From Betaproteobacteria bacterium (GTDB lineage Bacteria > Pseudomonadota > Gammaproteobacteria > Burkholderiales > SG8-39), in NCBI GenBank assembly GCA_947482825.1, contig CANKMT010000001.1, positions 62,001 to 126,000 of the forward strand: a stretch of 64,000 nucleotides of DNA, read 5' to 3'. Below, in pieces: positions 1-64,000 of this stretch (positions are counted from its first letter, which is position 1; each line of letters starts with the position of its first letter). Made by a program: the position numbers and the translations under genes. The notes beneath the pieces were generated by a model, which made no database searches, was not told the origin of the DNA, and saw only the letters and a program-made list of their open reading frames with translations.

Positions 1-643
1 TGACGACGTCGGCGTACTTGTGCGCGATGTCGAAGAGGTTGACCGCATGCGAGGTGGGCGAGCGGTCATACACGCAGTCCTCGACGACGACGACCTTGTA
101 GTTGTACGCGTTGGCATCGACTGCGGTGCCGCGCACGCAGCCGCTGGTGGTGCAGCCGGTGATCACCACCGAGTCGACGCCCATCTGAACGAGGTGGCTC
201 GCGAGGGGCGTGCCGAAGAACGCGCTGGCCTGGTTCTTGGGCAGTTGCAGGTCGCCGGGCTCGGGGGCGATCTCCTTGACGAAGTCGTAGCCGCGCAGCG
301 GCACGCCCATGAGGCCCGTCATCTTGGCCGTGAAGGCGCCTTCGTGGTGCTTCCCCTTTGGCGCAACGTACGGGTAGATCACCGGCAGGCCCCGCTTGCG
401 AAACTCAGCGATCAACCGCGCAATGCCGGGGATCGCGCGCCAACCCGCCTCGCCGCAACTGGTGCCGAACTCCTGCATCGATTCGAGGATCGGCTTGGGC
501 GATTCGCCCATGCTGCGGTATTGCACGTCGATCACGAGCAGCGCAGCGCGTTTGCCGATGCCGCTGCTGCCGCCGAGGCCCGCTTTGCGGTACACCTCGA
601 GTTCCGATTCGGGGACGATGCCGTCCCAGGGGCGCTTGGTCAA
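1..643 (-). CDS. Isochorismatase-like cysteine hydrolase (N-carbamoylsarcosine amidase type), 3' end cut by window edge
   Basis: Translating the reverse strand gives an open frame of 214 residues that runs off the window start, so the C-terminus is missing. The fold signature is that of the isochorismatase/cysteine hydrolase superfamily: catalytic Asp39 in VIDVQY, Lys136 in LPKNQ, and Cys169 in the ITGCTTSGCV motif, which is the N-carbamoylsarcosine amidase flavour. Family members hydrolyse amide or carbamoyl bonds in the cytoplasm; the substrate here is unknown. The start is a TTG at 643 (MTKRPWDG), chosen because GGAG lies about 8 nt upstream and no ATG/GTG is placed better. It is divergent from the GntR gene at 724, which may regulate it. 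Confidence 0.85.
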   Translation of the reverse strand, partial: MTKRPWDGIVPESELEVYRKAGLGGSSGIGKRAALLVIDVQYRSMGESPKPILESMQEFGTSCGEAGWRAIPGIARLIAEFRKRGLPVIYPYVAPKGKHHEGAFTAKMTGLMGVPLRGYDFVKEIAPEPGDLQLPKNQASAFFGTPLASHLVQMGVDSVVITGCTTSGCVRGTAVDANAYNYKVVVVEDCVYDRSPTSHAVNLFDIAHKYADVV

Positions 644-682
644 ATGCGTTCTCCTTCGTTCCGGAGCGCATGATAGCGCGCC

Positions 683-688
683 TATAAT
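683..688 (+). promoter_or_regulatory. Candidate -10 box (TATAAT) for the GntR gene
   Basis: A perfect TATAAT hexamer sits 36 nt before the GntR start, in the 80-bp divergent gap. The -35 position carries only a weak match (TTCCGG near 659-664). It is a plausible sigma70 promoter, but one hexamer in a GC-rich gap is thin evidence. Confidence 0.35.
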
Positions 689-723
689 CGCCGGCCCCGG
701 CAGGCACACCAAGGAATTCGCGC

Positions 724-1449
724 ATGGCGAAAGGAAACGGCAAGGCTCCGCGCAGACTGGGGGCGCAGCCGCTCGAAGGTGGCGACATCCTGCGCAGCGG
801 CCAGGCGCTGCTGGTGTATTTCGGGCTGTGCGAAGACAAAGCCGCGGGATCGAACGGCAGCCAGGACGCGGCGATCATCATCCGCAACCGGATCCTCGAC
901 CTCACGCTGCCCCCGGGCAGCCGGATCGACGACCGGCTCCTGATGGGCCGCTTCAAGATGGGCCGCACGCCGGCGCGCGAGGCGTTCAACCGCCTCGCCT
1001 CCGAAGGCCTGATCGTCATGCAGCGAAACCGGGGTGCCTTCGTGCGGCCCATGGATATCGTGCACATCCGGCAGTTCTTCGACGCCTACATCGCCTCGGA
1101 GCGGATTGTCGGCTATTACTGCCGGCTGGACGACGCGACGCTCGAGCGCGACCTCATGGCGATCCAGCGTGACTATCTGAAAGCGTATGCGAAGAAGCAG
1201 TTCCAGGAGATGACGCACCTTAACGCGCGCCTGCATGGGCGCATTGCGGTGGCCACGCACAACGAATACGTGGCCGAGAATGCGCTGCGGCTCTACAACC
1301 ACGCACGCCGCCTGTCCTATTTCGTGAGTCTGCTCGAACAGGATTTCATTTCCTGCCTGCACGAGACTCAGGCGATGATCCGCGCCGATCACGAGGACAT
1401 CATCGAGACGGTGCGGAAGAAGGCGGGGGGAAACACAGCAACTTCTTGA
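724..1449 (+). CDS. GntR-family (FadR/FCD subfamily) transcriptional regulator, C-terminus possibly altered
   Basis: Cytoplasmic DNA-binding regulator of 241 residues. After a 50-residue N-terminal extension comes a winged helix-turn-helix of the GntR type (pattern LPPGSRIDD...GRTPAREAFNRL..EGLI, about residues 55-115), then an alpha-helical FCD effector domain. AAGGA precedes the ATG. The FCD domain appears to end early: after the HEDIIE helix the last residues (VRKKAGGNTATS) do not look like the usual final helix, and the stop lies 35 bp from the 3' end of the broken hsdR gene. This could mean the end was replaced when foreign DNA arrived. It is divergent from the hydrolase at 1-643, a typical regulator-target layout. 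The effector is unknown. Confidence 0.85.
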   Translation: MAKGNGKAPRRLGAQPLEGGDILRSGQALLVYFGLCEDKAAGSNGSQDAAIIIRNRILDLTLPPGSRIDDRLLMGRFKMGRTPAREAFNRLASEGLIVMQRNRGAFVRPMDIVHIRQFFDAYIASERIVGYYCRLDDATLERDLMAIQRDYLKAYAKKQFQEMTHLNARLHGRIAVATHNEYVAENALRLYNHARRLSYFVSLLEQDFISCLHETQAMIRADHEDIIETVRKKAGGNTATS

Positions 1450-1483
1450 AGGCTTGATACAACCCAGCCATCCGGGGTTTCAC

Positions 1484-4264
1484 TCACGCCACCAATTCCT
1501 CATTCATCTCTTTCATCAACTCATCCAACGAATTCCCGAACACTCCCCAGGCCTTTTGTAGCCAGCCCCTCGCCGCGAACTCCGCATAGTCGAAATCCCC
1601 TCGGCCAATGGAGCAGGAGCTTGCGATATGGTCTTTAATCAGCCTCAGCCACTCGGTCTGTTCCGGGGTGAATGAGGTAGGCCGCTGCGCGTTGTGCCGG
1701 AAGATCCACTCCTGAAACCGCTTGTCGACCAGCTCGCTGAAGGGCCTCAACTCTGAGTCCAAACCAATCGCAAACCGCACCAGCGCGATCAGGTCCGTGA
1801 GCTGGAGCTTCACGTTTGCGCCCTTGACCTGCGATGCCTGCACGCGCGCATAGGCGCTCCATAGCTTCTCGGTGGTCAGCATCAGTGGCGGGCGAGCAAG
1901 GGTGTCGCGCAGTTCTTCGATCATCTCGAACGTCAAAGCGCGCCTCTGGTAGGGCTGCTGGTAGAAGAAGCCGAGCGCAGCTATCTCGTCCTTGTTTTTG
2001 GCGACGTACTCGGCAAAGCTCTGGATAGCTTTGCGAGCCTGCGCCTCGGCCTGCTCGCTGTAGGCCGAGAGGGTCACGGTATCGCGGTTGACGTGGTCGA
2101 TCAGCTGCTCGAGATCCTGGCGCGCTTTTTCGATCTGGTCGCGCAATTCGGGCTTATCGAAGGGCAGGCACGCGGCGGCCACGCGCTGCGCGCGCATGGC
2201 GGCGATCTCCTCAGGAGTCAGCGTCTCTTCGGATCGCGTGATCCCCTTAGCCTTGGCGGCAGCGATGGCGGCCTCGACGATTGCATCCGGATTGATCGCC
2301 GCGACCAGTGCCCTGGCGAGATCCCCCACAGGGATCCCGCCTGAAGATTTCTCAATACGCGCCTTGGCCTTGTCGTCCAACTGCTTGGACAAGCGCACCA
2401 GCCGGCTGGCGAGCGAAAGCACTGTGTCGTCATCCCGGTGGCCGACTGCCACGCCCTGCAGCAGGTCCTTGAGCGGGACGGTAGGCTGCCGCTCAAGCGG
2501 CCGGCAGTCGGTCTTGAGCGACTTTTCCACACCCACGGCATCGATCAGCACGAACCGCGTCTTGGCGCTTTCGGCGCTGTTGCTGACGCGCTTGAGGTCG
2601 TCCTTGCCGAGGCTGCGCACGCCGCGGCCTTTCATCTGCTCGTAATAGCCCCGGCTGCGCACGTCGCGCATGAAGAGCAGCACCTCGAGGGGCTTCACGT
2701 CGGTGCCGGTGGCGATCATGTCTACGGTCACAGCCATGCGCGGGTTGTAGTCGTTGCGAAAGCTCGCGAGGATGCTGTCCGGGTCTTCCTCGGCCTTGTA
2801 GGTGACCTTCTTGCAGAAGTCGTTGCCCTGCCCGTACACCTCGCGGACGATGTTGATGATGTCGTCGGCATGGCTGTCCGTCTTGGCGAAGATCAGGGTC
2901 TTGGGCACTTCCTTGCGGTTTGGGAAGACGACGGTTTCGACCGCCGCCTTCATGGCGAGCACTACCTGCCGGATCTGGCTGGGGTTGACCACCGAGCGGT
3001 CGAGTTCGGTGGCGGTGTAAGGCGTGTCTTCCTCCGTCTGCGCCCAGCGCTTCTTTCGCGTTTCGCGCTCGCGATGGTCCACCCACTCCTTTGCCTTGAG
3101 TTCCGCACCCTTCTTGGTGATCTCGGTTTCGATCAGGTAGACCTCGTAGCCTACGTTCACGCCGTCGACCACCGATTGCTCGTAGGTGTACTCGGCGACG
3201 ATGTTCTCGTTGAAGAAGCCGAAGGTGCGCTTGTCCGGCGTGGCGGTGAGACCGACCAGGAAGGCGTCGAAGTAGTCGAGCACCTGCTTCCACAGGTTGT
3301 AGATGGAGCGGTGGCACTCGTCAATGACGATGAAGTCGAAGGTCTCGACAGGCACGGCCGCGTTGTAGCGCACCAGTTTGGCCTGCTTGTCGGTTTGCCG
3401 GAGCTCGTTCAGCGACACGTCCTCGGCCGACTCGTCGATCGGCTCGCCCGACAGGATGGAGTACATGCGCTGGATCGTGGAGATGCACACCTGCGCGTAA
3501 GGGTCTATGTTGCTGCTCGAGAGCCGCTGCACGTTGTACAGCTCGGTGAACTTGCGTCCGTCGTCCGGCGGCGTGTAGGCCATGAACTCCTGATGGGCCT
3601 GCTTGCCGAGGTTGCGGGTGTCCACGAGGAACAGGATGCGTTTGGCGCCGCCGAACTTGAGCAGGCGGTAGACAGAGGTGATCGCGGTAAAAGTTTTGCC
3701 CGAGCCGGTGGCCATGTGCACCAGGGCGCGCGGCTTGTTGAGGGCGAAGGACTTCTCCAACCCAGTAACGGCGCTGACCTGACAGCCGCGCAGGTCCTGC
3801 TCCGGCAGCGCCGGCATCTTGGCGGCGAGGCGGGTGCGCAGCGAGTCGGGCTGGGCACGACGATTGCGCAGTTCATCCGGGCGGAAGAAGCTGAAGATCT
3901 CGCGCGAGCGCGGCGCCGGGTCGCGGCTATCGGTAAAGCGGGTGATCTTGCCGGTGCTCTCGAACAGGTAGGGCAGGGGCGCTTTTTCAACGCGCTATTT
4001 GAGGGCCGACTGTGCATACCGAAGCGTCTGGTCTTCGGTCACGGCGAGGTTCTCGCCTGCCTCGTCGCGCTTGGCCTCTATGACGCCGACCGCCTCGCGA
4101 TCCACGAACAGCACGTAGTCGGCCGGGCCGGTGTCGGTTGGGTACTCGCGGACCGCGACCCCTGGCCCGGCGCCGAGATTGAGATTTTTGAAGTCCTGCA
4201 CCAGCCAGCCGGCTTGCTGCAGCCGTTCATCGATGGCAAGGCGGGCTTTGGCTTCGGGCGTCAT
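1484..4264 (-). pseudogene. hsdR: Type I restriction enzyme R subunit (HsdR, EcoEI-like), interrupted by one in-frame amber codon
   Basis: Reading 4264 to 1484 gives one continuous frame of 926 codons broken only by TAG at 3995-3997 (codon 90); the protein sequence resumes in the same frame directly after it. The N-terminus carries the HsdR nuclease (Asp49, Glu63-Ala-Lys65 of the PD-(D/E)xK type). The rest carries Walker A ATGSGKT (about 185-191), a DECH box, GLTATP and an EcoEI-type C-terminal domain. An intact enzyme would cleave DNA by ATP-driven translocation in complex with HsdM and HsdS, but neither gene is in the window, so it is an orphan. The amber codon truncates the product before the motor. 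The downstream 777-residue part could only be made by internal initiation at 3817. Probably a decaying horizontally acquired gene. Confidence 0.88.
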
Positions 4265-4325
4265 TGCGGCCGGGAGGGTCAATTCAAGCCGAGTATAGCG
4301 GCACCATCCTAGGCTAAAGTACCGT

Positions 4326-4751
4326 GTGTCCTCCCGCCCGCCCGCACTTCCGCGCAATTTCCCCTGCCCCTGCCGCAGTTCCGAAGACGACCCGCAGCCA
4401 TACGCATCTTGTTGCCAGCCTCTGCACATCGGATTTGGAGCGGGTATTCACGCCCCTACGCCCGAGACGCTCATGCGCTCCCGCTACAGCGCCTACGTCG
4501 TCGGCCTGATCGACTACCTGCTCGCGACCTGGCATCCATCGACGGCGCCGGGAGAGCTGGAGTTGTCGCCCGTGAAGTGGCTCGGGCTCGAAGTACGGCA
4601 CGCCGAGGCAACGGGTGACGCCGGCGTGGTGGAGTTCGTCGCGCGCTGCCGGGTCAACGGACGTGCTCAGCGCATGCACGAGACGAGCCGGTTCGTGCGG
4701 CAGGATGGGCGCTGGTCTTACATCGACGGGCAGGTGATGGCCGAGGATTGA
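4326..4751 (+). CDS. YchJ/UPF0225-like protein with CPC...CC cysteine cluster
   Basis: Small cytoplasmic protein of 141 residues. The N-terminus has CPC and a later CC (usual family form CPCGSG-x-x-Y-x-x-CC), followed by the family hallmark LMRSRYSAYVVG and a C-terminal NTF2-like strand-rich part ending in DGRWSYIDG. The function of YchJ proteins is not established; the cysteines suggest metal binding. The spacing inside the first cysteine cluster is longer than usual (SSEDDPQP replaces the short Gly-Ser loop). The start is GTG at 4326; a GTG two bases earlier is in another frame. It is divergent from hsdR. Confidence 0.8.
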   Translation: MSSRPPALPRNFPCPCRSSEDDPQPYASCCQPLHIGFGAGIHAPTPETLMRSRYSAYVVGLIDYLLATWHPSTAPGELELSPVKWLGLEVRHAEATGDAGVVEFVARCRVNGRAQRMHETSRFVRQDGRWSYIDGQVMAED

Positions 4752-4856
4752 ACCGGGGCGGGAAGGCCGGCCCAATGCTGCCATTTTTTCCTGGAGACCG
4801 CGTGGATATTGACTCTCCAGGCAATATACTGCCATCGACCCTTGCGCGCGCCCGGC

Positions 4857-5849
4857 CTATTCCGGCTGCACGCCGGCCGCCTTGATCATCTCGCCGATGC
4901 TCTCCACGTCGGCGCGGATCGCAGCGGCGAATTCCGCCGGCGTGTTGGCCACGAGTTCCAGGCTCAGCGCGTCGAGGTGCTTCTCGGTGAAATCGGGACG
5001 CCTGGCGATCGTAGTCACGTCGTGGTTGATGCGGTCGATCAGTTTCGGGTCGGCGCCGCCGGGGGCGAACATTCCGAACCAGATGATCGCCTTCACGTAA
5101 GGAAAGCCGCCCTCGGTCGAGGTCTGCACATCGGGAAAGCGCCCGGCCCGCGCCGCGCTGGTAATGGCGATCGCGCGAAGCCGCCCCGCCTTCACCATCG
5201 CCCCGGTCGCCGCAGGGCTACCCACTGAAATCTGCACCTCCCCGGCGACCAGCGCGGCGGTGGAGGGCGCGATGCCCTTGTACGGCACGTGCAGGAACTG
5301 CAGGCCCTCGCGCTTTGCAATCGTTTCGAATAGCAGATGGGGGTGCGCCCCCACGCCATAGGAACTGTAGGCGACCTTGCCGGGCGCGCGGCGCGCGATG
5401 TCGACCAGTTCGCGCAGGTTGTTTGCCGGGAACGAGGGATGCACGACGATGAACTGCCCGGAGCGCGCGATCATCGCGATCGGGGCGAGGCTCTTGTCCG
5501 GGTCGTAGGGCAGCTTCTTGTAAAGGAACCGGTTGGCGACCACGGTCGGGTCGATCGTGAAGAGGAGCGTGTACCCGTCGGGCGCCGCGCCCGCGACCCG
5601 CTCGGACCCGATGATCGAGCCCGCGCCGCCGATGTTTTCCACGACCACCGGTTGTTTCCACGTCGCCGTCAGTTCATGTGCGAGTGCGCGGGCCAGCACG
5701 TCGCTGCTGCCGCCGGCCGGGTAGGGCACGACAAGCCGCACCGGCTTCGACGGAAAGGCCGGCTGCGACTGCGCCGGCGGCGCGATGTGCAGCGCGAGCG
5801 CGGCGAATAGGAAGAGTAGTGTTGCGAGCGGTGCTTTTTGCGAGTGCAT
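4857..5849 (-). CDS. Bug/TctC-family periplasmic solute-binding protein
   Basis: Protein of 330 residues with a Sec signal peptide (hydrophobic LLFLFAALALHIA, cleavage near QSQPA) and the family start FPSKPVRLVVPYPAGGSSD. The next motifs, VENIGGAGSIIGSE and PDGYTLL, are also typical. Such proteins bind small carboxylates or related solutes in the periplasm, and many act without a dedicated TctA/TctB membrane pair; none is present here. It lies 51 bp downstream of the iron-sulfur/NrfD gene on the same strand, so it is probably the last gene of the molybdoenzyme operon and may capture its substrate. The ligand cannot be read from the sequence. Confidence 0.9.
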   Translation of the reverse strand: MHSQKAPLATLLFLFAALALHIAPPAQSQPAFPSKPVRLVVPYPAGGSSDVLARALAHELTATWKQPVVVENIGGAGSIIGSERVAGAAPDGYTLLFTIDPTVVANRFLYKKLPYDPDKSLAPIAMIARSGQFIVVHPSFPANNLRELVDIARRAPGKVAYSSYGVGAHPHLLFETIAKREGLQFLHVPYKGIAPSTAALVAGEVQISVGSPAATGAMVKAGRLRAIAITSAARAGRFPDVQTSTEGGFPYVKAIIWFGMFAPGGADPKLIDRINHDVTTIARRPDFTEKHLDALSLELVANTPAEFAAAIRADVESIGEMIKAAGVQPE

Positions 5850-5900
5850 GGAAGGTCTCCTTTGGGATCCCGGTTCTTGCGACCGGTGGTGGACTGCGGG

Positions 5901-7535
5901 TCACGGCATTGAGAATCGCTCCGGCGCTGCGCGCTTGCCCGAGCCGCGTTGCGGCTGCATCGGCAATGCGAACCCCTGCACGTGGCAGGCGCGCAGGATC
6001 ACGACGAGTTTCCAAAGCGCGCCGCCCGCGAACGCGGCAACGCCGGCCGCCGCCGCAAGCCACGCCGCCGCCGCGCCGCCGGCCAGGCACGGGAGGTAGA
6101 GCAGCACGGGCGCCGCATGCGCGAGTCCGCGCAGGATCGGGGTCGTCGAAGCCAGTTCACCCCGCGCAAGGGGGCCAATGCCGTTCGCCCTGGCCTCCGC
6201 GATGTAGCGCTGCCACAACCACGCATTGATGAGGGCCAGCGCAATGCCTGCCGCAGCAACCGGTACAAGGGATGCAAGGGGCGGTTTCATAGTGACGGAG
6301 AGCGCTGCGAGCATCCCCAAGCCTTCCGAGAGCCCGGTGGCGACCAGCATGGCCGGCATCAGAGGCGCGCGCCATGCGGGAATGCCCTTTGACGCATAGA
6401 GGATGCGCGCCTGGCAGTAAAGGAAGCCCGCTGCGGCGAGCGCAACGATTGCAAGCGCACCCTGCGCCATTTGGGGCCACACCCAGCTTGCGCCGAGCGC
6501 AGGGTAAATGAATGCGACGCACCAGGTCTCGCGCGTCATCCAGGAGCTCTGCGGCCGGAGCAGCACGTAGAGGAACCGCGCTTTGCGCCCGATCTTGAGA
6601 AACACGAAAAAGAGGCCGACCGCCATGGCGGCGGCCGCGGCGGTGTCGACAGCGCGCAATGCGTACGTCCCGAGCAGGCCCGCCGCATGTGCAAGCCATG
6701 CCGCCAACATCAGGCCTGCCGCCATACCGCCAAGCACAAAGTTCATTGCGGCACGGTAGTCCCAAAAGGTCTGTGGCTTGCCGACGAGAGGGTTGGCCGG
6801 ATCCGACTGGCGCTCGTCGTCAAGGTCGGCCGCGTCCGCGGCGCGCCCGGGGGTGGACTGCGGCACCTCGTAGAGGTACTTGATCTGCGGGTCGTTGCCG
6901 AGCTCGGCATGCATCTGGAACGAGCGGCTGTCCTGCGCGAGTTTCGACACCGTGCTCGAGGGATCGGCGAAATCGCCGAAGCGGATCGCCTGCGTGATGC
7001 ACGAGGTGGCGCAGGCCGGCGTCACCTCCGGGTCCACGCCCGGCACGAGGCCGGTGATTGCGGCGGTGTCGATGCGCTCCACGCAGAACGTGCACTTGTT
7101 GGCCACGCCGTAGCGGTCTTCGTGCGTGGTCTGCTTTTCCTGCTCGGTCTGGCCGCCGGCGTAATAGCCCTCCTTCTCGTGCACGATGGTGCGCGCCTGG
7201 TACGGGCACGCGACCGCGCACGAGGCGCAGCCGATGCACAGGTCGTAGTCCATGGTCACGAGACCGTCTTCGCGCTGGCGCGTCGCGCCAGTGGGGCACA
7301 CCGGCACGCAGGAGGGCACCGCGCAATGCTGGCAGCCGGTGACCAGGAACAGGCGCGAAACATCGGGGAACGTGCCCTGCTCGACATCGAGCACCTTGCG
7401 CCACTGCACGCCCGGCGGCGTGTCGTTCGAGTGCTTGCAGGCGATCGTGCAGGTCTGGCAGCCGACGCAGCGGTTCAGGTCGACGATCATGCCGTAGCGC
7501 TTGGCGCTGCCGGTGTTCAGTTCGGTCAGGTTCAT
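5901..7535 (-). CDS. Fused 4Fe-4S electron-transfer subunit and NrfD/DmsC-type membrane anchor
   Basis: Protein of 544 residues joining two parts that are usually separate genes. Residues 1-250 hold ferredoxin-type cysteine clusters (Cys23/26/29/33, then CQHCAVPSC, CIGCASCAVACP, and CTFC...CATSC), enough for four [4Fe-4S] clusters. From about residue 265 to the end come eight or so hydrophobic helices of the NrfD/DmsC quinone-interacting anchor. It should carry electrons between the molybdenum subunit encoded just upstream and the quinone pool. The start at 7535 (MNLTELNTG) is preferred to the upstream ATG at 7574 because GAAGG precedes it and it begins 10 bp after the upstream stop. Confidence 0.9.
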   Translation of the reverse strand: MNLTELNTGSAKRYGMIVDLNRCVGCQTCTIACKHSNDTPPGVQWRKVLDVEQGTFPDVSRLFLVTGCQHCAVPSCVPVCPTGATRQREDGLVTMDYDLCIGCASCAVACPYQARTIVHEKEGYYAGGQTEQEKQTTHEDRYGVANKCTFCVERIDTAAITGLVPGVDPEVTPACATSCITQAIRFGDFADPSSTVSKLAQDSRSFQMHAELGNDPQIKYLYEVPQSTPGRAADAADLDDERQSDPANPLVGKPQTFWDYRAAMNFVLGGMAAGLMLAAWLAHAAGLLGTYALRAVDTAAAAAMAVGLFFVFLKIGRKARFLYVLLRPQSSWMTRETWCVAFIYPALGASWVWPQMAQGALAIVALAAAGFLYCQARILYASKGIPAWRAPLMPAMLVATGLSEGLGMLAALSVTMKPPLASLVPVAAAGIALALINAWLWQRYIAEARANGIGPLARGELASTTPILRGLAHAAPVLLYLPCLAGGAAAAWLAAAAGVAAFAGGALWKLVVILRACHVQGFALPMQPQRGSGKRAAPERFSMP

Positions 7536-7545
7536 GCGGCGGCCT

Positions 7546-10287
7546 TCATGCAGGCGCCTTTCTAAGCGAGACACGCATGATGTCCGCGCCGCTGCCTGTG
7601 GCGTCCGTCAGCGACAACGCGAGGTCGGTGAGTGAATTCAGGCTTCCCACGCCGAAGTCCTTGGCCACCGGCGTGGCCCAGTGGTCGAACTGCCCGATCA
7701 GCAGCACGGTGTCCGGACGGATGCCCTCGCGCAGCGTGGCGCGTCCGCGCGTGGTGCCGCTGGCCGACTCGAGCACGATCGGGTCGCCGTCGGCGATGCC
7801 GAGCTTGCGCGCGGTGGCGCGATTGATGATCACGCCGTCGTGGCCCGAGACATTCTGCGCGACCTCGCGGATCAGCGGCAGGCCCACATTGGCGCCCCAC
7901 GCGTACTGCATGCTGCGCGAGGTCAACGCCCAAAGCGGAAAATCCTTCGGGTCGCGGCCGAGTTCGGTCGCGTAGTTCTCCCAGATGTCGGGAAATGCGA
8001 GGTAGCCGGGCAGCGCTTCGTATTCCTTCAACTGCGGGTTCCACCACTCGATGCCGACTTCGTGCAAGCGGCGCTCCAGTTGCTCGCCGTGGCGCTTGAT
8101 GCGCTCCTGGTAGGGCATCTCGAAGCGCAGGCCCTGCTCTTTCATGCGCGGGTAGAGGTACCACTCCAATTGGGAAAACGGCCGCAGCATGAAGCCCTTT
8201 TCGCTGAACCAGTCGATGCCGTGGATATCGGTGCCGCCGGAGGTCTCGTGGCTCGCGGCTTTGGCCACCGCATCCCAGATTTCCTTGGCGCCATGCGGCA
8301 CTTCGGGGTCGAGTGAGTAGTCGTAGCCTTCACCGCGCAGGGCCATCGCCGCCGCGCCGCGGTTGATCGCCTCGTTGTACTTCTTCAACAGGCCGGTGCG
8401 CTTGGCAAGCTCGGTCGCTATGTCGGTCATGTCCTTGCACTCGCCGGCCGGCGCAACGGCGGGCTGGCGCAGCGCCCAGCCCTGGTGATGCCAGAACTGC
8501 TCGGCCGAGCCGGTCCCGCCGATGCGCGACATCTGCCAGCTTTCCAGGTCGGTGGCTTCGGGCAGGATCACGTCGGCCATCCAGTTCGATTCATCCTGCG
8601 TGTAGCCGAACGCGAGCGTGAACGGGAACTCGGCAATCCGCTTGGCGACCTCGGGTGCGTTCCACGAAGAGATCGCGGGGTTGGTGCGATAGCAGATCCA
8701 CATCTCGGGCAGCGTCTGGCGCGGCCACGGCTTGGGCGCCTTGTGCTGGAACAGCCAGGGCAGGTGGGCCGGACCCAGCGCGGCGGACCAGGGCGAATTG
8801 GCCGACAGCGGTACCAGCATCTTGTACGCGTTGCGGATATGGGGCTTTGACTGCCATTCGTCCTTCTTCGTGGAGTTGAAGGGGTAGGCCATGAAGCCGT
8901 CCTCGCCGTGCTTCGCGCTCTTCAAACGGTTGTCGGCCGGGCGGTTCAGGCGCACCTTGGTGCCCATCGTGCCGCCGGGCACCTCCAGCGCGCCGACCAG
9001 GCACGCGAGCATCGTGCGGCCCCACATCGCCTGGTAGCCGCCCCAGCCGTTGTTCACGCCCTTGCCGAGCATCACGCCCACGGGGCGGTGCGGCAGCACA
9101 TGGCCGTCGATCTCGATGGTCGCGCCGATCTTCGCGTGGGCGACGAACTCGTCGGCCACGCGGCGCAGCGTCTCCACGTTGACGTCGCATTCGGCGGCGG
9201 CCCACTCGGGCGTGTACTGGCGCAGGTGCTCGCGCATGAGTTCGAACGAAGGCTTTGCTTCGACGGACGCGTGCACCCAGCGCTCGCCGTCGGGGCCTTC
9301 TTCGTAGCCGGCGACCATGTAGGCGCCCTCCATCGCCGCATCGGCAATTGCGCCGTCGTAGGGTTTCGCCTTTGCGTCCGAGAGATCCCAGATCAAAGGC
9401 TTGCCGCTCGCGTTGTCGCGCATGAAATAACCGTGCGGGCCGACTAGGTAGGGCGAGTTCGTGTCCTCCTTGAGGAAGCGTACGTCGCACACTTCGCGCC
9501 AGTTTCTCTCCAGCACGATGCGGTGGATCAGCGCATAGAGATACGCCGCGTCGGTCTTGGGCTTGATCGGCACCCACTCGCCCGACAGCGCGCCGGTCAC
9601 CGACAGGTGCGGCTCGACCTGGACGCGCTTCAAGCCGCGCGAGCGCGCATCCGCCTGCCGCCAGACGCCCGAGACGCCGCCGGAGGCTTCGTTGTTGCTG
9701 CCGAAGTTGATGACGTAATCGCAGTTGAGCGAATCGACCACCACGGTGAAGGCGCGATGCCAGAACTCGCCGTACAGGTGCTCGGAGTGGAAGCACTTGG
9801 CGCCCTGGCCGGAGCCATAGCCCTGGTCCATCACGCCCCAGGCCGAGAGGAAGGCCGGGAACGTACCCATGTAGCGCGTGGGCGTGCCGCCGCCGCCGAA
9901 GCTGGCCGCGAGGCGCGGATAACCTTCCTCGTCGCGCAGGCCCTTGGCCTGGATCTCGTTGAGTTTGCCCGCGACGATGTCGAGCGCTTCGTCCCATGAG
10001 ATGGGCACGAAGCCGGGATCGTGCTCCTTGCCTTTCTTCGGATTGGTGCGCTTGAGCGGGCGCGTGATGCGGTTCGGGTTGTAGGTCTTCTGCACCAGGC
10101 CATACGCTTTCACGCAGATGCGCCCGCCTGCGGGATGGATGCCTTCGAGATCATGGTTCGGCGTCATGCGCAGCGCAATGCCGTCCTTGACCTCGACCTT
10201 GAACAGGTCGGGTCCGCAAACACACTGGTTGCAGTACAGCGGCACCATTTTGCGCTCGCCCGAGGCGGGCGTGGCGGGGGCGGCCAT
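7546..10287 (-). CDS. Molybdopterin (bis-MGD) oxidoreductase catalytic subunit, PadB-like context
   Basis: Large subunit of 913 residues of the DMSO-reductase superfamily. The N-terminus (PLYCNQCVCGPDLF, then GGRICVK) supplies the [4Fe-4S] cysteines. The molybdopterin domains follow (VPISWDEALD; QGAKCFHSEH; FGYTQDESNW; C-terminal INRATARKLGIADGD). No twin-arginine signal is visible, so the catalytic subunit probably faces the cytoplasm. It starts at 10287, sharing one base with the stop of the thioesterase (TAATG), so translation is likely coupled. The neighbouring acyl-CoA synthetase and CoA-thioesterase recall the phenylacetyl-CoA:acceptor oxidoreductase clusters of Thauera and Aromatoleum. 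Oxidation of an activated CoA thioester is therefore my best guess; the real substrate is unknown. Confidence 0.9.
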   Translation of the reverse strand: MAAPATPASGERKMVPLYCNQCVCGPDLFKVEVKDGIALRMTPNHDLEGIHPAGGRICVKAYGLVQKTYNPNRITRPLKRTNPKKGKEHDPGFVPISWDEALDIVAGKLNEIQAKGLRDEEGYPRLAASFGGGGTPTRYMGTFPAFLSAWGVMDQGYGSGQGAKCFHSEHLYGEFWHRAFTVVVDSLNCDYVINFGSNNEASGGVSGVWRQADARSRGLKRVQVEPHLSVTGALSGEWVPIKPKTDAAYLYALIHRIVLERNWREVCDVRFLKEDTNSPYLVGPHGYFMRDNASGKPLIWDLSDAKAKPYDGAIADAAMEGAYMVAGYEEGPDGERWVHASVEAKPSFELMREHLRQYTPEWAAAECDVNVETLRRVADEFVAHAKIGATIEIDGHVLPHRPVGVMLGKGVNNGWGGYQAMWGRTMLACLVGALEVPGGTMGTKVRLNRPADNRLKSAKHGEDGFMAYPFNSTKKDEWQSKPHIRNAYKMLVPLSANSPWSAALGPAHLPWLFQHKAPKPWPRQTLPEMWICYRTNPAISSWNAPEVAKRIAEFPFTLAFGYTQDESNWMADVILPEATDLESWQMSRIGGTGSAEQFWHHQGWALRQPAVAPAGECKDMTDIATELAKRTGLLKKYNEAINRGAAAMALRGEGYDYSLDPEVPHGAKEIWDAVAKAASHETSGGTDIHGIDWFSEKGFMLRPFSQLEWYLYPRMKEQGLRFEMPYQERIKRHGEQLERRLHEVGIEWWNPQLKEYEALPGYLAFPDIWENYATELGRDPKDFPLWALTSRSMQYAWGANVGLPLIREVAQNVSGHDGVIINRATARKLGIADGDPIVLESASGTTRGRATLREGIRPDTVLLIGQFDHWATPVAKDFGVGSLNSLTDLALSLTDATGSGADIMRVSLRKAPA

Positions 10288-10700
10288 TACTTGCCCAAAG
10301 CGGCGACTTTCGCAGCCTTGGCTTCCAGCCTTTCCTTCTGCTTGGCGAGGTCGACGACGAAACGCGTGTGCTTCGCCTTGCCGACGAGGTCCAGCGCATC
10401 GCGCACCTCGACCTCGAAATTCACGCGCCGGCCCTCGATCCCGGTGACCGTGGCGGTGACGTCGACCCACATGTCGCGCATCGTCGGGCCGAGGTGGTCG
10501 ATCTCCACTCGCGCGCCCACCGAGTTTTCCTCCGGTGTGAGGTACTCGCCGAGCAGGTCCTTGCAGGTGATCTCGACGTCGCGAACCATCATCGGCGTCG
10601 CGTACACGCGGAGCGCGTCGCCCATGAACCCGATGGTGCGTTCGGTGTCGACCACCACGCGCGAGGTCTTCTTCATGCCTGCCGTCAGTCCCGGTTTCAT
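10287..10700 (-). CDS. FlK-like hot-dog-fold acyl-CoA thioesterase
   Basis: Cytoplasmic protein of 137 residues with the short single hot-dog domain of the fluoroacetyl-CoA thioesterase-like family: MKPGL start, T-x-x-FMGDALRVYATP, then TPEENSVGARVEIDHLGPT and a GRRVNFEVEVRD strand. Such enzymes hydrolyse small acyl-CoA thioesters. Its ATG overlaps the TGA of the acyl-CoA synthetase (ATGA at 10697-10700) and its stop overlaps the molybdoenzyme start, so all three are tightly coupled. It may release the product as a free acid or recycle CoA. The active-site residues were not assigned with certainty. Confidence 0.8.
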   Translation of the reverse strand: MKPGLTAGMKKTSRVVVDTERTIGFMGDALRVYATPMMVRDVEITCKDLLGEYLTPEENSVGARVEIDHLGPTMRDMWVDVTATVTGIEGRRVNFEVEVRDALDLVGKAKHTRFVVDLAKQKERLEAKAAKVAALGK

Positions 10701-12262
10701 GCGGTCTTCTCCTCAGTAGATTTCAGCACGGTATTCGAGCGCCGCAATTCCTGTTTCAGGATCTTGCCCATCGCGCTTTTGGGCAGCGCATCGACAAAAC
10801 TCACGCGCCGCGGGATTTTGTAGCCGCCGATACGCCCGCGGCAATGGGCGATGATCTCCGCCGGCGTGAGCGAGTGCCCCGGCGCGGCCACCACGACCGC
10901 GCAGAGCGCTTCGCCGAATCGCTTGTCCGGCACGCCGATCACCGCCACCTCATGCACGCCGGGGTGCTGGTAGATCGCCGCCTCGACCTCCGACGTATAC
11001 ACGTTCTCGCCGCCCGTGATGACCATGTCCTTCTTGCGGTCGAGCACGAAGAGATAGCCTTCCGCGTCCAGCCGGCCGACGTCGCCGGTGTGGAACCAGC
11101 CGTCCTTGAAGGCTTCGCGCGTTTCACGCGGCCTGTTGTGGTAGCCGTTCGCTACCTGCGGGCCGCGCACGAGGATCTCGCCGGATTCTCCCGGGGCTAC
11201 CGCCTTGCCGGCATCGTCGATGATGCGCACATCGACCCCGGCCAACGGGCGCCCTCCCGCACGGAGCAAGTCTTCCCGCCCTGCCAGCGCGCGCGCATGA
11301 TCGTGCTCGTCGAGGATCGCAAGCACCGGCGAAGTTTCGGTGAGCCCGTAGACCTGCTGCATGGCCACGCTCGGGAAAGCACCCATCGTCCTGCGGATCC
11401 ATTCGGCCGGCATCGGCGAGGTGCCGTAACTGATGATGCGCAGGCTTGAGACGTCGTGCCTGCCGAATGCCGGATCCTGCAGCATGCGGATGATCATCGT
11501 CGGCACGAGGCTTCCGATGGTGATGCGATGTTCTTCGATTGCCTCCAGCACGGCTGCGGGGGAAAACTCCGGCAGGTAGGCGTGGCTGCCGCCGTGCATC
11601 GTCACGCAGGTGGCTTTGAGGTCGGTCGAGTGGAACATTGGCGACACGTGGAGGTAACTGTCCCAAGGGCGTACCCCCATGATGTGCGCCATCTGCAGCG
11701 CATTGGCCACGATGTTGCGGTGGGTGATGCGCACGCCCTTGCCGCGCCCCGTGGTGCCGCCGGTGTAGAGCAGGATCGCGTCGTCGTCTTCGGAGGGCTC
11801 ATGCGCAGGTGCCGGCGAGGCGGCGTTGCGCAACTCGTCATAGCAGGACGCGAGGCCGGTTTCGGCATGTGGCGCGAGCAGTAACGCCCGCGTGCGCCAG
11901 GCGTCGAGCGGGGCGCGATCGAGCAACGGCGCGAAATGCGGATCGATCGCCAGGACCTTGCAGCCGGCGTCTTCGAGGACTTCGGCGATCTCGGGCGGGG
12001 CGAGCCGGAAATTCACTGGCACCGGCACGATGCCTGCCCAGTAGGCCGCATAGGTCAGCTCGGCCTGGCGCACCGAGTTGCGCGCCAAAATACCGATGCG
12101 CTCGCCTGGTTCAAGTCCAAGGGTGCGGCGCAGAAAGCCAGCCGCCTGTGCAATCCGGCCCATCCACGCATGCCACGTGAGGTCGCCGGAACCTTCGAGG
12201 ATCGCGGGATTGTTGCCGTGCAGGCGCTCCGTGCGCAGCAACAGCGAAGGCATCGTCAACAT
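10697..12262 (-). CDS. AMP-forming acyl-CoA synthetase (first gene of the molybdoenzyme operon)
   Basis: Adenylate-forming enzyme of about 521 residues that activates a carboxylic acid with ATP and CoA. It has the P-loop YTGGTTGRGKG, the YGLTETSP motif, GEILVRGP, GWFHTGDVGRLD, the hinge DRKKDMVITGGENVYTSEVE and the catalytic lysine in SAMGKILKQ. The start is uncertain: ATG at 12262 or 12253, neither with a strong Shine-Dalgarno; upstream in-frame codons encode no family-like sequence. It heads the leftward operon and faces the TPR/OGT gene across a 131-bp divergent gap. It is presumably the activating step before the molybdenum-dependent oxidation; the acid substrate is unknown. Confidence 0.88.
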   Translation of the reverse strand: MLTMPSLLLRTERLHGNNPAILEGSGDLTWHAWMGRIAQAAGFLRRTLGLEPGERIGILARNSVRQAELTYAAYWAGIVPVPVNFRLAPPEIAEVLEDAGCKVLAIDPHFAPLLDRAPLDAWRTRALLLAPHAETGLASCYDELRNAASPAPAHEPSEDDDAILLYTGGTTGRGKGVRITHRNIVANALQMAHIMGVRPWDSYLHVSPMFHSTDLKATCVTMHGGSHAYLPEFSPAAVLEAIEEHRITIGSLVPTMIIRMLQDPAFGRHDVSSLRIISYGTSPMPAEWIRRTMGAFPSVAMQQVYGLTETSPVLAILDEHDHARALAGREDLLRAGGRPLAGVDVRIIDDAGKAVAPGESGEILVRGPQVANGYHNRPRETREAFKDGWFHTGDVGRLDAEGYLFVLDRKKDMVITGGENVYTSEVEAAIYQHPGVHEVAVIGVPDKRFGEALCAVVVAAPGHSLTPAEIIAHCRGRIGGYKIPRRVSFVDALPKSAMGKILKQELRRSNTVLKSTEEKTA

Positions 12263-12393
12263 TGGGTTTCTGTTCGTCAGGCTCCAGAAGCATTTTGCGC
12301 GCAATCGAGGGTGCCTTGAAGCGCGCGAACAGGGAAATCGCCGGTCCGCTGCGAAACAATGCCCCGAAGCGACGCCGTAGTAGCATCGCGCCG

Positions 12394-14241
12394 ATGACAA
12401 TCACCGTGGCCCAGGCCCTCGAGCAGGCCGTCGAACACCATCGCGCAGGGCGCTTTGAGGAGGCGGAACTGGTCTATCGCCAGATCCTCGAGACTGTGCC
12501 GAACCATCACGATGCGTTGCATTTGCTCGGGATGATTGCGTACCAGTCGGGCAAGCACGCAGAGGCGGCGGACCTCTTCGGCCGTGCGGTGGAAAGCGCG
12601 CCGCGCGTTGCGCTCTTTCAACATCACCTGGGTGTCGCGCTTGGCGCGCTTGGGCGCAATGTCGAGGCGGCCGTTGCGCTTCGTGCTGCCATCGAAATCG
12701 AGCCCTCGATGCGGGGGCCGCGCACGGAACTCGGGTTGTGCCTGCTGCGCGAGGGAAAGTACGGCGAAGCAACCACGCACCTCAACGAAGCCCTCGAACT
12801 GGATCCGGGCGATGCGATCGCCGCGAGGAACATCGCGGTCTGTTAAGCCGAAACGGGCCTCCTGGGCGACTCGGAAAGGTTTGCGCGACTGGCGGTGGCG
12901 CTCGACCCCGGTGACGCCGGGGGCTGGAACAACTCGGGCGGAATCCTGATTTCGCGCGGCGAACCTGAGGCCGCCGCGCCGATGTACGAGAAAGCCTGCG
13001 AGCACAACCCGGCTTACAACATGGCGTACAGCAATCGCCTGATGTGCGAACAATACCTGCCCGGTGTTTCCGAGGAACGATTGCTCGAGTTGAGTTCCAT
13101 CTGGCAGGCGCGCTACGCGCCGGCGGGCAAGGCCGCATTCCATGCGTCGCGCAAGCCGCCCGACGACGGCCGATTGCGGCTGGGATTCGTGTCGCGCGAC
13201 CTGAAGAGGGCGCCCGTGGGCTATTTTCTCGTAGGCCTGTTCGAGGCTTTGCGGGGCGAGGCGGTGTCGGTTGTCGTGTATTCGGACGCTGAAGGCCCGG
13301 ACGACCTGACCGAAAGAATGCGGCAAGCGGCGTCGCATTGGCGCGAAACACGGCCCTTGAGCGACGAGCAGCTGCTGAGCGTCGTGCGGGACGACGCGAT
13401 CGACGTATTGTTCGACCTCGCAGGCCATACCAAGGCCAATCGGCTGCCGGTCTTTGCCCGGCGCGCGGCCCCGATCCAGGTCACCTGGGCCGGCTATGTG
13501 GGAACCACCGGCCTCGATGCGATGGACTTCGTGCTGGCGGATCGATTCCAGGTGCCGGTCGCCTCCGAGCGGTTCTATCGCGAGCGCGTCCTGAGGATGC
13601 CTCACGGGTACGTCTGCTACGAGCCGCCCTTTTATGCGCCGGAGGTGGCTACGCTGCCGGCATTGCGCGAAGGGCGGATCACCTTTGGCGCCTTCCACAA
13701 CGTGGCAAAGATCGGTGCGCCATCGATCGCCGCCTGGGCGCGTGTCATGGCCAGGGTCCCGGAGTCCCGCATTGTGCTCAGGTACACCAACCTCGATGAG
13801 CCAGGTGCAAAGCAGAGGATGCTGCGTTCGTTCGCGTCCGCAGGCATCGCAGAGGAGCGGATCATGGTCGAGGGAACGAGTTCGCACGTCGACATGCTCA
13901 GTCGGTACAACGACATCGACATCGCGCTGGACAGCATGCCCTACAGCGGCGGCCTGACGACCTGCGAGGCGCTCTGGATGGGCGTGCCGGTGGTAACGCT
14001 CCCCGGGGGCACGTTTGCCGGCCGGCATTCGTTGTCGCATCTCAGCAATGCCGGGTATCCGGAGTGGGTTGCCACAGATCTGGAAGACTATGTGCGAATT
14101 GTCGCGAACCTTGCGCGTGACTTCGACGGACTCGCAACGCTGCGTGCAGACTTGCGCAGGCAAATGGCCGCTTCGCCGTTGTGCGATGCGAGCCGGTTTG
14201 CCAAGGATTTCCTGCAACTGCTACGCGCAACGGCCCGCTAA
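12394..14241 (+). pseudogene. TPR / O-GlcNAc-transferase-like (SPINDLY, GT41) protein, broken by one in-frame ochre codon
   Basis: One frame of 616 codons with a single TAA at 12844-12846 (codon 151). Before it lie tandem tetratricopeptide repeats (e.g. AEAADLFGRAVESAP, EATTHLNEALELDPGD). After it another repeat continues in the same frame, then a full GT41 catalytic region: LRLGFVSRDLKRAPVGYFL, DLAGHTKANRLPVF, VTWAGYVGTTGLDAMDF, LDSMPYSGGLTTCEALWMG. Intact relatives transfer a sugar to protein Ser/Thr or act as protein glycosyltransferases. The stop falls inside a repeat, where homologues would have a sense codon, so the gene is probably a recent pseudogene. A downstream 448-residue product from the GTG at 12895 would keep the catalytic domain, so residual activity is possible. 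Confidence 0.85.
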
Positions 14242-14297
14242 CCACTAAGATGGAACGCGCGGTGCTATATTGCCGGCTATGTTCGGAGGCTTTTGCG

Positions 14298-14525
14298 ATG
14301 GACTGGAAACCTTACATCACGACCGATCCCCAGATTTTGCATGGTGCCGTGTGCTTCCGGGGTACACGAATACCGGTATCCGTCGTTCTCGATAATCTGG
14401 CCGCTGGCGAAACGCCGGAACGCATTCTCGACCAATACCCTTCACTTCGACCTGAGCATATTCCCGCAGCGATCGGTTACGCCGCGGAATTGGCGCGAGA
14501 GCGCATCGTTCCCATCCCCGCCTAA
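14298..14525 (+). CDS. DUF433-family antitoxin
   Basis: Protein of 75 residues starting MDWKPYITTDPQILHG with the DUF433 pattern (CFRGTRIPVSVVLDNLAAGE, then ILDQYPSLRPEHIPAAIGYA), a small helix-turn-helix-like antitoxin domain. GGAGG lies 8 nt before the ATG. It sits 9 bp before a DUF5615 PIN-like gene, the usual antitoxin-toxin order for this pair. Such antitoxins bind and neutralise the partner and normally repress their own promoter. Both genes look intact, unlike the other toxin-antitoxin remnant near 27.7 kb. Confidence 0.88.
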   Translation: MDWKPYITTDPQILHGAVCFRGTRIPVSVVLDNLAAGETPERILDQYPSLRPEHIPAAIGYAAELARERIVPIPA

Positions 14526-14534
14526 TCGCGCAGG

Positions 14535-14894
14535 GTGCCTGCTCGATTCAAACTTGACGAGAATCTACCTCGTGACGCTGAAGACTTGCTTCGCAAGTCT
14601 GGTCACGACGTGCATACCGTAATCGACGAGCAACTGGGAGGTAACTCCGATCCACGAGTCTTTAACGCCTCCCAGGCGGAGGATCGGATCCTTGCCACCT
14701 TTGATCTCGATTTCTCCGACATACGTGCCTACCCTCCGGCGCGTCATGCCGGCATCTGGGTATTGCGCCCACATACGCAAAGCGTCGACAACACATTGGC
14801 TTTGCTGAGGGCTGCGTTGCTGGTGCTCGCAATCGAACCCTCACGAGGTCGCCTGTGGATCATCGAGCCCGAACGGATCCGTATTCGAGAGTAG
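14535..14894 (+). CDS. DUF5615-family PIN-like toxin
   Basis: Protein of 119 residues from GTG at 14535. The N-terminus FKLDENLP carries the conserved acidic residues (Asp, Glu) of this PIN-like nuclease family. SGHDVHTV and ATFDLDFSDIRAYPP add the further acidic metal-binding positions. PIN toxins are Mg2+-dependent ribonucleases. It is directly downstream of the DUF433 antitoxin and almost certainly co-transcribed with it. Its RNA target is unknown. Confidence 0.88.
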   Translation: MPARFKLDENLPRDAEDLLRKSGHDVHTVIDEQLGGNSDPRVFNASQAEDRILATFDLDFSDIRAYPPARHAGIWVLRPHTQSVDNTLALLRAALLVLAIEPSRGRLWIIEPERIRIRE

Positions 14895-14936
14895 TTGGTC
14901 ATTTCGTCCAACCCACCAATGAGCCCGGACCCGTCG

Positions 14937-14957
14937 CAAGCGGGTTTCGCCCGCTTG
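14937..14957. other. Stable 8-bp hairpin between convergent genes
   Basis: CAAGCGGG (14937-14944) pairs perfectly with CCCGCTTG (14950-14957) around the loop TTTCG. It lies between the convergent toxin and dioxygenase-beta genes. No T-run follows on either strand, so it is at best a weak terminator or mRNA 3'-end stabiliser. The rest of 14895-15050 shows nothing I recognise. Confidence 0.5.
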
Positions 14958-15050
14958 TGTCGCGCGGGTAATCGACAACGTCGCCTTCATGACGATCGCC
15001 GCGAAGTGAAGCACCAAGCCCGTCGGCAATCGCGTCAGACGTGAAATCCG

Positions 15051-15551
15051 TTACAGCGGATACACCAGCAACACGTCCACGCAGCGCGAATCGAGAATCA
15101 CGCGCCGCTCCTTGAACCTCGGCTGGCCGCCCTCCATCACGATCAGGTCGAGGTACTTGCCGATCGCGAACAATCCTGTCTCGCCGCTTTCCATCGTGCG
15201 GTAGACGCTGAAGTTCGAGCGCACTGCAATCGAACCGTCGGGACGCTGCTTCACGTCGGGCCGGCCGACGATGTGGCAATGCGTATGCGGCTCGAAAACG
15301 TTGGCGGTCTTGAGCGCCAGCACGCGGTCTTCCATCATGCCGCGACCGTTGCACAGCATGATCCCGATCGGGTAACCGGCTTCGAAGTTCTCGCGCGTGG
15401 TGATCTGGTAGACCGCGTCTTCGGTGAAGAACCCGGTCCATTCGTCGATCAGGCCGTCGTCCAGGCGGTGCACATAGTCGGCGAGGAAGTTTTCGATGCG
15501 CAGCCACGTCGCCGCATCGACCTGCCCTTCGGCTCTCAACTGCGCTGCCAC
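15051..15551 (-). CDS. Aromatic-ring-hydroxylating dioxygenase, beta subunit
   Basis: Small subunit of 166 residues with the SnoaL/NTF2-like cone fold: IENFLADYVHRLDDGLIDEWTGFFTEDAVYQI at the start, then THCHIVGRPDV and SNFSVYRTMESGETGLFAIGKYLD. Beta subunits are structural partners of the Rieske alpha subunit. The GTG start at 15551 begins 1 nt after the alpha TGA, so translation is coupled. No ferredoxin or reductase gene is adjacent, so electrons must come from elsewhere. Confidence 0.9.
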   Translation of the reverse strand: MAAQLRAEGQVDAATWLRIENFLADYVHRLDDGLIDEWTGFFTEDAVYQITTRENFEAGYPIGIMLCNGRGMMEDRVLALKTANVFEPHTHCHIVGRPDVKQRPDGSIAVRSNFSVYRTMESGETGLFAIGKYLDLIVMEGGQPRFKERRVILDSRCVDVLLVYPL

Positions 15552-15552
15552 T

Positions 15553-16794
15553 TCAGTGAAAGCCCATGATGTCGCGATAGCCGTGCCAGAACCCGCGCAC
15601 CGAGGCCTCGGTAGCGCGCGAGGACTCGTTCGACTCGGCCACCTTGCCGCCCATCTCGATAAACGCCTGCTCGTCCGGGCTGGTGCGGGTGCCGCGCTGC
15701 ACGAATTCGTTGATGCAGCCGTCCTCCAGCGAAACGAGGCCGGCCGCGCCGGTGAGGTTGCCCTGCATTACGCGCATCTGTTCCTGTGCGGCGTCGTCAC
15801 GCTCGTAGCCGAGGAACACCCAGAAGAGCTCGGTCTTGTCGATGCCGCGCGGCACGAAGTAGCGCACGGCAAGCGAATTCAACGTGAAATGCACCACCAA
15901 CGTCGGGAAGATCGTCTGGATGCTGTGGGTGATGCCGTCTTCGAACTCGTCCCACGCCTTGAGGAGTTCGGGACCCGCGAGGTCGGACTGGTACTGACCC
16001 GAATGAACCGTCTCGTATTCATTCTCCGCGGCGAGCGTCGAGCGCTTGGTGTAGCTGATGTGGTGCCACTTCTTGTCGGACAGGATGATCCCGCCGTCCA
16101 TGTCGAGGCGGTTGACCTTGAAAGTGGTGTAGAAGGTGTGCAGCAGCGTTGCATGGTAGGAGTCGCGCACGTTCTCGGCGTAGAGCTTCCAGTTGTTGTG
16201 GATCATCTGGCTGTGCACGCCGAGCACCTTGAGCGGACGGCCGAGGTTGCGATCGAGGAATTTCGACATCGGTGCGCCGAGGTAAGCCTCGAGCGGCTCG
16301 GTCTCGTCCGAAAACGTGCCGAACACCAGGCCGCAGAAAGTTGCGACGCGCAGCGGTTGAAGGCGGTGCTTTGCCGGGTCGAAGTCTTCGGGCATTCCGC
16401 CTTTGCCTTTGAGGCCGTTGCGGAAGGCCACCGACTTCAGCTTGCCGTCGAGGCTGTAGTTCCACGCGTGGTACACGCAGGTAAGCGACTCCAGGTTCTC
16501 GCGCTGCTTGAGGCACACCAGTGCGCCCTTGTGCGCACAACGGTTCACCATCGCGTGCAGCTTTTCGTCGTGGTCGCGTGTGACCACGATCGGCGTCTCG
16601 CCGACCCACGCGGTGCGCACATCGCCCGGTTTGGCGACATCGGCCTCCATGCACAGGAAGTTCCAGATCGGGCCGCGGAAGATCTTCTGTTGCTCGAGCG
16701 CGTAGATCTCCGGGTCCGAGAAGACGCGGAACGGGACCCGGGCGACGCCTTCGGGCCAGGCCAGCGGTTCGGCAAGCGCGGGAGATAGGTTCAT
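15553..16794 (-). CDS. Aromatic-ring-hydroxylating dioxygenase, Rieske alpha subunit
   Basis: Catalytic subunit of 413 residues. The Rieske [2Fe-2S] centre is Cys86-x-His88 and Cys106-x2-His109. The mononuclear iron ligands sit in DSYHATLLHTF (two His) with an Asp in the SLEDGCINEF region. It would dihydroxylate an aromatic acid or related ring; the substrate cannot be told from sequence. The start is ATG at 16794, preceded by GGAAA, rather than the TTG at 16812. It overlaps closely with the beta-subunit gene. The divergent CoA-transferase at 16982 is across a 187-bp gap containing a GGGGTG-AAA-CACCCC hairpin (16874-16888) that might be an operator. Confidence 0.92.
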   Translation of the reverse strand: MNLSPALAEPLAWPEGVARVPFRVFSDPEIYALEQQKIFRGPIWNFLCMEADVAKPGDVRTAWVGETPIVVTRDHDEKLHAMVNRCAHKGALVCLKQRENLESLTCVYHAWNYSLDGKLKSVAFRNGLKGKGGMPEDFDPAKHRLQPLRVATFCGLVFGTFSDETEPLEAYLGAPMSKFLDRNLGRPLKVLGVHSQMIHNNWKLYAENVRDSYHATLLHTFYTTFKVNRLDMDGGIILSDKKWHHISYTKRSTLAAENEYETVHSGQYQSDLAGPELLKAWDEFEDGITHSIQTIFPTLVVHFTLNSLAVRYFVPRGIDKTELFWVFLGYERDDAAQEQMRVMQGNLTGAAGLVSLEDGCINEFVQRGTRTSPDEQAFIEMGGKVAESNESSRATEASVRGFWHGYRDIMGFH

Positions 16795-16981
16795 TTCGGT
16801 TTCCAAGGACAAGAAACTGCGTTGCGGGATGCTAACCCGCGGTGCCTGCCGGGCTCAATCCAATGCGATCCCCGGGGTGAAACACCCCAATGAGTTTCAC
16901 AGCCGGTACAGGCCGGAGAGTTGACCCGGCGGGGCTCAGGTGACCATGATGCCGAATGACAAGCATGCATGAAGGCGCACG

Positions 16982-18139
16982 ATGAAACTCGACGGTATCC
17001 GCGTTCTCGACCTCTCCCGTTTCCTGCCGGGTCCCTGGATCGGCCTCACCATGGCCGACCATGGCGCCGAGGTGATCAAGATCGAAAGTTTCGAAGGCGA
17101 GCCCACGCGCCACCTCGGGCCGCCGGTCAAGGGATTCCCCGCCTATTTCCGCAACACGCAGCGCGGCAAGCTCTCGATGACGCTCAACCTGAAGAGCGAC
17201 GAAGGGCGCGAGATCTTCATGAAGCTCGCCGAGCAAAGCGACGTCGTCATCGATTCGTTCAGGCCGGGGGTCATGGGACGGCTGGGGCTGGGATATGACG
17301 AAGTGAAGGCGCGGGCGCCCCGCATCGTCTATTGCTCGCTGTCCGCGTTCGGGCAGACCGGTCCGCTTGCGCAACGCCCTTCGCACGATGTCGGGGGGCA
17401 GGCATTGACTGGCGTCCTGAGCCTGGGGCGCACCGAGGGCAGGCCGCCGTCACTGCCGACCCTGCCGGTGGCCGACGTTGCGCTCGGGTCGGCGGCGCTG
17501 ATCGCGATCCTGATGGCGCTTCTGAAGCGCGAAAAAAGCGGCCAGGGCGACTACATCGATGCGGCGATGATCGACACGCTGATGTCCTGGACGCCGCATA
17601 TCCTGAGCAGCGTCATCGCCGAGGACCGCGCGCCGGACCTTGCCAATGAGCGCCTGCATGGTGGCGCGGCGTTCTACAACGTCTACCGGACTTCTGATGA
17701 CCAGTACCTGGTGTTGTCGGGCTCGGAGATGAATTTCGTCGAGAACCTGCTGCGCGCGCTCGGGCGCCCGGATCTCGTCGAGTTGTGCGCCAAGGGCTGG
17801 GGCGAAGTGCAGGCGCCGGTGAAGAAATTCCTCGCCGAGACGTTTGCCACGAAGACGCGCGATGAATGGGACCGGTGGCTGTCCGACAAGTCGGTGTGCT
17901 ACGCGCCGGTGCTCGACCTGAAGGAAGCCTGGCAGTCGAAAGTCCTGCGCGAGCGCGGCATGATCGTGGCCGGCCCCGATGGCGTCGAGAACCTTTCGAC
18001 CCCGATCAAGTTCCGCGAGGAGCCTGGCCAGCCTTCATATGAATGCGCGACGCTGGGCCAGCACACGGACGAATTGCTCGAGCGGATCGGGTATGACGCT
18101 GCGGCGCGGGCAAGGCTGCACGCGGCGAAAATCTGCTGA
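16982..18139 (+). CDS. Class III (CaiB/BaiF) CoA-transferase
   Basis: Cytoplasmic enzyme of 385 residues that moves CoA between carboxylic acids. The family pattern is clear: LDGIRVLDLSRFLPGPW, DHGAEVIKIE, FRNTQRGKLSMTLNLKSDEG, IDSFRPGVM, YCSLSAFGQTGP and the likely catalytic Asp in SHDVGGQAL. GAAGG precedes the ATG. It is followed after 23 bp by a periplasmic binding protein gene, so the pair may import and activate an acid. Substrates of this family are not predictable from sequence. Confidence 0.92.
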   Translation: MKLDGIRVLDLSRFLPGPWIGLTMADHGAEVIKIESFEGEPTRHLGPPVKGFPAYFRNTQRGKLSMTLNLKSDEGREIFMKLAEQSDVVIDSFRPGVMGRLGLGYDEVKARAPRIVYCSLSAFGQTGPLAQRPSHDVGGQALTGVLSLGRTEGRPPSLPTLPVADVALGSAALIAILMALLKREKSGQGDYIDAAMIDTLMSWTPHILSSVIAEDRAPDLANERLHGGAAFYNVYRTSDDQYLVLSGSEMNFVENLLRALGRPDLVELCAKGWGEVQAPVKKFLAETFATKTRDEWDRWLSDKSVCYAPVLDLKEAWQSKVLRERGMIVAGPDGVENLSTPIKFREEPGQPSYECATLGQHTDELLERIGYDAAARARLHAAKIC

Positions 18140-18162
18140 AGGAACAACCGGAGGACTCCACG

Positions 18163-19182
18163 ATGAAATCCATTGCAGCAATCCTTGCCGGCCTCGCGAT
18201 CGTGTCATCGAGTCTCGCGCTGGCGCAGGACAAGCCCGAGTTGTCCACTGTGCGCCTCGGCGTCGGCGGCAAGGCCTCGCTGTATTACCTGCCGCTTACG
18301 ATCACCGAGCGGCTGGGCTATTTCAAGGACGAAGGCCTCAACGTCGAGATCAGCGACCTGCAGGGCGGCTCGAAGACCATGCAGGCGCTGGTTGGTGGCA
18401 GCGTCGACATTGCTTCGGGTGCCTACGAGCATACGATCACGATCCAGCCCAAGGGCCAGAACATCCAGGCGTTCGTCGCGCAAGGACGCTATCCCGGGTT
18501 CGCGCTCGGGGTGGTGAAAGCGAAGGCGGCGGCCTACAAGTCGCCCAAGGACCTCAAGGGCATGAAGATCGGCGTCACCGCGCCAGGTTCGGGCACGCAG
18601 ACCTTCGTCGAGTACCTGCTGAACAAGGACGGGCTGAAGGGTTCGGACGTGGCGTTCATCGGCGTGGGGTCTTCGGCCGGCGGCGCGGCCGCGGTACGCA
18701 CAGGCAAGATCGATGCAATCTCCAACATCGACCCGCTGATGACCGAGCTTGAAACCTCGGGCGATGTGGTCATCATGGTCGACACGCGCACGACCAAAGG
18801 CACGCTGGCGACCTTCGGTAGCCCGATGCCGGCCGGCACGCTCTATACGTCGAGGGAGTTCATCGCGAAAAACCCGCGCACGGTGCAGGCGCTCACCAAT
18901 GCCATGGTCCGCGCCCTGCTCTGGATTCAGAAAGCCACGCCGGCGCAGGTCGCAGACACGGTGCCGCCCCAGTACGTGCACAACCGCGAGCTTTACCTCG
19001 CCTCTTTCGCGAAAGTGCGCGAAGGCATTTCGCCGGACGGCCTGTTCCCGCGCGAGGGCGTGGAGAACACGCTGAAGATGCTCAAGGAGTTCGACGCCGG
19101 CGTCAAAGCCGCGACGATCCGGCTCGACGAAACCTATACGAACCGGTTCGTCGAGCAGGCGCTCAAAACCGTGAAACGCTAG
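18163..19182 (+). CDS. ABC-type (NMT1/TauA-SsuA-like) substrate-binding protein
   Basis: Protein of 339 residues with a signal peptide (AAILAGLAIVSSSLALAQ). The NMT1/SsuA fold is seen in ERLGYFKDEGLNVEISDLQGGSKTMQALVGGSVDIASG and DLKGMKIGVTAPGSGT. It should bind a sulfonate, nitrogenous or aromatic solute in the periplasm, but no permease or ATPase gene is near. The last 4 bases overlap the end of the convergent UGSC gene (19179-19182). Confidence 0.9.
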   Translation: MKSIAAILAGLAIVSSSLALAQDKPELSTVRLGVGGKASLYYLPLTITERLGYFKDEGLNVEISDLQGGSKTMQALVGGSVDIASGAYEHTITIQPKGQNIQAFVAQGRYPGFALGVVKAKAAAYKSPKDLKGMKIGVTAPGSGTQTFVEYLLNKDGLKGSDVAFIGVGSSAGGAAAVRTGKIDAISNIDPLMTELETSGDVVIMVDTRTTKGTLATFGSPMPAGTLYTSREFIAKNPRTVQALTNAMVRALLWIQKATPAQVADTVPPQYVHNRELYLASFAKVREGISPDGLFPREGVENTLKMLKEFDAGVKAATIRLDETYTNRFVEQALKTVKR

Positions 19183-19709
19183 CTTTGGCGCTGCATTAGC
19201 AACGGAACGATCGCCTTGACCGCGATCGCGGCCTTGGCTTTCAAGGCTGCGTCATCGTTGTTCGCAACCGGATGCTCAATGACCGCAAAAGGGTAGCCGG
19301 GCAAGCCGTTCAGTTCGCCCACCAATTCCGCGCTGCGCACGAAGCGGTCGGTCATGATCCCGACGGCCGGGATCCCGAGCCGCTCGGCTGCGATGGCGTC
19401 GTGCAGACTGCACGACGAACAGCTCCCTCAATCGCCGGTCGCGGAGAGCACCGCGTCGGCCCCCCGCAACTCCGCCAGCATTTCGGGCGGCACCGGACGG
19501 CTGGCGTCGGGCTTGCGGCGGCGGATGACCTCGCGCACGCCGTACTGCTTCCTCAGGATCTCCTCGATGAAGTCGAACAGGCGCTCGGTGCCGATCTTGG
19601 CGTTGTCGATCATGCCGATGACCGCGCCTTCGAGCGATTGCAGGGCGGGTGCCATGCGCAGCGCCTCGCCTTCGGCGGATTGCCGCGGATCCAGGACCAT
19701 GAGTGTCAT
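19179..19709 (-). CDS. UGSC-family selenoprotein, copy 1 (Sec encoded by UGA at 19428-19430)
   Basis: Reading through the UGA gives a 176-residue protein: residues 1-93, then U94-G95-S96-C97-S98-S99-C100, SLHDAIAAERLGIPAVGI, ending at TAG 19179-19181. The family is known from selenoproteome surveys by this motif. Three things support selenocysteine over a stop: a SECIS hairpin starts 11 nt after the UGA, the frame stays protein-like for 82 more codons, and selA, selB and tRNA-Sec are close by. The motif U-G-[ST]-C-[ST]-x-C, with downstream helix and IPAVGI strand, resembles the GrdB/PrdB reductase motif, so a Sec-based reductase is plausible (inference). AAGGAG precedes the ATG. It follows the 19728 partner gene by 18 bp. 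Confidence 0.92.
19398..19416 (-). promoter_or_regulatory. Bacterial SECIS element of UGSC copy 1
   Basis: On the coding strand GTCGTGCAGTCTGCACGAC forms a perfect 7-bp stem (GTCGTGC/GCACGAC) with apical loop AGUCU, which contains the GU dinucleotide that SelB recognises. It begins 11 nt after the UGA. Spacing and loop closely match the Escherichia coli fdhF SECIS as I remember it. The hairpin lies inside the codons for the S-C-S-L-H-D stretch. Confidence 0.88.
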
Positions 19710-19727
19710 GTGGGGTTCTCCTTAGCT

Positions 19728-20765
19728 TCAGACTACGATGGGTTCGGTAATGGCGAGCGATTTCTTGCCGTACCACGGCGGCACGATGGCGGCGAATCCG
19801 CCGGCCGGGCCGCCGGCGGCGATGACGAGCAGGTCGTCGGGCGTGCGCAGCGCGCGGTAGACCTGGTCTTCGTTCTTGCGTCCGGCAACCGCGGCCTTGC
19901 CCACGGTACGCCATTCGCCGCGTTTTACCCGAGCGACCTCGAAAACATATTCGCGGATGTTCGCTTTCGTCCAGTTCGACTCGGCGAAGATGTCGCGATG
20001 CTGCTTGGGGATGACGACCGCGTAATTCCCCTCCCAGATCGAGTAGGTCAGCATGTTGCTCTTCATCGCCGCGGCGTAGGTGTCGCAGATCTCCTTGGGG
20101 TCGTGCGTCCACTCGTTCATGATCTGGTGCGGCGATTCGACCGCCATGACCGTCACTGCCGAAGTGCCCGCGGGGATGCCGCGCTCTACCGACAGGGGCA
20201 GCCACGCGCTGCCTTCCTCGTCTTCCGCCACGCAAAACGTGAACTTGCCCGGATGGCCGAGCGTGGAACGGTCGAGCTGGCCGGGCACGCCGCCGAGCAC
20301 GTTGAGCAGGAACAGGCGCACGCTGCGCCCGATGGTGGCGTTGGCGCGGCTCCCGTTCGCAAGCACGTTGTGCGTCGAGTTCATGCCGAGCGCGGTGCGG
20401 ATCGGGCCGTTGACGACGATGAACGGCGCGCTGCCGCCGGTGCTGGCCGTGCTCCCGTGCAGGCCGACCTCGGGCCTGCACAGCGCTTTGATGATCGCCA
20501 CCACGACCGGCATGTACTCCGGGAGGCACCCGGCCATCAGCGCGGCGATCGCGACTTTCTCGGCGGTGATGCGGCGGCGGCGCACCGGCTCGACGCCAAC
20601 GGTGTCGTCCGGCTGCAGCTTCACGGCCGCGAGGAAACGCAGCACGCCTTGCTCGGTAGGAGGCACCACGGGCAGTCCGTCGGTCCAGCCGTTCTTCTGG
20701 AAGAGCTCGTTGGCTGCGAAGGCGTCTTCGACTTCGAGCGCTGCGCTCACGAGTGCACTGGTCAT
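19728..20765 (-). CDS. UGSC-partner protein (conserved W-x-D-G-L-P-V-V-P-P family), stand-alone form
   Basis: Protein of 345 residues with no recognised function. Landmarks shared with the gene at 33696-35135 are GWTDGLPVVPPT (from Gly26), AGCLPEYMPVV, VNGPIRTALGMNS, ANATIGRSVRLFL, PGKFTFCVAEDEE and a C-terminal AAGGPAGGFAAIVP. It has no signal peptide or membrane helix, so it is cytoplasmic. It lies between a CoA-transferase gene (34 bp upstream) and the UGSC selenoprotein gene (18 bp downstream) in one leftward operon. Because each UGSC gene in the window follows a member of this family, the two proteins probably form a complex or act in sequence. The conserved Cys in AGC and FCVAED are candidate active or metal-binding residues. 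Confidence 0.85.
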   Translation of the reverse strand: MTSALVSAALEVEDAFAANELFQKNGWTDGLPVVPPTEQGVLRFLAAVKLQPDDTVGVEPVRRRRITAEKVAIAALMAGCLPEYMPVVVAIIKALCRPEVGLHGSTASTGGSAPFIVVNGPIRTALGMNSTHNVLANGSRANATIGRSVRLFLLNVLGGVPGQLDRSTLGHPGKFTFCVAEDEEGSAWLPLSVERGIPAGTSAVTVMAVESPHQIMNEWTHDPKEICDTYAAAMKSNMLTYSIWEGNYAVVIPKQHRDIFAESNWTKANIREYVFEVARVKRGEWRTVGKAAVAGRKNEDQVYRALRTPDDLLVIAAGGPAGGFAAIVPPWYGKKSLAITEPIVV

Positions 20766-20799
20766 GGGATTGCAATCTCCGTTGAACCGTGATTTTCCA

Positions 20800-22029
20800 T
20801 CATATGACCCCCTTGCGCCGGTGGCGCTCGATGTCGGCCGGCGACAGGTTCGCGAAGCGCGCGAAGACCTCCTCGCTGTTGGCGCCCGGTACCGGCGCGG
20901 GGGAGTACTCCGCCGGAGTGCGGCTGAACTTGATCGGGAATCCCGGCGCCGAGGCTGCCGAGGGCTTGCCCGTGAGCGGATTGACCAGCGGCACGATCAT
21001 CTGCCGCTCCAACAGCTGTTCCCAGTGCATCACTTCCGCGGTCGATCGCACCGGGCTGCACGCCACCGAGGCGCGCGCCAGTTCCGCCACGATCTCGTCC
21101 TTGGTTTTCTGCGCGGTCCATTGCGTGACCACGGCATCGACCGCATCGTTGTTCACGATCCGCCATCCGATGTCCATCATGCCTTTGTCGTCCTTGAGGT
21201 CGGCGCGCCCCATTGCGTCGAGCAACGCAAGCCATTCACTGTGCGTGGCGGCGCCTATGGCCACCCAACCGTCCCTGGCGCGGAAGACGTTGAACGGCGA
21301 AAAACGCATGATCCGGTTGCCCTGGCGCGGCGCGAGATCGAGCGTCTCATAGCAATCGATCGGCTCGTCATAGATCAGCGAGAACAGGCAATCGGACATC
21401 GCGACGTCGATCCCCTGGCCTTCGCCGGTGCGCTCGCGATGCAGGAGCGCGGCGACGATGCCGTTGGCGGCGAACACCCCGGAAATCGCATCTGACAGCG
21501 CCGAGGCCGTCTTTACAGGCGGCTCGCCCGGCTGGCCGGTCATGCTCATGAGGCCCACGGCCGCCTGCACCATGAGGTCGTAGGCTTTGTCGTCTTTCGC
21601 CGGGCCGGTGGAACCGTAGCCGGTCAATGCGCAGTAGATGATCGAAGGATTCACCGCACTTAGCGCCGCATAGTCGATGCCGAGGCGCGTCGCGACGCCG
21701 GCGCGGAAATTTTCCACTACGACGTCGGATTTTTTCACCATCTCGAGGAAGATCGAGCGGCCCTCGGGCGACTTGAGATCGAGCGTGACCGATTTCTTGC
21801 CGCGCTGGCGCTTGAGGTAGGCGAGCCCCATGTCCTGCGGTGTCCTGCGCTCGAACGCGATGCCCCCGGGGCCGTCGTAGGGTGGTGCGAAGGCAGTGGG
21901 GTCACCGCCCCTGGGGTCGTCGACCTTGATGACTTCGGCGCCCATGCCGGCGAGGAACAGCGTGCATTGCGGACCGGAAAAGAACCGGGTCAGGTCCAGC
22001 ACGACCACGCCGTCCAGGATTTTCTTCAT
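20800..22029 (-). CDS. Class III (CaiB/BaiF) CoA-transferase heading the UGSC-1 operon
   Basis: Protein of 409 residues with LDGVVVLDLTRFFSGPQCTLFLAGMGAEVIKVD, RGKKSVTLDLKSPEGR, VVENFRAGVATRLGIDY, YCALTGYGSTGP and the likely catalytic Asp in KAYDLMVQAA. It is only moderately similar to the enzyme at 16982, so they probably use different acids. It is transcribed leftwards with the UGSC partner and UGSC selenoprotein. This ties the selenoprotein to metabolism of a CoA-activated compound, although that link rests only on gene order. Its start is divergent from the Bug-selA-selB-trxB operon across 119 bp, so both operons may share control. Confidence 0.9.
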   Translation of the reverse strand: MKKILDGVVVLDLTRFFSGPQCTLFLAGMGAEVIKVDDPRGGDPTAFAPPYDGPGGIAFERRTPQDMGLAYLKRQRGKKSVTLDLKSPEGRSIFLEMVKKSDVVVENFRAGVATRLGIDYAALSAVNPSIIYCALTGYGSTGPAKDDKAYDLMVQAAVGLMSMTGQPGEPPVKTASALSDAISGVFAANGIVAALLHRERTGEGQGIDVAMSDCLFSLIYDEPIDCYETLDLAPRQGNRIMRFSPFNVFRARDGWVAIGAATHSEWLALLDAMGRADLKDDKGMMDIGWRIVNNDAVDAVVTQWTAQKTKDEIVAELARASVACSPVRSTAEVMHWEQLLERQMIVPLVNPLTGKPSAASAPGFPIKFSRTPAEYSPAPVPGANSEEVFARFANLSPADIERHRRKGVI

Positions 22030-22148
22030 GGCGTCAGTCTAGGGGATGCAGGCCGCATGAAGTAACCGGAGGTTCGCAGCGAAACCGTGCTCTTTCGACG
22101 GCAGCCGCATGGCACAATCGTCCGGCAATCTCCCCCTACGGAAAGCCG

Positions 22149-23123
22149 ATGCCCATCGCTTGCAAGCTGCTCCTGTCCCTTCTCGCCCTGTTCGCGTTCC
22201 ATGGCCAGGCCTGGTCGCAGGGCGCCTACCCGAACAAGCCGGTGAAGATCATCGTGGCCTTCCCGCCGGGCCAGGCCACCGACCAGGCGGCGCGCGCGAT
22301 CGCGCAGAAGCTCTCCGAAAACCTCGGTCAGCAGTTCTTCGTCGAGAACAAGCCGGGCGCGGCGAGCATCATCGGTTCGGAAGCCGCGGCCAAGTCGCCG
22401 AACGACGGCTACACGCTGTTCATGGGGTCTTCGGGCAGCCTCGCAGTGAACCCGGGCATGTACGCAAAACTGCCTTACGACCCGATCAAGGATTTCACGC
22501 CGATCTCGCTCGCGTTGAAGGTGCCGTTCTTCGTCGTGATCAACCCGGCGGTCCCAGCCGGTTCGATCAAGGAGCTGGTGGCTTACCTCAAGGCAAACCC
22601 GGGCAAGGTGAATTTCGGCTCCGCGGGCAACGGCGCGAGCAATCACCTGTCGACCGAGTTGTTCAAGAGCGTGACCGGAGTCTCGATAGTGCACGTGCCG
22701 TACAAAGGCTCGCCGCCCGCGGTGACCGACCTCCTCGCCGGGCAGATCGGCCTGATGTTCGAGACCGGCCCGCTGATCATGCCGCATGCGAAGAGCGGCA
22801 GGCTCAAGTTGCTCGCCGTGGGCAGCGCGCAGCGCTCGCTTGCCGCGCCCGATCTCGTGACGGTCGCCGAATCCGGCTATCCGGGTTTCGAGACCGTCGG
22901 CTGGGCGGGACTGCTTGCGCCAACCGGGACGCCCAGGGAAATTGTCGCGAAGCTGAATGCGGAAGTCGTGAAGATCCTTTCGCAAACCGAAGTCACCGGG
23001 CGCTTCGTCACGCTGGGCGCGGAACTGCTGAGCAGCTCAGCCGACGATTTCGGCGCCTACATCAAGTCGGAGACCGCCAAGTGGGGCAAGGTCATCAGGG
23101 AATCCGGCGCCAAGGCGGACTGA
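22149..23123 (+). CDS. Bug/TctC-family periplasmic solute-binding protein in the selA-selB operon
   Basis: Protein of 324 residues with signal peptide (LLLSLLALFAFHGQAWSQ) and family motifs AYPNKPVKIIVAFPPGQATD, VENKPGAASIIGSEAAAKS, NDGYTLFMG and VPYKGSPPAVTDLLAGQI. It binds an unknown organic solute in the periplasm. It is the first gene of the rightward operon containing selA, selB and the thioredoxin-reductase-like gene, with 21 bp to selA. A Bug receptor co-transcribed with selenocysteine machinery is unexpected and hints that the selenoproteins act on the compound it captures. Confidence 0.9.
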   Translation: MPIACKLLLSLLALFAFHGQAWSQGAYPNKPVKIIVAFPPGQATDQAARAIAQKLSENLGQQFFVENKPGAASIIGSEAAAKSPNDGYTLFMGSSGSLAVNPGMYAKLPYDPIKDFTPISLALKVPFFVVINPAVPAGSIKELVAYLKANPGKVNFGSAGNGASNHLSTELFKSVTGVSIVHVPYKGSPPAVTDLLAGQIGLMFETGPLIMPHAKSGRLKLLAVGSAQRSLAAPDLVTVAESGYPGFETVGWAGLLAPTGTPREIVAKLNAEVVKILSQTEVTGRFVTLGAELLSSSADDFGAYIKSETAKWGKVIRESGAKAD

Positions 23124-23144
23124 GCGCGCAAGGCCATTGACGCC

Positions 23145-24548
23145 ATGGCCCGCGGCGCGCTCGCTTCACTGCCTTCGGTCGATCGGCTGATCAGCTCGCC
23201 GGAGGGCGCGGCGCTATCCGCCCGGCACGGTCATGCATTGCTCGTTGAAGCCGCGCGCGCGGTGCTGGCCGAAGAGCGCGAACGGTTGTCGAAAGCCCCG
23301 GCGGCCGCAGGCGCGGACCTACCTGCGCTGACGGCGAAATGCGCCGCGTGGATCGAGACGCTGATGCGAGCGTCGCTGCGCCCGGTCTTCAACCTCACGG
23401 GCACCGTGCTGCATACCAACCTCGGGCGCGCGCTCTATCCGAAGACTGCGATCGAAGCCGCCACGCAGGCGATGGCCGGCCCGGTCAACCTCGAATACGA
23501 AATCGAAGGCGCTGCGCGCGGGGAACGAGACTCGCATGTCGAGTCATGGATCAGGCGCCTGACCGGGGCCGAAGCCGCTGTGGTCGTCAACAACAATGCC
23601 GCGGCGGTCTACCTCACCCTGTATGCTCTCGCGCGCCGCAAGGAAGTCATCGTGTCGCGCGGCGAGCTGGTGGAGATCGGCGGGTCGTTCCGCATCCCCG
23701 ACATCATGGCGAGCGCCGGTTGCAAGCTGCGCGAAGTCGGCACGACGAACCGCACGCACCCGAAGGATTTCGAAGGCGCCCTGGGCAAGGCGACCGGTGC
23801 GATCATGAAAGTGCACACGAGCAACTATTCGGTGCAGGGCTTTACCGCGACGGTGCCCGAAGCCGAGCTCGCGGCGATCGCGCACAAGCACGGCGTGCCG
23901 CTGATCAACGACCTCGGATGCGGAATGCTCGTGAACCTCGAGGACTTCGGGTTGCCGCACGAGCCCACGCCGCGCGAGGCGATCGCCAACGGCGCGGACA
24001 TCGTGACCTTCAGCGGCGACAAGCTGCTGGGCGGGCCGCAGTGCGGGCTCATCGTCGGGCGCAAGGACCTGGTCGAGCGCATCCGCAAGAACCCGATGAA
24101 GCGCGCGCTTCGCATCGACAAGGTGAGGCTAGCCGCGCTCGAGGCGGTGCTGCGCCTGTATGCGAACCCGGAGAGGCTTGCGTCGGAATTGACGACGTTG
24201 CGCCTGCTCACCCGGTCGCGGGAAGAAATCCTTTCGGTGGCGCAGCGAGTGATGCCCGTTGTCGAGAAAGCGCTGGCCGGTCAGGCCGCCGTGAGAGTCC
24301 TCGAATGCGCCAGCCAGATCGGCAGCGGGGCGCTGCCGGTGGAAACCTTGCCGAGCGCGGGAATCGCCATGATCCCGGCCGGCAAGCGCCGCAGCGGCGC
24401 CGCCGATGCGCTGGCGCGGGCGTTTCGCGCGCTGCCGGTGCCGGTGATCGGCCGCATCAACGAAGGCGAGTTCATCCTCGACTTGCGCTGCCTCGAAGAC
24501 GAGGCCGGGCTCGTCGCGCAGCTCGCCCACCTGCGGTTGCCGGGGTGA
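23145..24548 (+). CDS. selA: L-seryl-tRNA(Sec) selenium transferase (SelA)
   Basis: PLP enzyme of 467 residues that converts Ser-tRNA(Sec) to Sec-tRNA(Sec) with selenophosphate. The N-terminal helical tRNA-binding part ([13 protein letters not shown]) is followed by the fold-type I core: [12 protein letters not shown] (about 85-96), [33 protein letters not shown] and the PLP lysine Lys293 in [12 protein letters not shown]. The length and all key residues match functional bacterial SelA. The ATG is 21 bp after the Bug gene, and selB starts 4 bp after the stop. selD, which makes selenophosphate, is not in the window and must be elsewhere. Confidence 0.97.
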
Positions 24549-24552
24549 GCCG

Positions 24553-26556
24553 GTGATCGTCGCCACCGCCGGCCACATCGACCACGGCAAGACTGCCCTG
24601 GTCCGGGCGCTCACCGGCGTGGACACCGATCCGCTGCCGGAAGAGAAAGCGCGCGGCATTTCGATCGACCTCGGTTTCGCCTACCTGCGCACCCCCGGCG
24701 GCGCAACGATCGGCTTCGTCGACGTGCCCGGCCACGAGCGGTTCGTGCGCAACATGCTGGCCGGCGTCTGCGGCATCGATTTCGTTCTGTTCGTGGTCGC
24801 GGCCGACGACGGCGTGATGCCGCAGACCATCGAGCACCTGCACATCGTAGAGCTGCTTTCGGTGAAGCGTGGCATCGCGGTGATCACAAAGAGTGACCGC
24901 GTTCCCGCGGCCCGCGTGGAAGAAGTTGCGGCGAGCGTGCGCGCGCTGCTGGGGCCCACCGGACTTGCCGCGATCGAGGTGCTGCCGGTCTCGGCGTTGA
25001 CAGGCGCCGGCATGGCGCCGTTGCGCGCGGGCCTCGAAGCCGAAGCGGGAAGGCAGGGCCGGCAGGGACAGGAGGGTCGCCGGTTTCGCTATGCAGTGGA
25101 TCGAGTGTTCAGCGTGGCCGGCAGCGGGACCGTGGTGACCGGGACGGTCTTCAACGGCTCGGTGGCTGCGGGCGACAAGCTTCGGCTTTCGCCCGCCGGG
25201 ACCGAAGTGCGCGTGCGCGGCTTGCAGAAGGATGGCAAAGCCGCCACCGGCGCGTCGGCTGGCGAGCGCTGTGCCCTCAACCTGACCGGCGTCGACGTCG
25301 GTCACGTCCTGCGCGGCGATTGGGTGGTGGATCCGGGATTGCACGTCCCTACGCAACGACTCGACGTGCGCATGAGGGTGCTCGAAGACGAGAAGCGCCC
25401 GCTCGCGCACTGGACGCCGGTGCACCTGTATCTTGGCGCCGGCGACGTCCTTGCGAGGGTCTCTATCCGCCGCGGTGGTTCGATCAAGCCGGGCGAGTCG
25501 GCCGTCATGCAGTTCGTGACCGACAAGCCGGTATCGGCGCTGAGCGGCGACCGCTTCATCGTGCGCGACCAATCGGCGCTTCGCACGCTGGGCGGCGGCG
25601 TCGTGATCGATCCGGCCGCGCAACGCAAGCGTCGCAGCGCCCAGGTGCGCGCGGCGCAGCTTGCGGCGCTTGAGGCTGGAGACCCCGCCCGGGCGCTGCG
25701 CGCGTTGCAGGCATGCTCGCCGGCCGGCGTGGACCTCGACTGGTTCGCCCGCATCTTCAATCTCGACGAAGCGCTGGCCGCGTCGCTGGTGGAGGCGGAA
25801 AAGCTCGCGGTCATCGGCAAGGAGCCGCGCATTGGCCTGCCGCGGTCCGCGATCGATTCAGTCGGCGCAAGCGTGCTCGAGGCGTTGAAGAAATTCCATG
25901 CCGATTCGCCGCAGGCGGCCGGCCTCGAGGTCGCGGTCCTTCGCAGGCAGTGCGCGCCGCAACTGGCCGCGCCTACGTTCGCCGCAATCCTTCGCTTGCT
26001 GGCCGAGAAGAAGCAGCTCGAAGCGGCCGGCTCGGTCGCGCGCCTGCCCCGCCATGTGGCGACCGACAATCCGGCCGACGAGAAGATGTGGAATGCCGTG
26101 CAGCCGATCCTTCACGCTGCGGGGTACGGCGGATTGACGATTCCCGAACTCGCCGCGGCCGCCTCGGCCCGCGAGCCGCAGGTCAAGGATTTCCTGCACC
26201 GCAAGGCGAAGACCGGCGAACTGGTTCGCGCCACCGACAACCGGTTCTACCTCCGGGGCACGCTTGCGGCGTTTGCCGCCATCGCGACAGAGGTGGCGAA
26301 AGGCGTCCCCGAAGGAAAGTTCACCGCGGCGCAGGTGCGCGACCGGACCGACATCGGCCGGGGACGCGCGATCGAGATCCTCGAATGCCTCGACCGCCTC
26401 GGCATCACGCGGCGCATCGGCGACCTGCGTGTGATGGCCAAGGACTACGCCGGCATCCTCGGCGAAGCGGTGCCGCCGCCTGCGAAGACCGCTGGATCGA
26501 AGCCATTGACTCCCCCACCATCCAAGCCATCGATCAAGCGGAGACCCTATGCCTGA
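24553..26556 (+). CDS. selB: Selenocysteine-specific elongation factor (SelB)
   Basis: Translation GTPase of 667 residues that carries Sec-tRNA(Sec) to the ribosome at UGA codons marked by a SECIS hairpin. The G domain shows GHIDHGKT (7-14), DVPGH (57-61) and TKSD (112-115). EF-Tu-like domains 2 and 3 follow, then winged-helix repeats from about residue 370 to 640 that bind the SECIS loop. The last 20 residues are proline- and lysine-rich and look like an unstructured tail. Start is GTG (MIVATAG), 4 bp after selA; the 3' end overlaps the next gene by 8 bp. SelB and the SECIS elements at 19.4, 33.4 and 35.5 kb should be functional partners. Confidence 0.97.
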
Positions 26557-27445
26557 ACCTTACGACGTCCTGGTCATCGGGACCGGGATCACCGGCCTTA
26601 CCGCAGCGCGCCAGGCGCTGCGTGAAGGCCTGGTGACAGCCGCCATGGAATCGATGTTCTTCGGCGGACTGGTGACGAACATCAACGACCTCGATGGCGA
26701 ACCCGGTGGTTCCGGCAGCGACGTGTCCGCCGGGTTGATGATGGAAATCTCGCAGATGGGCGTGAAGAATATTTCGGAAGCGGCTTCTGCGATCACGCGC
26801 GACGGCGATTGCCTTGTCGTCAAGGGCGATGCGGGCAGCCATCGGGCGCGCTCGGTGATCATTGCCTCGGGCGCGCGGCTCAAGCACCTCGGCGTACCTG
26901 GCGAAGCGGAGTTGGAAGAGAAAGGCGTTTCACGCTGCGCTGATTGCGACGGGCCGTTCTACCAGGGCAAGGAAGTCGTCGTGGTGGGGGGCGGCGACTC
27001 GGCTTTGCAGGAGGCCCTCGTCCTCACCGAGTTCGCCGGCAGGGTGCACCTCGTGCATCGCGGCGAAGAATTCCGCGCGCAGCAGCATCTCGTCGATCGC
27101 CTCGCAGGGCATTCGAACATCCAAGTCCACATGAACACCCGGGTGGAGGCGGTCCTCGGTAGCGCCGCGGTCAGCGGCGTGAGGGTTCGCGCAGGCGACG
27201 GCGTATCCGAGATCGCCTGCGCAGGATTCTTCGCCTACGTCGGTCTGGAGCCTGCCAACGAATTCGTGCCGGCGGAAATCGCACGTGATGCCGCCGGTTT
27301 CCTGCAAACAGATGAGGGCCTGCAGACCGCGATGCCTGGCGTATTCGCTGCCGGCGCGGTGCGCTTCGGTTATGGAGGCATGCTCACGCATGCGATTGCC
27401 GAAGGAGAGGCCGCCGCAAAATCGGCGCTCGCATTGCTGCGATAA
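26549..27445 (+). CDS. Thioredoxin-reductase-like FAD/NAD(P)H disulfide oxidoreductase
   Basis: Flavoprotein of 298 residues of the TrxB/AhpF class: FAD site VIGTGITG (about 9-16), redox pair Cys130-Ala-Asp-Cys133 in CADCDGPFYQG, NADPH-site GGGDSA (147-152) and C-terminal VFAAGAVRFGYGGMLTHAI. Compared with typical TrxB the CxxC is CADC rather than CATC, and the interior (SMFFGGLVTNINDLDG) is shortened or variant. The start overlaps the selB end by 8 bp, so it is translationally coupled. The obvious role, by context, is to supply electrons to the thioredoxin-domain protein at 33696-35135 or directly to the selenoproteins. This is inference. Confidence 0.88.
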   Translation: MPEPYDVLVIGTGITGLTAARQALREGLVTAAMESMFFGGLVTNINDLDGEPGGSGSDVSAGLMMEISQMGVKNISEAASAITRDGDCLVVKGDAGSHRARSVIIASGARLKHLGVPGEAELEEKGVSRCADCDGPFYQGKEVVVVGGGDSALQEALVLTEFAGRVHLVHRGEEFRAQQHLVDRLAGHSNIQVHMNTRVEAVLGSAAVSGVRVRAGDGVSEIACAGFFAYVGLEPANEFVPAEIARDAAGFLQTDEGLQTAMPGVFAAGAVRFGYGGMLTHAIAEGEAAAKSALALLR

Positions 27446-27485
27446 TGCATGATGTAGTGCCATACAGAATGTGTTGGGGGCTGGT

Positions 27486-27749
27486 ATGAAAAGACTTTCC
27501 GTGCGCCTGGACGATGCCGAGTTCGCAGCGCTGTCCCGGTTGAGCGAGCAACTGGGTGAAACGCGCTCGCAGGTGGTGAAGCGTGGGATTGCGACGCTTG
27601 CGAAGCAGAAGTTGCGTGGCGCGTCGGCGAACGAACTGGCCGAAAAACTCGGGCTGATCGGCTCGTTCAAGGGGAGCGCCGACCTGTCCGAAACCGCCGC
27701 CGTCCGGATCAAGCGAAAACTCAATGCCGAAGCCGCTCTGTGTAGATAG
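27486..27749 (+). CDS. Ribbon-helix-helix (CopG-type) antitoxin, orphaned
   Basis: Protein of 87 residues starting MKRLSVRLDDAEFAALSRLSEQLGETRSQVV, a classic ribbon-helix-helix DNA-binding domain, followed by a C-terminal toxin-binding tail. The start is ATG at 27486 with a G-rich stretch upstream. It overlaps the beginning of a PIN-type toxin gene by 26 bp, but that toxin is collapsed, so the antitoxin is now without a functional partner in cis. Confidence 0.78.
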   Translation: MKRLSVRLDDAEFAALSRLSEQLGETRSQVVKRGIATLAKQKLRGASANELAEKLGLIGSFKGSADLSETAAVRIKRKLNAEAALCR

Positions 27750-27883
27750 CGGGCCTTTTATCGCTTGGCTAAACGCACGTGACAAGCACCACGCCCGTGC
27801 GGTCGAATTCTTCAGATCGGACCGACTTCTCGGTCTATCGCGGTCCAGGCGGGCACGCCTTCAGGAATCTTTTCTTCGCCTGA
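27724..27883 (+). pseudogene. PIN-domain toxin remnant with internal deletion
   Basis: The first 30 codons (MPKPLCVDSGPFIAWLNARD, then HARAVEFF) are a normal VapC-type PIN start with the first catalytic Asp. Within a few bases the sequence switches to what looks like a PIN C-terminus in another frame (TDFSVYRGPGGHAFRNLF, stop at 27881-27883). Most of the roughly 130-residue domain, including the other acidic residues, is missing. The simplest reading is a central out-of-frame deletion of about 250 bp. The continuing first frame to 27960 is basic and unlike any protein. Confidence 0.7.
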
Positions 27884-27963
27884 GAGCACGCGGTGGCCGA
27901 AGGCCTCGCCGCGGCAAGACCCGCCGGGGCACCGCTGCGATAGACTTAGAGTTGCGGTAAAGG

Positions 27964-28059
27964 GGAAGGGAATCGCTCCCGGTGGGGCGGCCGGACTTCA
28001 AACCCGGTGTGGGCCGTCTGACGGTCCTGTGTGGGTTCGACTCCCACTCTCTTCCGCCA
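27964..28059 (+). tRNA. selC: Selenocysteine tRNA (anticodon UCA)
   Basis: A 96-nt tRNA including encoded GCCA at the 3' end. The tRNA(Sec) hallmarks are all visible: an 8-bp acceptor stem (GGAAGGGA with TCTCTTCC, one G-T pair), a 6-bp D stem (CGCTCC/GGGGCG) with a 4-nt loop, anticodon loop CTTCAAA with TCA, a long variable arm (GGGCCGT/ACGGTCC), and a T arm GTGGG-TTCGACT-CCCAC. The top pair below the anticodon loop is an A-C mismatch. It is charged with Ser, converted to Sec by SelA and delivered by SelB, both encoded just upstream. It lies about 0.5 kb after the selAB-trxB operon, among gene fragments. Confidence 0.97.
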
Positions 28060-28061
28060 AG

Positions 28062-28268
28062 AACTGTCCAGAAGCGCACCCAAAACAGGCGCCGACGCTG
28101 GTGATTCATGGCGACCGCGACCCGCTGGTGCCGGTAGAAGGCGGCAGGGACACCGCCGCCAAGGTTCCGGGCGCAAAGCTGACGATCGTGCCGGGCATGG
28201 GCCACGACATGTCCGCGTGGCCGATGCTCGCAGAAGCAATCGCCGAACACGCCCTGGCGCAAAACTAG
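28062..28268 (+). pseudogene. C-terminal fragment of an alpha/beta hydrolase abutting tRNA-Sec
   Basis: About 65 codons encode the last third of an alpha/beta hydrolase: TLVIHGDRDPLVP with the catalytic Asp, and IVPGMGHDMSAWP with the catalytic His. The nucleophile Ser and the rest of the fold are missing, because the reading frame runs upstream straight into the tRNA gene. It therefore cannot be a working enzyme. The breakpoint at the 3' end of a tRNA suggests recombination or integration there. Confidence 0.8.
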
Positions 28269-28272
28269 GATT

Positions 28273-28302
28273 CAGCCGCGGGCGAATCCCGGCTGTTTTT
28301 TT
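28273..28302 (+). terminator. Rho-independent terminator after the hydrolase fragment
   Basis: CAGCC...GGCTG with an inner GGG/CCC helix and a 2-nt bulge forms a GC-rich hairpin (28273-28295), followed by TTTTTTT. It should end rightward transcripts from the tRNA-Sec/hydrolase fragment. Confidence 0.75.
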
Positions 28303-28311
28303 CGTGATTGG

Positions 28312-28482
28312 CTATTTCGCCTTGCTCAATTCCTCATCCCGCAGCGCGCGGCGCAGGATCTTGCCGACGTTGGTCTTGGGCAACTCGGCGCGGAACTCGA
28401 CAAACCTGGGAATCTTGTAGCCGGTCGGGTCCTTGCGGCAGTGTTCGAGCACAGCCTGTTCGGTAAGCGCCGGGTCCTTGAA
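28312..28482 (-). pseudogene. 3'-terminal fragment of a second fadD-like gene
   Basis: The last 56 codons match the end of the intact fadD at 29839 closely ([16 protein letters not shown] then [20 protein letters not shown], ending DEELSKAK). Similarity also extends past the stop: both copies are followed by the same 17-nt sequence (28271-28287 and 29797-29813). The fragment lacks the ATP-binding and catalytic parts. The divergence (roughly 85-90% identity by eye) suggests an old duplication or a paralogue lost by recombination. Confidence 0.82.
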
Positions 28483-28561
28483 GGAGTTGATCGGCATGTT
28501 CGGCCCCCCCGGGCTGCGGCGCGACATCGTCAATCGCGTTTCCGTGATCATAGAGGCCCGA

Positions 28562-29695
28562 TCAAGCCGAAAGGGATGCCAACCAGTTTGCGGCACGCTC
28601 GACCGAAATGCGCCCGCGTTGCTCGGGTTGACGCAGGTAGCGCACTAGCAATGTGGCTTCCGCAGATGGGAAGCGGTCTGCGATTGCTGCAAGATAGGGC
28701 GGTATCGTCGGATCACTCAACTTGCATTCGGCGAAGCCGATTGGTTCGTCGTCTTCACACAGGGCGAAGTCGATCTCGCGGCCTTCCTTGTCGCGTACAT
28801 AGCGCAGACTCATGGCGCGCCCTGCGGAATCTTGTAGAAAATGCGCGTGCCTGAGGAGCATGGTCGCACACGCATTTTCGAATATCGCCCCGTCGTCGCC
28901 TTTCACCAGACCGGTATCGAAGAAGTACACCTTCGGTTCCTTGAGGAGGGCGCGGGCGATATTTCGATGAAATGGACGAATCGTGAAAACAATATGCAAT
29001 GCCTCGAGAATTTCCAGATAGCGACCGAGCGTGGTCGGGGCAATCTGCAAATCACGCGCCAGCGAGGCCAGTGACAGGGGAGAGCCAACCCTCGTCCTGA
29101 GTATGTTCACAAATAAACGCATCGCCCGAACTTCACCGATCCGCGAAAACTCAAGAATGTCCTCGCGAATCACGCCTTCTAGATATAGCTGCCGCCATCG
29201 ATCGGCATCCACCGGACTTTCGGCCAGAAACGGCTCAGGAAATCCACCGCGCTCGAGTATTCGCGCCAGTGCGGCTTCGGGCGTGGCATCCGATGACTCC
29301 ACCCATTCCTTCACCGTAATAGGGTGCAGACGCCATGCAAGGTAACGGCCGGCCAGCGATTCACCCGACTGACGAAAGGCGTCAAGGCGAGCGCTACCCG
29401 TGACGAGGATGGCTTGCGCCTCCAGGCGGCCGTCGTAGACGCCCTTCAGCCAGACTTTCCAGTCCTTCATCTTGTGCAGTTCGTCAAAGACCAAGAGTCG
29501 AGCCTTCGGCGACCAGCTTTGACCGAGGATAATCCGGCTATCGTCGATCACGTCCCAGTTCAGAACTTGCGCATTGGACCAGGTGGCTGCGAGCGAACGG
29601 GCCAATGTGGTCTTGCCGGCCTGACGAGGGCCGGAAAGAAACACCATCTTGCGGCCGAGGTCGGCTTGGATAAAAGGCGAAAGAGCGCGTTCCAT
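28562..29695 (-). CDS. AAA-type ATPase with C-terminal DUF4143 domain
   Basis: Protein of about 377 residues: Walker [14 protein letters not shown] near the N-terminus, a Walker B-like LLVFDELHK, a sensor-like LVTGSARLD, then the DUF4143 part with a PD-(D/E)xK-like pattern ([13 protein letters not shown], then AECK). Families of this type are common on mobile and defence-linked DNA; the role is not established. The start is ATG at 29695 or an in-frame ATG 9 bp upstream. It sits between the two fadD-like 3' ends as if inserted there, and an inverted-repeat operator lies just upstream. Base composition around it is more A/T-rich than its neighbours. Confidence 0.85.
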
Positions 29696-29715
29696 GGCGC
29701 CCATTCTGTCGGACT

Positions 29716-29743
29716 ATGGAAAATAGTCAAGACTATCTTCCAT
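29716..29743. promoter_or_regulatory. Inverted-repeat operator candidate upstream of the DUF4143 ATPase
   Basis: ATGGAAAATAGTC (29716-29728) and GACTATCTTCCAT (29731-29743) form a 13-bp inverted repeat with one mismatch and a 2-nt centre. It lies 21 bp before the ATPase ATG, which suits an autorepressor or another dimeric regulator. Confidence 0.55.
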
Positions 29744-29838
29744 TGAATGGCTCAATGGCCGTTATGTAGTTGCCAGTTCTACGCAAGAGGATGTTGTTCA
29801 GCCGCGGGCGAATACGATCCGTTCTGTTCGCGAATGCG

Positions 29839-31515
29839 CTATTTCGCCTTGCTCAATTCCTCATCCCGCAACGCGCGGCGCAGAATCTTGCCGACGTTGG
29901 TCTTGGGCAGCTCTGCGCGGAACTCGATGAACTTGGGAATCTTGTAGCCGGTCAGCTCCTTGCGGCAATGCGCGAGGACCGCCTCCGCGGTGAGGGCCGG
30001 ATCCTTCTTCACCACGAACACCTTCGGCACCTCGCCTGATTTTTCGTCCGGCACGCCGATCACGCAGCATTCGAGCACGCCCGGGCAACCCGACACCACT
30101 TCCTCCAACTCGTTCGGGTAAACGTTGAATCCCGACACCAGGATCATGTCCTTCTTGCGGTCGACGATCTTCACGTAGCCGCGCTCGTCCATGACGCCGA
30201 TGTCGCCGGTCTTGAAGGCGCCATCCTTCGCCATCACTTTGGCCGTTTCCTCGGGCCGCTTCCAGTAGCCCTTCATCACCTGGGGTCCTTCGATACAGAT
30301 CTCGCCCGTCTGGCCGACAGGCAGGATGTTTTCGTCGTCGTCGCGGATGGTGATCACAGTGTTGGGCACCGGCAGGCCGATCGTGCCGCTGAATTCCGTC
30401 TGGTCGATCGGATTGGTGGTGGCCACCGGCGAGGTCTCGGTGAGGCCGTAGCCTTCGAGGATCGGCACCTTGGTCGCTTGCTGCCAACGGTCGGCCACCG
30501 CCCGCTGCATCGCCATACCGCCGGCGGATGCGAGCCGCAGCTGCGAGAAATCGATACTCGAAAAATCCGGATGATTGAGCAGCGCGTTGTAGAGCGTGTT
30601 CAGGCCGCTGATCGCGTTGAAGCGGTTGTTCTTCAGTTCCTTGATGAAGCCCGGGATGTCGCGCGGGTTCGGGATCAGCAGATTGCAGCCGCCGTCGCGC
30701 AACATGAACATGCAATTACAGGTCAGCGCATAGATATGGTAGAGCGGTAACGGCGCGACCATGATCAGCGGGTCGTCCTCCTTGCGCACCGGCGAGAACC
30801 AGGCCGAGACCTGCTCCATGTTGGCGATGATGTTGCGGTGCAGGAGCATCGCACCCTTGGAAACTCCGGTGGTCCCGCCGGTGTACTGCAGGAAAGCGAT
30901 GTCCTCGGGGCCCACGTCCACCTTCTTCAACTGCATGCCCGCGCCCTGGCTGATCGCGGTATTGAACGGCACTGCGTTGGGCAGGTTGAACGCCGGCACC
31001 ATCTTCTTGACGTTGCGCACCACGAAATTGACGATCAGGCCCTTGAAGCCGAGCAGGTCGCCCATGGAGGCCATGACGACATGCTTGACCGGGGTCTTGG
31101 ACAGCACCTGCTCCAGCGTGCCGGCAAAATTCTCCAGAATCACGATCGCCTCGGCGCCGGAGTCCGTCAACTGGTGCTCGAGCTCGCGCGGCGTATAGAG
31201 CGGATTCACGTTCACCACGATGTAGCCCGCACGCAGGATGCCGAACACGGCCACCGGATACTGCAGCACGTTCGGCATCATCACCGCCACGCGCGCGCCT
31301 TTGGCGAGCCCCTTGGACTGCAGCCAGGCGCCGAACTTGGTCGACAGCTTGTCGACGTCGTCGAAGGTGATCGTCTTGCCCATGCAGATGTAGGCGGGCC
31401 GGCCGCGGTACTTGCCGACGTTGGCGTCGATCAGGTGCAGAATCGAGCGGTAGGCGGTGATGTCGACTTCCGCGGGCACGCCCTTCGGGTAGCTCTTGAG
31501 CCAGATTTTTTCCAT
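29839..31515 (-). CDS. fadD: Long-chain fatty-acid-CoA ligase (FadD-like)
   Basis: AMP-forming acyl-CoA synthetase of 558 residues, probably membrane-associated in the cytoplasm. It shows the P-loop YTGGTTGVSKGA, LEGYGLTETSPV, GEICIEGPQVMKGYW, TGDIGVMDERGYVKIVDRKK and the catalytic lysine in [11 protein letters not shown]. Its N-terminus (MEKIWLKSYPKGVPAEVD) is the standard FadD start, and AGGAGGAG lies directly upstream, so 31515 is secure. It activates medium- to long-chain fatty acids for beta-oxidation. A diverged copy of its 3' end lies 1.5 kb downstream. Confidence 0.93.
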   Translation of the reverse strand: MEKIWLKSYPKGVPAEVDITAYRSILHLIDANVGKYRGRPAYICMGKTITFDDVDKLSTKFGAWLQSKGLAKGARVAVMMPNVLQYPVAVFGILRAGYIVVNVNPLYTPRELEHQLTDSGAEAIVILENFAGTLEQVLSKTPVKHVVMASMGDLLGFKGLIVNFVVRNVKKMVPAFNLPNAVPFNTAISQGAGMQLKKVDVGPEDIAFLQYTGGTTGVSKGAMLLHRNIIANMEQVSAWFSPVRKEDDPLIMVAPLPLYHIYALTCNCMFMLRDGGCNLLIPNPRDIPGFIKELKNNRFNAISGLNTLYNALLNHPDFSSIDFSQLRLASAGGMAMQRAVADRWQQATKVPILEGYGLTETSPVATTNPIDQTEFSGTIGLPVPNTVITIRDDDENILPVGQTGEICIEGPQVMKGYWKRPEETAKVMAKDGAFKTGDIGVMDERGYVKIVDRKKDMILVSGFNVYPNELEEVVSGCPGVLECCVIGVPDEKSGEVPKVFVVKKDPALTAEAVLAHCRKELTGYKIPKFIEFRAELPKTNVGKILRRALRDEELSKAK

Positions 31516-31892
31516 GGAGACTCCTCCTGCGGCGAATTCTAGTCTATCGGCGCACCTATCCAGCGTCTTCTGCCACAACGGGACCCCGGCTTGCGGGTCG
31601 TACCCGGCCCGTGGCAGCAATTTTGCCCTTACGCGCTGAAGCGCCGTCTCGGCGAAATCTTCGATTCCGAGGACTCGGTAGTGGATCGCAACTATGCCAA
31701 GTCGATTCGCTGGTACCGTCTCGCGCGCGCGCAGGGCGAGGCGATTCCGGTTCAGGCGCCGCGCAGCTACGGACCTTCCGGTGTCGTGAGGTAGCGTCGC
31801 AGCGCTGACGGCGCCTGGCGAATGATTAGAATGCCCTGCATGAGTCTTGCCCCGCTTGAACGCATGCTGAACGGAAGTTGAACGCATTGAGA
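31516..31892. other. 377-bp divergent intergenic region with a weak Sel1-like remnant
   Basis: The gap between fadD and the MFS gene holds promoters for both. A 67-codon frame at 31591-31794 (+) contains NYAKSIRWYRLARAQGE, reminiscent of one Sel1/TPR repeat, but it has no convincing ribosome site and stands alone. It may be the tail of a lost repeat protein. I see no other gene, RNA or repeat. Confidence 0.4.
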
Positions 31893-33113
31893 ATGCGCCT
31901 CTTCTACGGGTGGCGTATCGTCGGTGCCTGCTTCATCGTCGCCTCTTTCGCTTGGGCACTCGGCTTGTTTGGGTCGAGCGTCTATCTCCAAGCCCTGACC
32001 ACGGCCCATGGCTGGTCGATCGCCGAGGTCTCGTCGGCGATCACAACCTTTCTGCTTGTCAGCGCGCTGATCCAGCAACCGGTCGGCCGAAGCATCAATC
32101 GCTGGGGTCCCAGGCCGATCATGTTGCTCGGCGCGGCAAGCATGGCGTTGGCGGTTCCACTGATCGGCAGGGTTGCCGAGCCCTGGCAGCTTTACCCGTG
32201 CTTTTTCCTGCTCGGGATCGGTTGGGCGAGCCTATCGACAACAGCGATTTCGACAACGGTCGCGCCATGGTTCGAGCGCCACCAGGGGCGCTCGATCACG
32301 CTGGCCATCATGGGCGCAAGTCTGGGGGCCATAGCCGGAGTGCCCCTGCTGCTTTTTGCCGTTCAGCGACTTGGATTGGGCCGGGGCTTGCTTGCGGTCG
32401 GGATTTTGACGGCCGTCGTCCTATTGCCTCTCATCGTGCTCGTGCTTCGCTATCGCACCCCCGCCGATCTTGGACTGCAACGCGACGGCAGTGCGATCGA
32501 TGCAGGGGGCCGGGACAGCCTCCTGTTCCCGCACATCGCAACCGCGCTCAATCGCCGCCGGCTCCTCTGGAGCGCGGCCGTCGCGTTCGCGCTTGTCCTT
32601 ACCATTCAACTCGGGTTCATCACGCACCACGTTACGCTGGCCGAGCCGTTCCTTGGCACGGCCGGAGCGGGCCTGCTGGTTAGCGCGACGGGGGTGGTTT
32701 CCATCCTTGGTCGCCTCTATCTCATGCGGATTGTTGATCGTGCTTCGGTTCGGCGCCTCGCCTGCCAGGCAATGCTGGCTCAGACCGTGGCGATCCTTGC
32801 CATAGGCCTCTACCCCAGTGTTCCTGTTCTGATTGCCGCAAGCCTGCTGTACGGCTACGCGATCGGTCAGGTGACCACGCTCGGCCCCATCGTCATCCGG
32901 CGCGAGTTTGGCGCGGACGCGTTCGGGGCTGCCTATGGGACGGCTGCCACCGTGATCCAACTTGCATCGGCGTTTGGCCCGGCGCTCATCGGCTTCCTGC
33001 GTGACGCTCTCGGCAGCTATGCCTCGGCCTTTCTCGTCGCGGCAACGGTAACCGGGACCGGATGCGCATGCCTGTACCTGGGCGGTGAAAGGCATCAGGC
33101 CAGGCAACGCTAA
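31893..33113 (+). CDS. Major facilitator superfamily transporter
   Basis: Integral membrane protein of about 406 residues with 12 predicted helices, beginning RLFYGWRIVGACFIVASFAWALG, typical of the oxalate/monocarboxylate-type MFS group (N-terminal FYGWRIV). The middle loop carries RYRTPADLGLQRDG, another frequent feature of that group. The start is taken as ATG at 31893; a TTG at 31878 is in frame and also possible. Its substrate is unknown, perhaps an organic acid. It ends 65 bp from the convergent UGSC-2 gene. Confidence 0.85.
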   Translation: MRLFYGWRIVGACFIVASFAWALGLFGSSVYLQALTTAHGWSIAEVSSAITTFLLVSALIQQPVGRSINRWGPRPIMLLGAASMALAVPLIGRVAEPWQLYPCFFLLGIGWASLSTTAISTTVAPWFERHQGRSITLAIMGASLGAIAGVPLLLFAVQRLGLGRGLLAVGILTAVVLLPLIVLVLRYRTPADLGLQRDGSAIDAGGRDSLLFPHIATALNRRRLLWSAAVAFALVLTIQLGFITHHVTLAEPFLGTAGAGLLVSATGVVSILGRLYLMRIVDRASVRRLACQAMLAQTVAILAIGLYPSVPVLIAASLLYGYAIGQVTTLGPIVIRREFGADAFGAAYGTAATVIQLASAFGPALIGFLRDALGSYASAFLVAATVTGTGCACLYLGGERHQARQR

Positions 33114-33177
33114 GTTCGATCAGCCCGCCCCCTCCAGTGGATGATCGCGATGCATCGCCTCGCGACGAAGGTCGGGG

Positions 33178-33699
33178 CTAGCTCACCAGCAGCTTCAACG
33201 CTCTCTCGATCGCTTCATCCGCCAACTGGTCCAATTCCTCCGCCGTCCGGTTCTGGATCGGATGCTGCACATAGACGATCGCCGGCTCGAAGCCGATCGC
33301 CTGCGATTGCGAGGCCACCGCGTCGGTGAAACCGGTCGTGACGACCGAGACGCCCGGAATCCCGCGGGCATCGAGGTTCATGAGGTCGTGCAGACTGCAC
33401 GACGTGCAGGAGCCTCAGTCCGATAATGCGATCAGAACGACGTCGGCTTTCTCCGCGACCTCTTGCAGGATCTCCGGCGTGGCGATCTTGGCGTTGGTCG
33501 GCTTGCCGGTGCGCATTGTCCTGATGTTCTTCTCGTGCAGGCGCATTTCCACGCGGTCGAGGAACTCCTTCGTCTTGGCCTTGCCGATGTCGAACAGGGC
33601 CACCGTCTTGCCGTCGAGCGAAGGCGGCGGCTTCAGGCGCGCGCGCTTGAGCGGCGAGGTTTCAGGCGTCGGGTCGCGCATCCAGTTCATCGCGGTCAT
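33178..33699 (-). CDS. UGSC-family selenoprotein, copy 2 (Sec encoded by UGA at 33415-33417)
   Basis: With the UGA read as Sec, this is a 173-residue protein: 94 residues, then U95-G96-S97-C98-T99-S100-C101-SLHD, then ARGIPGVSVVTTGFTDAV and a helical C-terminus. It aligns along its length with copy 1: ALFDIGKAKTKEFLDRVE matches MIDNAKIGTERLFDFIEE, and ADVVLIALSDU matches ADAVLSATGDU. The ATG overlaps the stop of the thioredoxin-fused partner (ATGA, 33696-33699), with AAGGAGAT as ribosome site. A SECIS hairpin identical in sequence to that of copy 1 sits at the same 11-nt distance. Standard gene callers would split it into two pieces. Predicted cytoplasmic; likely a Sec-based redox enzyme. Confidence 0.93.
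33385..33403 (-). promoter_or_regulatory. Bacterial SECIS element of UGSC copy 2
   Basis: The same 19-nt hairpin as copy 1 (7-bp stem GTCGTGC/GCACGAC, loop AGUCU) begins 11 nt after the UGA. The flanking codons differ between the two genes (GGC TCC TGC AC here, GGG AGC TGT TC there) while the hairpin is unchanged. That suggests selection on the RNA structure. Confidence 0.88.
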
Positions 33700-35135
33700 G
33701 GCTTGATCTCCTTGGTGACGGGTTGCAGTTCGAAACGGTTGCGCCCGGCGATCCAGCCCGGGAGGATTGCGGAAAACAGGCCGGCGGGGCCGCCGGCGCG
33801 CACGATCATGAGGCCGTCTTCGTAGAACTTGGGCACCTGCTTGTCGGCGAACGCGGCCGGCAGGCCCTCGCCGACGCCTTGGGCGCCGGCCACGAGGTCC
33901 TTGCCGGGCCGCACGGTGGCGGCGAGGATCGCGGCCTCGATGCGCTTGCGGTCCCATCCGCCCTCGGCAAAGATCGCGTAGTGCTCTGGCGAGAGGACGA
34001 GGATCGCGCGCTGCGACTGCGCGACCTTGGGGTGGCCGATCGCGCACAGCCCCATCGCGAGCGAGCGGGCGAGGTCCTCGGGCGAACGCGATTTCTGGTC
34101 CATGAATCCCTGCACGCCTTCACCCTGGAACAGCGTGACCGTGGACTGGCCACGCGCGAATCCGCGCGAGACCGACAGCGGCTCCCAGCCCGGGTCGGAT
34201 TCGTCCTCGGCGAAGCAGAACGTGTACTTGCCCGGGTTTCCCAGCGTTGCGCGATCGACTTCGCCGGGCCGGCCGCCGCCGACATTGCGCACGATCAGTT
34301 GCAGCGCACGGCCAATGGTTGCGTTGGCGCGATTGCCTTGGCCGAGCGCATTGATGCCTGAATTCATCCCGATGCGTTTGGCCACCGGACCGTTCACGAT
34401 GATGATCGGCCCGGAAAAGTAGGTCGTCGCGAGCACGCCGTGCAGCGTGAATTCCGGCACGAGCGCTGCTTCGAGCGCAGCCAGCACGACCGGCAGGTAC
34501 TCCGGCTTGCACCCCGCCATGACGGCGTTGATCGCGGCTTTTTCCACCGTGCATTCGGCGAGGTTCGGCGGGATGGGGCCGAGCACTTCGTTCGGTTTGC
34601 GGGTCGTTCCCTGCAGCATGCGCAGGATGCGTACGTCGGTGGGCGGCACCACCGGCAGGCCATCGCTCCAACCGCGTTCGAAGCAGGCTTCGATCGGGTC
34701 GTCGTAGTCGCCGTATTCGATCTTGCGCGACTTGAGTCCCGGATCGCCGAACTTGACCTGGAGGTATTCCGCCAGACCGGGCTCGACGCTCTTCGATCCG
34801 CAGCCCGGGCGCAACGCCGGCATCCCGGCGCCGAGGTCCGCGATGCCTGTGACTCGCCGCCATTCGTTGATATCCCAGCCTTCGGTGCGCGTGGTCTCCT
34901 TGCCGTTCTCGTAACGGATCAGGGTCGGGACGATCTCGATGCCGTGCCGGAAGGACTCGCCGAGTTCGCGATCGTCGATGACCCCGGGCAACTGCTCCGG
35001 GAAAGTCGGGTCATCCTGCGAATAGACCTTGAGGGCCTGTCCGCCTTGTGCAAGCGTGCGCAGCACCGGTGCGACCAACTGGCAGGTCGGGCAGTCGCGC
35101 TTGGCAAAGACTGTGAGGGAAACGCCAGTGCTCAT
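33696..35135 (-). CDS. UGSC-partner protein fused to an N-terminal thioredoxin domain
   Basis: Protein of 479 residues. Residues 1-100 are a thioredoxin-like domain: active site Cys15-Pro-Thr-Cys18 in AKRDCPTCQLV and the cis-proline loop IVPTLI (about 68-73). A short linker has Cys112 in RPGCGSKS. From about 140 to the end it matches the partner at 19728: GWSDGLPVVPPT (from Gly155), AGCKPEYLPVV, VNGPVAKRIGMNS, ANATIGRALQLI, PGKYTFCFAEDES, AGGPAGLFSAILP. The fusion implies that the partner domain works with a dithiol electron donor, and therefore that the UGSC selenoprotein downstream does too. It is 24 bp after the AhpD-like selenoprotein gene, and its TGA overlaps the UGSC-2 ATG. Confidence 0.88.
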   Translation of the reverse strand: MSTGVSLTVFAKRDCPTCQLVAPVLRTLAQGGQALKVYSQDDPTFPEQLPGVIDDRELGESFRHGIEIVPTLIRYENGKETTRTEGWDINEWRRVTGIADLGAGMPALRPGCGSKSVEPGLAEYLQVKFGDPGLKSRKIEYGDYDDPIEACFERGWSDGLPVVPPTDVRILRMLQGTTRKPNEVLGPIPPNLAECTVEKAAINAVMAGCKPEYLPVVLAALEAALVPEFTLHGVLATTYFSGPIIIVNGPVAKRIGMNSGINALGQGNRANATIGRALQLIVRNVGGGRPGEVDRATLGNPGKYTFCFAEDESDPGWEPLSVSRGFARGQSTVTLFQGEGVQGFMDQKSRSPEDLARSLAMGLCAIGHPKVAQSQRAILVLSPEHYAIFAEGGWDRKRIEAAILAATVRPGKDLVAGAQGVGEGLPAAFADKQVPKFYEDGLMIVRAGGPAGLFSAILPGWIAGRNRFELQPVTKEIKP

Positions 35136-35159
35136 CGTTGGCTCCGCAGGGTGGCTATT

Positions 35160-36272
35160 TCAGGGCTCGCCGCGCACGCGCGGGAATTCGTTGACGCCGG
35201 CGCGTTCGCGGATCTCGGGCGCATCGCTGCCGCGCGCCGCGGTTTCGTAGGGAATGCCGATCGCATCGGCTATGCGAACGAATCCGTGAAAAGCGGCGAT
35301 CACCGCGGCCGCGTCGACGAGGCCGGCTTCGCCGAGCACGGCAAGCAAAGCACCGCGGGCGGCGGCCGTGCGCGTTTCGTCTCGCATCACAACGGCTTCG
35401 GCAAACTCGACCAGCGCCGCGGCATTCGGGATGTCGACGGTCTCGTCGAATCCCGCGGTGACGCCGCGCACATCGACCTGGCGTCCCTTGATTTGCATGC
35501 TCTCACGGAGCATGTAGGCGTGAGCCGTCGTTCAATAAGCGCACTGGTGCATGGCCGAGACGCGCGCGGCAAGGATCTCGACCTGAGGCCGCTCGATGGC
35601 GCGGATCGAGGTGCCGAACTGGTAGACGTACTCGCCGGGCAGGTAGTGGCAGTTGGCCAGCGCCGTGTAGTCGCGCACTGCCTGAGGCACCAATGACAGC
35701 CCGCGGTAGATGTAGCCTGCTTTCGGGTTTGGGTACAAAGGGCCGTCGGATTCGACCGCGTCTTCGGGCTCGACCAGCGGCAGCCAGGCGGCCTTCTTTC
35801 TTGCGCCCGGGGGCCGGTAGCGGCTGGGTTCGCCGGCGGCGTGCGCGGGGAGATCGCGAAGGGCAAGTCCCAGCGCGCGATGGCAGGTGTCCATGATCAT
35901 GACCATCGCCACGAGGCCGACGATCTCGACGTATTCGCCTTCGGACACTCCCTTGGCGAGCATGGACGCCGACCATTTCTCTGTCAGGCGTCCCGGATCG
36001 GTCACCACGCGATGGACCAACTCGGCCTGCGCTGCGCCGAGCGTCCCAAGCGTGTCGTGCGCGCCTTCGACCGTATTGGGCGACAGCGCCGCCTTGATGC
36101 GGGCGCAATGGGCGCAGTCGCGTGCATAGCGGATTTCCGCGGAGACGGCGACTCGCTGGGCGCCGGTGAGCCAGGTGCCGGGCGCAGCAATTGCGGCCCA
36201 GGCGCGCTCGTGCGCTTCCGTCAGGTCGGGGCGGACCGGGAAAGGGCTTCCTGCGAAAGACTGGGTGGGCAT
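35160..36272 (-). CDS. Duplicated AhpD/carboxymuconolactone-decarboxylase-like selenoprotein (Sec at UGA 35532-35534, CxxU motif)
   Basis: Reading through the in-frame UGA gives a 370-residue protein. An N-terminal AhpD-like unit has Cys53-Ala-His-Cys56. A second unit has Cys244-Ala-Tyr-U247-Thr-Thr-Ala-His251, the AhpD C-x-x-C-x-x-x-H site with Sec in place of the second Cys. The frame continues for 123 codons past the UGA with helical AhpD-like sequence (VRGVTAGFDETVDIPNAAAL, EFAEAVVMRDETRTAA). A SECIS-like hairpin lies 17 nt downstream. AhpD-like Sec proteins are known in bacteria; AhpD reduces disulfides of peroxidases. GGAGG precedes the ATG at 36272. It is the first gene of the AhpD-Sec / Trx-partner / UGSC-Sec operon and is divergent from the thiolase gene. 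Confidence 0.9.
35496..35514 (-). promoter_or_regulatory. Bacterial SECIS element of the AhpD-like selenoprotein
   Basis: On the coding strand CATGCTCCGTGAGAGCATG forms a perfect 7-bp stem (CATGCTC/GAGCATG) with loop CGUGA, containing GU. It starts 17 nt after the UGA, so the loop G is about 26 nt away, inside the range known for bacterial SECIS elements. An alternative CTCACG/CGTGAG pairing with an 11-nt loop is also possible. Confidence 0.75.
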
Positions 36273-36433
36273 TTCGGCTTCCTCCGTTGATTCGGCCAAG
36301 TTAAGCCATTCATCGGCGGCGTGCAATCGCCGGCGAAACGACCGCTCGTGTTTCGCACCGTGCGACCGGCCGGCGAGGCAAAGGTGGTTATGATCCGGAG
36401 GGTCCGCAAGGACTCATTTATCAAGGGAGTTCC

Positions 36434-37606
36434 ATGGCAAAGCGCAAAGACATTGCGGTGATCGGCTACGGCGAGACCAAGGTCACGCTCAAGGGCGGCC
36501 GCAGTTCGTATGACCTCGCCGGCAAGGTGCTCGAGCAGATCCTGAACCAGACCGGCATCGACAAGAACAAGATCGACGGTCTGTCGATCGCCGAAACGAT
36601 GAGCGAGACGTCCAACCCGTTCTGGGGCGTCTACATGTCCGAGATGCTCGGGCTGTCGCCGCACTGGATGCAGCTGAACGGCCTCGGCGGCACCTCGGGC
36701 ATCGGCGGCATCGCGCGCGCCGCGGCAGCGATCCGCGACGGCCTGTGCGAAACGGTTTTCGTGGTGGCCTCGGATGCGCAGTCTTCCGGTCGCAACCCGG
36801 AGCAGGGCGCGCAGCGCGGCGAGTTCCAGTACCCGACCGGACTGCGCGGCCCGGTCGGCGCATTTGGCCTGATCACGCAACGCTACCGCCACCAGTACGG
36901 CCTGGATGACCGGGCCCTGGCCAAGCTTGCGGTCACGCAGCGCAACCACGCGCTCATGAACCCGAACGCGGTCGACAAGCTGCAAAAGCCCTTGACCGAG
37001 GCCGATTACCTCAACTCCAAGTACGTGTCCGAACCCTTGCGCATGCTCGATTCAGTCATGGTCTGCGATGGCGCCAACGGCGTGCTCGTCACCTCGACCG
37101 AGAATGCGAAAAAGCTTGGCGCAAAGAAGATGATCCACCCGGTGGGCTACGGCGAGATCAGCAACTTCAAGGGGGCCGAGCCGCTGGCTGACATCACGAT
37201 TTCCGGATTCTCGGTGGCTGGTCCCAAGGCGCTCAAGCAGGCCGAGATGACGCCCAAGGACGTGCGCATGATCATGCCGTACGACGATTTCCTGATTGCG
37301 CTGATCATCACGCTCGAGGACATCGGCTTCTGCCCCAAAGGCAAGGGCTGCGAGTTCGTCATGAATACCGACCTGTCGTACAAAGGCACGCTGCCGCTGA
37401 ATACTTCGGGCGGGCAGATCTCCGCCGGCCAGCCCGGGCTTGCCGGCGGCGGGCTCAACCTTGTGGAGGGCGTGCGTCAGATGTTCGGCGAGGCCGGCGC
37501 GCGCCAGGTCTCCGATCCGCGCAACTGCATGGTCACCGGCATCGGCGTCATTCCCTACGGCCGCAACTGGGGCGTCTCCGGCGTCCTCGTCCTGGAGCAA
37601 TCATGA
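36434..37606 (+). CDS. Thiolase-fold protein (SCP2/lipid-transfer type), lacking the thiolase Cys
   Basis: Protein of 390 residues with a thiolase fold: DIAVIGYGETKVTLKGG start, a GGTSGIGGIARAAAAI helix at the nucleophile position, and NTSGGQISAGQPG at the C-terminal loop. The usual nucleophilic Cys is replaced by Thr/Ser in GLGGTSGIGG, as in SCP2-type thiolase-like proteins that act with a DUF35 partner in side-chain retro-aldol or acyl-transfer steps. The next gene is exactly such a DUF35 protein, overlapping by 4 bp (ATGA). GGGAG precedes the ATG. Its likely role is in degradation of a branched or steroid-like acyl-CoA, but the substrate is unknown. Confidence 0.88.
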   Translation: MAKRKDIAVIGYGETKVTLKGGRSSYDLAGKVLEQILNQTGIDKNKIDGLSIAETMSETSNPFWGVYMSEMLGLSPHWMQLNGLGGTSGIGGIARAAAAIRDGLCETVFVVASDAQSSGRNPEQGAQRGEFQYPTGLRGPVGAFGLITQRYRHQYGLDDRALAKLAVTQRNHALMNPNAVDKLQKPLTEADYLNSKYVSEPLRMLDSVMVCDGANGVLVTSTENAKKLGAKKMIHPVGYGEISNFKGAEPLADITISGFSVAGPKALKQAEMTPKDVRMIMPYDDFLIALIITLEDIGFCPKGKGCEFVMNTDLSYKGTLPLNTSGGQISAGQPGLAGGGLNLVEGVRQMFGEAGARQVSDPRNCMVTGIGVIPYGRNWGVSGVLVLEQS

Positions 37607-38049
37607 GCGAACCCATTAAGGCACCGGCCAAGCCGGAAGCGAAGAAGATCCCGCGTCCCCTTCCCCGGCCGAATACCTACATGAACACCCAGCCGTTCTG
37701 GGATGCGGCCAAGAACGGCAAGCTCGTGATCCAGTACTGCAAGGACACCGGCAAGCCGCAGTTCTTCCCGCGCCCGGTCAGCCTGGCCAACGGCAAGCGC
37801 AACCTCGAGTGGCGCGAAGTGTCCGGCAAAGGCACGGTGTACAGCTACACCAACACTTTCAGCGCCTGGCCCGGCCATGAAGACCGCGTGCCGTACCTCG
37901 TCGCGCTGGTCGAACTCGCCGAAGGCGTGCGCATCCTCTGCAACCTCCTGAACGTGAAGGCCGAGGACGTGAAGATCGGTATGCCGGTCAAACTGTGCTG
38001 GGAGAAGCTGTCGGACGACATCAATTACCCGGCTTTCGAACCCGCCTGA
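37603..38049 (+). CDS. DUF35 OB-fold protein, partner of the thiolase-like gene
   Basis: Protein of 148 residues: N-terminal helix (NTYMNTQPFWDAAKNGKL), a rubredoxin-like zinc-ribbon region and an OB-fold (GKGTVYSYTNTFSAWPGHE, then VPYLVALVELAEGVRILCNL). The zinc ribbon normally has four Cys, but here only one remains in QYCKDTGKPQFFP, so it probably does not bind zinc that way. DUF35 proteins form complexes with thiolase-like proteins and contribute to acyl-CoA binding. The stop is immediately followed by an inverted-repeat element. Confidence 0.85.
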   Translation: MSEPIKAPAKPEAKKIPRPLPRPNTYMNTQPFWDAAKNGKLVIQYCKDTGKPQFFPRPVSLANGKRNLEWREVSGKGTVYSYTNTFSAWPGHEDRVPYLVALVELAEGVRILCNLLNVKAEDVKIGMPVKLCWEKLSDDINYPAFEPA

Positions 38050-38202
38050 ATTAAATGGGGCCAGGCTCGATTTTTTTCGAAGTCGTACGACGCTCACTGC
38101 GAACGCGAAAAATCGAATTAATTGGGGCCAGGTTCGATTTTCTGCATTTGTTGCGGGCAATGTACGGTTTGGAGAAAAATCGAGCCTGGCCCCATTTAAT
38201 TC
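38048..38202. repeat. REP-like inverted-repeat element (155 bp, three copies of a GGGGCCAGG-TTCGATTT unit)
   Basis: Perfect 28-bp inverted arms at 38048-38075 and 38175-38202 share the core AATGGGGCCAGGCTCGATTT. A third, slightly diverged unit in the left-arm orientation (AATTGGGGCCAGGTTCGATT) lies at 38115-38141. Motifs of the GGGG(T/C)CAG type flank REP-associated tyrosine transposase elements in many betaproteobacteria, so this looks like a non-autonomous member; no transposase gene is present. It starts inside the DUF35 stop codon and ends 19 bp before the next start. Confidence 0.85.
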
Positions 38203-38221
38203 CCGACACCATTTTTTTCAA

Positions 38222-39769
38222 ATGAAGCTTGCTGCGTTCCTGGCAGCGCACGCCCTGGCTTCTCCGGGGCGTGAGGCGATCGCCTGCGAGGGAACGCGGC
38301 TCACGTTCGGCGAGATCGACGAGCAGTCGACACGCCTGGCCAACGGGCTCGTTGCGCGAGGGATCAAGGTTGGCGACCGGGTTGCGATCCACTTGTCGAA
38401 TTGCGCCGAGTTCGTGGTCGCTTTCATGGGCATCGTCAAGGCCGGCGCCATCGGGATCACGCTGAACCCGAAGCTGTCGATTTCCGAAGTCGGCTACATA
38501 TTCAACGACGCGTCGCCCAAGGCCGTCATCCTCGAATACGACACGCGGGAGATCCTCGACAAGGCCTCGGGCGTGCCGCCTCTTCGGATTTCGGTAGACG
38601 ACCCCCGGGAAGGCGAAATCGCGTTTTTTGCGCTCGTCTCGGAAAGCGGCACCGAACTGCCGGAGATCCCGCCCGAGTTCGACGACTGCATGATTTCGTA
38701 CACATCGGGCACGACCGGCAAGCCCAAGGGCGCGGTCATCACGCAGTCCAACTACATCACGCTCGCCGCTTACTTCAACGGGGTGCAATGGAACCTGCGG
38801 CCCTCCGACCGCATCCTCGCGACCACGCCGCTTGCGCACCGCTCGGCTTTCCAGCGCCTGCTCAACATGGTGTGTGCCGGTGCGAGCCTCGTCGTGATGT
38901 CCCGCTTCGAGGCCAAGGAGGTCGCGCGCATCATCGAAACCGAAGGCATCACGCTGATGGGCATGGTGCCCACCGTGGGGCGGATGCTGCTCCCCGAAAT
39001 CGAAGCGGCGCCGCAGCGGTTCCGCACTTTGCGCGCCGCGGTGGTGACAGGCGAGGCGTTTCCGGTCGAAGTGAAGCGAAGGCTCCTCGCCGCGCTCCCG
39101 AATCTCGAGCTGCATTCGTTCTTCGCGATGACCGAGGCCGGCGCGATCACCAACCTCGGGCCCGGTGAGCAATTCGCCAAAGGCGAGTCGGTCGGCCGCG
39201 TCAATCCGGGCGTCGAGGTCAAACTTGCGGACGACCTGGGCAGGCGGGTAGCCGCCGGCGAGACCGGTGAGATTCTCGTGCGCGCCGGTCCGCCGGGCAG
39301 CGCGCTTACGATGCGCGCCTATTTCAACAACCCGAAAGCCACCGCCGAAGCCTTCGTGGACGGCTGGTTCAAGACCGGCGACCTCGGGCGTTTCGATGCC
39401 GAGGGGTACCTTTACATTGTCGACCGCAAGAAGGACATGGTGCTCTCCGGCGGCTACAACATCTATTCCAAGGAAGTCGAAAGCGCAATCCTCGAATTGC
39501 CCGAAGTACAGGACGTTGCGGTGGTCGGCGTGCCCGATGACGTGTACGGCGAGGCGGTCGCCGCGTTCATCGAGATCCGCCCGGGGCATGTCCTGTCCGC
39601 GGAGCAGGTGATCGCGCATTGCCGCGAGAGGATTTCCAGCTACAAGAAGCCCAAGCATGTGCGGTTCGTGCCCGCGCTGCCGCGCAACAGCACCGGCAAG
39701 GTCCTCAAGTTCCGGCTGCGCAAGGACTTCGCGGCCATCGGGAACGAAACCACCGCAAGCGAGGCCTGA
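38222..39769 (+). CDS. AMP-forming acyl-CoA synthetase A
   Basis: Enzyme of 515 residues that activates an acid as its CoA thioester. It has the P-loop YTSGTTGKPKGA, MTEAGA, GEILVRAG, GWFKTGDLGRFDAEGYLYIVD, the hinge DRKKDMVLSGGYNIYSKEVE and the terminal lysine in RNSTGKVLKF. No Shine-Dalgarno is visible before ATG 38222, because the REP-like element ends only 19 bp upstream and may have displaced the native leader. It is closely related to the synthetase at 42002, a likely tandem duplicate. It is followed by an acyl-CoA dehydrogenase 3 bp later. Confidence 0.9.
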   Translation: MKLAAFLAAHALASPGREAIACEGTRLTFGEIDEQSTRLANGLVARGIKVGDRVAIHLSNCAEFVVAFMGIVKAGAIGITLNPKLSISEVGYIFNDASPKAVILEYDTREILDKASGVPPLRISVDDPREGEIAFFALVSESGTELPEIPPEFDDCMISYTSGTTGKPKGAVITQSNYITLAAYFNGVQWNLRPSDRILATTPLAHRSAFQRLLNMVCAGASLVVMSRFEAKEVARIIETEGITLMGMVPTVGRMLLPEIEAAPQRFRTLRAAVVTGEAFPVEVKRRLLAALPNLELHSFFAMTEAGAITNLGPGEQFAKGESVGRVNPGVEVKLADDLGRRVAAGETGEILVRAGPPGSALTMRAYFNNPKATAEAFVDGWFKTGDLGRFDAEGYLYIVDRKKDMVLSGGYNIYSKEVESAILELPEVQDVAVVGVPDDVYGEAVAAFIEIRPGHVLSAEQVIAHCRERISSYKKPKHVRFVPALPRNSTGKVLKFRLRKDFAAIGNETTASEA

Positions 39770-39772
39770 GCA

Positions 39773-40984
39773 GTGGACCTCAACTACTCCGCCGAGGAAT
39801 GCGCGTTTCGCGACGAGGTGCGCACCTGGCTCGAAGCCAACCTGCCCGCGGACCTGAAGGAGAAGGTGGCTTCCTTCGAGGAGATCGGCAAGGAAGACAC
39901 GCAGCGCTGGCATCGCATCCTCTCGGACAAGGGCTGGGTCGCGCCGGCGTGGCCGGTGGAGTGGGGCGGCACGGGATGGAACATCGTGCAGCGTTTCATC
40001 TTCGAGGAGGAATGCGGCTACGCCGGCGCTCCGCAGTTGCCGGCGCTTTCGCTCATGATGTGCGCGCCGGTGCTGATCCGCTTCGGCACGCAGGCGCAGA
40101 AGCAACGGTTCCTGCCGCGCATCCACGACGGCAGCGAGTGCTGGTGCCAGGGCTATTCGGAGCCCGGCGCAGGATCGGACCTCGCGGCGCTCAAAACCCG
40201 GGCGCAGAAGGTTACGAGCGTCGAGGACGATCACTACGTCGTCACCGGCCAGAAGATCTGGACCACGCAGGCGCACTGGGCCGACTGGATGTTCTGCCTG
40301 GTGCGCACCGGGAGCGAAAGCCCCAAGCGGCAGGAAGGCATCTCGTTCCTGCTGATCGACATGAAGTCGCCCGGCGTAACGGTGCGGCCGCTGATCCTGA
40401 TGGACGGCAGCCGCGAGGTGAACGAGGTGTTCTTCGACGCGGTGCGCGTGCCGGTCGAGAACCTCGTGCACGAGGAAGGCCAGGGCTGGACGGTCGCCAA
40501 GTACCTGCTCGGCTACGAGCGCCTGAACCAGGCGCGCATCGGCATCGCCAAGCGCACGCTCGGGCAACTCAAGGAATTCGCGTCGGCAATGTCCGGCAAC
40601 GTCCGCCCGTTGATCGAGGACGCGCGCTTTCGCGATCGCGTCTCGCGCGTCGAGATCGAGCTCATGGCGCTCGAACTGACCAACCTGCGCATGCTCGACC
40701 AGATGCGGCGCACCGGCCGGCCGCCGGGCGCTGAAGTCTCGATCCTCAAGATCAAGGGCACCGAGATCCACCAGGCGATCAGCGAGTTGTTCGTGCAGGC
40801 GGTCGGTCCGCAGGCGCAGCGTCGCGCGGTGCTCGACGGCGCGTTCGATGGGGCCTTCGACGACGCTTCGAAGTTTGCGGCGGCCGTCGCCCCGAAATTC
40901 CTGAACTTCCGCAAGCTCACGATCTACGGCGGCTCCAACGAGATCCAGCGCAATATCGTCGTCAAGGCCATGCTGGGGCTGTGA
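39773..40984 (+). CDS. Acyl-CoA dehydrogenase
   Basis: FAD enzyme of 403 residues that introduces a double bond alpha-beta to an acyl-CoA. Motifs: WPVEWGGTGWNIVQRFIFEEE, QGYSEPGAGSDLAALKTRA, VTGQKIWTTQAHWADWMFCLVRT, and the C-terminal FLNFRKLTIYGGSNEIQRNI. The GTG start (39773) lies 3 bp after the synthetase stop. With the preceding synthetase it forms the first two steps of a beta-oxidation-like sequence for an unknown acid. Confidence 0.92.
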   Translation: MDLNYSAEECAFRDEVRTWLEANLPADLKEKVASFEEIGKEDTQRWHRILSDKGWVAPAWPVEWGGTGWNIVQRFIFEEECGYAGAPQLPALSLMMCAPVLIRFGTQAQKQRFLPRIHDGSECWCQGYSEPGAGSDLAALKTRAQKVTSVEDDHYVVTGQKIWTTQAHWADWMFCLVRTGSESPKRQEGISFLLIDMKSPGVTVRPLILMDGSREVNEVFFDAVRVPVENLVHEEGQGWTVAKYLLGYERLNQARIGIAKRTLGQLKEFASAMSGNVRPLIEDARFRDRVSRVEIELMALELTNLRMLDQMRRTGRPPGAEVSILKIKGTEIHQAISELFVQAVGPQAQRRAVLDGAFDGAFDDASKFAAAVAPKFLNFRKLTIYGGSNEIQRNIVVKAMLGL

Positions 40985-41013
40985 GGAACGATAACGATAT
41001 GAGGAGACACAAC

Positions 41014-41979
41014 ATGCTGGGACTTCGATTGCTGGTGGCCGCGGTGCTCGCCTTCTCGGGCGCCGTTCACGGGCAGGCCTACCCGAACAAGCCGGTGCGG
41101 ATCGTCGTGCCGTATTCGCCTGGCGGCGTGACCGACGCTTTTTCGCGCGTGCTGGCCCAACAGCTCCAGGAGTCGCTGGGGCAGCCTTTCCTGGTCGAGA
41201 ACAAGCCCGGCGCAAGCCAGATGGTCGGCGCCATGATCGTCGCGAAGTCGCCGCCCGACGGGCATACGCTCTACGTTGGCAGCATCACCAGCCTTGCGAT
41301 GAACGTCTATACGCAAAAGAGCATCCAGTACGACCCGGTGAAGGATTTCGCCCCGGTGTCGCTCGGCATGACGATGCCGATGTTCCTCGTCGTGAATCCG
41401 AACACGGTTGCCGCGACCAACGTGAAGGAACTGATCGCGCTCCTGAAGGCCAACCCCGGCAAGTACACGTTCTCGACCACCGGCAACGGCGGCTCGACCC
41501 ACATGGCCGGCGAACTGTTCAAGGTCATGACCGGCACCGACATGATCGCGATCCCTTACAAGGGCTCGGCGCCGGGCATCGCCGACGTGATGGCCGGGCA
41601 GGTGCACCTCAGCTTCGATCCGGGCTCCTCGACCCTGCCGCACGCGAAAGCCGGCAAGCTGCGTGTGCTCGCGACCACCGGGTTGCAGCGCTTCTCGCTG
41701 ATGCCGGAGTTGCCGACGGTGTCCGAGGCCGGCGTGCCCGGGTATGAATCGGTGATCTGGTTCGGCATCGTCGCCACGGCCGGCACGCCGCCGGCGGTCA
41801 CGCAGCGGCTCTCGCAGGAAATGAACCGCATCCTGCGCCAGCCGGACCTCAAGGAGCGCTTCGGGCAGTCGGCGATCGACCTCACGCCGGGCACGCCGGA
41901 GGAGTTCGGCGCGCTGATCAAGTCCGATATTGCCAAATGGAGCAAAGCGCTGCGCGACGCCGGCATCAAGCCGGAATGA
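41014..41979 (+). CDS. Bug/TctC-family periplasmic solute-binding protein
   Basis: Protein of 321 residues with signal peptide (RLLVAAVLAFSGAVHGQ) and motifs AYPNKPVRIVVPYSPGGVTD, VENKPGASQMVGAMIVAKS, PDGHTLYVGS and IPYKGSAPGIADVMAGQ. The start is ATG at 41014 because GAGGAG sits 8 nt upstream; a GTG at 40981 is less likely. In line with the synthetase and dehydrogenase it probably captures their substrate. No TctAB-type membrane components are nearby. Confidence 0.92.
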   Translation: MLGLRLLVAAVLAFSGAVHGQAYPNKPVRIVVPYSPGGVTDAFSRVLAQQLQESLGQPFLVENKPGASQMVGAMIVAKSPPDGHTLYVGSITSLAMNVYTQKSIQYDPVKDFAPVSLGMTMPMFLVVNPNTVAATNVKELIALLKANPGKYTFSTTGNGGSTHMAGELFKVMTGTDMIAIPYKGSAPGIADVMAGQVHLSFDPGSSTLPHAKAGKLRVLATTGLQRFSLMPELPTVSEAGVPGYESVIWFGIVATAGTPPAVTQRLSQEMNRILRQPDLKERFGQSAIDLTPGTPEEFGALIKSDIAKWSKALRDAGIKPE

Positions 41980-42001
41980 GCGGGCGACACGAGGCGGCCG
42001 C

Positions 42002-43534
42002 ATGAAACTCGCGTCCTTCCTCGCCGCGCACGCAAGTGCGACGCCGGACAAGGACGCCGTCATCTGCGGCGCGGAGCGGTTGAGTTTCGCGCAGTTGCAC
42101 GACACGACGGATCGGCTCGCCAACGGATTGCGCACGCTCGGCGTCGGCATCGGCGACCGGGTCGCGATCCAGTTGCAGAACACCGTGGAATTCGTGCGCG
42201 CGTTCCTCGCGATCACCAAGGCCGGCGCCATCGCGGTGCCGGTCAACACGCGCCTTGCACCCGGCGAGATCGCCTACATCCTCGCCGACAGCGCGCCCAA
42301 GGCGGTCTTCCTTTCGGACGAGACGCGCGAACTCTACGACCGCGCCGCGGCCGACGCAAAAGGGGTGATCCGGATCGCGGCGGGGATGCCCAAGGCAGGC
42401 GAGCATGCAATCGCAGATCTTGTTGCGCTTGGCGCCCCGGGCACGCCAGCGGTGCCTCCGGAATTCGACGACAACCTCATCGTCTATACATCGGGCACGA
42501 CGGGCAAGCCCAAGGGCGCGATCATCACGCAGGCCAATTCGATCATCCCCAACGGCTACCTGAACGCGATCCAGTACGGGTTGTCGGAGGCCGACCGCCA
42601 GCTGGTAACCACGCCGCTTGCGCACCGCACCGGCTTCGCGCGCATGGCGAACATGATCCTGCACGGCTGCACGCTGGTCGTGATGCCGAGGTTCGATGCG
42701 GCCGGCGCGGCGAAGATGGCCAACGATGAGCGCATCACCGTGATCGGCATCGTGCCCACGGTCGGGCGCATGCTGCTGCCCGAGATCGAGGCGCACCCGG
42801 AGAATTTCGCCACCGTGAACGTGATGCTGGTCACCGGCGAGGCTTTCCCGCTCGAGGTGAAGCAGCGCATCCACAACGCGCTGCCCCATGTGCGAATGTA
42901 TTCGTTCTTCGCGATGACCGAGGTCGGCGGGCTCACCCTGCTGGGGCCGCAAGAGCAGTTCACGCACCCGTCTTCGCTCGGGCGAATCAATCCGGGTGCG
43001 GAAATCAAGCTGGTGGACGCGGCGGGCAAGGACGTTGCGCCGGGCGAAGTCGGTGAACTGTGGGTCCGCACCGGTGAGCCCGGGCGCTTCCTCACCATGC
43101 GCTGCTACTTCAACAAGCCGAAGGAAACCGCCGAGACGATCCGCGACGGCTGGGTCGCCACCGGCGACATGGCAAGGATGGAGCCCGACGGTCACTACTA
43201 CATGATGGACCGCAAGAAGGACATGGTCCTCTCCGGCGGCTACAACATCTACTCTAAGGAAGTGGAACTCGCGCTGCAGCAGCATCCGGCGGTGCAGGAT
43301 GCTGCGGTGATCGGCGTGCCGGACGCGGTCTACGGCGAGGCGGTGGCGGCCTTCATCGAACTGCGGCCCGGCATGACGGCCACGGAGGATGAGATCATCG
43401 CCCACTGCCGCGACCGGATTGCGGGCTACAAGAAGCCGAAGCACGTGCGGTTCATCGCGCCCTTGCCGCGCAACAGCACCGGCAAGGTCCAGAAGTTCGA
43501 ATTGCGGCGCGCGTTCGCGGCCGAAGCGGAGTAG
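42002..43534 (+). CDS. AMP-forming acyl-CoA synthetase B (paralogue of A)
   Basis: Enzyme of 510 residues with P-loop YTSGTTGKPKGA, PLAHRTGFARMANMIL, MTEVGG, GELWVRTG, GWVATGDMARM, the same DRKKDMVLSGGYNIYSKEVE hinge as synthetase A, and NSTGKVQKFEL. The N-termini match too (MKLASFLAAHASATP against MKLAAFLAAHALASP), so the two arose by duplication and probably act on related acids. The ATG at 42002 is 22 bp after the Bug gene. Confidence 0.92.
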   Translation: MKLASFLAAHASATPDKDAVICGAERLSFAQLHDTTDRLANGLRTLGVGIGDRVAIQLQNTVEFVRAFLAITKAGAIAVPVNTRLAPGEIAYILADSAPKAVFLSDETRELYDRAAADAKGVIRIAAGMPKAGEHAIADLVALGAPGTPAVPPEFDDNLIVYTSGTTGKPKGAIITQANSIIPNGYLNAIQYGLSEADRQLVTTPLAHRTGFARMANMILHGCTLVVMPRFDAAGAAKMANDERITVIGIVPTVGRMLLPEIEAHPENFATVNVMLVTGEAFPLEVKQRIHNALPHVRMYSFFAMTEVGGLTLLGPQEQFTHPSSLGRINPGAEIKLVDAAGKDVAPGEVGELWVRTGEPGRFLTMRCYFNKPKETAETIRDGWVATGDMARMEPDGHYYMMDRKKDMVLSGGYNIYSKEVELALQQHPAVQDAAVIGVPDAVYGEAVAAFIELRPGMTATEDEIIAHCRDRIAGYKKPKHVRFIAPLPRNSTGKVQKFELRRAFAAEAE

Positions 43535-43539
43535 ACCGG

Positions 43540-44490
43540 ATGAGATCGATTGCATTCGCACTGCTGCTGGTCGCTGGGGCGGCGCTCGCCCAATACCCGT
43601 CCAAGCCGATCCGCATCGTGGCGCCTTTCCCGCCGGGCGGCAGCGCGGACTTCACCGCGCGAGTGATCGCCGAGCATTTCAGCAAAGCCTTTGGCCAGCC
43701 GGCGGTGGTTGAGAACCTGCCCGGGGCCGGCGGCGTGATCGCCGCGGAGAGGAATGCAAAAGCTGCGCCCGACGGCTACACGCTGATCGTCGGCTCCACC
43801 GGGATCATGTCGGTCAACGCGAGCCTTCTCAAGAACCTCTCCTACGACCCGGCGAAGGATTTCACTCCGGTGTCGCTGGTGATCCGGGTGCCGAGCTACC
43901 TGGTGATCAACCCGAAGGTGCCTGCGAATTCACTGAAGGAACTCATCGACTACGCCCGCGCCAACCCGGGCCGGCTGACCTACGCCTCCGCCGGCAACGG
44001 GACTTCTCAGCACACCAACCCGGAACTCTTCAAAAGTATGGCGAAGGTGTTCATCCTGCCGATCACCTACCGAGGCAGCGCCCCCGCAATGGCCGCGCTG
44101 ATGAGCGGCGAGGTCGACATGATGATCGAGCTCGGGCCGACGTCGATCCCGCAGATCAAGGCCGGGCGCATCAAAGCCCTGGCGGCGTCCACCGCGCAGC
44201 GTACGCGCGCGATGCCGGACCTGCCGACCATTGCCGAGGCGGGCCTGCCCGGGTTCGACGCCTTCACCTGGTTCGGCATTGCCGGGCCGCCCGGGATGCC
44301 GCGCGACATCGTGATGCGGCTGCATGCGGAGATCGTCAAGGCGGTGGCGCCGCCCGAAACGCGAGCGAGGCTCGAAGCCGTCGGCGCAGAAGTGGTGGCC
44401 AATACGCCGGAGGAGTTCGCCGAGTTCCAGCAGAAGGAAGCGGCGAAGTGGGCCAAAGTCGTGAAGGACGCCGGGATCCGGCCGGAATAG
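43540..44490 (+). CDS. Bug/TctC-family periplasmic solute-binding protein
   Basis: Protein of 316 residues with a short signal peptide (SIAFALLLVAGAALAQ), YPSKPIRIVAPFPPGGSADF, VENLPGAGGVIAAERNAKA, PDGYTLIVGS and ITYRGSAPAMAALMSGEV. It begins 5 bp after synthetase B, repeating the synthetase-receptor pairing seen upstream. It ends the rightward operon; downstream is an A/T-richer stretch with a small AAAGTC-A-GACTTT palindrome (44495-44507). Confidence 0.92.
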   Translation: MRSIAFALLLVAGAALAQYPSKPIRIVAPFPPGGSADFTARVIAEHFSKAFGQPAVVENLPGAGGVIAAERNAKAAPDGYTLIVGSTGIMSVNASLLKNLSYDPAKDFTPVSLVIRVPSYLVINPKVPANSLKELIDYARANPGRLTYASAGNGTSQHTNPELFKSMAKVFILPITYRGSAPAMAALMSGEVDMMIELGPTSIPQIKAGRIKALAASTAQRTRAMPDLPTIAEAGLPGFDAFTWFGIAGPPGMPRDIVMRLHAEIVKAVAPPETRARLEAVGAEVVANTPEEFAEFQQKEAAKWAKVVKDAGIRPE

Positions 44491-44575
44491 ACAGAAAGTC
44501 AGACTTTAAATTTCGTAGAGTTAATATCCACGCGGGTCTCAGGCCAATCAAATTTTCGTTTCCGGAAAACCTTCC

Positions 44576-45622
44576 CTACCGTGCGAGGTGCTGCACGAAG
44601 AACGCAGCGATCTTGCGGTTCACCTCCGGCACTTCCTTGGCGCGATCGAATCCCGGCGGGTCGTTGAGCATGTCGCCCACAAGGCCGTCCAGTTTCGGGG
44701 GAGGGGGCGACAACAGCGCGCCATGGCCGCCGGTCGGAAAGTCGGCGACGAGCTCGCATTTCGCGCAGGCCTTCAGGATCGGGTCGCTGTGGAAGCGCGG
44801 GATGAGCCACGCGTCTTTCTGCGCGGTCACCAATCCAAGCGGCATCTTTGGCGCGGCCAGCGACGCCGTGTCGAAGTCCGCGGCGAAAGGGACGCCGGCG
44901 ACGACGGCGGCGACCCGCGGGTCTGTGTGTGAATACCACGTGGCGTCGTCGAGCTTGCTGCGGATCAGCCACATCGAAACCGTCTTCTTCAGGCCGTCGA
45001 AGATCCCGCCGCTCAAGCGCGTCGCAAGGCCGACGCACGACTGGAAATCCTCGGCAAGGTGGGCTTCGCAGTGGTCCCGCAATCGTGCCGGCGACCATCG
45101 CCCTCCTGCGAGACTTAACGCCGTATGCCCGCCGGCTGACATTCCGTACATGCCGACCTTGTCGAGCGCCAGCAACGGCCCGAAGCGCGCGTCGGCCGCC
45201 ACGGCGTCGATCGCGCGCGAGACTTCCTGCGGCCGGCGCTTCCAGCTGTCAGGGCCCGGCTTGTCCTTGTCGCGGTAGTTGTCGCCCGCGTGCTCCGGGC
45301 CGGCCACGATGAAGCCGGCTTCGGCCAGCATCTTTGCGACATCCCCGTGCACCCAGACCGAACCGCCCGAGCCGTGCGAGATCACCACCAGCCGCCCGTT
45401 GCCGCGAACGGGGGCGCCGTTCTCGGCCAGCTGGATCGCGAACGGGCCGCGCTTCACCTGCGCCTCCTGCCCGCTCGAGGGGTAGAACACGGTCACGACA
45501 CGATCGCCGTCCTTGCCGGGAATCTCGGTCACGCCGACCGCGGCTTGGGCGAGTGTGGCCAGCAGGGCCAGTGCAGCGCCGAAGATGCAACGTGTGAAAC
45601 ATGTGCTTGCCTGTTTGGTCAT
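44576..45622 (-). CDS. Secreted alpha/beta hydrolase (dienelactone/PAF-acetylhydrolase-like)
   Basis: Protein of 348 residues with an N-terminal signal peptide (FGAALALLATLAQAAVG). The catalytic Ser is in GMYGMSAGGHTAL, and an oxyanion-type strand VISHGSGGS precedes it. A late GGHGALL supplies the likely His. It is probably a periplasmic esterase or lipase of unknown substrate. ATG 45622 is chosen over the upstream in-frame start because GGAGG lies 8 nt before it and the signal peptide then has a normal length. Five or more Cys suggest disulfides. Confidence 0.85.
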   Translation of the reverse strand: MTKQASTCFTRCIFGAALALLATLAQAAVGVTEIPGKDGDRVVTVFYPSSGQEAQVKRGPFAIQLAENGAPVRGNGRLVVISHGSGGSVWVHGDVAKMLAEAGFIVAGPEHAGDNYRDKDKPGPDSWKRRPQEVSRAIDAVAADARFGPLLALDKVGMYGMSAGGHTALSLAGGRWSPARLRDHCEAHLAEDFQSCVGLATRLSGGIFDGLKKTVSMWLIRSKLDDATWYSHTDPRVAAVVAGVPFAADFDTASLAAPKMPLGLVTAQKDAWLIPRFHSDPILKACAKCELVADFPTGGHGALLSPPPPKLDGLVGDMLNDPPGFDRAKEVPEVNRKIAAFFVQHLAR

Positions 45623-45729
45623 CTGTGCCTCCATCCTCAAGTCTAATGTCAAAGGCCCGTGCGCAGAGCGGCTGGCAGGCGCGCGGAAAAGCTGGCAGCA
45701 TCGGTCATCGCAGAACCTGACCGAAGCGC

Positions 45730-46725
45730 ATGAACGCGACCTGTCCCTGGTGCAACGCGCCTCGCGATACCGGACCGACGTGCCCCAAGTGCGGGGCCAT
45801 CTACGCCAAGGCCGAGGCGATCAAGACGCACGGCCGCGCGGTGGCCGTTCCCGCGGTGCCCGAAGTGCAAATCGAGCAGGCCGCGCCTGCGGTCTCGCTC
45901 GACGTCGAGAACCCGCAGGACGAATGGCAACTCGTCGAGGACCCGGGCCTGGAATGGAAGTTCTGCGTCGGCGCGATTCCGATCGCGATAGTGCTGGCGC
46001 TGGTCTTCCACGCTTCGGGATTGTTCGCATCGCTGCAGCGCATCTTCCTGACGATGCCGGTTCACGAACTCGGGCACGCCACGGCTGCCTGGCTTTGCGG
46101 CTACTCGGCGATTCCCACGGTCTGGAAGACGCTCGTCCCGGAGACGCGCGGGTTCATTGCGCCGGTGGTGCTGCTTGCGGCGTTCGGGTACATGGGCTGG
46201 CGCGGGTGGGTGGCGGAGAACCGCATCGTTGTCGGCGTCGCCTGCGGGCTCGTTCTGCTGCAGCTCCTGTTCACGTTCGGCATCAGCCTGAAGACCGCGC
46301 GCATGATCGTCGTCTTCAGCGGCGACGGCGGCGGGATGATCCTCGCGACGCTGCTCATGGGGAGCTTCTTCTTCGGCAAGCGCACGAACCTCTACAAGGG
46401 CTCGCTGCGGTGGGGGTTCGTGGTGATCGGCGCGGTCGCATTCGTCGACATCTACACCACCTGGGTCAAGGCGAGATTCGACCTCGACGCGATCCCGCTG
46501 GGGAGCCAGGACGGGATGGACGCCGACCCGCTGGTGCTCGTCCAGGAACACGGCTGGACACTGCCCGGCATGGTGAACCGTTACACCATCCTCGGGATTC
46601 TGTGCCTTGTCGCGCTGGCGCTCGTGTACGCGTGGGGCGTGCGGCGCGCGGCGCGGGAGCGCGATTCGCGGTTGGCAGAGCGGACAGCGGAAGGGCAGGA
46701 AAATGCTCGGGGTATCGGGGCCTGA
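45730..46725 (+). CDS. Zinc-ribbon M50-like membrane protein (HELGH motif)
   Basis: Protein of 331 residues. The N-terminus is a small zinc ribbon (CPWC...CPKC), followed by an acidic linker. Six or so membrane helices follow, with MPVHELGHATAAW inside, the HExxH zinc site of the site-2/M50 metalloprotease class. The second metal ligand (usually NxxPxxxLDG) is not obvious, so it may be an inactive relative. No neighbouring gene explains its target. Confidence 0.7.
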   Translation: MNATCPWCNAPRDTGPTCPKCGAIYAKAEAIKTHGRAVAVPAVPEVQIEQAAPAVSLDVENPQDEWQLVEDPGLEWKFCVGAIPIAIVLALVFHASGLFASLQRIFLTMPVHELGHATAAWLCGYSAIPTVWKTLVPETRGFIAPVVLLAAFGYMGWRGWVAENRIVVGVACGLVLLQLLFTFGISLKTARMIVVFSGDGGGMILATLLMGSFFFGKRTNLYKGSLRWGFVVIGAVAFVDIYTTWVKARFDLDAIPLGSQDGMDADPLVLVQEHGWTLPGMVNRYTILGILCLVALALVYAWGVRRAARERDSRLAERTAEGQENARGIGA

Positions 46726-46744
46726 TCGCTGCCCTGCTGTTTCC

Positions 46745-47098
46745 TCAGGCCACCTGAGCAAGCGGAAAGCGGATCTCGACGGACTCGAAAGGCACCGAGA
46801 CCGTGCCGTCCTCGGCCCTTTCCACCAGTCCAATTTCCACCAGTCTTGTCACATCCGTGTGAATGTTCGAGTAGTTGCGCTCGGCCGTCTTCGCCAGGGC
46901 GTAGACACTGCAGGCTCCGGCGCGGCGCAGCGTGTCGAGGAGGTCCAGGCGAGCCGGCGTCAACTCTGCAAACAGCGAGCGCGCCGACTCGAAACTCAAG
47001 CGGTAGTCGGGCGTCTGGCCGCGACGTGCGCCCGCAATCTGTTGCGCCACGGACTTGAAGATGGACCCCTTGCGGCTCAGTTCTATGATCGCTTTCAT
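46745..47098 (-). CDS. Winged-helix DNA-binding antitoxin (TumA-like)
   Basis: Protein of 117 residues. The centre is a winged helix-turn-helix (LTPARLDLLDTLRRAGACSV, then LAKTAERNYSNIHTDVTRLV). It lies 3 bp downstream of a DUF6516 gene, the order found in TumE-TumA-type toxin-antitoxin pairs. It should neutralise that toxin and repress the operon, presumably by binding the palindrome at 47381-47400. Confidence 0.72.
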   Translation of the reverse strand: MKAIIELSRKGSIFKSVAQQIAGARRGQTPDYRLSFESARSLFAELTPARLDLLDTLRRAGACSVYALAKTAERNYSNIHTDVTRLVEIGLVERAEDGTVSVPFESVEIRFPLAQVA

Positions 47099-47101
47099 GG
47101 G

Positions 47102-47389
47102 CTACCTCCAGTCGATTACGTCGGTTTCAAAGTCAGCCAGCAACTTTTCGATCGTAGTGAACACGTAGTTCTCTTCAAAATCGCCCAGGTGCCGGTGGTC
47201 GCCCTTGCCGCGTTCGTTGTCGTACCTCACGCGGCTGATTCCCGCGGCGCCGTAGTACAGCCGATACTTGTACCTGTGATTGCTTGGAGTCAGCGGCTCG
47301 GGAAGCTCCCAGATGACGATTTCGATGATCGAACCGTCGTCCCTGAGTTCCTTGGCTTGGGCAACGAGCACCGCGGGCATATATTGCAT
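47102..47389 (-). CDS. DUF6516 (TumE-like) toxin
   Basis: Small basic protein of 95 residues (from ATG 47389; ATG 47380 is also possible). The hallmark is a stretch of strands around IIEIVIWELPEP, HRYKYRLYYGAAGISRVRYDNERGKGDHRH, typical of DUF6516, ending in a helix and WR. The GKGDHRH segment probably holds the active site. TumE-type toxins inhibit growth; the molecular target is not established. It is the first gene of a two-gene operon with the winged-helix antitoxin. Confidence 0.72.
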   Translation of the reverse strand: MQYMPAVLVAQAKELRDDGSIIEIVIWELPEPLTPSNHRYKYRLYYGAAGISRVRYDNERGKGDHRHLGDFEENYVFTTIEKLLADFETDVIDWR

Positions 47390-47400
47390 GGTAGCAATAT
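47381..47400. promoter_or_regulatory. Palindromic operator overlapping the TumE-like toxin start
   Basis: ATATTGC (47381-47387) and GCAATAT (47394-47400) are perfect 7-bp inverted arms separated by 6 bp that include the toxin ATG (47387-47389). An autoregulatory site covering the start codon could block both transcription and translation. Confidence 0.6.
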
Positions 47401-47469
47401 AGCGAGAGGCTTGTCTATTGACTATCGATTCCGGACCCAATACTCGCGAATCGCATTCCTGGAGGCAGC

Positions 47470-47940
47470 ATGAACACCTACGCAGTCTTGCTCGAAACCT
47501 TCTCCGCCTGCGTGGCGGCCAACGATGGCGAGGGGCTTGCGCGCCTTTTCACGCCCGGTGGCACCTACGACGACTACTTCTTCGGTCCGCACAGCGGGCG
47601 GCCGGCGATCGCCGCCATGCTCGGTCGCTTCCACGAAGGCGGCGAGCAGTTCCGTTGGGAGTTCCTCGACCCGGTTTCGGACGGAACGCTCGGCTATGCG
47701 CGCTACCGGTTCAGCTATCGCTCGAAAGTCTCGGGCTCGGAGGGCAGGCCGATTGCTTTCGAGGGCATTTCGGCGCTGCGGCTGCAGGGCGGGCTGATCG
47801 AGCACTATGCCGAGGTGTTCGATCGCGGCGTTGCATTCGTGCAGCTTGGCTTTCCCCCCGGCAAGGTCGCGCGTCTACTCGAGAAGTATGCCCAGGCCCA
47901 GAACGCCCAGCCGGGGTTCCGCGCGCATATCGGGCGCTGA
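47470..47940 (+). CDS. SnoaL/NTF2-like protein
   Basis: Protein of 156 residues with the NTF2-like fold pattern: LLETFSACVAANDGEGLARLFTPGGTYDDY, then AMLGRFHEGGEQFRWEF and GISALRLQGGLIEHYAEVFDRG. GGAGGCAGC precedes the ATG. Such proteins are often small hydrolases, isomerases or ligand-binding proteins; no specific activity can be assigned. It stands between the toxin-antitoxin pair and the convergent cupin gene. Confidence 0.8.
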   Translation: MNTYAVLLETFSACVAANDGEGLARLFTPGGTYDDYFFGPHSGRPAIAAMLGRFHEGGEQFRWEFLDPVSDGTLGYARYRFSYRSKVSGSEGRPIAFEGISALRLQGGLIEHYAEVFDRGVAFVQLGFPPGKVARLLEKYAQAQNAQPGFRAHIGR

Positions 47941-47989
47941 GCATGTACGTTCTACCGCGGAACGTCGGTCCCTTCGGCGCGTTCGATCC

Positions 47990-48424
47990 TCACTTCTTCT
48001 CCGCTGGCGTGCTCGTTCCCGGCCCCATGCCCCAGATCTGGATCACGCACTCTTCGCCCTTGGCGCCGTCGTAATGGATCTTTCCTGCGTGATGGATCAC
48101 GTAGCTTCCGGCAGGCGCAGGCACCGTGCTGTCGGGGTCGAACTTCTCGCCGGTGCCCATCCACCAAGTGCCCGAAATAACGATGAAGAAGCGGTCGTTC
48201 GGGTGGAAGTGCGGACGGCTCATGTTGCCCGGTAGCCAGCGCAACCTCATGACATAGGGGCCGGGCTTTGTGGGATCGCCGTGGAGGATTGCGGATTCGT
48301 TGGTACCCGCGGCGTTGCGCACCCATTTGATCTCCGAAGGGGTCACGAACTGGACGGCCGCAGGGTCCAGGGCATGGGCGGCGGAACAGAAGGCGAGGGC
48401 GAAGGCGCAGAAAATCTTCTTCAT
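47990..48424 (-). CDS. Secreted cupin-domain protein
   Basis: Protein of 144 residues with a signal peptide (FCAFALAFCSAAHA). The cupin signature is SRPHFHPNDRFFIVISGTWW (metal-binding His-x-His) and the later PAGSYVIHHAGKIHYDG. It is a periplasmic metal-binding beta-barrel of unknown ligand. It lies just past the terminator of the CoxSLM operon, so it is a separate unit. Confidence 0.85.
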   Translation of the reverse strand: MKKIFCAFALAFCSAAHALDPAAVQFVTPSEIKWVRNAAGTNESAILHGDPTKPGPYVMRLRWLPGNMSRPHFHPNDRFFIVISGTWWMGTGEKFDPDSTVPAPAGSYVIHHAGKIHYDGAKGEECVIQIWGMGPGTSTPAEKK

Positions 48425-48436
48425 GATCTTCTCCCG

Positions 48437-48461
48437 AAAAAAAGGCCCGCCGAAGCGGGCC
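48437..48461 (-). terminator. Rho-independent terminator of the CoxSLM-type operon
   Basis: Read leftwards, GGCCCGC-TTCG-GCGGGCC (48461 to 48444) is a perfect 7-bp hairpin with a stable TTCG loop, followed by TTTTTTT (48443-48437). It ends transcripts from the 52223-48500 operon ahead of the cupin gene. Confidence 0.9.
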
Positions 48462-48499
48462 TTGTCATGGCAATTGCGTTAAATCGACTCTGACACCGA

Positions 48500-49300
48500 T
48501 TATTTTCCGACGGCTTGGGTGACGGCGCGCTTGGCCATTACGGTGATGAGGTGCGCGCGGTATTCGGCCGAGCCGTGCAGGTCTGCGTTGAGGGTGTCGG
48601 CCTTGATGGTGTCTGCGGGCACGGCGTCCGGATCGAACTTGGCGGTGAGTGCTTTCTCGATCGCGGTGGCACGGAACACGCACGAGGCTGCGCCAGTGAC
48701 CGCGACGCGCACGCCGCCGGAGGTCTCGGCCACGAACACGCCGACCAGCGCGAAGCGCGAGGCGGGGTTCTTGAACTTGATGTAGCCGGCGCGCTTGACC
48801 GTGGGGAAGGTGACCGCCGTGATCAGCTCACCGGTCTCCAGAGCTGTCTCGAACAGGCCTTTGAAGAAATCGTCGGCCGCGATCTTGCGCTTGTTGGTGA
48901 CGATGGTTGCTCCAAGGCCGAGCACGGCCGCCGGGTAGCAGGCGGCCGGGTCGCTGTTGGCGACAGACCCGCCGATGGTGCCCATGTGGCGCACCTGGCG
49001 GTCGCCGATGCCGCCGGCGAGGCGTGCAAGCGCCGGGATCATCTTCTTCACGTCGGCATTGTTCTCGACGTCGGCGTGGCGCGTCATCGCCCCGATGGTC
49101 ACCGAGGATCCTTCGACCTTGATGCCGGCCAGGTCCTTGATGCCCGACAGGTCGATGAGGTCGGTGGGCGAGGCGAGGCGCAGTTTCATCGCCTGCACGA
49201 GGCTCTGGCCGCCGGCGAGGATCTTGCCTTCGGATTGCTTGGCCACCAGCGACAACGCGTCGCCGAGGGTGGAGGGCTTGTGGTAGCTGAATGCGTGCAT
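48500..49300 (-). CDS. Molybdenum hydroxylase, FAD-binding medium subunit (CoxM-like)
   Basis: Protein of 266 residues: HAFSYHKPSTLGDALSL, AGGQSLVQAMKLRLASP (FAD), then IGDRQVRHMGTIGGSVANSDPA (FAD/second motif). It passes electrons from the [2Fe-2S] subunit to the acceptor in the CO/xanthine dehydrogenase family. It is the third gene of the operon after the large subunit. Confidence 0.92.
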   Translation of the reverse strand: MHAFSYHKPSTLGDALSLVAKQSEGKILAGGQSLVQAMKLRLASPTDLIDLSGIKDLAGIKVEGSSVTIGAMTRHADVENNADVKKMIPALARLAGGIGDRQVRHMGTIGGSVANSDPAACYPAAVLGLGATIVTNKRKIAADDFFKGLFETALETGELITAVTFPTVKRAGYIKFKNPASRFALVGVFVAETSGGVRVAVTGAASCVFRATAIEKALTAKFDPDAVPADTIKADTLNADLHGSAEYRAHLITVMAKRAVTQAVGK

Positions 49301-49347
49301 GTTGTTTTCTCCTTAGGGGGGGGGTGCGGGGGGAAGCCCCCCGCGCC

Positions 49348-51714
<2,367 letters not shown>

Positions 51715-51749
51715 TTCTGTCTCCTTAAGTGCGCATTTGTTCTTGTGAT

Positions 51750-52223
51750 TTACTTGGCCATCGCTTTGGCGCCCGCGGCGATCGACTTCACGATGTTGTG
51801 ATAGCCGGTGCAGCGGCAGAGATTGCCTTCCAGACCTTCGCGAATTTCGGTCTCCGTCAGGTTGGGATTGCCCTTGGCGAGGTCGATCGCGTTCATGACC
51901 ATGCCCGGGGTGCAGAAGCCGCACTGCAGGCCATGGTTCTCCTTGAACGCCGCCTGCATCGGGTGCAGCGTGCCGTCGGCCGCCGCAATGCCCTCGATCG
52001 TCACGATGTTGGCGCCTTCTGCCTGCATGGCGACCATCGAGCAGGATTTCACCGCCTTGCCGTTCATGTGCACAGTGCACGCGCCGCACTGCGCGGTGTC
52101 GCAGCCAACGTGCGTGCCGGTCAGCCGCAGCTCTTCGCGGATGAGGGTCACCAGGAGCGTGCGCTCCTCGACCTGGGCCGAGACGGGTTTGCCGTTGACG
52201 GTCATGGAAACTTTGATGGACAT
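51750..52223 (-). CDS. Molybdenum hydroxylase [2Fe-2S] small subunit (CoxS-like)
   Basis: Protein of 157 residues with two [2Fe-2S] clusters: plant-type CDTAQCGAC...C and the helical-bundle cluster [10 protein letters not shown]...CRCTGY. It is the first gene of the CoxS-CoxL-CoxM operon and carries electrons from the molybdenum centre to FAD. Confidence 0.95.
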
Positions 52224-52575
52224 GAATCCTCCTTGCTCTCTTGGGTAGGCTGGGTTGCGATTTTTCTTGGGCGGGCCGGTGGGGCGCAGTTACTCGACCG
52301 ATGGTCCCGCCGGTGGAGTCCGGATGCTAGCTCACGGGCTATGCACCTGCAATCGAGACCTGCAATCGAAAAATGCGTTCGGGTACTTTCGCTCCGACAC
52401 GATTTATGGCAGCGAAATATGACAACGGAACGACCGGGTGCATCGACACCTCGGGCGCTCGTAAGCGCGCTTCCTGTTGATGCGCTGCAGCAACACCCGA
52501 ATGGAGGATGTAAGTCGCGCGTCAGCGCAACGAAAGCTGGCGGCAAAGCCCTGCTGATAGGGTGCGGACCCTTCA
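52224..52575. other. 352-bp divergent control region with a tandem 12-bp repeat
   Basis: The gap between coxS and the efflux operon must hold both promoters. A direct repeat ACCTGCAATCGA occurs twice, at 52345-52356 and 52358-52369 (13-bp period), which could bind a regulator of either operon. I see no open frame or RNA gene that I would call. Confidence 0.5.
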
Positions 52576-53718
52576 ATGCAAGGCACAGCGATCAGGATGA
52601 GTCCTCTAGTGGATTGGGTGCGGAAAGCAGCGTTTTGCGGCGTGTGCGCCCTCGCCTTGACCGGCTGCGGCGGGCGTGGCGAACCGGAGGCCAAGCCTAA
52701 GGCGGCGGCCGCTGGCGCAAATTCGGTCAAGACGACCGAGGTACAAAAGAAATTCTTGACCATTCAAGCGGTTGGGAGCACGCAGAGCGCCGACATGCTG
52801 GCCATGCCGGGCCGGATCGCGTTTCGTCCGCAGGCGCAGTCGTCGGTGGGCGCAACCGTTGCCGGGCGCGTGGTGGCTTTGTACGTGCGCGCGGGCGAAG
52901 CCGTGAAGGCCGGAGCCCCGATCCTGGCCATCGAAAGCGCCGACGCGTCCTCGACCCGCGCGAGCCTCGAAGTCGCGGCCACGAGACTGGCTGCGGCTGA
53001 AAGCTTTCTCAAGCGCAATGTGGAAATGGTCGAGAAAGGCGTTGGGCTCGAGCACGAGCGCCTCGAAGCAGAAGTGCGCGTGAAGGAAGCGCGCACCGAG
53101 TACGAGCGGGCGCGACAATCCTCCGGGTTCATCGGCACGGGCCGCGGGGGGCGGGTCACGGTCACAGCCCCGACCAACGGCGTGGTGATCTCGATCCGGG
53201 TGTCGGTGGGCGCCACGGTGGCGCCGGGCGGCGAGCCGCTCCTGGAACTGGGGGATCCCGCGCAGTTGCAGGTGGTCGCCCAGGTCGCCGAAAGCGATCT
53301 CAACCAGATCGCCGTCGGGCAGTCGGCTGAAGTCGAATTGCCCGGGCTCAATACCCGCGTTGCGGCGAAAGTCGAGGCCATCAGCCCCCGGGTCGAGGCG
53401 GAATCGCGGCGCATGCACGTTTACCTTACGCTGGCCAAGCGCGTCGAGGGCCTGCAGGCCGGCATGCTCGCCCAGGTCGTGTTGAGCACGGGAACCGATT
53501 CGGCGATCTCCCTGCCTGTCTCCGCAGTCCTGGTAAAGGACGGCAAGCGCCGCGTGGTCTATGTCGAGAAACCCGATGGCGCGTTCGAGGCGCGGGATGT
53601 CGAAACCGGGCGCAACCGCGAGGGTCAGGTGGTGATCCTCAAAGGCCTTGTCTCCGGCGAGAAGGTCGTCGTCAAGGGCGCCCTCCTGCTCGACACGCAG
53701 GCCGACTTGCTCCTCTAG
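52576..53718 (+). CDS. RND efflux periplasmic adaptor (CusB/CzcB-like lipoprotein)
   Basis: Membrane-fusion protein of 380 residues. It has a lipobox (LTGC, Cys31 from the 52576 start), a barrel-sandwich hybrid with lipoyl-like halves (VAGRVVALYVRAGEAVKAGAPIL and APTNGVVISIRVSVGATV) around a coiled-coil hairpin, and a beta-barrel domain. It links the inner-membrane pump to the outer-membrane channel. The start at 52576 or ATG 52597 is undecided; the latter gives a more normal lipoprotein signal. No Met/His-rich metal-binding N-terminus is present, so the metal specificity is open. Confidence 0.9.
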   Translation: MQGTAIRMSPLVDWVRKAAFCGVCALALTGCGGRGEPEAKPKAAAAGANSVKTTEVQKKFLTIQAVGSTQSADMLAMPGRIAFRPQAQSSVGATVAGRVVALYVRAGEAVKAGAPILAIESADASSTRASLEVAATRLAAAESFLKRNVEMVEKGVGLEHERLEAEVRVKEARTEYERARQSSGFIGTGRGGRVTVTAPTNGVVISIRVSVGATVAPGGEPLLELGDPAQLQVVAQVAESDLNQIAVGQSAEVELPGLNTRVAAKVEAISPRVEAESRRMHVYLTLAKRVEGLQAGMLAQVVLSTGTDSAISLPVSAVLVKDGKRRVVYVEKPDGAFEARDVETGRNREGQVVILKGLVSGEKVVVKGALLLDTQADLLL

Positions 53719-53720
53719 CG

Positions 53721-56700
53721 ATGCTGCGCCTCCTTATCGAGACCTGCGTCCACCGCAGGGCGGCGGTGATGTTTGCCACCATCGTCATCGCGATCCTGGG
53801 CCTGCGCGCCTACCTCGACACGCCCATCGAGGCCTACCCCGACGTCACGAACACCCAGGTCACGGTCATCACCCAGCTTCCGGGCAATGCACCCGAGGAA
53901 ATCGAGCGGCGGATCACCGTGCCGTTGGAGCGCGAACTCAACGGCACCCCCGGCATGACGCGCATGCGCAGCGAGAGCCTGTTCGGGCTGTCGCTGATCA
54001 CGCTGACCTTTTCCGACGACACGAACAGTTTCGTGGCGCGCACTGTGGTTTCGCATCGGGTGTCCGTGGCAGAACTGCCGCCGGGCGCGACACCGGAACT
54101 GGCGCCCGAGGCAACGCCGCTCGGGGAGGTCTACCAGTTCCGCATCACCAGCGATCGCCATGACCTGTACGAGCTGCGTTCCGAGATGCAATGGACCGTC
54201 GTGCGAGCCCTGCGGCAGGTGCCCGGCGTGGCTGATATCGTTCCCTTCGGCGGCTATCTCAAGGAGGCGCACATCCGCGCCGACCCCGGGCGCCTCTTCG
54301 CCGCGGGCCTTTCGCTGAACGACCTCGAGCAGGCCCTCGCAAAATCCAACATCAACGTGGGCGCCGGGTTCCTGCGGCACGGCGACCAGGAGCTGACCGT
54401 GCGCGGCATCGGCTACCTGAACAACGCGGAGGACATCAAGCGGATCGTGCTCAAGAGCAAGGACGGCACGCCGGTCACCGTGGGAGACATCGCTACCGTG
54501 GTCCAGTCCTACACGCCCCGGCGCGGCGCGGTGGGCGTCGGGCTCGAAAAGGAAGGCGTCGAAAGCTTCATCTGGATGCGGCGCGGGCAGAACCCCTCGC
54601 AGGTGCTCGAAGGAGTGCACGAAAAGGTCAAGGAGCTGAACGAAAAGATCCTGCCGCGCGGCATGCAGATCGAGACTTACTACGACCGCAGCGACCTGGT
54701 GGGCCTTACGCTTTCGACGGTGCACGAGAACCTGCTGAGCGGATTCCTGCTGGTCGTCGGCGTCGTCTGGCTGTTCCTTCGCAGCATGGTGTGCTCGGGC
54801 ATCGTGGCGGCCGTCATCCCGTTGTCGCTGCTCGTCGCGTTCCTCGGCCTGCATGCGATGGGGCTCCCGGCCAACCTGATTTCGATGGGAGCGATCGACT
54901 TCGGCATCCTTGTCGACGGTGCCGTCGTGCTGGTCGAGAACGTGATCCATGCGCTGCGGCACGAACGGCCCACCACCCGCCGCGCCGTGCTCAAGCTCGT
55001 CGTGAAGTCCGCAGTGGACATCGGCCGCCCGACGCTGTATGCGATGCTGATCATCATCGCCGCGCTCGTGCCGGTATTCACCCTGCAATCGGTCGAAGGA
55101 CGCATCTTCAGGCCGCTGGCGCTCACCTATTCGTTTGCGCTGATCGGTGCGCTCATCTTCGCGCTTACGCTCGTTCCCGCGTTGTGCGCGGCGCTGCTGC
55201 GCCCGCAGCACGCGCAGTTGCAGGAGCCGGGCTGGACCGAATGGCTGCGATTGCGCTTCCGGAACTCGCTTTCGCGCGTGCTGCGCAATCGCCTGCTCGC
55301 GCTTGCCGCGGCTGTTCTGGTGCTGGCCCTTGCCGCGGCGACAGTTGCGCGCCTGGGCACCGAGTTCCTGCCTGAGCTCGACGAAGGCGACATCCAGCTG
55401 TTTGTCGAGATGCCGCCGAGCATTGCGCTCGCCAAGGGACAGGACATCCTGCTCGAAGTGCGCCAGCGCATCCTCACGTTTCCCGAAGTGCGCAAGACGA
55501 TGAGCGAGCAGGGCCGCCCGGAAGACGGCACGGACAACGAAGACGTCAACATGAGCGAAACCTTCATCCGCCTGAAGCCCGTGAAGGAATGGCGCGCGGG
55601 ATACAACAAGAAACGCCTGATCGACGAAATGCGCGCCAAGCTCTCCGAGATCCCCGGCGTGCGCTACAACTTCTCGCAGCCGATGAAGGACAACGTCGAG
55701 GAAGCCGTCAGCGGCGTGCGCGGCAAAGTCGTGCTGAAGATTTTCGGGCCCGACCTCGAGAAGATGCGCGCCACGCTCGAGCACGCGAAAGACGCGTTGA
55801 AGGCGGTGCCCGGCATCGTCGACCTCGACTTGTACCGCGATGCCCTGAAACCCCAGCTCCAGATCATCTTCGACCGCATGGCGCTAGCGCGCGCCGGCGT
55901 GAGCATGGAGGATGCGCAGCGGACCCTGGAAACCTCCCTGTCCGGGCGCGTCGCAACCACGATGTGGGAAGGCGAGCGGCCGGTGCCCGTGCGCCTGATG
56001 CTGCCGCCCGAGATGCGCGACGAAGTCGAAAAGATCGGCGCGGTCACCGTGACGAGCGAATCCGGCGCACGGGTTCCGATCCGCGATCTCGCCACGATCA
56101 GGACCGCGCATGCCCTCGCGACGATCAACCGCGAAGCCAACAGCAGGTTCCTCGCGCTCAAATTCAATATCGAAGGCCGCGACATGGGGTCCGTGGTCAA
56201 GGAAGCGATCGCCACCGTGGACAAGGCGGTCAAGGCGCCCGAAGGTCACTATTTCGTCTGGGGCGGCGAGTTCGAGAACCAGCGCCGCGCAATCGAGCGC
56301 CTCCAGCTCATCGTGCCGCTCGCGCTGCTTGCGGTGCTGCTGCTCCTGTATGCAGCGATGAATTCCGGCCGCAGCGCGCTCAGCATCCTGCTCACCGTAC
56401 CTTTCGCGCTCACCGGCGGCGCATTCGCGCTGCTGGTCACGGGCGTGCCGCTTTCGGTCAGCGCGGCGGTCGGCTTCATCGCGCTGCTCGGACAGGTCTC
56501 GCTCATGGGACTTCTGGTCCTGAGCGCCACCGAAGCGCGCAGGCGCGGCGGGGAGGAACTCGTCATTGCGCTAGTCGAGGGCGCCAGCGAGCGGCTGCGG
56601 CCGGTGCTCATGGCGGCGATGCTGGCGCTGGTGGGGTTGCTGCCCATGGCCCTGTCCTCAGGCGTGGGCAGCGAAACCCAGCGGCCCTTTGCGCTGGTCG

Positions 56701-56828
56701 TAGTGGGCGGCATGCTGAGCGCACTGGCGGTCACCTTGTGGCTGTTGCCCGTCGTGTACAGCTTCATCACGCCCAGGCGGCTCGCGACGCCCGAGGAAGA
56801 GGACGAACAGATCGTGGACACGCCATGA
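53721..56828 (+). CDS. Heavy-metal-type RND efflux pump (CusA/CzcA-like)
   Basis: Inner-membrane proton antiporter of 1035 residues with 12 helices. The N-terminus (LIETCVHRRAAVMFATIVIA) and the HME motif GILVDGAVVLVENVIH near residue 400 with its Asp place it with heavy-metal efflux pumps rather than drug pumps. It starts 3 bp after the adaptor gene and overlaps the outer-membrane gene (ATGA). Whether it exports copper, zinc/cobalt or organic compounds cannot be decided. Confidence 0.93.
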   Translation: MLRLLIETCVHRRAAVMFATIVIAILGLRAYLDTPIEAYPDVTNTQVTVITQLPGNAPEEIERRITVPLERELNGTPGMTRMRSESLFGLSLITLTFSDDTNSFVARTVVSHRVSVAELPPGATPELAPEATPLGEVYQFRITSDRHDLYELRSEMQWTVVRALRQVPGVADIVPFGGYLKEAHIRADPGRLFAAGLSLNDLEQALAKSNINVGAGFLRHGDQELTVRGIGYLNNAEDIKRIVLKSKDGTPVTVGDIATVVQSYTPRRGAVGVGLEKEGVESFIWMRRGQNPSQVLEGVHEKVKELNEKILPRGMQIETYYDRSDLVGLTLSTVHENLLSGFLLVVGVVWLFLRSMVCSGIVAAVIPLSLLVAFLGLHAMGLPANLISMGAIDFGILVDGAVVLVENVIHALRHERPTTRRAVLKLVVKSAVDIGRPTLYAMLIIIAALVPVFTLQSVEGRIFRPLALTYSFALIGALIFALTLVPALCAALLRPQHAQLQEPGWTEWLRLRFRNSLSRVLRNRLLALAAAVLVLALAAATVARLGTEFLPELDEGDIQLFVEMPPSIALAKGQDILLEVRQRILTFPEVRKTMSEQGRPEDGTDNEDVNMSETFIRLKPVKEWRAGYNKKRLIDEMRAKLSEIPGVRYNFSQPMKDNVEEAVSGVRGKVVLKIFGPDLEKMRATLEHAKDALKAVPGIVDLDLYRDALKPQLQIIFDRMALARAGVSMEDAQRTLETSLSGRVATTMWEGERPVPVRLMLPPEMRDEVEKIGAVTVTSESGARVPIRDLATIRTAHALATINREANSRFLALKFNIEGRDMGSVVKEAIATVDKAVKAPEGHYFVWGGEFENQRRAIERLQLIVPLALLAVLLLLYAAMNSGRSALSILLTVPFALTGGAFALLVTGVPLSVSAAVGFIALLGQVSLMGLLVLSATEARRRGGEELVIALVEGASERLRPVLMAAMLALVGLLPMALSSGVGSETQRPFALVVVGGMLSALAVTLWLLPVVYSFITPRRLATPEEEDEQIVDTP

Positions 56829-58168
56829 GCCTGCGAGCGAGAAGCCTGCGAGCCACGCGCGCAATCTGTGCCTTGATGGCGGGCGCCTGGCTCGCGGGCG
56901 CGCCTTGGGCATACGCGCAGCGCATGGCATCCGATCCGCCGCCGCGGGACCCGACCGCCCAGACCGACCCTATGGACCTGGGCCAGGTCCTGCGGATCGT
57001 GCGCGAATCCAGTCCCCGCCTGGCCATCCAGCGCGAGAGCATTGCCGGGGCAGAAGCGAACCGGATCACCGCCGGCGCGTACCCCAATCCGAACGTCAGC
57101 TTCGGGCGGTCTCGTCCGTATGGCGGGCAGGCGACGCTGTTCAGCGGCAGCCGGCAGGACCAGGCCACGCTGGACGTTCCGCTGCTGATCGCAGGGCAAC
57201 GGCCTGCCCGCATCGAGCGCGCCGAGCGCGAGATCGAGGCGGCGCGCGCCCGCGTCGCGGCAGGCGCCAGTTCCCTGGCGGGCGAGGCCGGCACGGCCTA
57301 CGTGGCGCTGCTCGCAGCCCAGGAGAAAGCGGCGTTGCTGATTCATGCCAACCAAGACCTTGGCCGGCTGCGCGACATCGTTTCGAGCCGGGCGGCGCTT
57401 GGCGTGGCAAGCCGCTACGACGAAACAAGGATCGAAGTGGAGCTGGGGAGCTTTCGCTCCAAGCTCGAGGATTCGAAGGCTGACATCGCCGACCGCGCGG
57501 GCGCGCTGGCTGCGCTGCTCGGCCTGCCGTCGTTGCGGCCACGGGCCACCGGCGCGCTCGCGCCGCTGCCCCTCGAAGACCGGTGGCTCGACGGGCCGCG
57601 TGAGCGGGCACCCTTTAGCCCCGCGGTCGTCGCGGCCGCCGAAGAGGAGAAGGCGGCGCGAAGTGCGGTCGAAGTCGCGCAACGCGAACGCTGGCCCGTC
57701 CCTGCGGTCAGCTTGGGCCGCTCCTCGACCGCCAATCCGTTCGGCGCCGCGAACTTCCTCGGCCTGAGCGTGGAGGTCATGGTCTTCGACACGAAGCGCG
57801 GCCCGGTCGCGAAGGCCGAGTCGGAAGCGACTGCGGCTGCCCTGCGGCGTGAACTTGCCCAGGCCGAGACGGCGGCGACCCTCGAGCGCTACGGCAATGT
57901 CATTGCGGCCCGGCAGGTCGCGCTGCAACGTTTCGACCGGGAGTCGGCGTCGCGCCTGGCGCAGCTCAGGGAAATGTCGGAAAACGCGTACCGCCTGGGG
58001 CGCAGCTCGATCTTCGAGCTCCTCGACTCGGCGCGCTCGCGCCACGAACTGCAGCAGTCACGCATCGAGCTTGTCGCATCGCTGCTCGATGCGCAGGTCC
58101 GGTTCCTGGCCACCGGCGGGTATCTCGACCGGGTGGTCGCGGGAGCCGGTGCGGTCCCTCAGCGGTAG
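56825..58168 (+). CDS. TolC-type outer-membrane efflux protein (CusC/CzcC-like)
   Basis: Protein of 447 residues with a signal peptide (ICALMAGAWLAGAPWAYAQ) and two tandem TolC repeats with long coiled-coil helices (RPARIERAEREIEAARARVAA; RQVALQRFDRESASRLAQLR). It forms the outer-membrane exit duct for the RND pump. The true start is ATG 56825, overlapping the pump stop; the same frame is open far upstream but only as a shadow of the pump gene. Confidence 0.92.
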   Translation: MSLRARSLRATRAICALMAGAWLAGAPWAYAQRMASDPPPRDPTAQTDPMDLGQVLRIVRESSPRLAIQRESIAGAEANRITAGAYPNPNVSFGRSRPYGGQATLFSGSRQDQATLDVPLLIAGQRPARIERAEREIEAARARVAAGASSLAGEAGTAYVALLAAQEKAALLIHANQDLGRLRDIVSSRAALGVASRYDETRIEVELGSFRSKLEDSKADIADRAGALAALLGLPSLRPRATGALAPLPLEDRWLDGPRERAPFSPAVVAAAEEEKAARSAVEVAQRERWPVPAVSLGRSSTANPFGAANFLGLSVEVMVFDTKRGPVAKAESEATAAALRRELAQAETAATLERYGNVIAARQVALQRFDRESASRLAQLREMSENAYRLGRSSIFELLDSARSRHELQQSRIELVASLLDAQVRFLATGGYLDRVVAGAGAVPQR

Positions 58169-58239
58169 CGGACGATGTCCAATATGCTCTCAACCCAATT
58201 TTATCGGCGCTGATGTCCCACGAGCCGGAAGGAATCGCC

Positions 58240-58977
58240 ATGAACAGCGAAAGTTCTGCCAACATTCGGCGTAATCTCGCGGGCGACACGCTGCCCTCGC
58301 GCCTGCTCATCGTGGAAGACGACGGCAGCCTTGCGGCCGGCCTCGCGCGGGCGCTCGGCCTTGAAGGCCACTCGGTCGAGCACCTCGACTCGGGCGAGAG
58401 GGCTCTCGCACGCGTGGCTGAAACGACCTTCGACCTGATCGTGCTCGACATCGGGCTGCCGGGCATCGATGGGTTCGAAGTGCTGCGCCGCTTACGGCTG
58501 GCCGGCCATGCGATGCCGGTCCTCGTGCTCACGGCGCGCGATGCAGTGGGCGACCGCGTGCACGGCCTGGACCTGGGCGCCGACGACTACATGACCAAAC
58601 CCTTCGCGCTGCCGGAACTCGCCGCGCGTGTGAGAGCGCTGATCCGCCGCGGCCAGGCCGACGCGGGCCCGCGCACTTCGCACGGGCCGCTGGAGCTCGA
58701 CCGCGCCGGACGCCGCGCCTACCTCGCGGGCGCTCCGCTGGAACTGGCTGCCCGAGAATGGGCGGTGCTGCAGATCCTGCTCGAGAAAGTCGAGAAGGTG
58801 GTGAGCAAGGAATCGTTCATCGAATCGCTCACCAACTGGGAAGAAGACCTTTCGTCGAACGCGATCGAGGTCTACATTTCGCGCCTGCGCGCGAAGCTCG
58901 AGCCGTCCGGGATCCGGATCCGCACGGTGCGGGGCTTTGGCTATATGCTTGAGGAATTTCGCGAACGCGGCGCGTAG
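58240..58977 (+). CDS. OmpR/PhoB-family response regulator 1 (no adjacent kinase)
   Basis: Regulator of 245 residues: receiver domain with phospho-acceptor Asp70 in LIVLDIGLPGIDGFEV, Lys in TKPFALPEL, then a winged-helix DNA-binding domain (WEEDLSSNAIEVYISRLRAKLEP, GFGYMLEEF). AAGGA lies 8 nt before ATG 58240; the ATG at 58213 is less likely. The 20-residue N-terminal extension is unusual for the family. It is a close duplicate of the regulator at 61007, but no histidine kinase follows it. It may control the efflux operon just upstream. Confidence 0.88.
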   Translation: MNSESSANIRRNLAGDTLPSRLLIVEDDGSLAAGLARALGLEGHSVEHLDSGERALARVAETTFDLIVLDIGLPGIDGFEVLRRLRLAGHAMPVLVLTARDAVGDRVHGLDLGADDYMTKPFALPELAARVRALIRRGQADAGPRTSHGPLELDRAGRRAYLAGAPLELAAREWAVLQILLEKVEKVVSKESFIESLTNWEEDLSSNAIEVYISRLRAKLEPSGIRIRTVRGFGYMLEEFRERGA

Positions 58978-59004
58978 CGCCGCCAATTCTCAGGCGTACC
59001 TCCC

Positions 59005-60945
59005 ATGAAAGAGTCTCGTTGGCGCGAGCATCGCTACGCGCTCCTGGCCGTTTTTGCCCTCGTTTTCTGCGCCGGTTCGCTCGCAATGCGCTTAGTCTTC
59101 GTCAATTCCGGCGGCGACCACCAGGCGCTAGGCGCGGCCGACTTCTTGCAGGCGTTCGCGACCGGCCTGTACTTCGACCTCGCGTCTTTTACCTACGCGG
59201 CCGTGCCGGTCGTGCTTTACCTGCTGCTTGCGCCGGCGGCCCTGTTCCATGCGCGCTGGCATCGCGCGGCCTGGATGGTGTTCTCCTGGGCGCTGGTGTT
59301 CGGGATGCTGTTCCTGTTCGTGGCCGAGTGGTTCTTCTGGCAGGAATTCCGCACCCGGTTCAATTTCATCGCCGTCGACTACCTGCTCTATACGCGCGAA
59401 GTCATCGGCAACATCCGCGAATCGTACCCGGTAGGCAAGATCCTCCTTGCGCTGGCGGCGCTCGCCGCGTGGATCGTGTGGTTCCTGCGGGCGCGACTGC
59501 TGGCGCCGCTGCGCGCGCCCCGCGCGAAGGCGCAGCGTTTCCTCCACCGGCTTGCGTGGGCGGTGCCGCTCCTGGTTGCGCCGGTCCTCGCCTTCCTGTG
59601 GATCGACCGCACTCAACGCGACTTTTCCGCGAATCCCCTTTCCAACGAGCTCGCAGGCAGCGGGCTCTACGAGTTCTTCTCGGCCGCCTATCGCAACGAA
59701 CTCGACTACGTGACCCACTACGCCAGCGGCGACCCGCTGAAAGTGCGCCAGTTCCTGCGCGCGCGGCTCGAGACGCCGCACGCAAAGCTCGCCAGCGGCA
59801 ATCCCGGCGACCTTACGCGCACCGTGCGCTACCCGCGCGACGAGAAGCGCCTCAACGTGATCCTCGTGTCGGTGGAGAGTTTTTCGGCCGACTTCATGGC
59901 CAAGTTCGGCAATACCAAGGGCATCACTCCGCGCATGGACGCGCTTGCGGACAAGGGCCTCTTCTTCACCCAGCTTTACGCAACAGGAACCCGCACGGTA
60001 CGCGGGCTCGAGGCGCTTGCGCTTGCCTACCCGCCCACGCCCGGCCAGTCGATCGTCAAGCGCCCGCACAACGAGGGCATGTTCACCATCGGCGGGGTGT
60101 TCGCCTCCAAAGGCTACGACGTGCGTTACCTGTATGGCGGCTACGCGTATTTCGACAACATGCGCGAGTTCTTCGCCGGGAACGGCTACCTGGTCGAGGA
60201 CCGCACCGTGATCCCCAAGGAAAAGATCCACCACGAGAACATCTGGGGCGTGGCCGACGAAGACCTCTTCACCATGGCGCTGGAGCGCTCCGACGAGTCG
60301 CACGGCCGCGGCCGGCCGTTTTTCCATCACGTGATGACCACCTCCAATCACCGGCCGTTTACCTACCCGGAAGGGCGCATCGACATCCCCTCGAAGACCA
60401 ACCGCGACGGCGCGGTCAAGTACACCGACTGGGCGATCGGCGACTTCCTGGACCGGGCCGCAAAGCACAAGTGGTTCGACGACACGATCTTCGTGATCGT
60501 CGCCGACCACTGCGCCTCGAGCGCGGGAAAAAGCGACGTGCCGATCAACCGCTATCTGATCCCGATGGTCATCTTTGCGCCCAAGCACGTGCAGCCGCGC
60601 AAGATCGAGCGCCTCATGAGCCAGGTGGACATCCCGCCGACGCTGCTCGGCCTGCTGAACTTCGCCTATACCAGCCAGTTCCTCGGCTACGACTTGTTCG
60701 ACCTCGAGCCCGGGCGCGAGCGTGCCTTCGTGTCCACGTACCAGGAACTCGGCTACCTGCGCGGCGAGGAACTCGTGGTGCTGCGGCCGGGCCGCCGGGT
60801 GGATGTGGTGAGGCCGAACCCCCGCGACGGCTCGGCCACGCCCGCGAAACCCAACCCCGCGCTTACCGAAGAGGCGATTGCGTGGTACCAGGCGGCCTCA
60901 GGGCTGTTCGGCGAGCACCGCACTGCGCGCCAGGCCGCACGATGA
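59005..60945 (+). CDS. LtaS/phosphoglycerol-transferase-like membrane sulfatase-fold protein
   Basis: Protein of 646 residues with five N-terminal membrane helices (to about residue 200) and a periplasmic alkaline-phosphatase/sulfatase domain. Catalytic features: Glu in VSVESFSADF (about 291), nucleophilic Thr in YATGTRTVRG (about 327), HHVMTTSNHRPF and VADHCAS for metal binding. Relatives transfer phosphoglycerol or phosphoethanolamine groups to envelope glycans or lipids. Lying between two near-identical response regulators, it is a likely target of this two-component system. Confidence 0.85.
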   Translation: MKESRWREHRYALLAVFALVFCAGSLAMRLVFVNSGGDHQALGAADFLQAFATGLYFDLASFTYAAVPVVLYLLLAPAALFHARWHRAAWMVFSWALVFGMLFLFVAEWFFWQEFRTRFNFIAVDYLLYTREVIGNIRESYPVGKILLALAALAAWIVWFLRARLLAPLRAPRAKAQRFLHRLAWAVPLLVAPVLAFLWIDRTQRDFSANPLSNELAGSGLYEFFSAAYRNELDYVTHYASGDPLKVRQFLRARLETPHAKLASGNPGDLTRTVRYPRDEKRLNVILVSVESFSADFMAKFGNTKGITPRMDALADKGLFFTQLYATGTRTVRGLEALALAYPPTPGQSIVKRPHNEGMFTIGGVFASKGYDVRYLYGGYAYFDNMREFFAGNGYLVEDRTVIPKEKIHHENIWGVADEDLFTMALERSDESHGRGRPFFHHVMTTSNHRPFTYPEGRIDIPSKTNRDGAVKYTDWAIGDFLDRAAKHKWFDDTIFVIVADHCASSAGKSDVPINRYLIPMVIFAPKHVQPRKIERLMSQVDIPPTLLGLLNFAYTSQFLGYDLFDLEPGRERAFVSTYQELGYLRGEELVVLRPGRRVDVVRPNPRDGSATPAKPNPALTEEAIAWYQAASGLFGEHRTARQAAR

Positions 60946-61006
60946 GCGCTCTGCCGGGGCTATCATTGCTTCCCGGCCCAACGCCTCCAACAAAAGCGAT
61001 TCCCGA

Positions 61007-61681
61007 ATGCGCATCCTGATCGTCGAGGACGACATCTCGCTCGCCAGCGGCATTTCCCGCATCCTCGAGGCCGAGGGCTATGCGGTCGACCTGATGAAGA
61101 CCGGCGAGCACGCCGCGATGGCCGCGCGCCAGGAGAGCTTCGACCTCGTGATCCTCGACATCGGGCTGCCGGGCATCGATGGGTTCGAGGTGCTCAGGCG
61201 CCTGCGCTCCGAGGGACGCGGGATGCCGGTGCTGCTCCTCACGGCGCGCGATGGGGTCGATGACCGCGTTCGCGGCCTCGACATGGGCGCCGACGACTAC
61301 ATGGCCAAGCCTTTCGCGATGCCCGAACTCGCGGCGCGGGTGCGGGCGCTGATCCGCCGCGGGCAGGCGCAATCCGGACCGCGGATCGTGCACGGGCCGC
61401 TCGTGCTCGACACCAGCGCACGCCGCGCGACGCTCAAGGGAGAGCCGCTGGAGCTGGCCGCGCGCGAATGGGCGGTGCTCGAAGTGCTGCTCGCGCGCGT
61501 CGAGAAGATCGTCAGCAAGGAAGCCATCATCCAGGCCATGTCGAATTGGGGCGAGGAACTGTCGCTAAACGCGATCGAGGTCTATGTGTCCCGCCTGCGC
61601 GGCAAGCTCGAGCCGGCCGGGGTGCGGATCCGCACGGTGCGCGGCTTTGGCTACATGCTCGAGGAATTCAAGGAAGGCTGA
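61007..61681 (+). CDS. OmpR/PhoB-family response regulator 2
   Basis: Regulator of 224 residues starting MRILIVEDDISLASG, phospho-acceptor Asp51 in LVILDIGLPGIDGFEV, Lys in AKPFAMPEL and a C-terminal winged helix. Its stop overlaps the histidine-kinase start by one base (TGATG), so the pair is co-translated. It matches regulator 1 (58240) almost residue for residue in the receiver core and DNA-binding helix, so both may bind similar sites. Confidence 0.93.
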   Translation: MRILIVEDDISLASGISRILEAEGYAVDLMKTGEHAAMAARQESFDLVILDIGLPGIDGFEVLRRLRSEGRGMPVLLLTARDGVDDRVRGLDMGADDYMAKPFAMPELAARVRALIRRGQAQSGPRIVHGPLVLDTSARRATLKGEPLELAAREWAVLEVLLARVEKIVSKEAIIQAMSNWGEELSLNAIEVYVSRLRGKLEPAGVRIRTVRGFGYMLEEFKEG

Positions 61682-63066
61682 TGGCCGCAAGCCTGCGCGT
61701 TACGCTGCTGCGGCTGCTGATCCCGCCGGTGGCGCTGATCCTCGCGGTCGGCTCGGTGGGGGCGTACTACCTCTCGATCGACCCGGCGGCGGACGCCTAC
61801 GACCAGTCGCTGGTCAACACCGCGATCGCCCTGTCCGAGCGCATCAAGCTCCAGGAAGGCCAGCTGGTGTTCGACCTGCCGAGTGCCGCCGAGGCGGTCG
61901 TGCGCACCGACAAGTACGACAAGGTCTATTTCGTGGTGCGCGATTCACGCGGCCAGGTGATCGCCGGGGACCAGGACATCCCGCAGCCGCCGCCGGGCCT
62001 GCGCGCCGACGATGGTGTCATCGCGTACGACGCCCAGGCTCGCGACCGGCGCCTCAGGGCCGTGGCGCTCCTGGCGCCCTGCGGCGCGGGGACATGCACC
62101 GTCACGGTGGCCGAGACCACGATCAAGCGCGACCGCCTTGCGCGCGACATCCTGATCGGCAGCGTGCTTCCGCAGGGGATGCTCGCGGTGCTCACGCTGG
62201 CGCTCGTCTGGTTCGGCGTCACCCGCGGCCTTGCGCCGCTCGCGCGGCTTTCGGGCGAGATCCGCCAGCGCTCGCCGCGTGACTTGCGCGCGATCGACGA
62301 AAGCGGCGCGCCCGCAGAGGCCCAGCCTTTGCTCTCGGCGCTCAACAAGCTGTTCGGGCAGGTGGACGAATCCAACCGCAACCAGCAGCGGTTCCTCGCC
62401 AACGCGGCGCACCAGTTGCGCACGCCGCTGGCCGGCTTGCAGGCGCACACCGAGCTTGCGATGGCCCAGCCGGTCCCGGAGGCCTGCCGCGCGGAGCTCG
62501 AGTACGTGCACAGCGCGACAATCCGCACGGCACGCCTGGCCAACCAACTGCTCGCGCTCGCGCGCGCCGAGCCCGGCGGCAACCGGCCGGCCGATTTCGC
62601 GCTGGTCGACCTGCGTCAGTTGGTCGAGGAAATCGCCGACGAGTGGGTGCACCGCTCGATGGACAAGGACGTCGACCTGGGTTTCGACCTCAAGCCGGCG
62701 AGCGTGCCGGGCGATGCTTTCCTCCTGCGTGAAGTGCTGGCGAACCTGATCGGCAACTCGCTCGAGTACACGCCCTCGGCAGGGCACGTCACCGTGAAGA
62801 CCGGGCAGTCGCCCGAGGGCGCGTTCCTCGAAGTCGAGGACGACGGCCCGGGCATCCCCGCCGCCGAGCGCGACCGCGTCCTCGAACGCTTCTACCGGAT
62901 GCCGGGCACCTCCGGCACCGGCAGCGGGCTGGGCCTGGCCATCGTGCGCGAAATCGCCTTGGCGCACGGCGCGCGGGTCGAGATGGGCGAAGGTCACGCC
63001 GGGCACGGTTGCAGCGTGCGCTTGATATTTTCTTCGCACGCCCCAATATCAAGCAAGTCGGCTTGA
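61681..63066 (+). CDS. Sensor histidine kinase
   Basis: Membrane kinase of 461 residues with two helices (LLRLLIPPVALILAVGSVGAY and GMLAVLTLALVWFGVT) around a periplasmic sensor that contains a Cys pair (APCGAGTC). The DHp phospho-acceptor His244 is in ANAAHQLRTPLAG. The ATP-binding N, G1 and G2 boxes follow (LIGNSLEYTPS, EDDGPGIP, GTGSGLGLAIVREI). It presumably phosphorylates regulator 2, and perhaps regulator 1. The signal is unknown; the Cys pair in the sensor loop could be redox-responsive. Confidence 0.92.
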   Translation: MAASLRVTLLRLLIPPVALILAVGSVGAYYLSIDPAADAYDQSLVNTAIALSERIKLQEGQLVFDLPSAAEAVVRTDKYDKVYFVVRDSRGQVIAGDQDIPQPPPGLRADDGVIAYDAQARDRRLRAVALLAPCGAGTCTVTVAETTIKRDRLARDILIGSVLPQGMLAVLTLALVWFGVTRGLAPLARLSGEIRQRSPRDLRAIDESGAPAEAQPLLSALNKLFGQVDESNRNQQRFLANAAHQLRTPLAGLQAHTELAMAQPVPEACRAELEYVHSATIRTARLANQLLALARAEPGGNRPADFALVDLRQLVEEIADEWVHRSMDKDVDLGFDLKPASVPGDAFLLREVLANLIGNSLEYTPSAGHVTVKTGQSPEGAFLEVEDDGPGIPAAERDRVLERFYRMPGTSGTGSGLGLAIVREIALAHGARVEMGEGHAGHGCSVRLIFSSHAPISSKSA

Positions 63067-63116
63067 CCGTCCGAGGGTGCTCCTCTACCCTCGACCGGGC
63101 AGCCAAGGAGAACGGC

Positions 63117-64000
63117 ATGGATAGCGTAGACATCGAAGTCCTCAGGAGCGCGCAGGCGTGGATGGCCGAAGGCCACCACGTAACGCTCGCCACCGTAGTA
63201 AAAACGTGGGGCTCGGCGCCGCGCCCGGTGGGCGCCCTGCTCGTGATCCGTGACGACGGGCTCGTTTCCGGCTCGGTGTCAGGCGGCTGCGTGGAGGACG
63301 ACCTGATCGAAAAGGTCAAGGCACAAGGTCTGGCCAGGGATAAGCCCGCGATTTCCACCTACGGCGTCACCAACGAGGAAGCCACGCGCTGGGGCCTGCC
63401 CTGCGGCGGCACGCTGCAACTCGTGCTCGAGCCGTTGAATGAGGCGAGCGGCGTCTCCGAACTGCTCGAGACCATCGGCAAGCAGCAGTTGGTCTCGCGG
63501 CGGCTGGAGGTCGAAACCGGCAAGGTCACGCTCACCGCCGGCAAGTGGTCCGACCTGCTCGAGTTCGACGGCAAGGTGCTCGCCACCGTGCACGGCCCGC
63601 GCTGGCGGCTGGTTCTCATCGGCGCCGCGCAGCTTTCGCGGTACCTCGCCGAGATGGCGCGCATGCTCGACTATCAGGTCATCGTGATCGACCCGCGCGA
63701 GGAGTACTACACCTCGTGGGACATGCCGGGGCTCGACGTCAACCGCGGCATGCCGGATGACGTGATCGCCGCGCTGAACATGGACGGTCACAGCGCAGTG
63801 GTGGCGCTCACGCACGACCCCAAGCTCGACGACCTCGCGCTCATGGAAGCGCTCAAGTCCGCCGCGTTCTACGTCGGCGCGATTGGCTCGAAGAAGAACA
63901 ACGACGCGCGGCGCACCCGGCTGAAGGAATTCGACTTGTCCGAGGGCGAGATCGCCCGGCTGCACGGGCCGGTCGGGCTGTACCTCGGTTCCAAGACACC
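63117..64000 (+). CDS. XdhC/CoxI-family molybdenum hydroxylase maturation factor, 3' end cut by window edge
   Basis: 294 residues are visible and the gene runs off the edge. The N-terminal XdhC domain (LATVVKTWGSAPRPVGALLVI, GSVSGGCVEDDL) is followed by a Rossmann domain (LVLIGAAQLSRYLAEMARML, VIDPREEYY) and YVGAIGSKKNNDARRTRL. Such proteins bind the molybdenum cofactor and help sulfurate and insert it into xanthine/aldehyde-type dehydrogenases. AAGGAG precedes ATG 63117. The CoxL-type enzyme at 48.5-52.2 kb is an obvious client, although 11 kb separates them. Confidence 0.92.
   Translation, partial: MDSVDIEVLRSAQAWMAEGHHVTLATVVKTWGSAPRPVGALLVIRDDGLVSGSVSGGCVEDDLIEKVKAQGLARDKPAISTYGVTNEEATRWGLPCGGTLQLVLEPLNEASGVSELLETIGKQQLVSRRLEVETGKVTLTAGKWSDLLEFDGKVLATVHGPRWRLVLIGAAQLSRYLAEMARMLDYQVIVIDPREEYYTSWDMPGLDVNRGMPDDVIAALNMDGHSAVVALTHDPKLDDLALMEALKSAAFYVGAIGSKKNNDARRTRLKEFDLSEGEIARLHGPVGLYLGSKT

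Follow-up and report, generated by a model that had tools for sequence, protein, structure and literature searches.

The UGSC selenoprotein and the protein encoded beside it, which carries the motif W-x-D-G-L-P-V-V-P-P, could together form a two-part, selenocysteine (Sec)-dependent reductase for imported organic acids that is driven by NAD(P)H and a thioredoxin reductase (TrxR)-like flavoprotein, a reading that we regard as reasonably probable. The window (the whole stretch of 64,000 nucleotides of DNA that was analyzed) contains two partner-UGSC gene pairs, a selA-selB-TrxR-like cluster, and a tRNA-Sec gene, and each UGSC gene has one in-frame UGA, which confirms the earlier note's observation of UGSC selenoproteins with a partner gene and of a TrxR-like gene in the selAB operon. 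The positions are given in Table 1.

Table 1. Features of the window
Feature	Positions	Strand	Remarks
UGSC selenoprotein gene 1	33178..33699	(-)	173 aa, Sec = residue 95
Sec codon (in-frame UGA) of UGSC gene 1	33415..33417	(-)	
SECIS-like hairpin 3' of UGA, UGSC gene 1	33385..33403	(-)	
Partner 1	33696..35135	(-)	479 aa, N-terminal thioredoxin domain; stop overlaps UGSC start (ATGA)
Thioredoxin domain (CPTC, VPT) of partner 1	34836..35135	(-)	
AhpD-related selenoprotein (NF041238)	35160..36272	(-)	C-A-Y-U, UGA 35532-35534; upstream of first pair, same strand
UGSC selenoprotein gene 2	19179..19709	(-)	UGA 19428-19430
SECIS-like hairpin 3' of UGA, UGSC gene 2	19398..19416	(-)	
Partner 2	19728..20765	(-)	345 aa, without thioredoxin domain
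CoA-transferase family III-like gene	20800..22029	(-)	directly upstream of second pair
TctC-like receptor gene	22170..23120	(+)	ahead of selA
selA (open frame)	23124..24545	(+)	
selB	24553..26553	(+)	after selA
TrxR-like flavoprotein (CADC)	26549..27442	(+)	overlaps selB end
tRNA-Sec	27964..28055	(+)	74.4 bits

UGSC gene 1 is one continuous frame with a single in-frame TGA (translation, ...SDUGSCTSCSLHDLMNLDARGIPGVSVV...), and UGSC gene 2 likewise has a single one (...GDUGSCSSCSLHDAIAAERLGIPAVGI...). By sequence, both proteins are members of the already known UGSC family (PF24696/NF041046): their PF24696 scores of 131 and 168 bits (cut-off, 25) are beyond chance, and against NF041046 (cut-off, 125) protein 1 reached 126.8 bits and protein 2, with 124.9 bits, stayed slightly below. 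The whole genome has four UGSC genes with one in-frame TGA each, all of which are above the PF24696 cut-off; in this genome-wide search, none of the four reached the NF041046 cut-off. The short UGSC DNA motif by itself gave three matches with 1.49 expected, which is within chance. Downstream of the UGA, each of the two window genes has a hairpin (z, -1.7 and -2.1); across 28 UGSC genes 91.1% of the cells pair, a value as high in none of 500 shuffles, and three of the eight pairs are changed on both sides, which was reached by 32 of 500 shuffles. The motif U-G-S-C-x-x-C described in the earlier note is indeed present in both window proteins, but its third Cys is not family-wide (53 of 80 rows): many members do not have it, and the motif itself varies, for example to U-S-S-C or U-G-G-C. 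A naturally occurring Cys homologue also exists. The UGSC family was in print by 2008, and one UGSC fusion has also been published previously; the consulted parts of published texts on PF24696/NF041046 give the family without an assigned function.

Since GrdB and PrdB, the Sec subunits of glycine and D-proline reductase (TIGR01917, TIGR01918, and TIGR04483), had been named in the earlier note as possible relatives, the sequences were compared. UGSC indeed appears to be distantly homologous to the Sec-bearing C-terminal domain of the GrdB/PrdB type. UGSC protein 1 matched TIGR01917 with an E value of 3.7e-5, and 35 of 80 UGSC sequences matched this profile at E ≤ 0.01. The profile-profile comparison around the motif that the earlier note had suggested gave the expected picture: hhalign aligned UGSC with GrdB relatives with probabilities of 93.5, 92.9, and 95.5%, Sec on Sec, and HP of UGSC was placed on HPLGN of one of them, whereas UGSC and the partner, compared as the single control, gave 1.5%. 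The common region comprises only about 75 to 100 residues, and the match is limited to positions 320 to 420 (TIGR01917) and 310 to 420 (TIGR01918) of 431. UGSC protein 1 is far below the full-length cut-offs (22.8 versus 602.2 bits for TIGR01917 and 18.8 versus 65.45 bits for TIGR01918); the GrdB relatives that served as comparison align with TIGR01917 from end to end, yet are below its cut-off, too (450.6, 417.2, and 407.4 bits). A first search for the GrdB family gave partial relatives only, in 5 of 150 genomes (the window's own genome among them), and searching the PDB by sequence gave no GrdB structure. The likeness claimed in the earlier note therefore holds for the Sec domain, but UGSC is not GrdB or PrdB: it corresponds to the C-terminal part only, stays below the cut-offs, and is without the N-terminal part that GrdB has, its partner is not GrdE-like, and GrdA was not found. 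GrdA (PF04723) was detected in none of 10 UGSC genomes, whereas the same search found it in both genomes with full-length GrdB relatives, the positive control. Since the 10 genomes are listed as 91 to 99% complete, GrdA could be absent by chance from one of them but hardly from all. That UGSC, by virtue of its GrdB-type Sec domain, loads the substrate in an ordinary glycine reductase and passes a carboxymethyl group to GrdA is thus extremely unlikely, given this absence and a partner that does not resemble GrdE.

The partner belongs to an unnamed family whose tie to UGSC is seen in gene neighborhood and in natural fusions. Partner 1 starts with the CPTC domain and contains GWSDGLPVVPPT; partner 2 contains GWTDGLPVVPPT. 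A partner adjoins UGSC in 55 of 60 loci found via UGSC, the genomes themselves having been reached by way of the partner. When 398 genomes were sampled evenly, it was beside UGSC at all five places outside the window's own genome. Natural single-chain partner-UGSC fusions exist, and one of them was predicted with a pTM of 0.86. The proposal that the W-x-D-G-L-P-V-V-P-P protein is a new subunit thus fits as far as its regular association with UGSC is concerned, but it is not GrdE-like: the partner profile gave a probability of 0.1% against three GrdE relatives and of 0.1 and 1.7% against GrdB. With these values and with no invariant Cys, Ser, or Thr column in 93 partners, GrdE, GrdB, and a pyruvoyl proprotein were all rejected as identities of the partner. 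For the 345-aa partner, searches of Pfam and NCBIfam (E ≤ 1) and of PHROGs (E ≤ 0.001) gave no family; four Pfam names among the 93 members (E, 0.03 to 0.09) were taken as chance. Its structure model is excellent (pLDDT, 94.2), but it gave weak fold matches (Foldseek TM mostly around 0.2; best Z, 6.8 over 85 residues), and no function was drawn from the protein types concerned, namely, fumarate hydratases, cyclic amide hydrolases, and chorismate-mutase-like domains.

If the partner were the enzyme and UGSC merely its redox activator or regulator, its larger size, its diversification, and its two nearly invariant Cys residues (C80 in 91 and C178 in 86 of 93) would be accounted for. Moreover, UGSC is absent from the 300 bp around 16 of 90 partner genes, some of which lie at contig ends; in some cases, the partner may therefore work by itself or in trans. 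However, C178 is replaced by Val in 7 and C80 by Ala in 2 of the 93 sequences, and it is UGSC that is homologous to a catalytic Sec domain. We consider this assignment of roles improbable.

The earlier note had seen a partner fused to a CPTC thioredoxin, and the identity of this domain was borne out. As a single sequence, the thioredoxin domain of partner 1 stays under the Pfam and NCBIfam cut-offs, but all 27 PDB matches (E ≤ 0.01) of this N-terminal domain are thioredoxins (best E, 2.9e-5), and the domain belongs to this family. The fused form was found in 11 loci and makes up one partner subfamily; C15, T17, C18, and P70 are invariant across its 11 thioredoxin-domain sequences. The TrxR-like gene inside the sel operon, also pointed out before, encodes a protein that matches TIGR01292 across residues 5 to 294, but with 243.1 bits versus a cut-off of 343.45 bits. 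Its clade differs from thioredoxin reductase in the CxxC motif, which is CADC, CAHC, or CAWC, versus CATC in the seven ordinary TrxR copies fetched. In other genomes, too, this clade is linked to UGSC modules: 12 of 13 TrxR-like genes but none of 12 ordinary TrxR genes were within 15 kb of one, and five TrxR-like genes were less than 200 bp away on the same strand. Fusion and gene linkage support an electron route from the TrxR-like flavoprotein and thioredoxin to UGSC.

The same linkage, together with the UxxC motif, would also suit a role in detoxification as a thiol/disulfide or peroxide-type reductase, such as is assumed for most UxxC selenoproteins, with the partner binding the oxidized target. 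An AhpD-related selenoprotein gene adjoins the window's first pair and the pair at one other locus (L201), and a 2008 paper, in its consulted part, gives a likely Trx-like fold for UGSC. Structure prediction here gave a doubly wound alpha/beta domain in which Sec follows the third strand, and the listed structural matches are likewise doubly wound; no thioredoxin is among the 50 PDB matches listed (from Foldseek's top 1000 chains). A Trx-like fold was not adopted since the predicted order of strands and helices looks different, although the best-match list does not exclude other folds. The AhpD-related gene is beside just 2 of 10 Trx-partner modules with UGSC in view, the upstream side being missing in one of the 10; since only the window and L201 have it, it was regarded as an extra and not as part of the module. 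With homology pointing to GrdB, and with receptor linkage and copy numbers (see below) that suit catabolism better, a role in detoxification is unlikely.

In a genome from the window's family (G452), which has 31 UGA-containing UGSC genes, a TctC receptor gene lies within 500 bp of 22 of the 31 UGSC modules (P = 6e-14 to 2e-8, depending on the background), TctC being very abundant in this genome regardless (at least 150 copies). In the window, there is no TctC gene within 6 kb of pair 1 or within 1.3 kb of pair 2. A scan of 109 of the 135 listed neighbor ORFs (369 overall) in mostly nonbetaproteobacterial loci revealed no dominant family, luciferase-like monooxygenases (seven) and MFS proteins (five) being the commonest; the TctC link thus rests on one lineage. 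From this linkage, the substrates are probably organic acids taken up via TctC receptors. More tentatively, and with somewhat less confidence than in the reductase itself, we suggest that UGSC modules may be a large superfamily of Sec-dependent reductases in respiring bacteria. One generic, GrdB-derived Sec domain would be paired with dozens of exchangeable substrate subunits, each served by an uptake receptor of its own, and a dedicated TrxR would drive the cleavage of C-N, C-S, C-O, or C-halogen bonds in organic acids from the environment, with up to 31 copies per genome.

In the reductase proposed here, UGSC would be a free-standing GrdB/PrdB Sec domain in which Sec ends the third strand of the predicted fold and the resolving Cys follows three residues later, and the partner, a separate and diversified subunit, would most likely bind and orient the substrate. 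By analogy to GrdB, PrdB, and FarB, the selenolate may attack the activated carbon of the bound substrate and displace the leaving group, so that a C-Se intermediate forms, from which the resolving Cys would free the product, leaving a selenenyl-sulfide. The latter could be rereduced by thioredoxin (in one subfamily a fused domain) together with the TrxR-like flavoprotein at the expense of NAD(P)H. Alternatively, Sec might be the nucleophile of a nonredox reaction (hydrolase, lyase, or isomerase) with the substrate seated in the partner, as could be suggested by the partner's slight fold similarity to fumarate hydratases and to cyclic amide hydrolases and by the conserved Arg, Asn, Glu, and Trp residues. 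However, the resolving Cys at +3 is present in every UGSC copy with the codon in view (two sets, 77 and 31), and the thioredoxin fusion and TrxR operons would then serve no purpose, which leaves little probability for such a reaction.

Glycine reductase is an enzyme of anaerobes, and Sec-dependent reductive cleavage is known from anaerobes. Heme-copper oxidase subunit I was found in all eight genomes tested, which are thus equipped for oxygen respiration. Should UGSC modules indeed break bonds of organic acids that have been imported, such bacteria, too, would make use of Sec-dependent reductive cleavage. Now that UGSC, a mystery family of long standing, can be connected to the Sec domain of GrdB, to a regularly associated partner, and to a thioredoxin/TrxR route of its own, it can be approached as a defined enzyme, open to reconstitution and to tests at the bench.

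The part of the literature covered contains no link of UGSC to GrdB, to the partner by name, or to the TrxR-like clade. The novelty outside Clostridia that the earlier note had expected is not borne out for selenoproteins of the GrdB/PrdB kind, which are already in print (PMC10838667, in the part consulted, among other sources). According to the same part of that paper, the fluoroacetate reductase FarB/FarE of Synergistota is encoded with a transporter, and cleavage of an alpha-substituted acetate is proposed as its reaction; its two subunits, which are relatives of GrdB and GrdE, are predicted to supply glycine reductase proteins A and C (PMC10838667). In contrast to FarB and FarE, neither UGSC nor its partner is a full-length relative, and GrdA was not found. 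Like the UGSC module, however, FarB/FarE as described there combines a Sec subunit with a nonpyruvoyl partner (PMC10838667), and we count this precedent for a Sec reductase without pyruvoyl in favor of a two-part reductase.

The window carries two gene pairs, both on the minus strand, in which a gene for the W-x-D-G-L-P-V-V-P-P protein (the partner) precedes a gene of the UGSC family, each UGSC gene with one in-frame UGA. Both window proteins are UGSC family members. The plus strand between the pairs carries genes for a TctC-like receptor, selA, selB, a TrxR-like flavoprotein and tRNA-Sec. Four UGSC genes are present in the genome that contains the window, all with a single in-frame TGA; all four passed the PF24696 cut-off, and in the genome search none passed that of NF041046. 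The second pair stands beside CoA-transferase III-like genes and a gene for an SsuA-like binding protein, none above a family cut-off. The AhpD-related selenoprotein gene stands directly 5' of the thioredoxin-partner gene, a layout found outside the window in locus L201 only.

Features of the window and their coordinates
Feature	Position	Strand	Remark
First partner	33696-35135	-	directly 5' of UGSC 33178-33699; N-terminal CPTC domain
First UGSC gene	33178-33699	-	start overlaps partner stop (ATGA)
Second partner	19728-20765	-	directly 5' of UGSC 19179-19709
Second UGSC gene	19179-19709	-	one in-frame UGA
TrxR-like gene	26549-27442	+	overlaps selB end
Other selenoprotein kind	35160-36272		AhpD-related, C-A-Y-U (NF041238, E 4e-134)
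Gap from TrxR to tRNA-Sec	27447-27960		small ribbon-helix-helix-antitoxin-like ORF and short PIN-like ORF, seen by eye
Repeats between two coding genes	38050-38205		GGGGCCAGG-TTCGATTTT-like unit repeated, copies partly inverted, seen by eye

UGSC was described as belonging to the main selenoprotein families in ocean samples, with some members fused to a domain named Unknown_1, in the accessible text of PMC2398784, and a 2026 review, in its accessible text, still counts it among the largely uncharacterised families (PMC13188914). A search of the accessible literature, which covered few subscription journals and no bioRxiv preprints, found neither a UGSC-GrdB homology link nor a link of UGSC to the partner or to TrxR.

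Sec machinery is encoded in the window, and a hairpin lies 3' of the UGA in both window UGSC genes (z of -1.7 and -2.1). When 28 UGSC genes were aligned (the second window gene and every third member of a larger set), 91.1% of cells paired in an 8-bp stem, which 0 of 500 shuffles reached; three pairs had changes on both sides, a number equalled by 32 of 500 shuffles, and the outermost pair was broken in 11 of the 28 genes. This conservation lends moderate support to a predicted reading of the UGA as Sec. U-x-x-C was present in 77/77 and 31/31 UGSC copies of the two sets checked in full, counting copies with the codon in view (three further pieces end before it), and U stood at the motif in 30/30 and 30/30 copies of the other two locus sets. 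Natural Cys forms occur at two loci (L115 and L114), the latter with a TGA elsewhere.

A scan of the species-genome collection for the partner gave at least 594 pattern matches, 583 of them encoding partner relatives. The best 80 of these 583, equal to 79 distinct loci, were retained and, by the titles of their records, span Betaproteobacteria, Chloroflexota, Deltaproteobacteria, Binatia, Rokubacteria, NC10, SAR324 and an Actinomycete. Of the 90 partner genes in the retained loci, 74 are accompanied within 300 bp by a UGSC gene of the same strand; several of the remaining 16 are cut by contig ends. The partner was also present in 26/30 and 29/30 loci found via UGSC, which come from genomes first reached through the partner. 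The fair sample is the 398 evenly drawn genomes of the phylum: UGSC occurs in five, including the genome of the window, and in the other four the partner adjoins UGSC at 5/5 places. Natural single-frame fusions, with UGSC first and the partner second, also occur: the first set yielded 8, the following two 0 and 11, and the regions of genome G452 another 20. At locus L076, three paralogues of the partner lie within 6.7 kb, and no UGSC gene is in view there.

AlphaFold2 modelled the partner with a pLDDT of 94.2 and one natural fusion with a pLDDT of 87.2 and a pTM of 0.86. In the fusion model, the UGSC domain is doubly wound alpha/beta, with Sec directly after the third strand, and the structural matches listed for it comprise receiver domains, periplasmic binding proteins, lumazine synthase and similar proteins. 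A Trx-like fold was guessed for UGSC in the accessible text of PMC2398784, but the predicted model speaks against it.

The earlier note proposed that UGSC proteins may be GrdB/PrdB-like. The window UGSC protein matched positions 320-420 of the 431 of TIGR01917, the C-terminal part of GrdB (E 3.7e-5), and the sarcosine GrdF profile (E 6.7e-5); the second window UGSC protein reached only E 0.025. Among 80 UGSC sequences scanned singly at E<=0.01, TIGR01917 was matched by 35, TIGR01918 by 13 and PrdB by 9. In profile-profile comparison, the probability for UGSC was 93.5% against three GrdB relatives (C-terminal 337-351 residues), 92.9% against 16 shorter GrdB/PrdB-kind proteins and 95.5% against a 15-member mixture, always with Sec on Sec; the sole control comparison, with the partner profile, gave 1.5%. 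The three GrdB relatives match TIGR01917 end to end, yet fall below its cut-off. The HP shared by all 80 UGSC rows pairs in the alignment with HPLGN of one GrdB relative; the invariance of G-S-C in these rows is built in, because the two rows without [UC]GSC were removed at selection. Variants of the UGSC motif are U-G-G-C, U-G-A-C, U-G-N-C, U-G-R-C and U-S-S-C. The three GrdB relatives have U-G-T-S-T-R-C, U-G-T-S-T-R-S and U-G-T-G-V-R-C, and the reductase motif given in the earlier note, U-G-T-C-T-R-C-G, is absent from all three. The likeness stands as distant homology of the C-terminal Sec domain (92.9-95.5% in the profile-profile check), but UGSC as GrdB itself was rejected, since its scores fall well short of the GrdB cut-offs, the partner showed no likeness to GrdB or GrdE in profile comparison and no GrdA was found in 10 UGSC genomes by a search that was positive in both GrdB-relative genomes.

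The genome of the window also has two GrdB-family-like selenoprotein genes with U-P-V-C-H-Q (L087 and L089, on contigs 46 and 59), which match TIGR01918 partially; therefore, the two kinds coexist. End-to-end GrdB and GrdE relatives occur in genomes titled Tectomicrobia and Dehalococcoidia, which also have GrdA (loci L091, L092 and L105).

The CPTC domain fused to the first partner had been taken for a thioredoxin, and this was confirmed: C-x-T-C and V-P-T are common to 11 homologues of the domain, and 27/27 PDB matches are thioredoxins. In 9/9 loci (L201-L209), the gene directly 3' of the thioredoxin-partner gene is a Sec UGSC gene with U-G-S-C-T-S-C; a tenth locus (L210) is cut by a contig end, and L115, with its Cys form, has the same layout. 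The stronger result concerns the TrxR-like gene. A search of 10 genomes, two of which (G463 and G479) were searched for the partner and not for UGSC as a family, gave 13 matches at >=40% identity and 12 at 32-38%, the ordinary TrxR, after exclusion of 7 short or weak matches. A UGSC module (UGSC plus partner) is no more than 15 kb away for 12/13 of the former and, by contig coordinates, for 0/12 of the latter (Fisher p 2.7e-6, relatedness ignored); 5/13 are <200 bp from the module and share its strand, the genes being ordered UGSC-partner-TrxR. Members of the linked clade carry CADC, CAHC or CAWC, versus CATC in the seven ordinary copies fetched. The proposed place of the gene in the sel operon also held, given its overlap with selB and the selB-TrxR adjacency in 5/9 CADC loci (window, L251, L253, L255 and L261); one of the other four is cut by a contig end. 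In L217, L256, L257, L259 and L260, CAHC/CAWC TrxR-like genes stand in one run with U-G-S-C-T-P-A-type UGSC genes and partners.

UGSC is expanded in G452, of the same family as the window genome (34 matches, 31 with one in-frame TGA), in G477 (25) and in G484, of the same order (19). Many UGSC-partner fusions with TctC neighbours were seen in these genomes (stretches L204, L211-L220 and L223-L240). In the stretches fetched from G452, the partner was present in 31/31 modules examined, and 22/31 had a TctC gene within 500 bp. TctC is very common in G452 (150 scored of 701 candidates); counting all 701 as genuine gives an expectation of 0.12 per module (p 6e-14), and taking the density within the fetched stretches as background gives p 2e-8; both values ignore clustering. 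Among 65 scanned of 77 listed neighbouring ORFs in L211-L220, 25 were TctC, followed by MmgE/PrpD (3) and acyl-CoA dehydrogenase (3). These neighbours suggest organic-acid uptake and breakdown, each compound having a module of its own. Because bacterial selenoproteomes reach 57 and 63 genes at the largest, according to the accessible text of the review, 31 UGSC genes are notable for a single family but no record; the same text describes the selenoprotein-richest organisms as mostly anaerobic.

Beside the observed genes, homology, linkage and fusions, we infer a UGSC-partner complex, its substrate class and its chemistry. By analogy with GrdB/PrdB and FarB/FarE, UGSC would be the catalytic half and the partner the substrate-binding half of an enzyme that may be re-reduced by Trx and TrxR. 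As a heme-copper oxidase was found in 8/8 genomes tested, the proposed Sec reductase would belong to bacteria able to respire oxygen. In GrdB/PrdB, the selenolate attacks a substrate carbon and a thiol then cleaves the selenoether, a chemistry called undocumented in parts (PMC10298544, accessible text). The GrdB/GrdE relatives FarB/FarE, for which fluoroacetate cleavage was proposed, lack the pyruvoyl group (PMC10838667, accessible text), and therefore a pyruvoyl partner may be dispensable for such chemistry.
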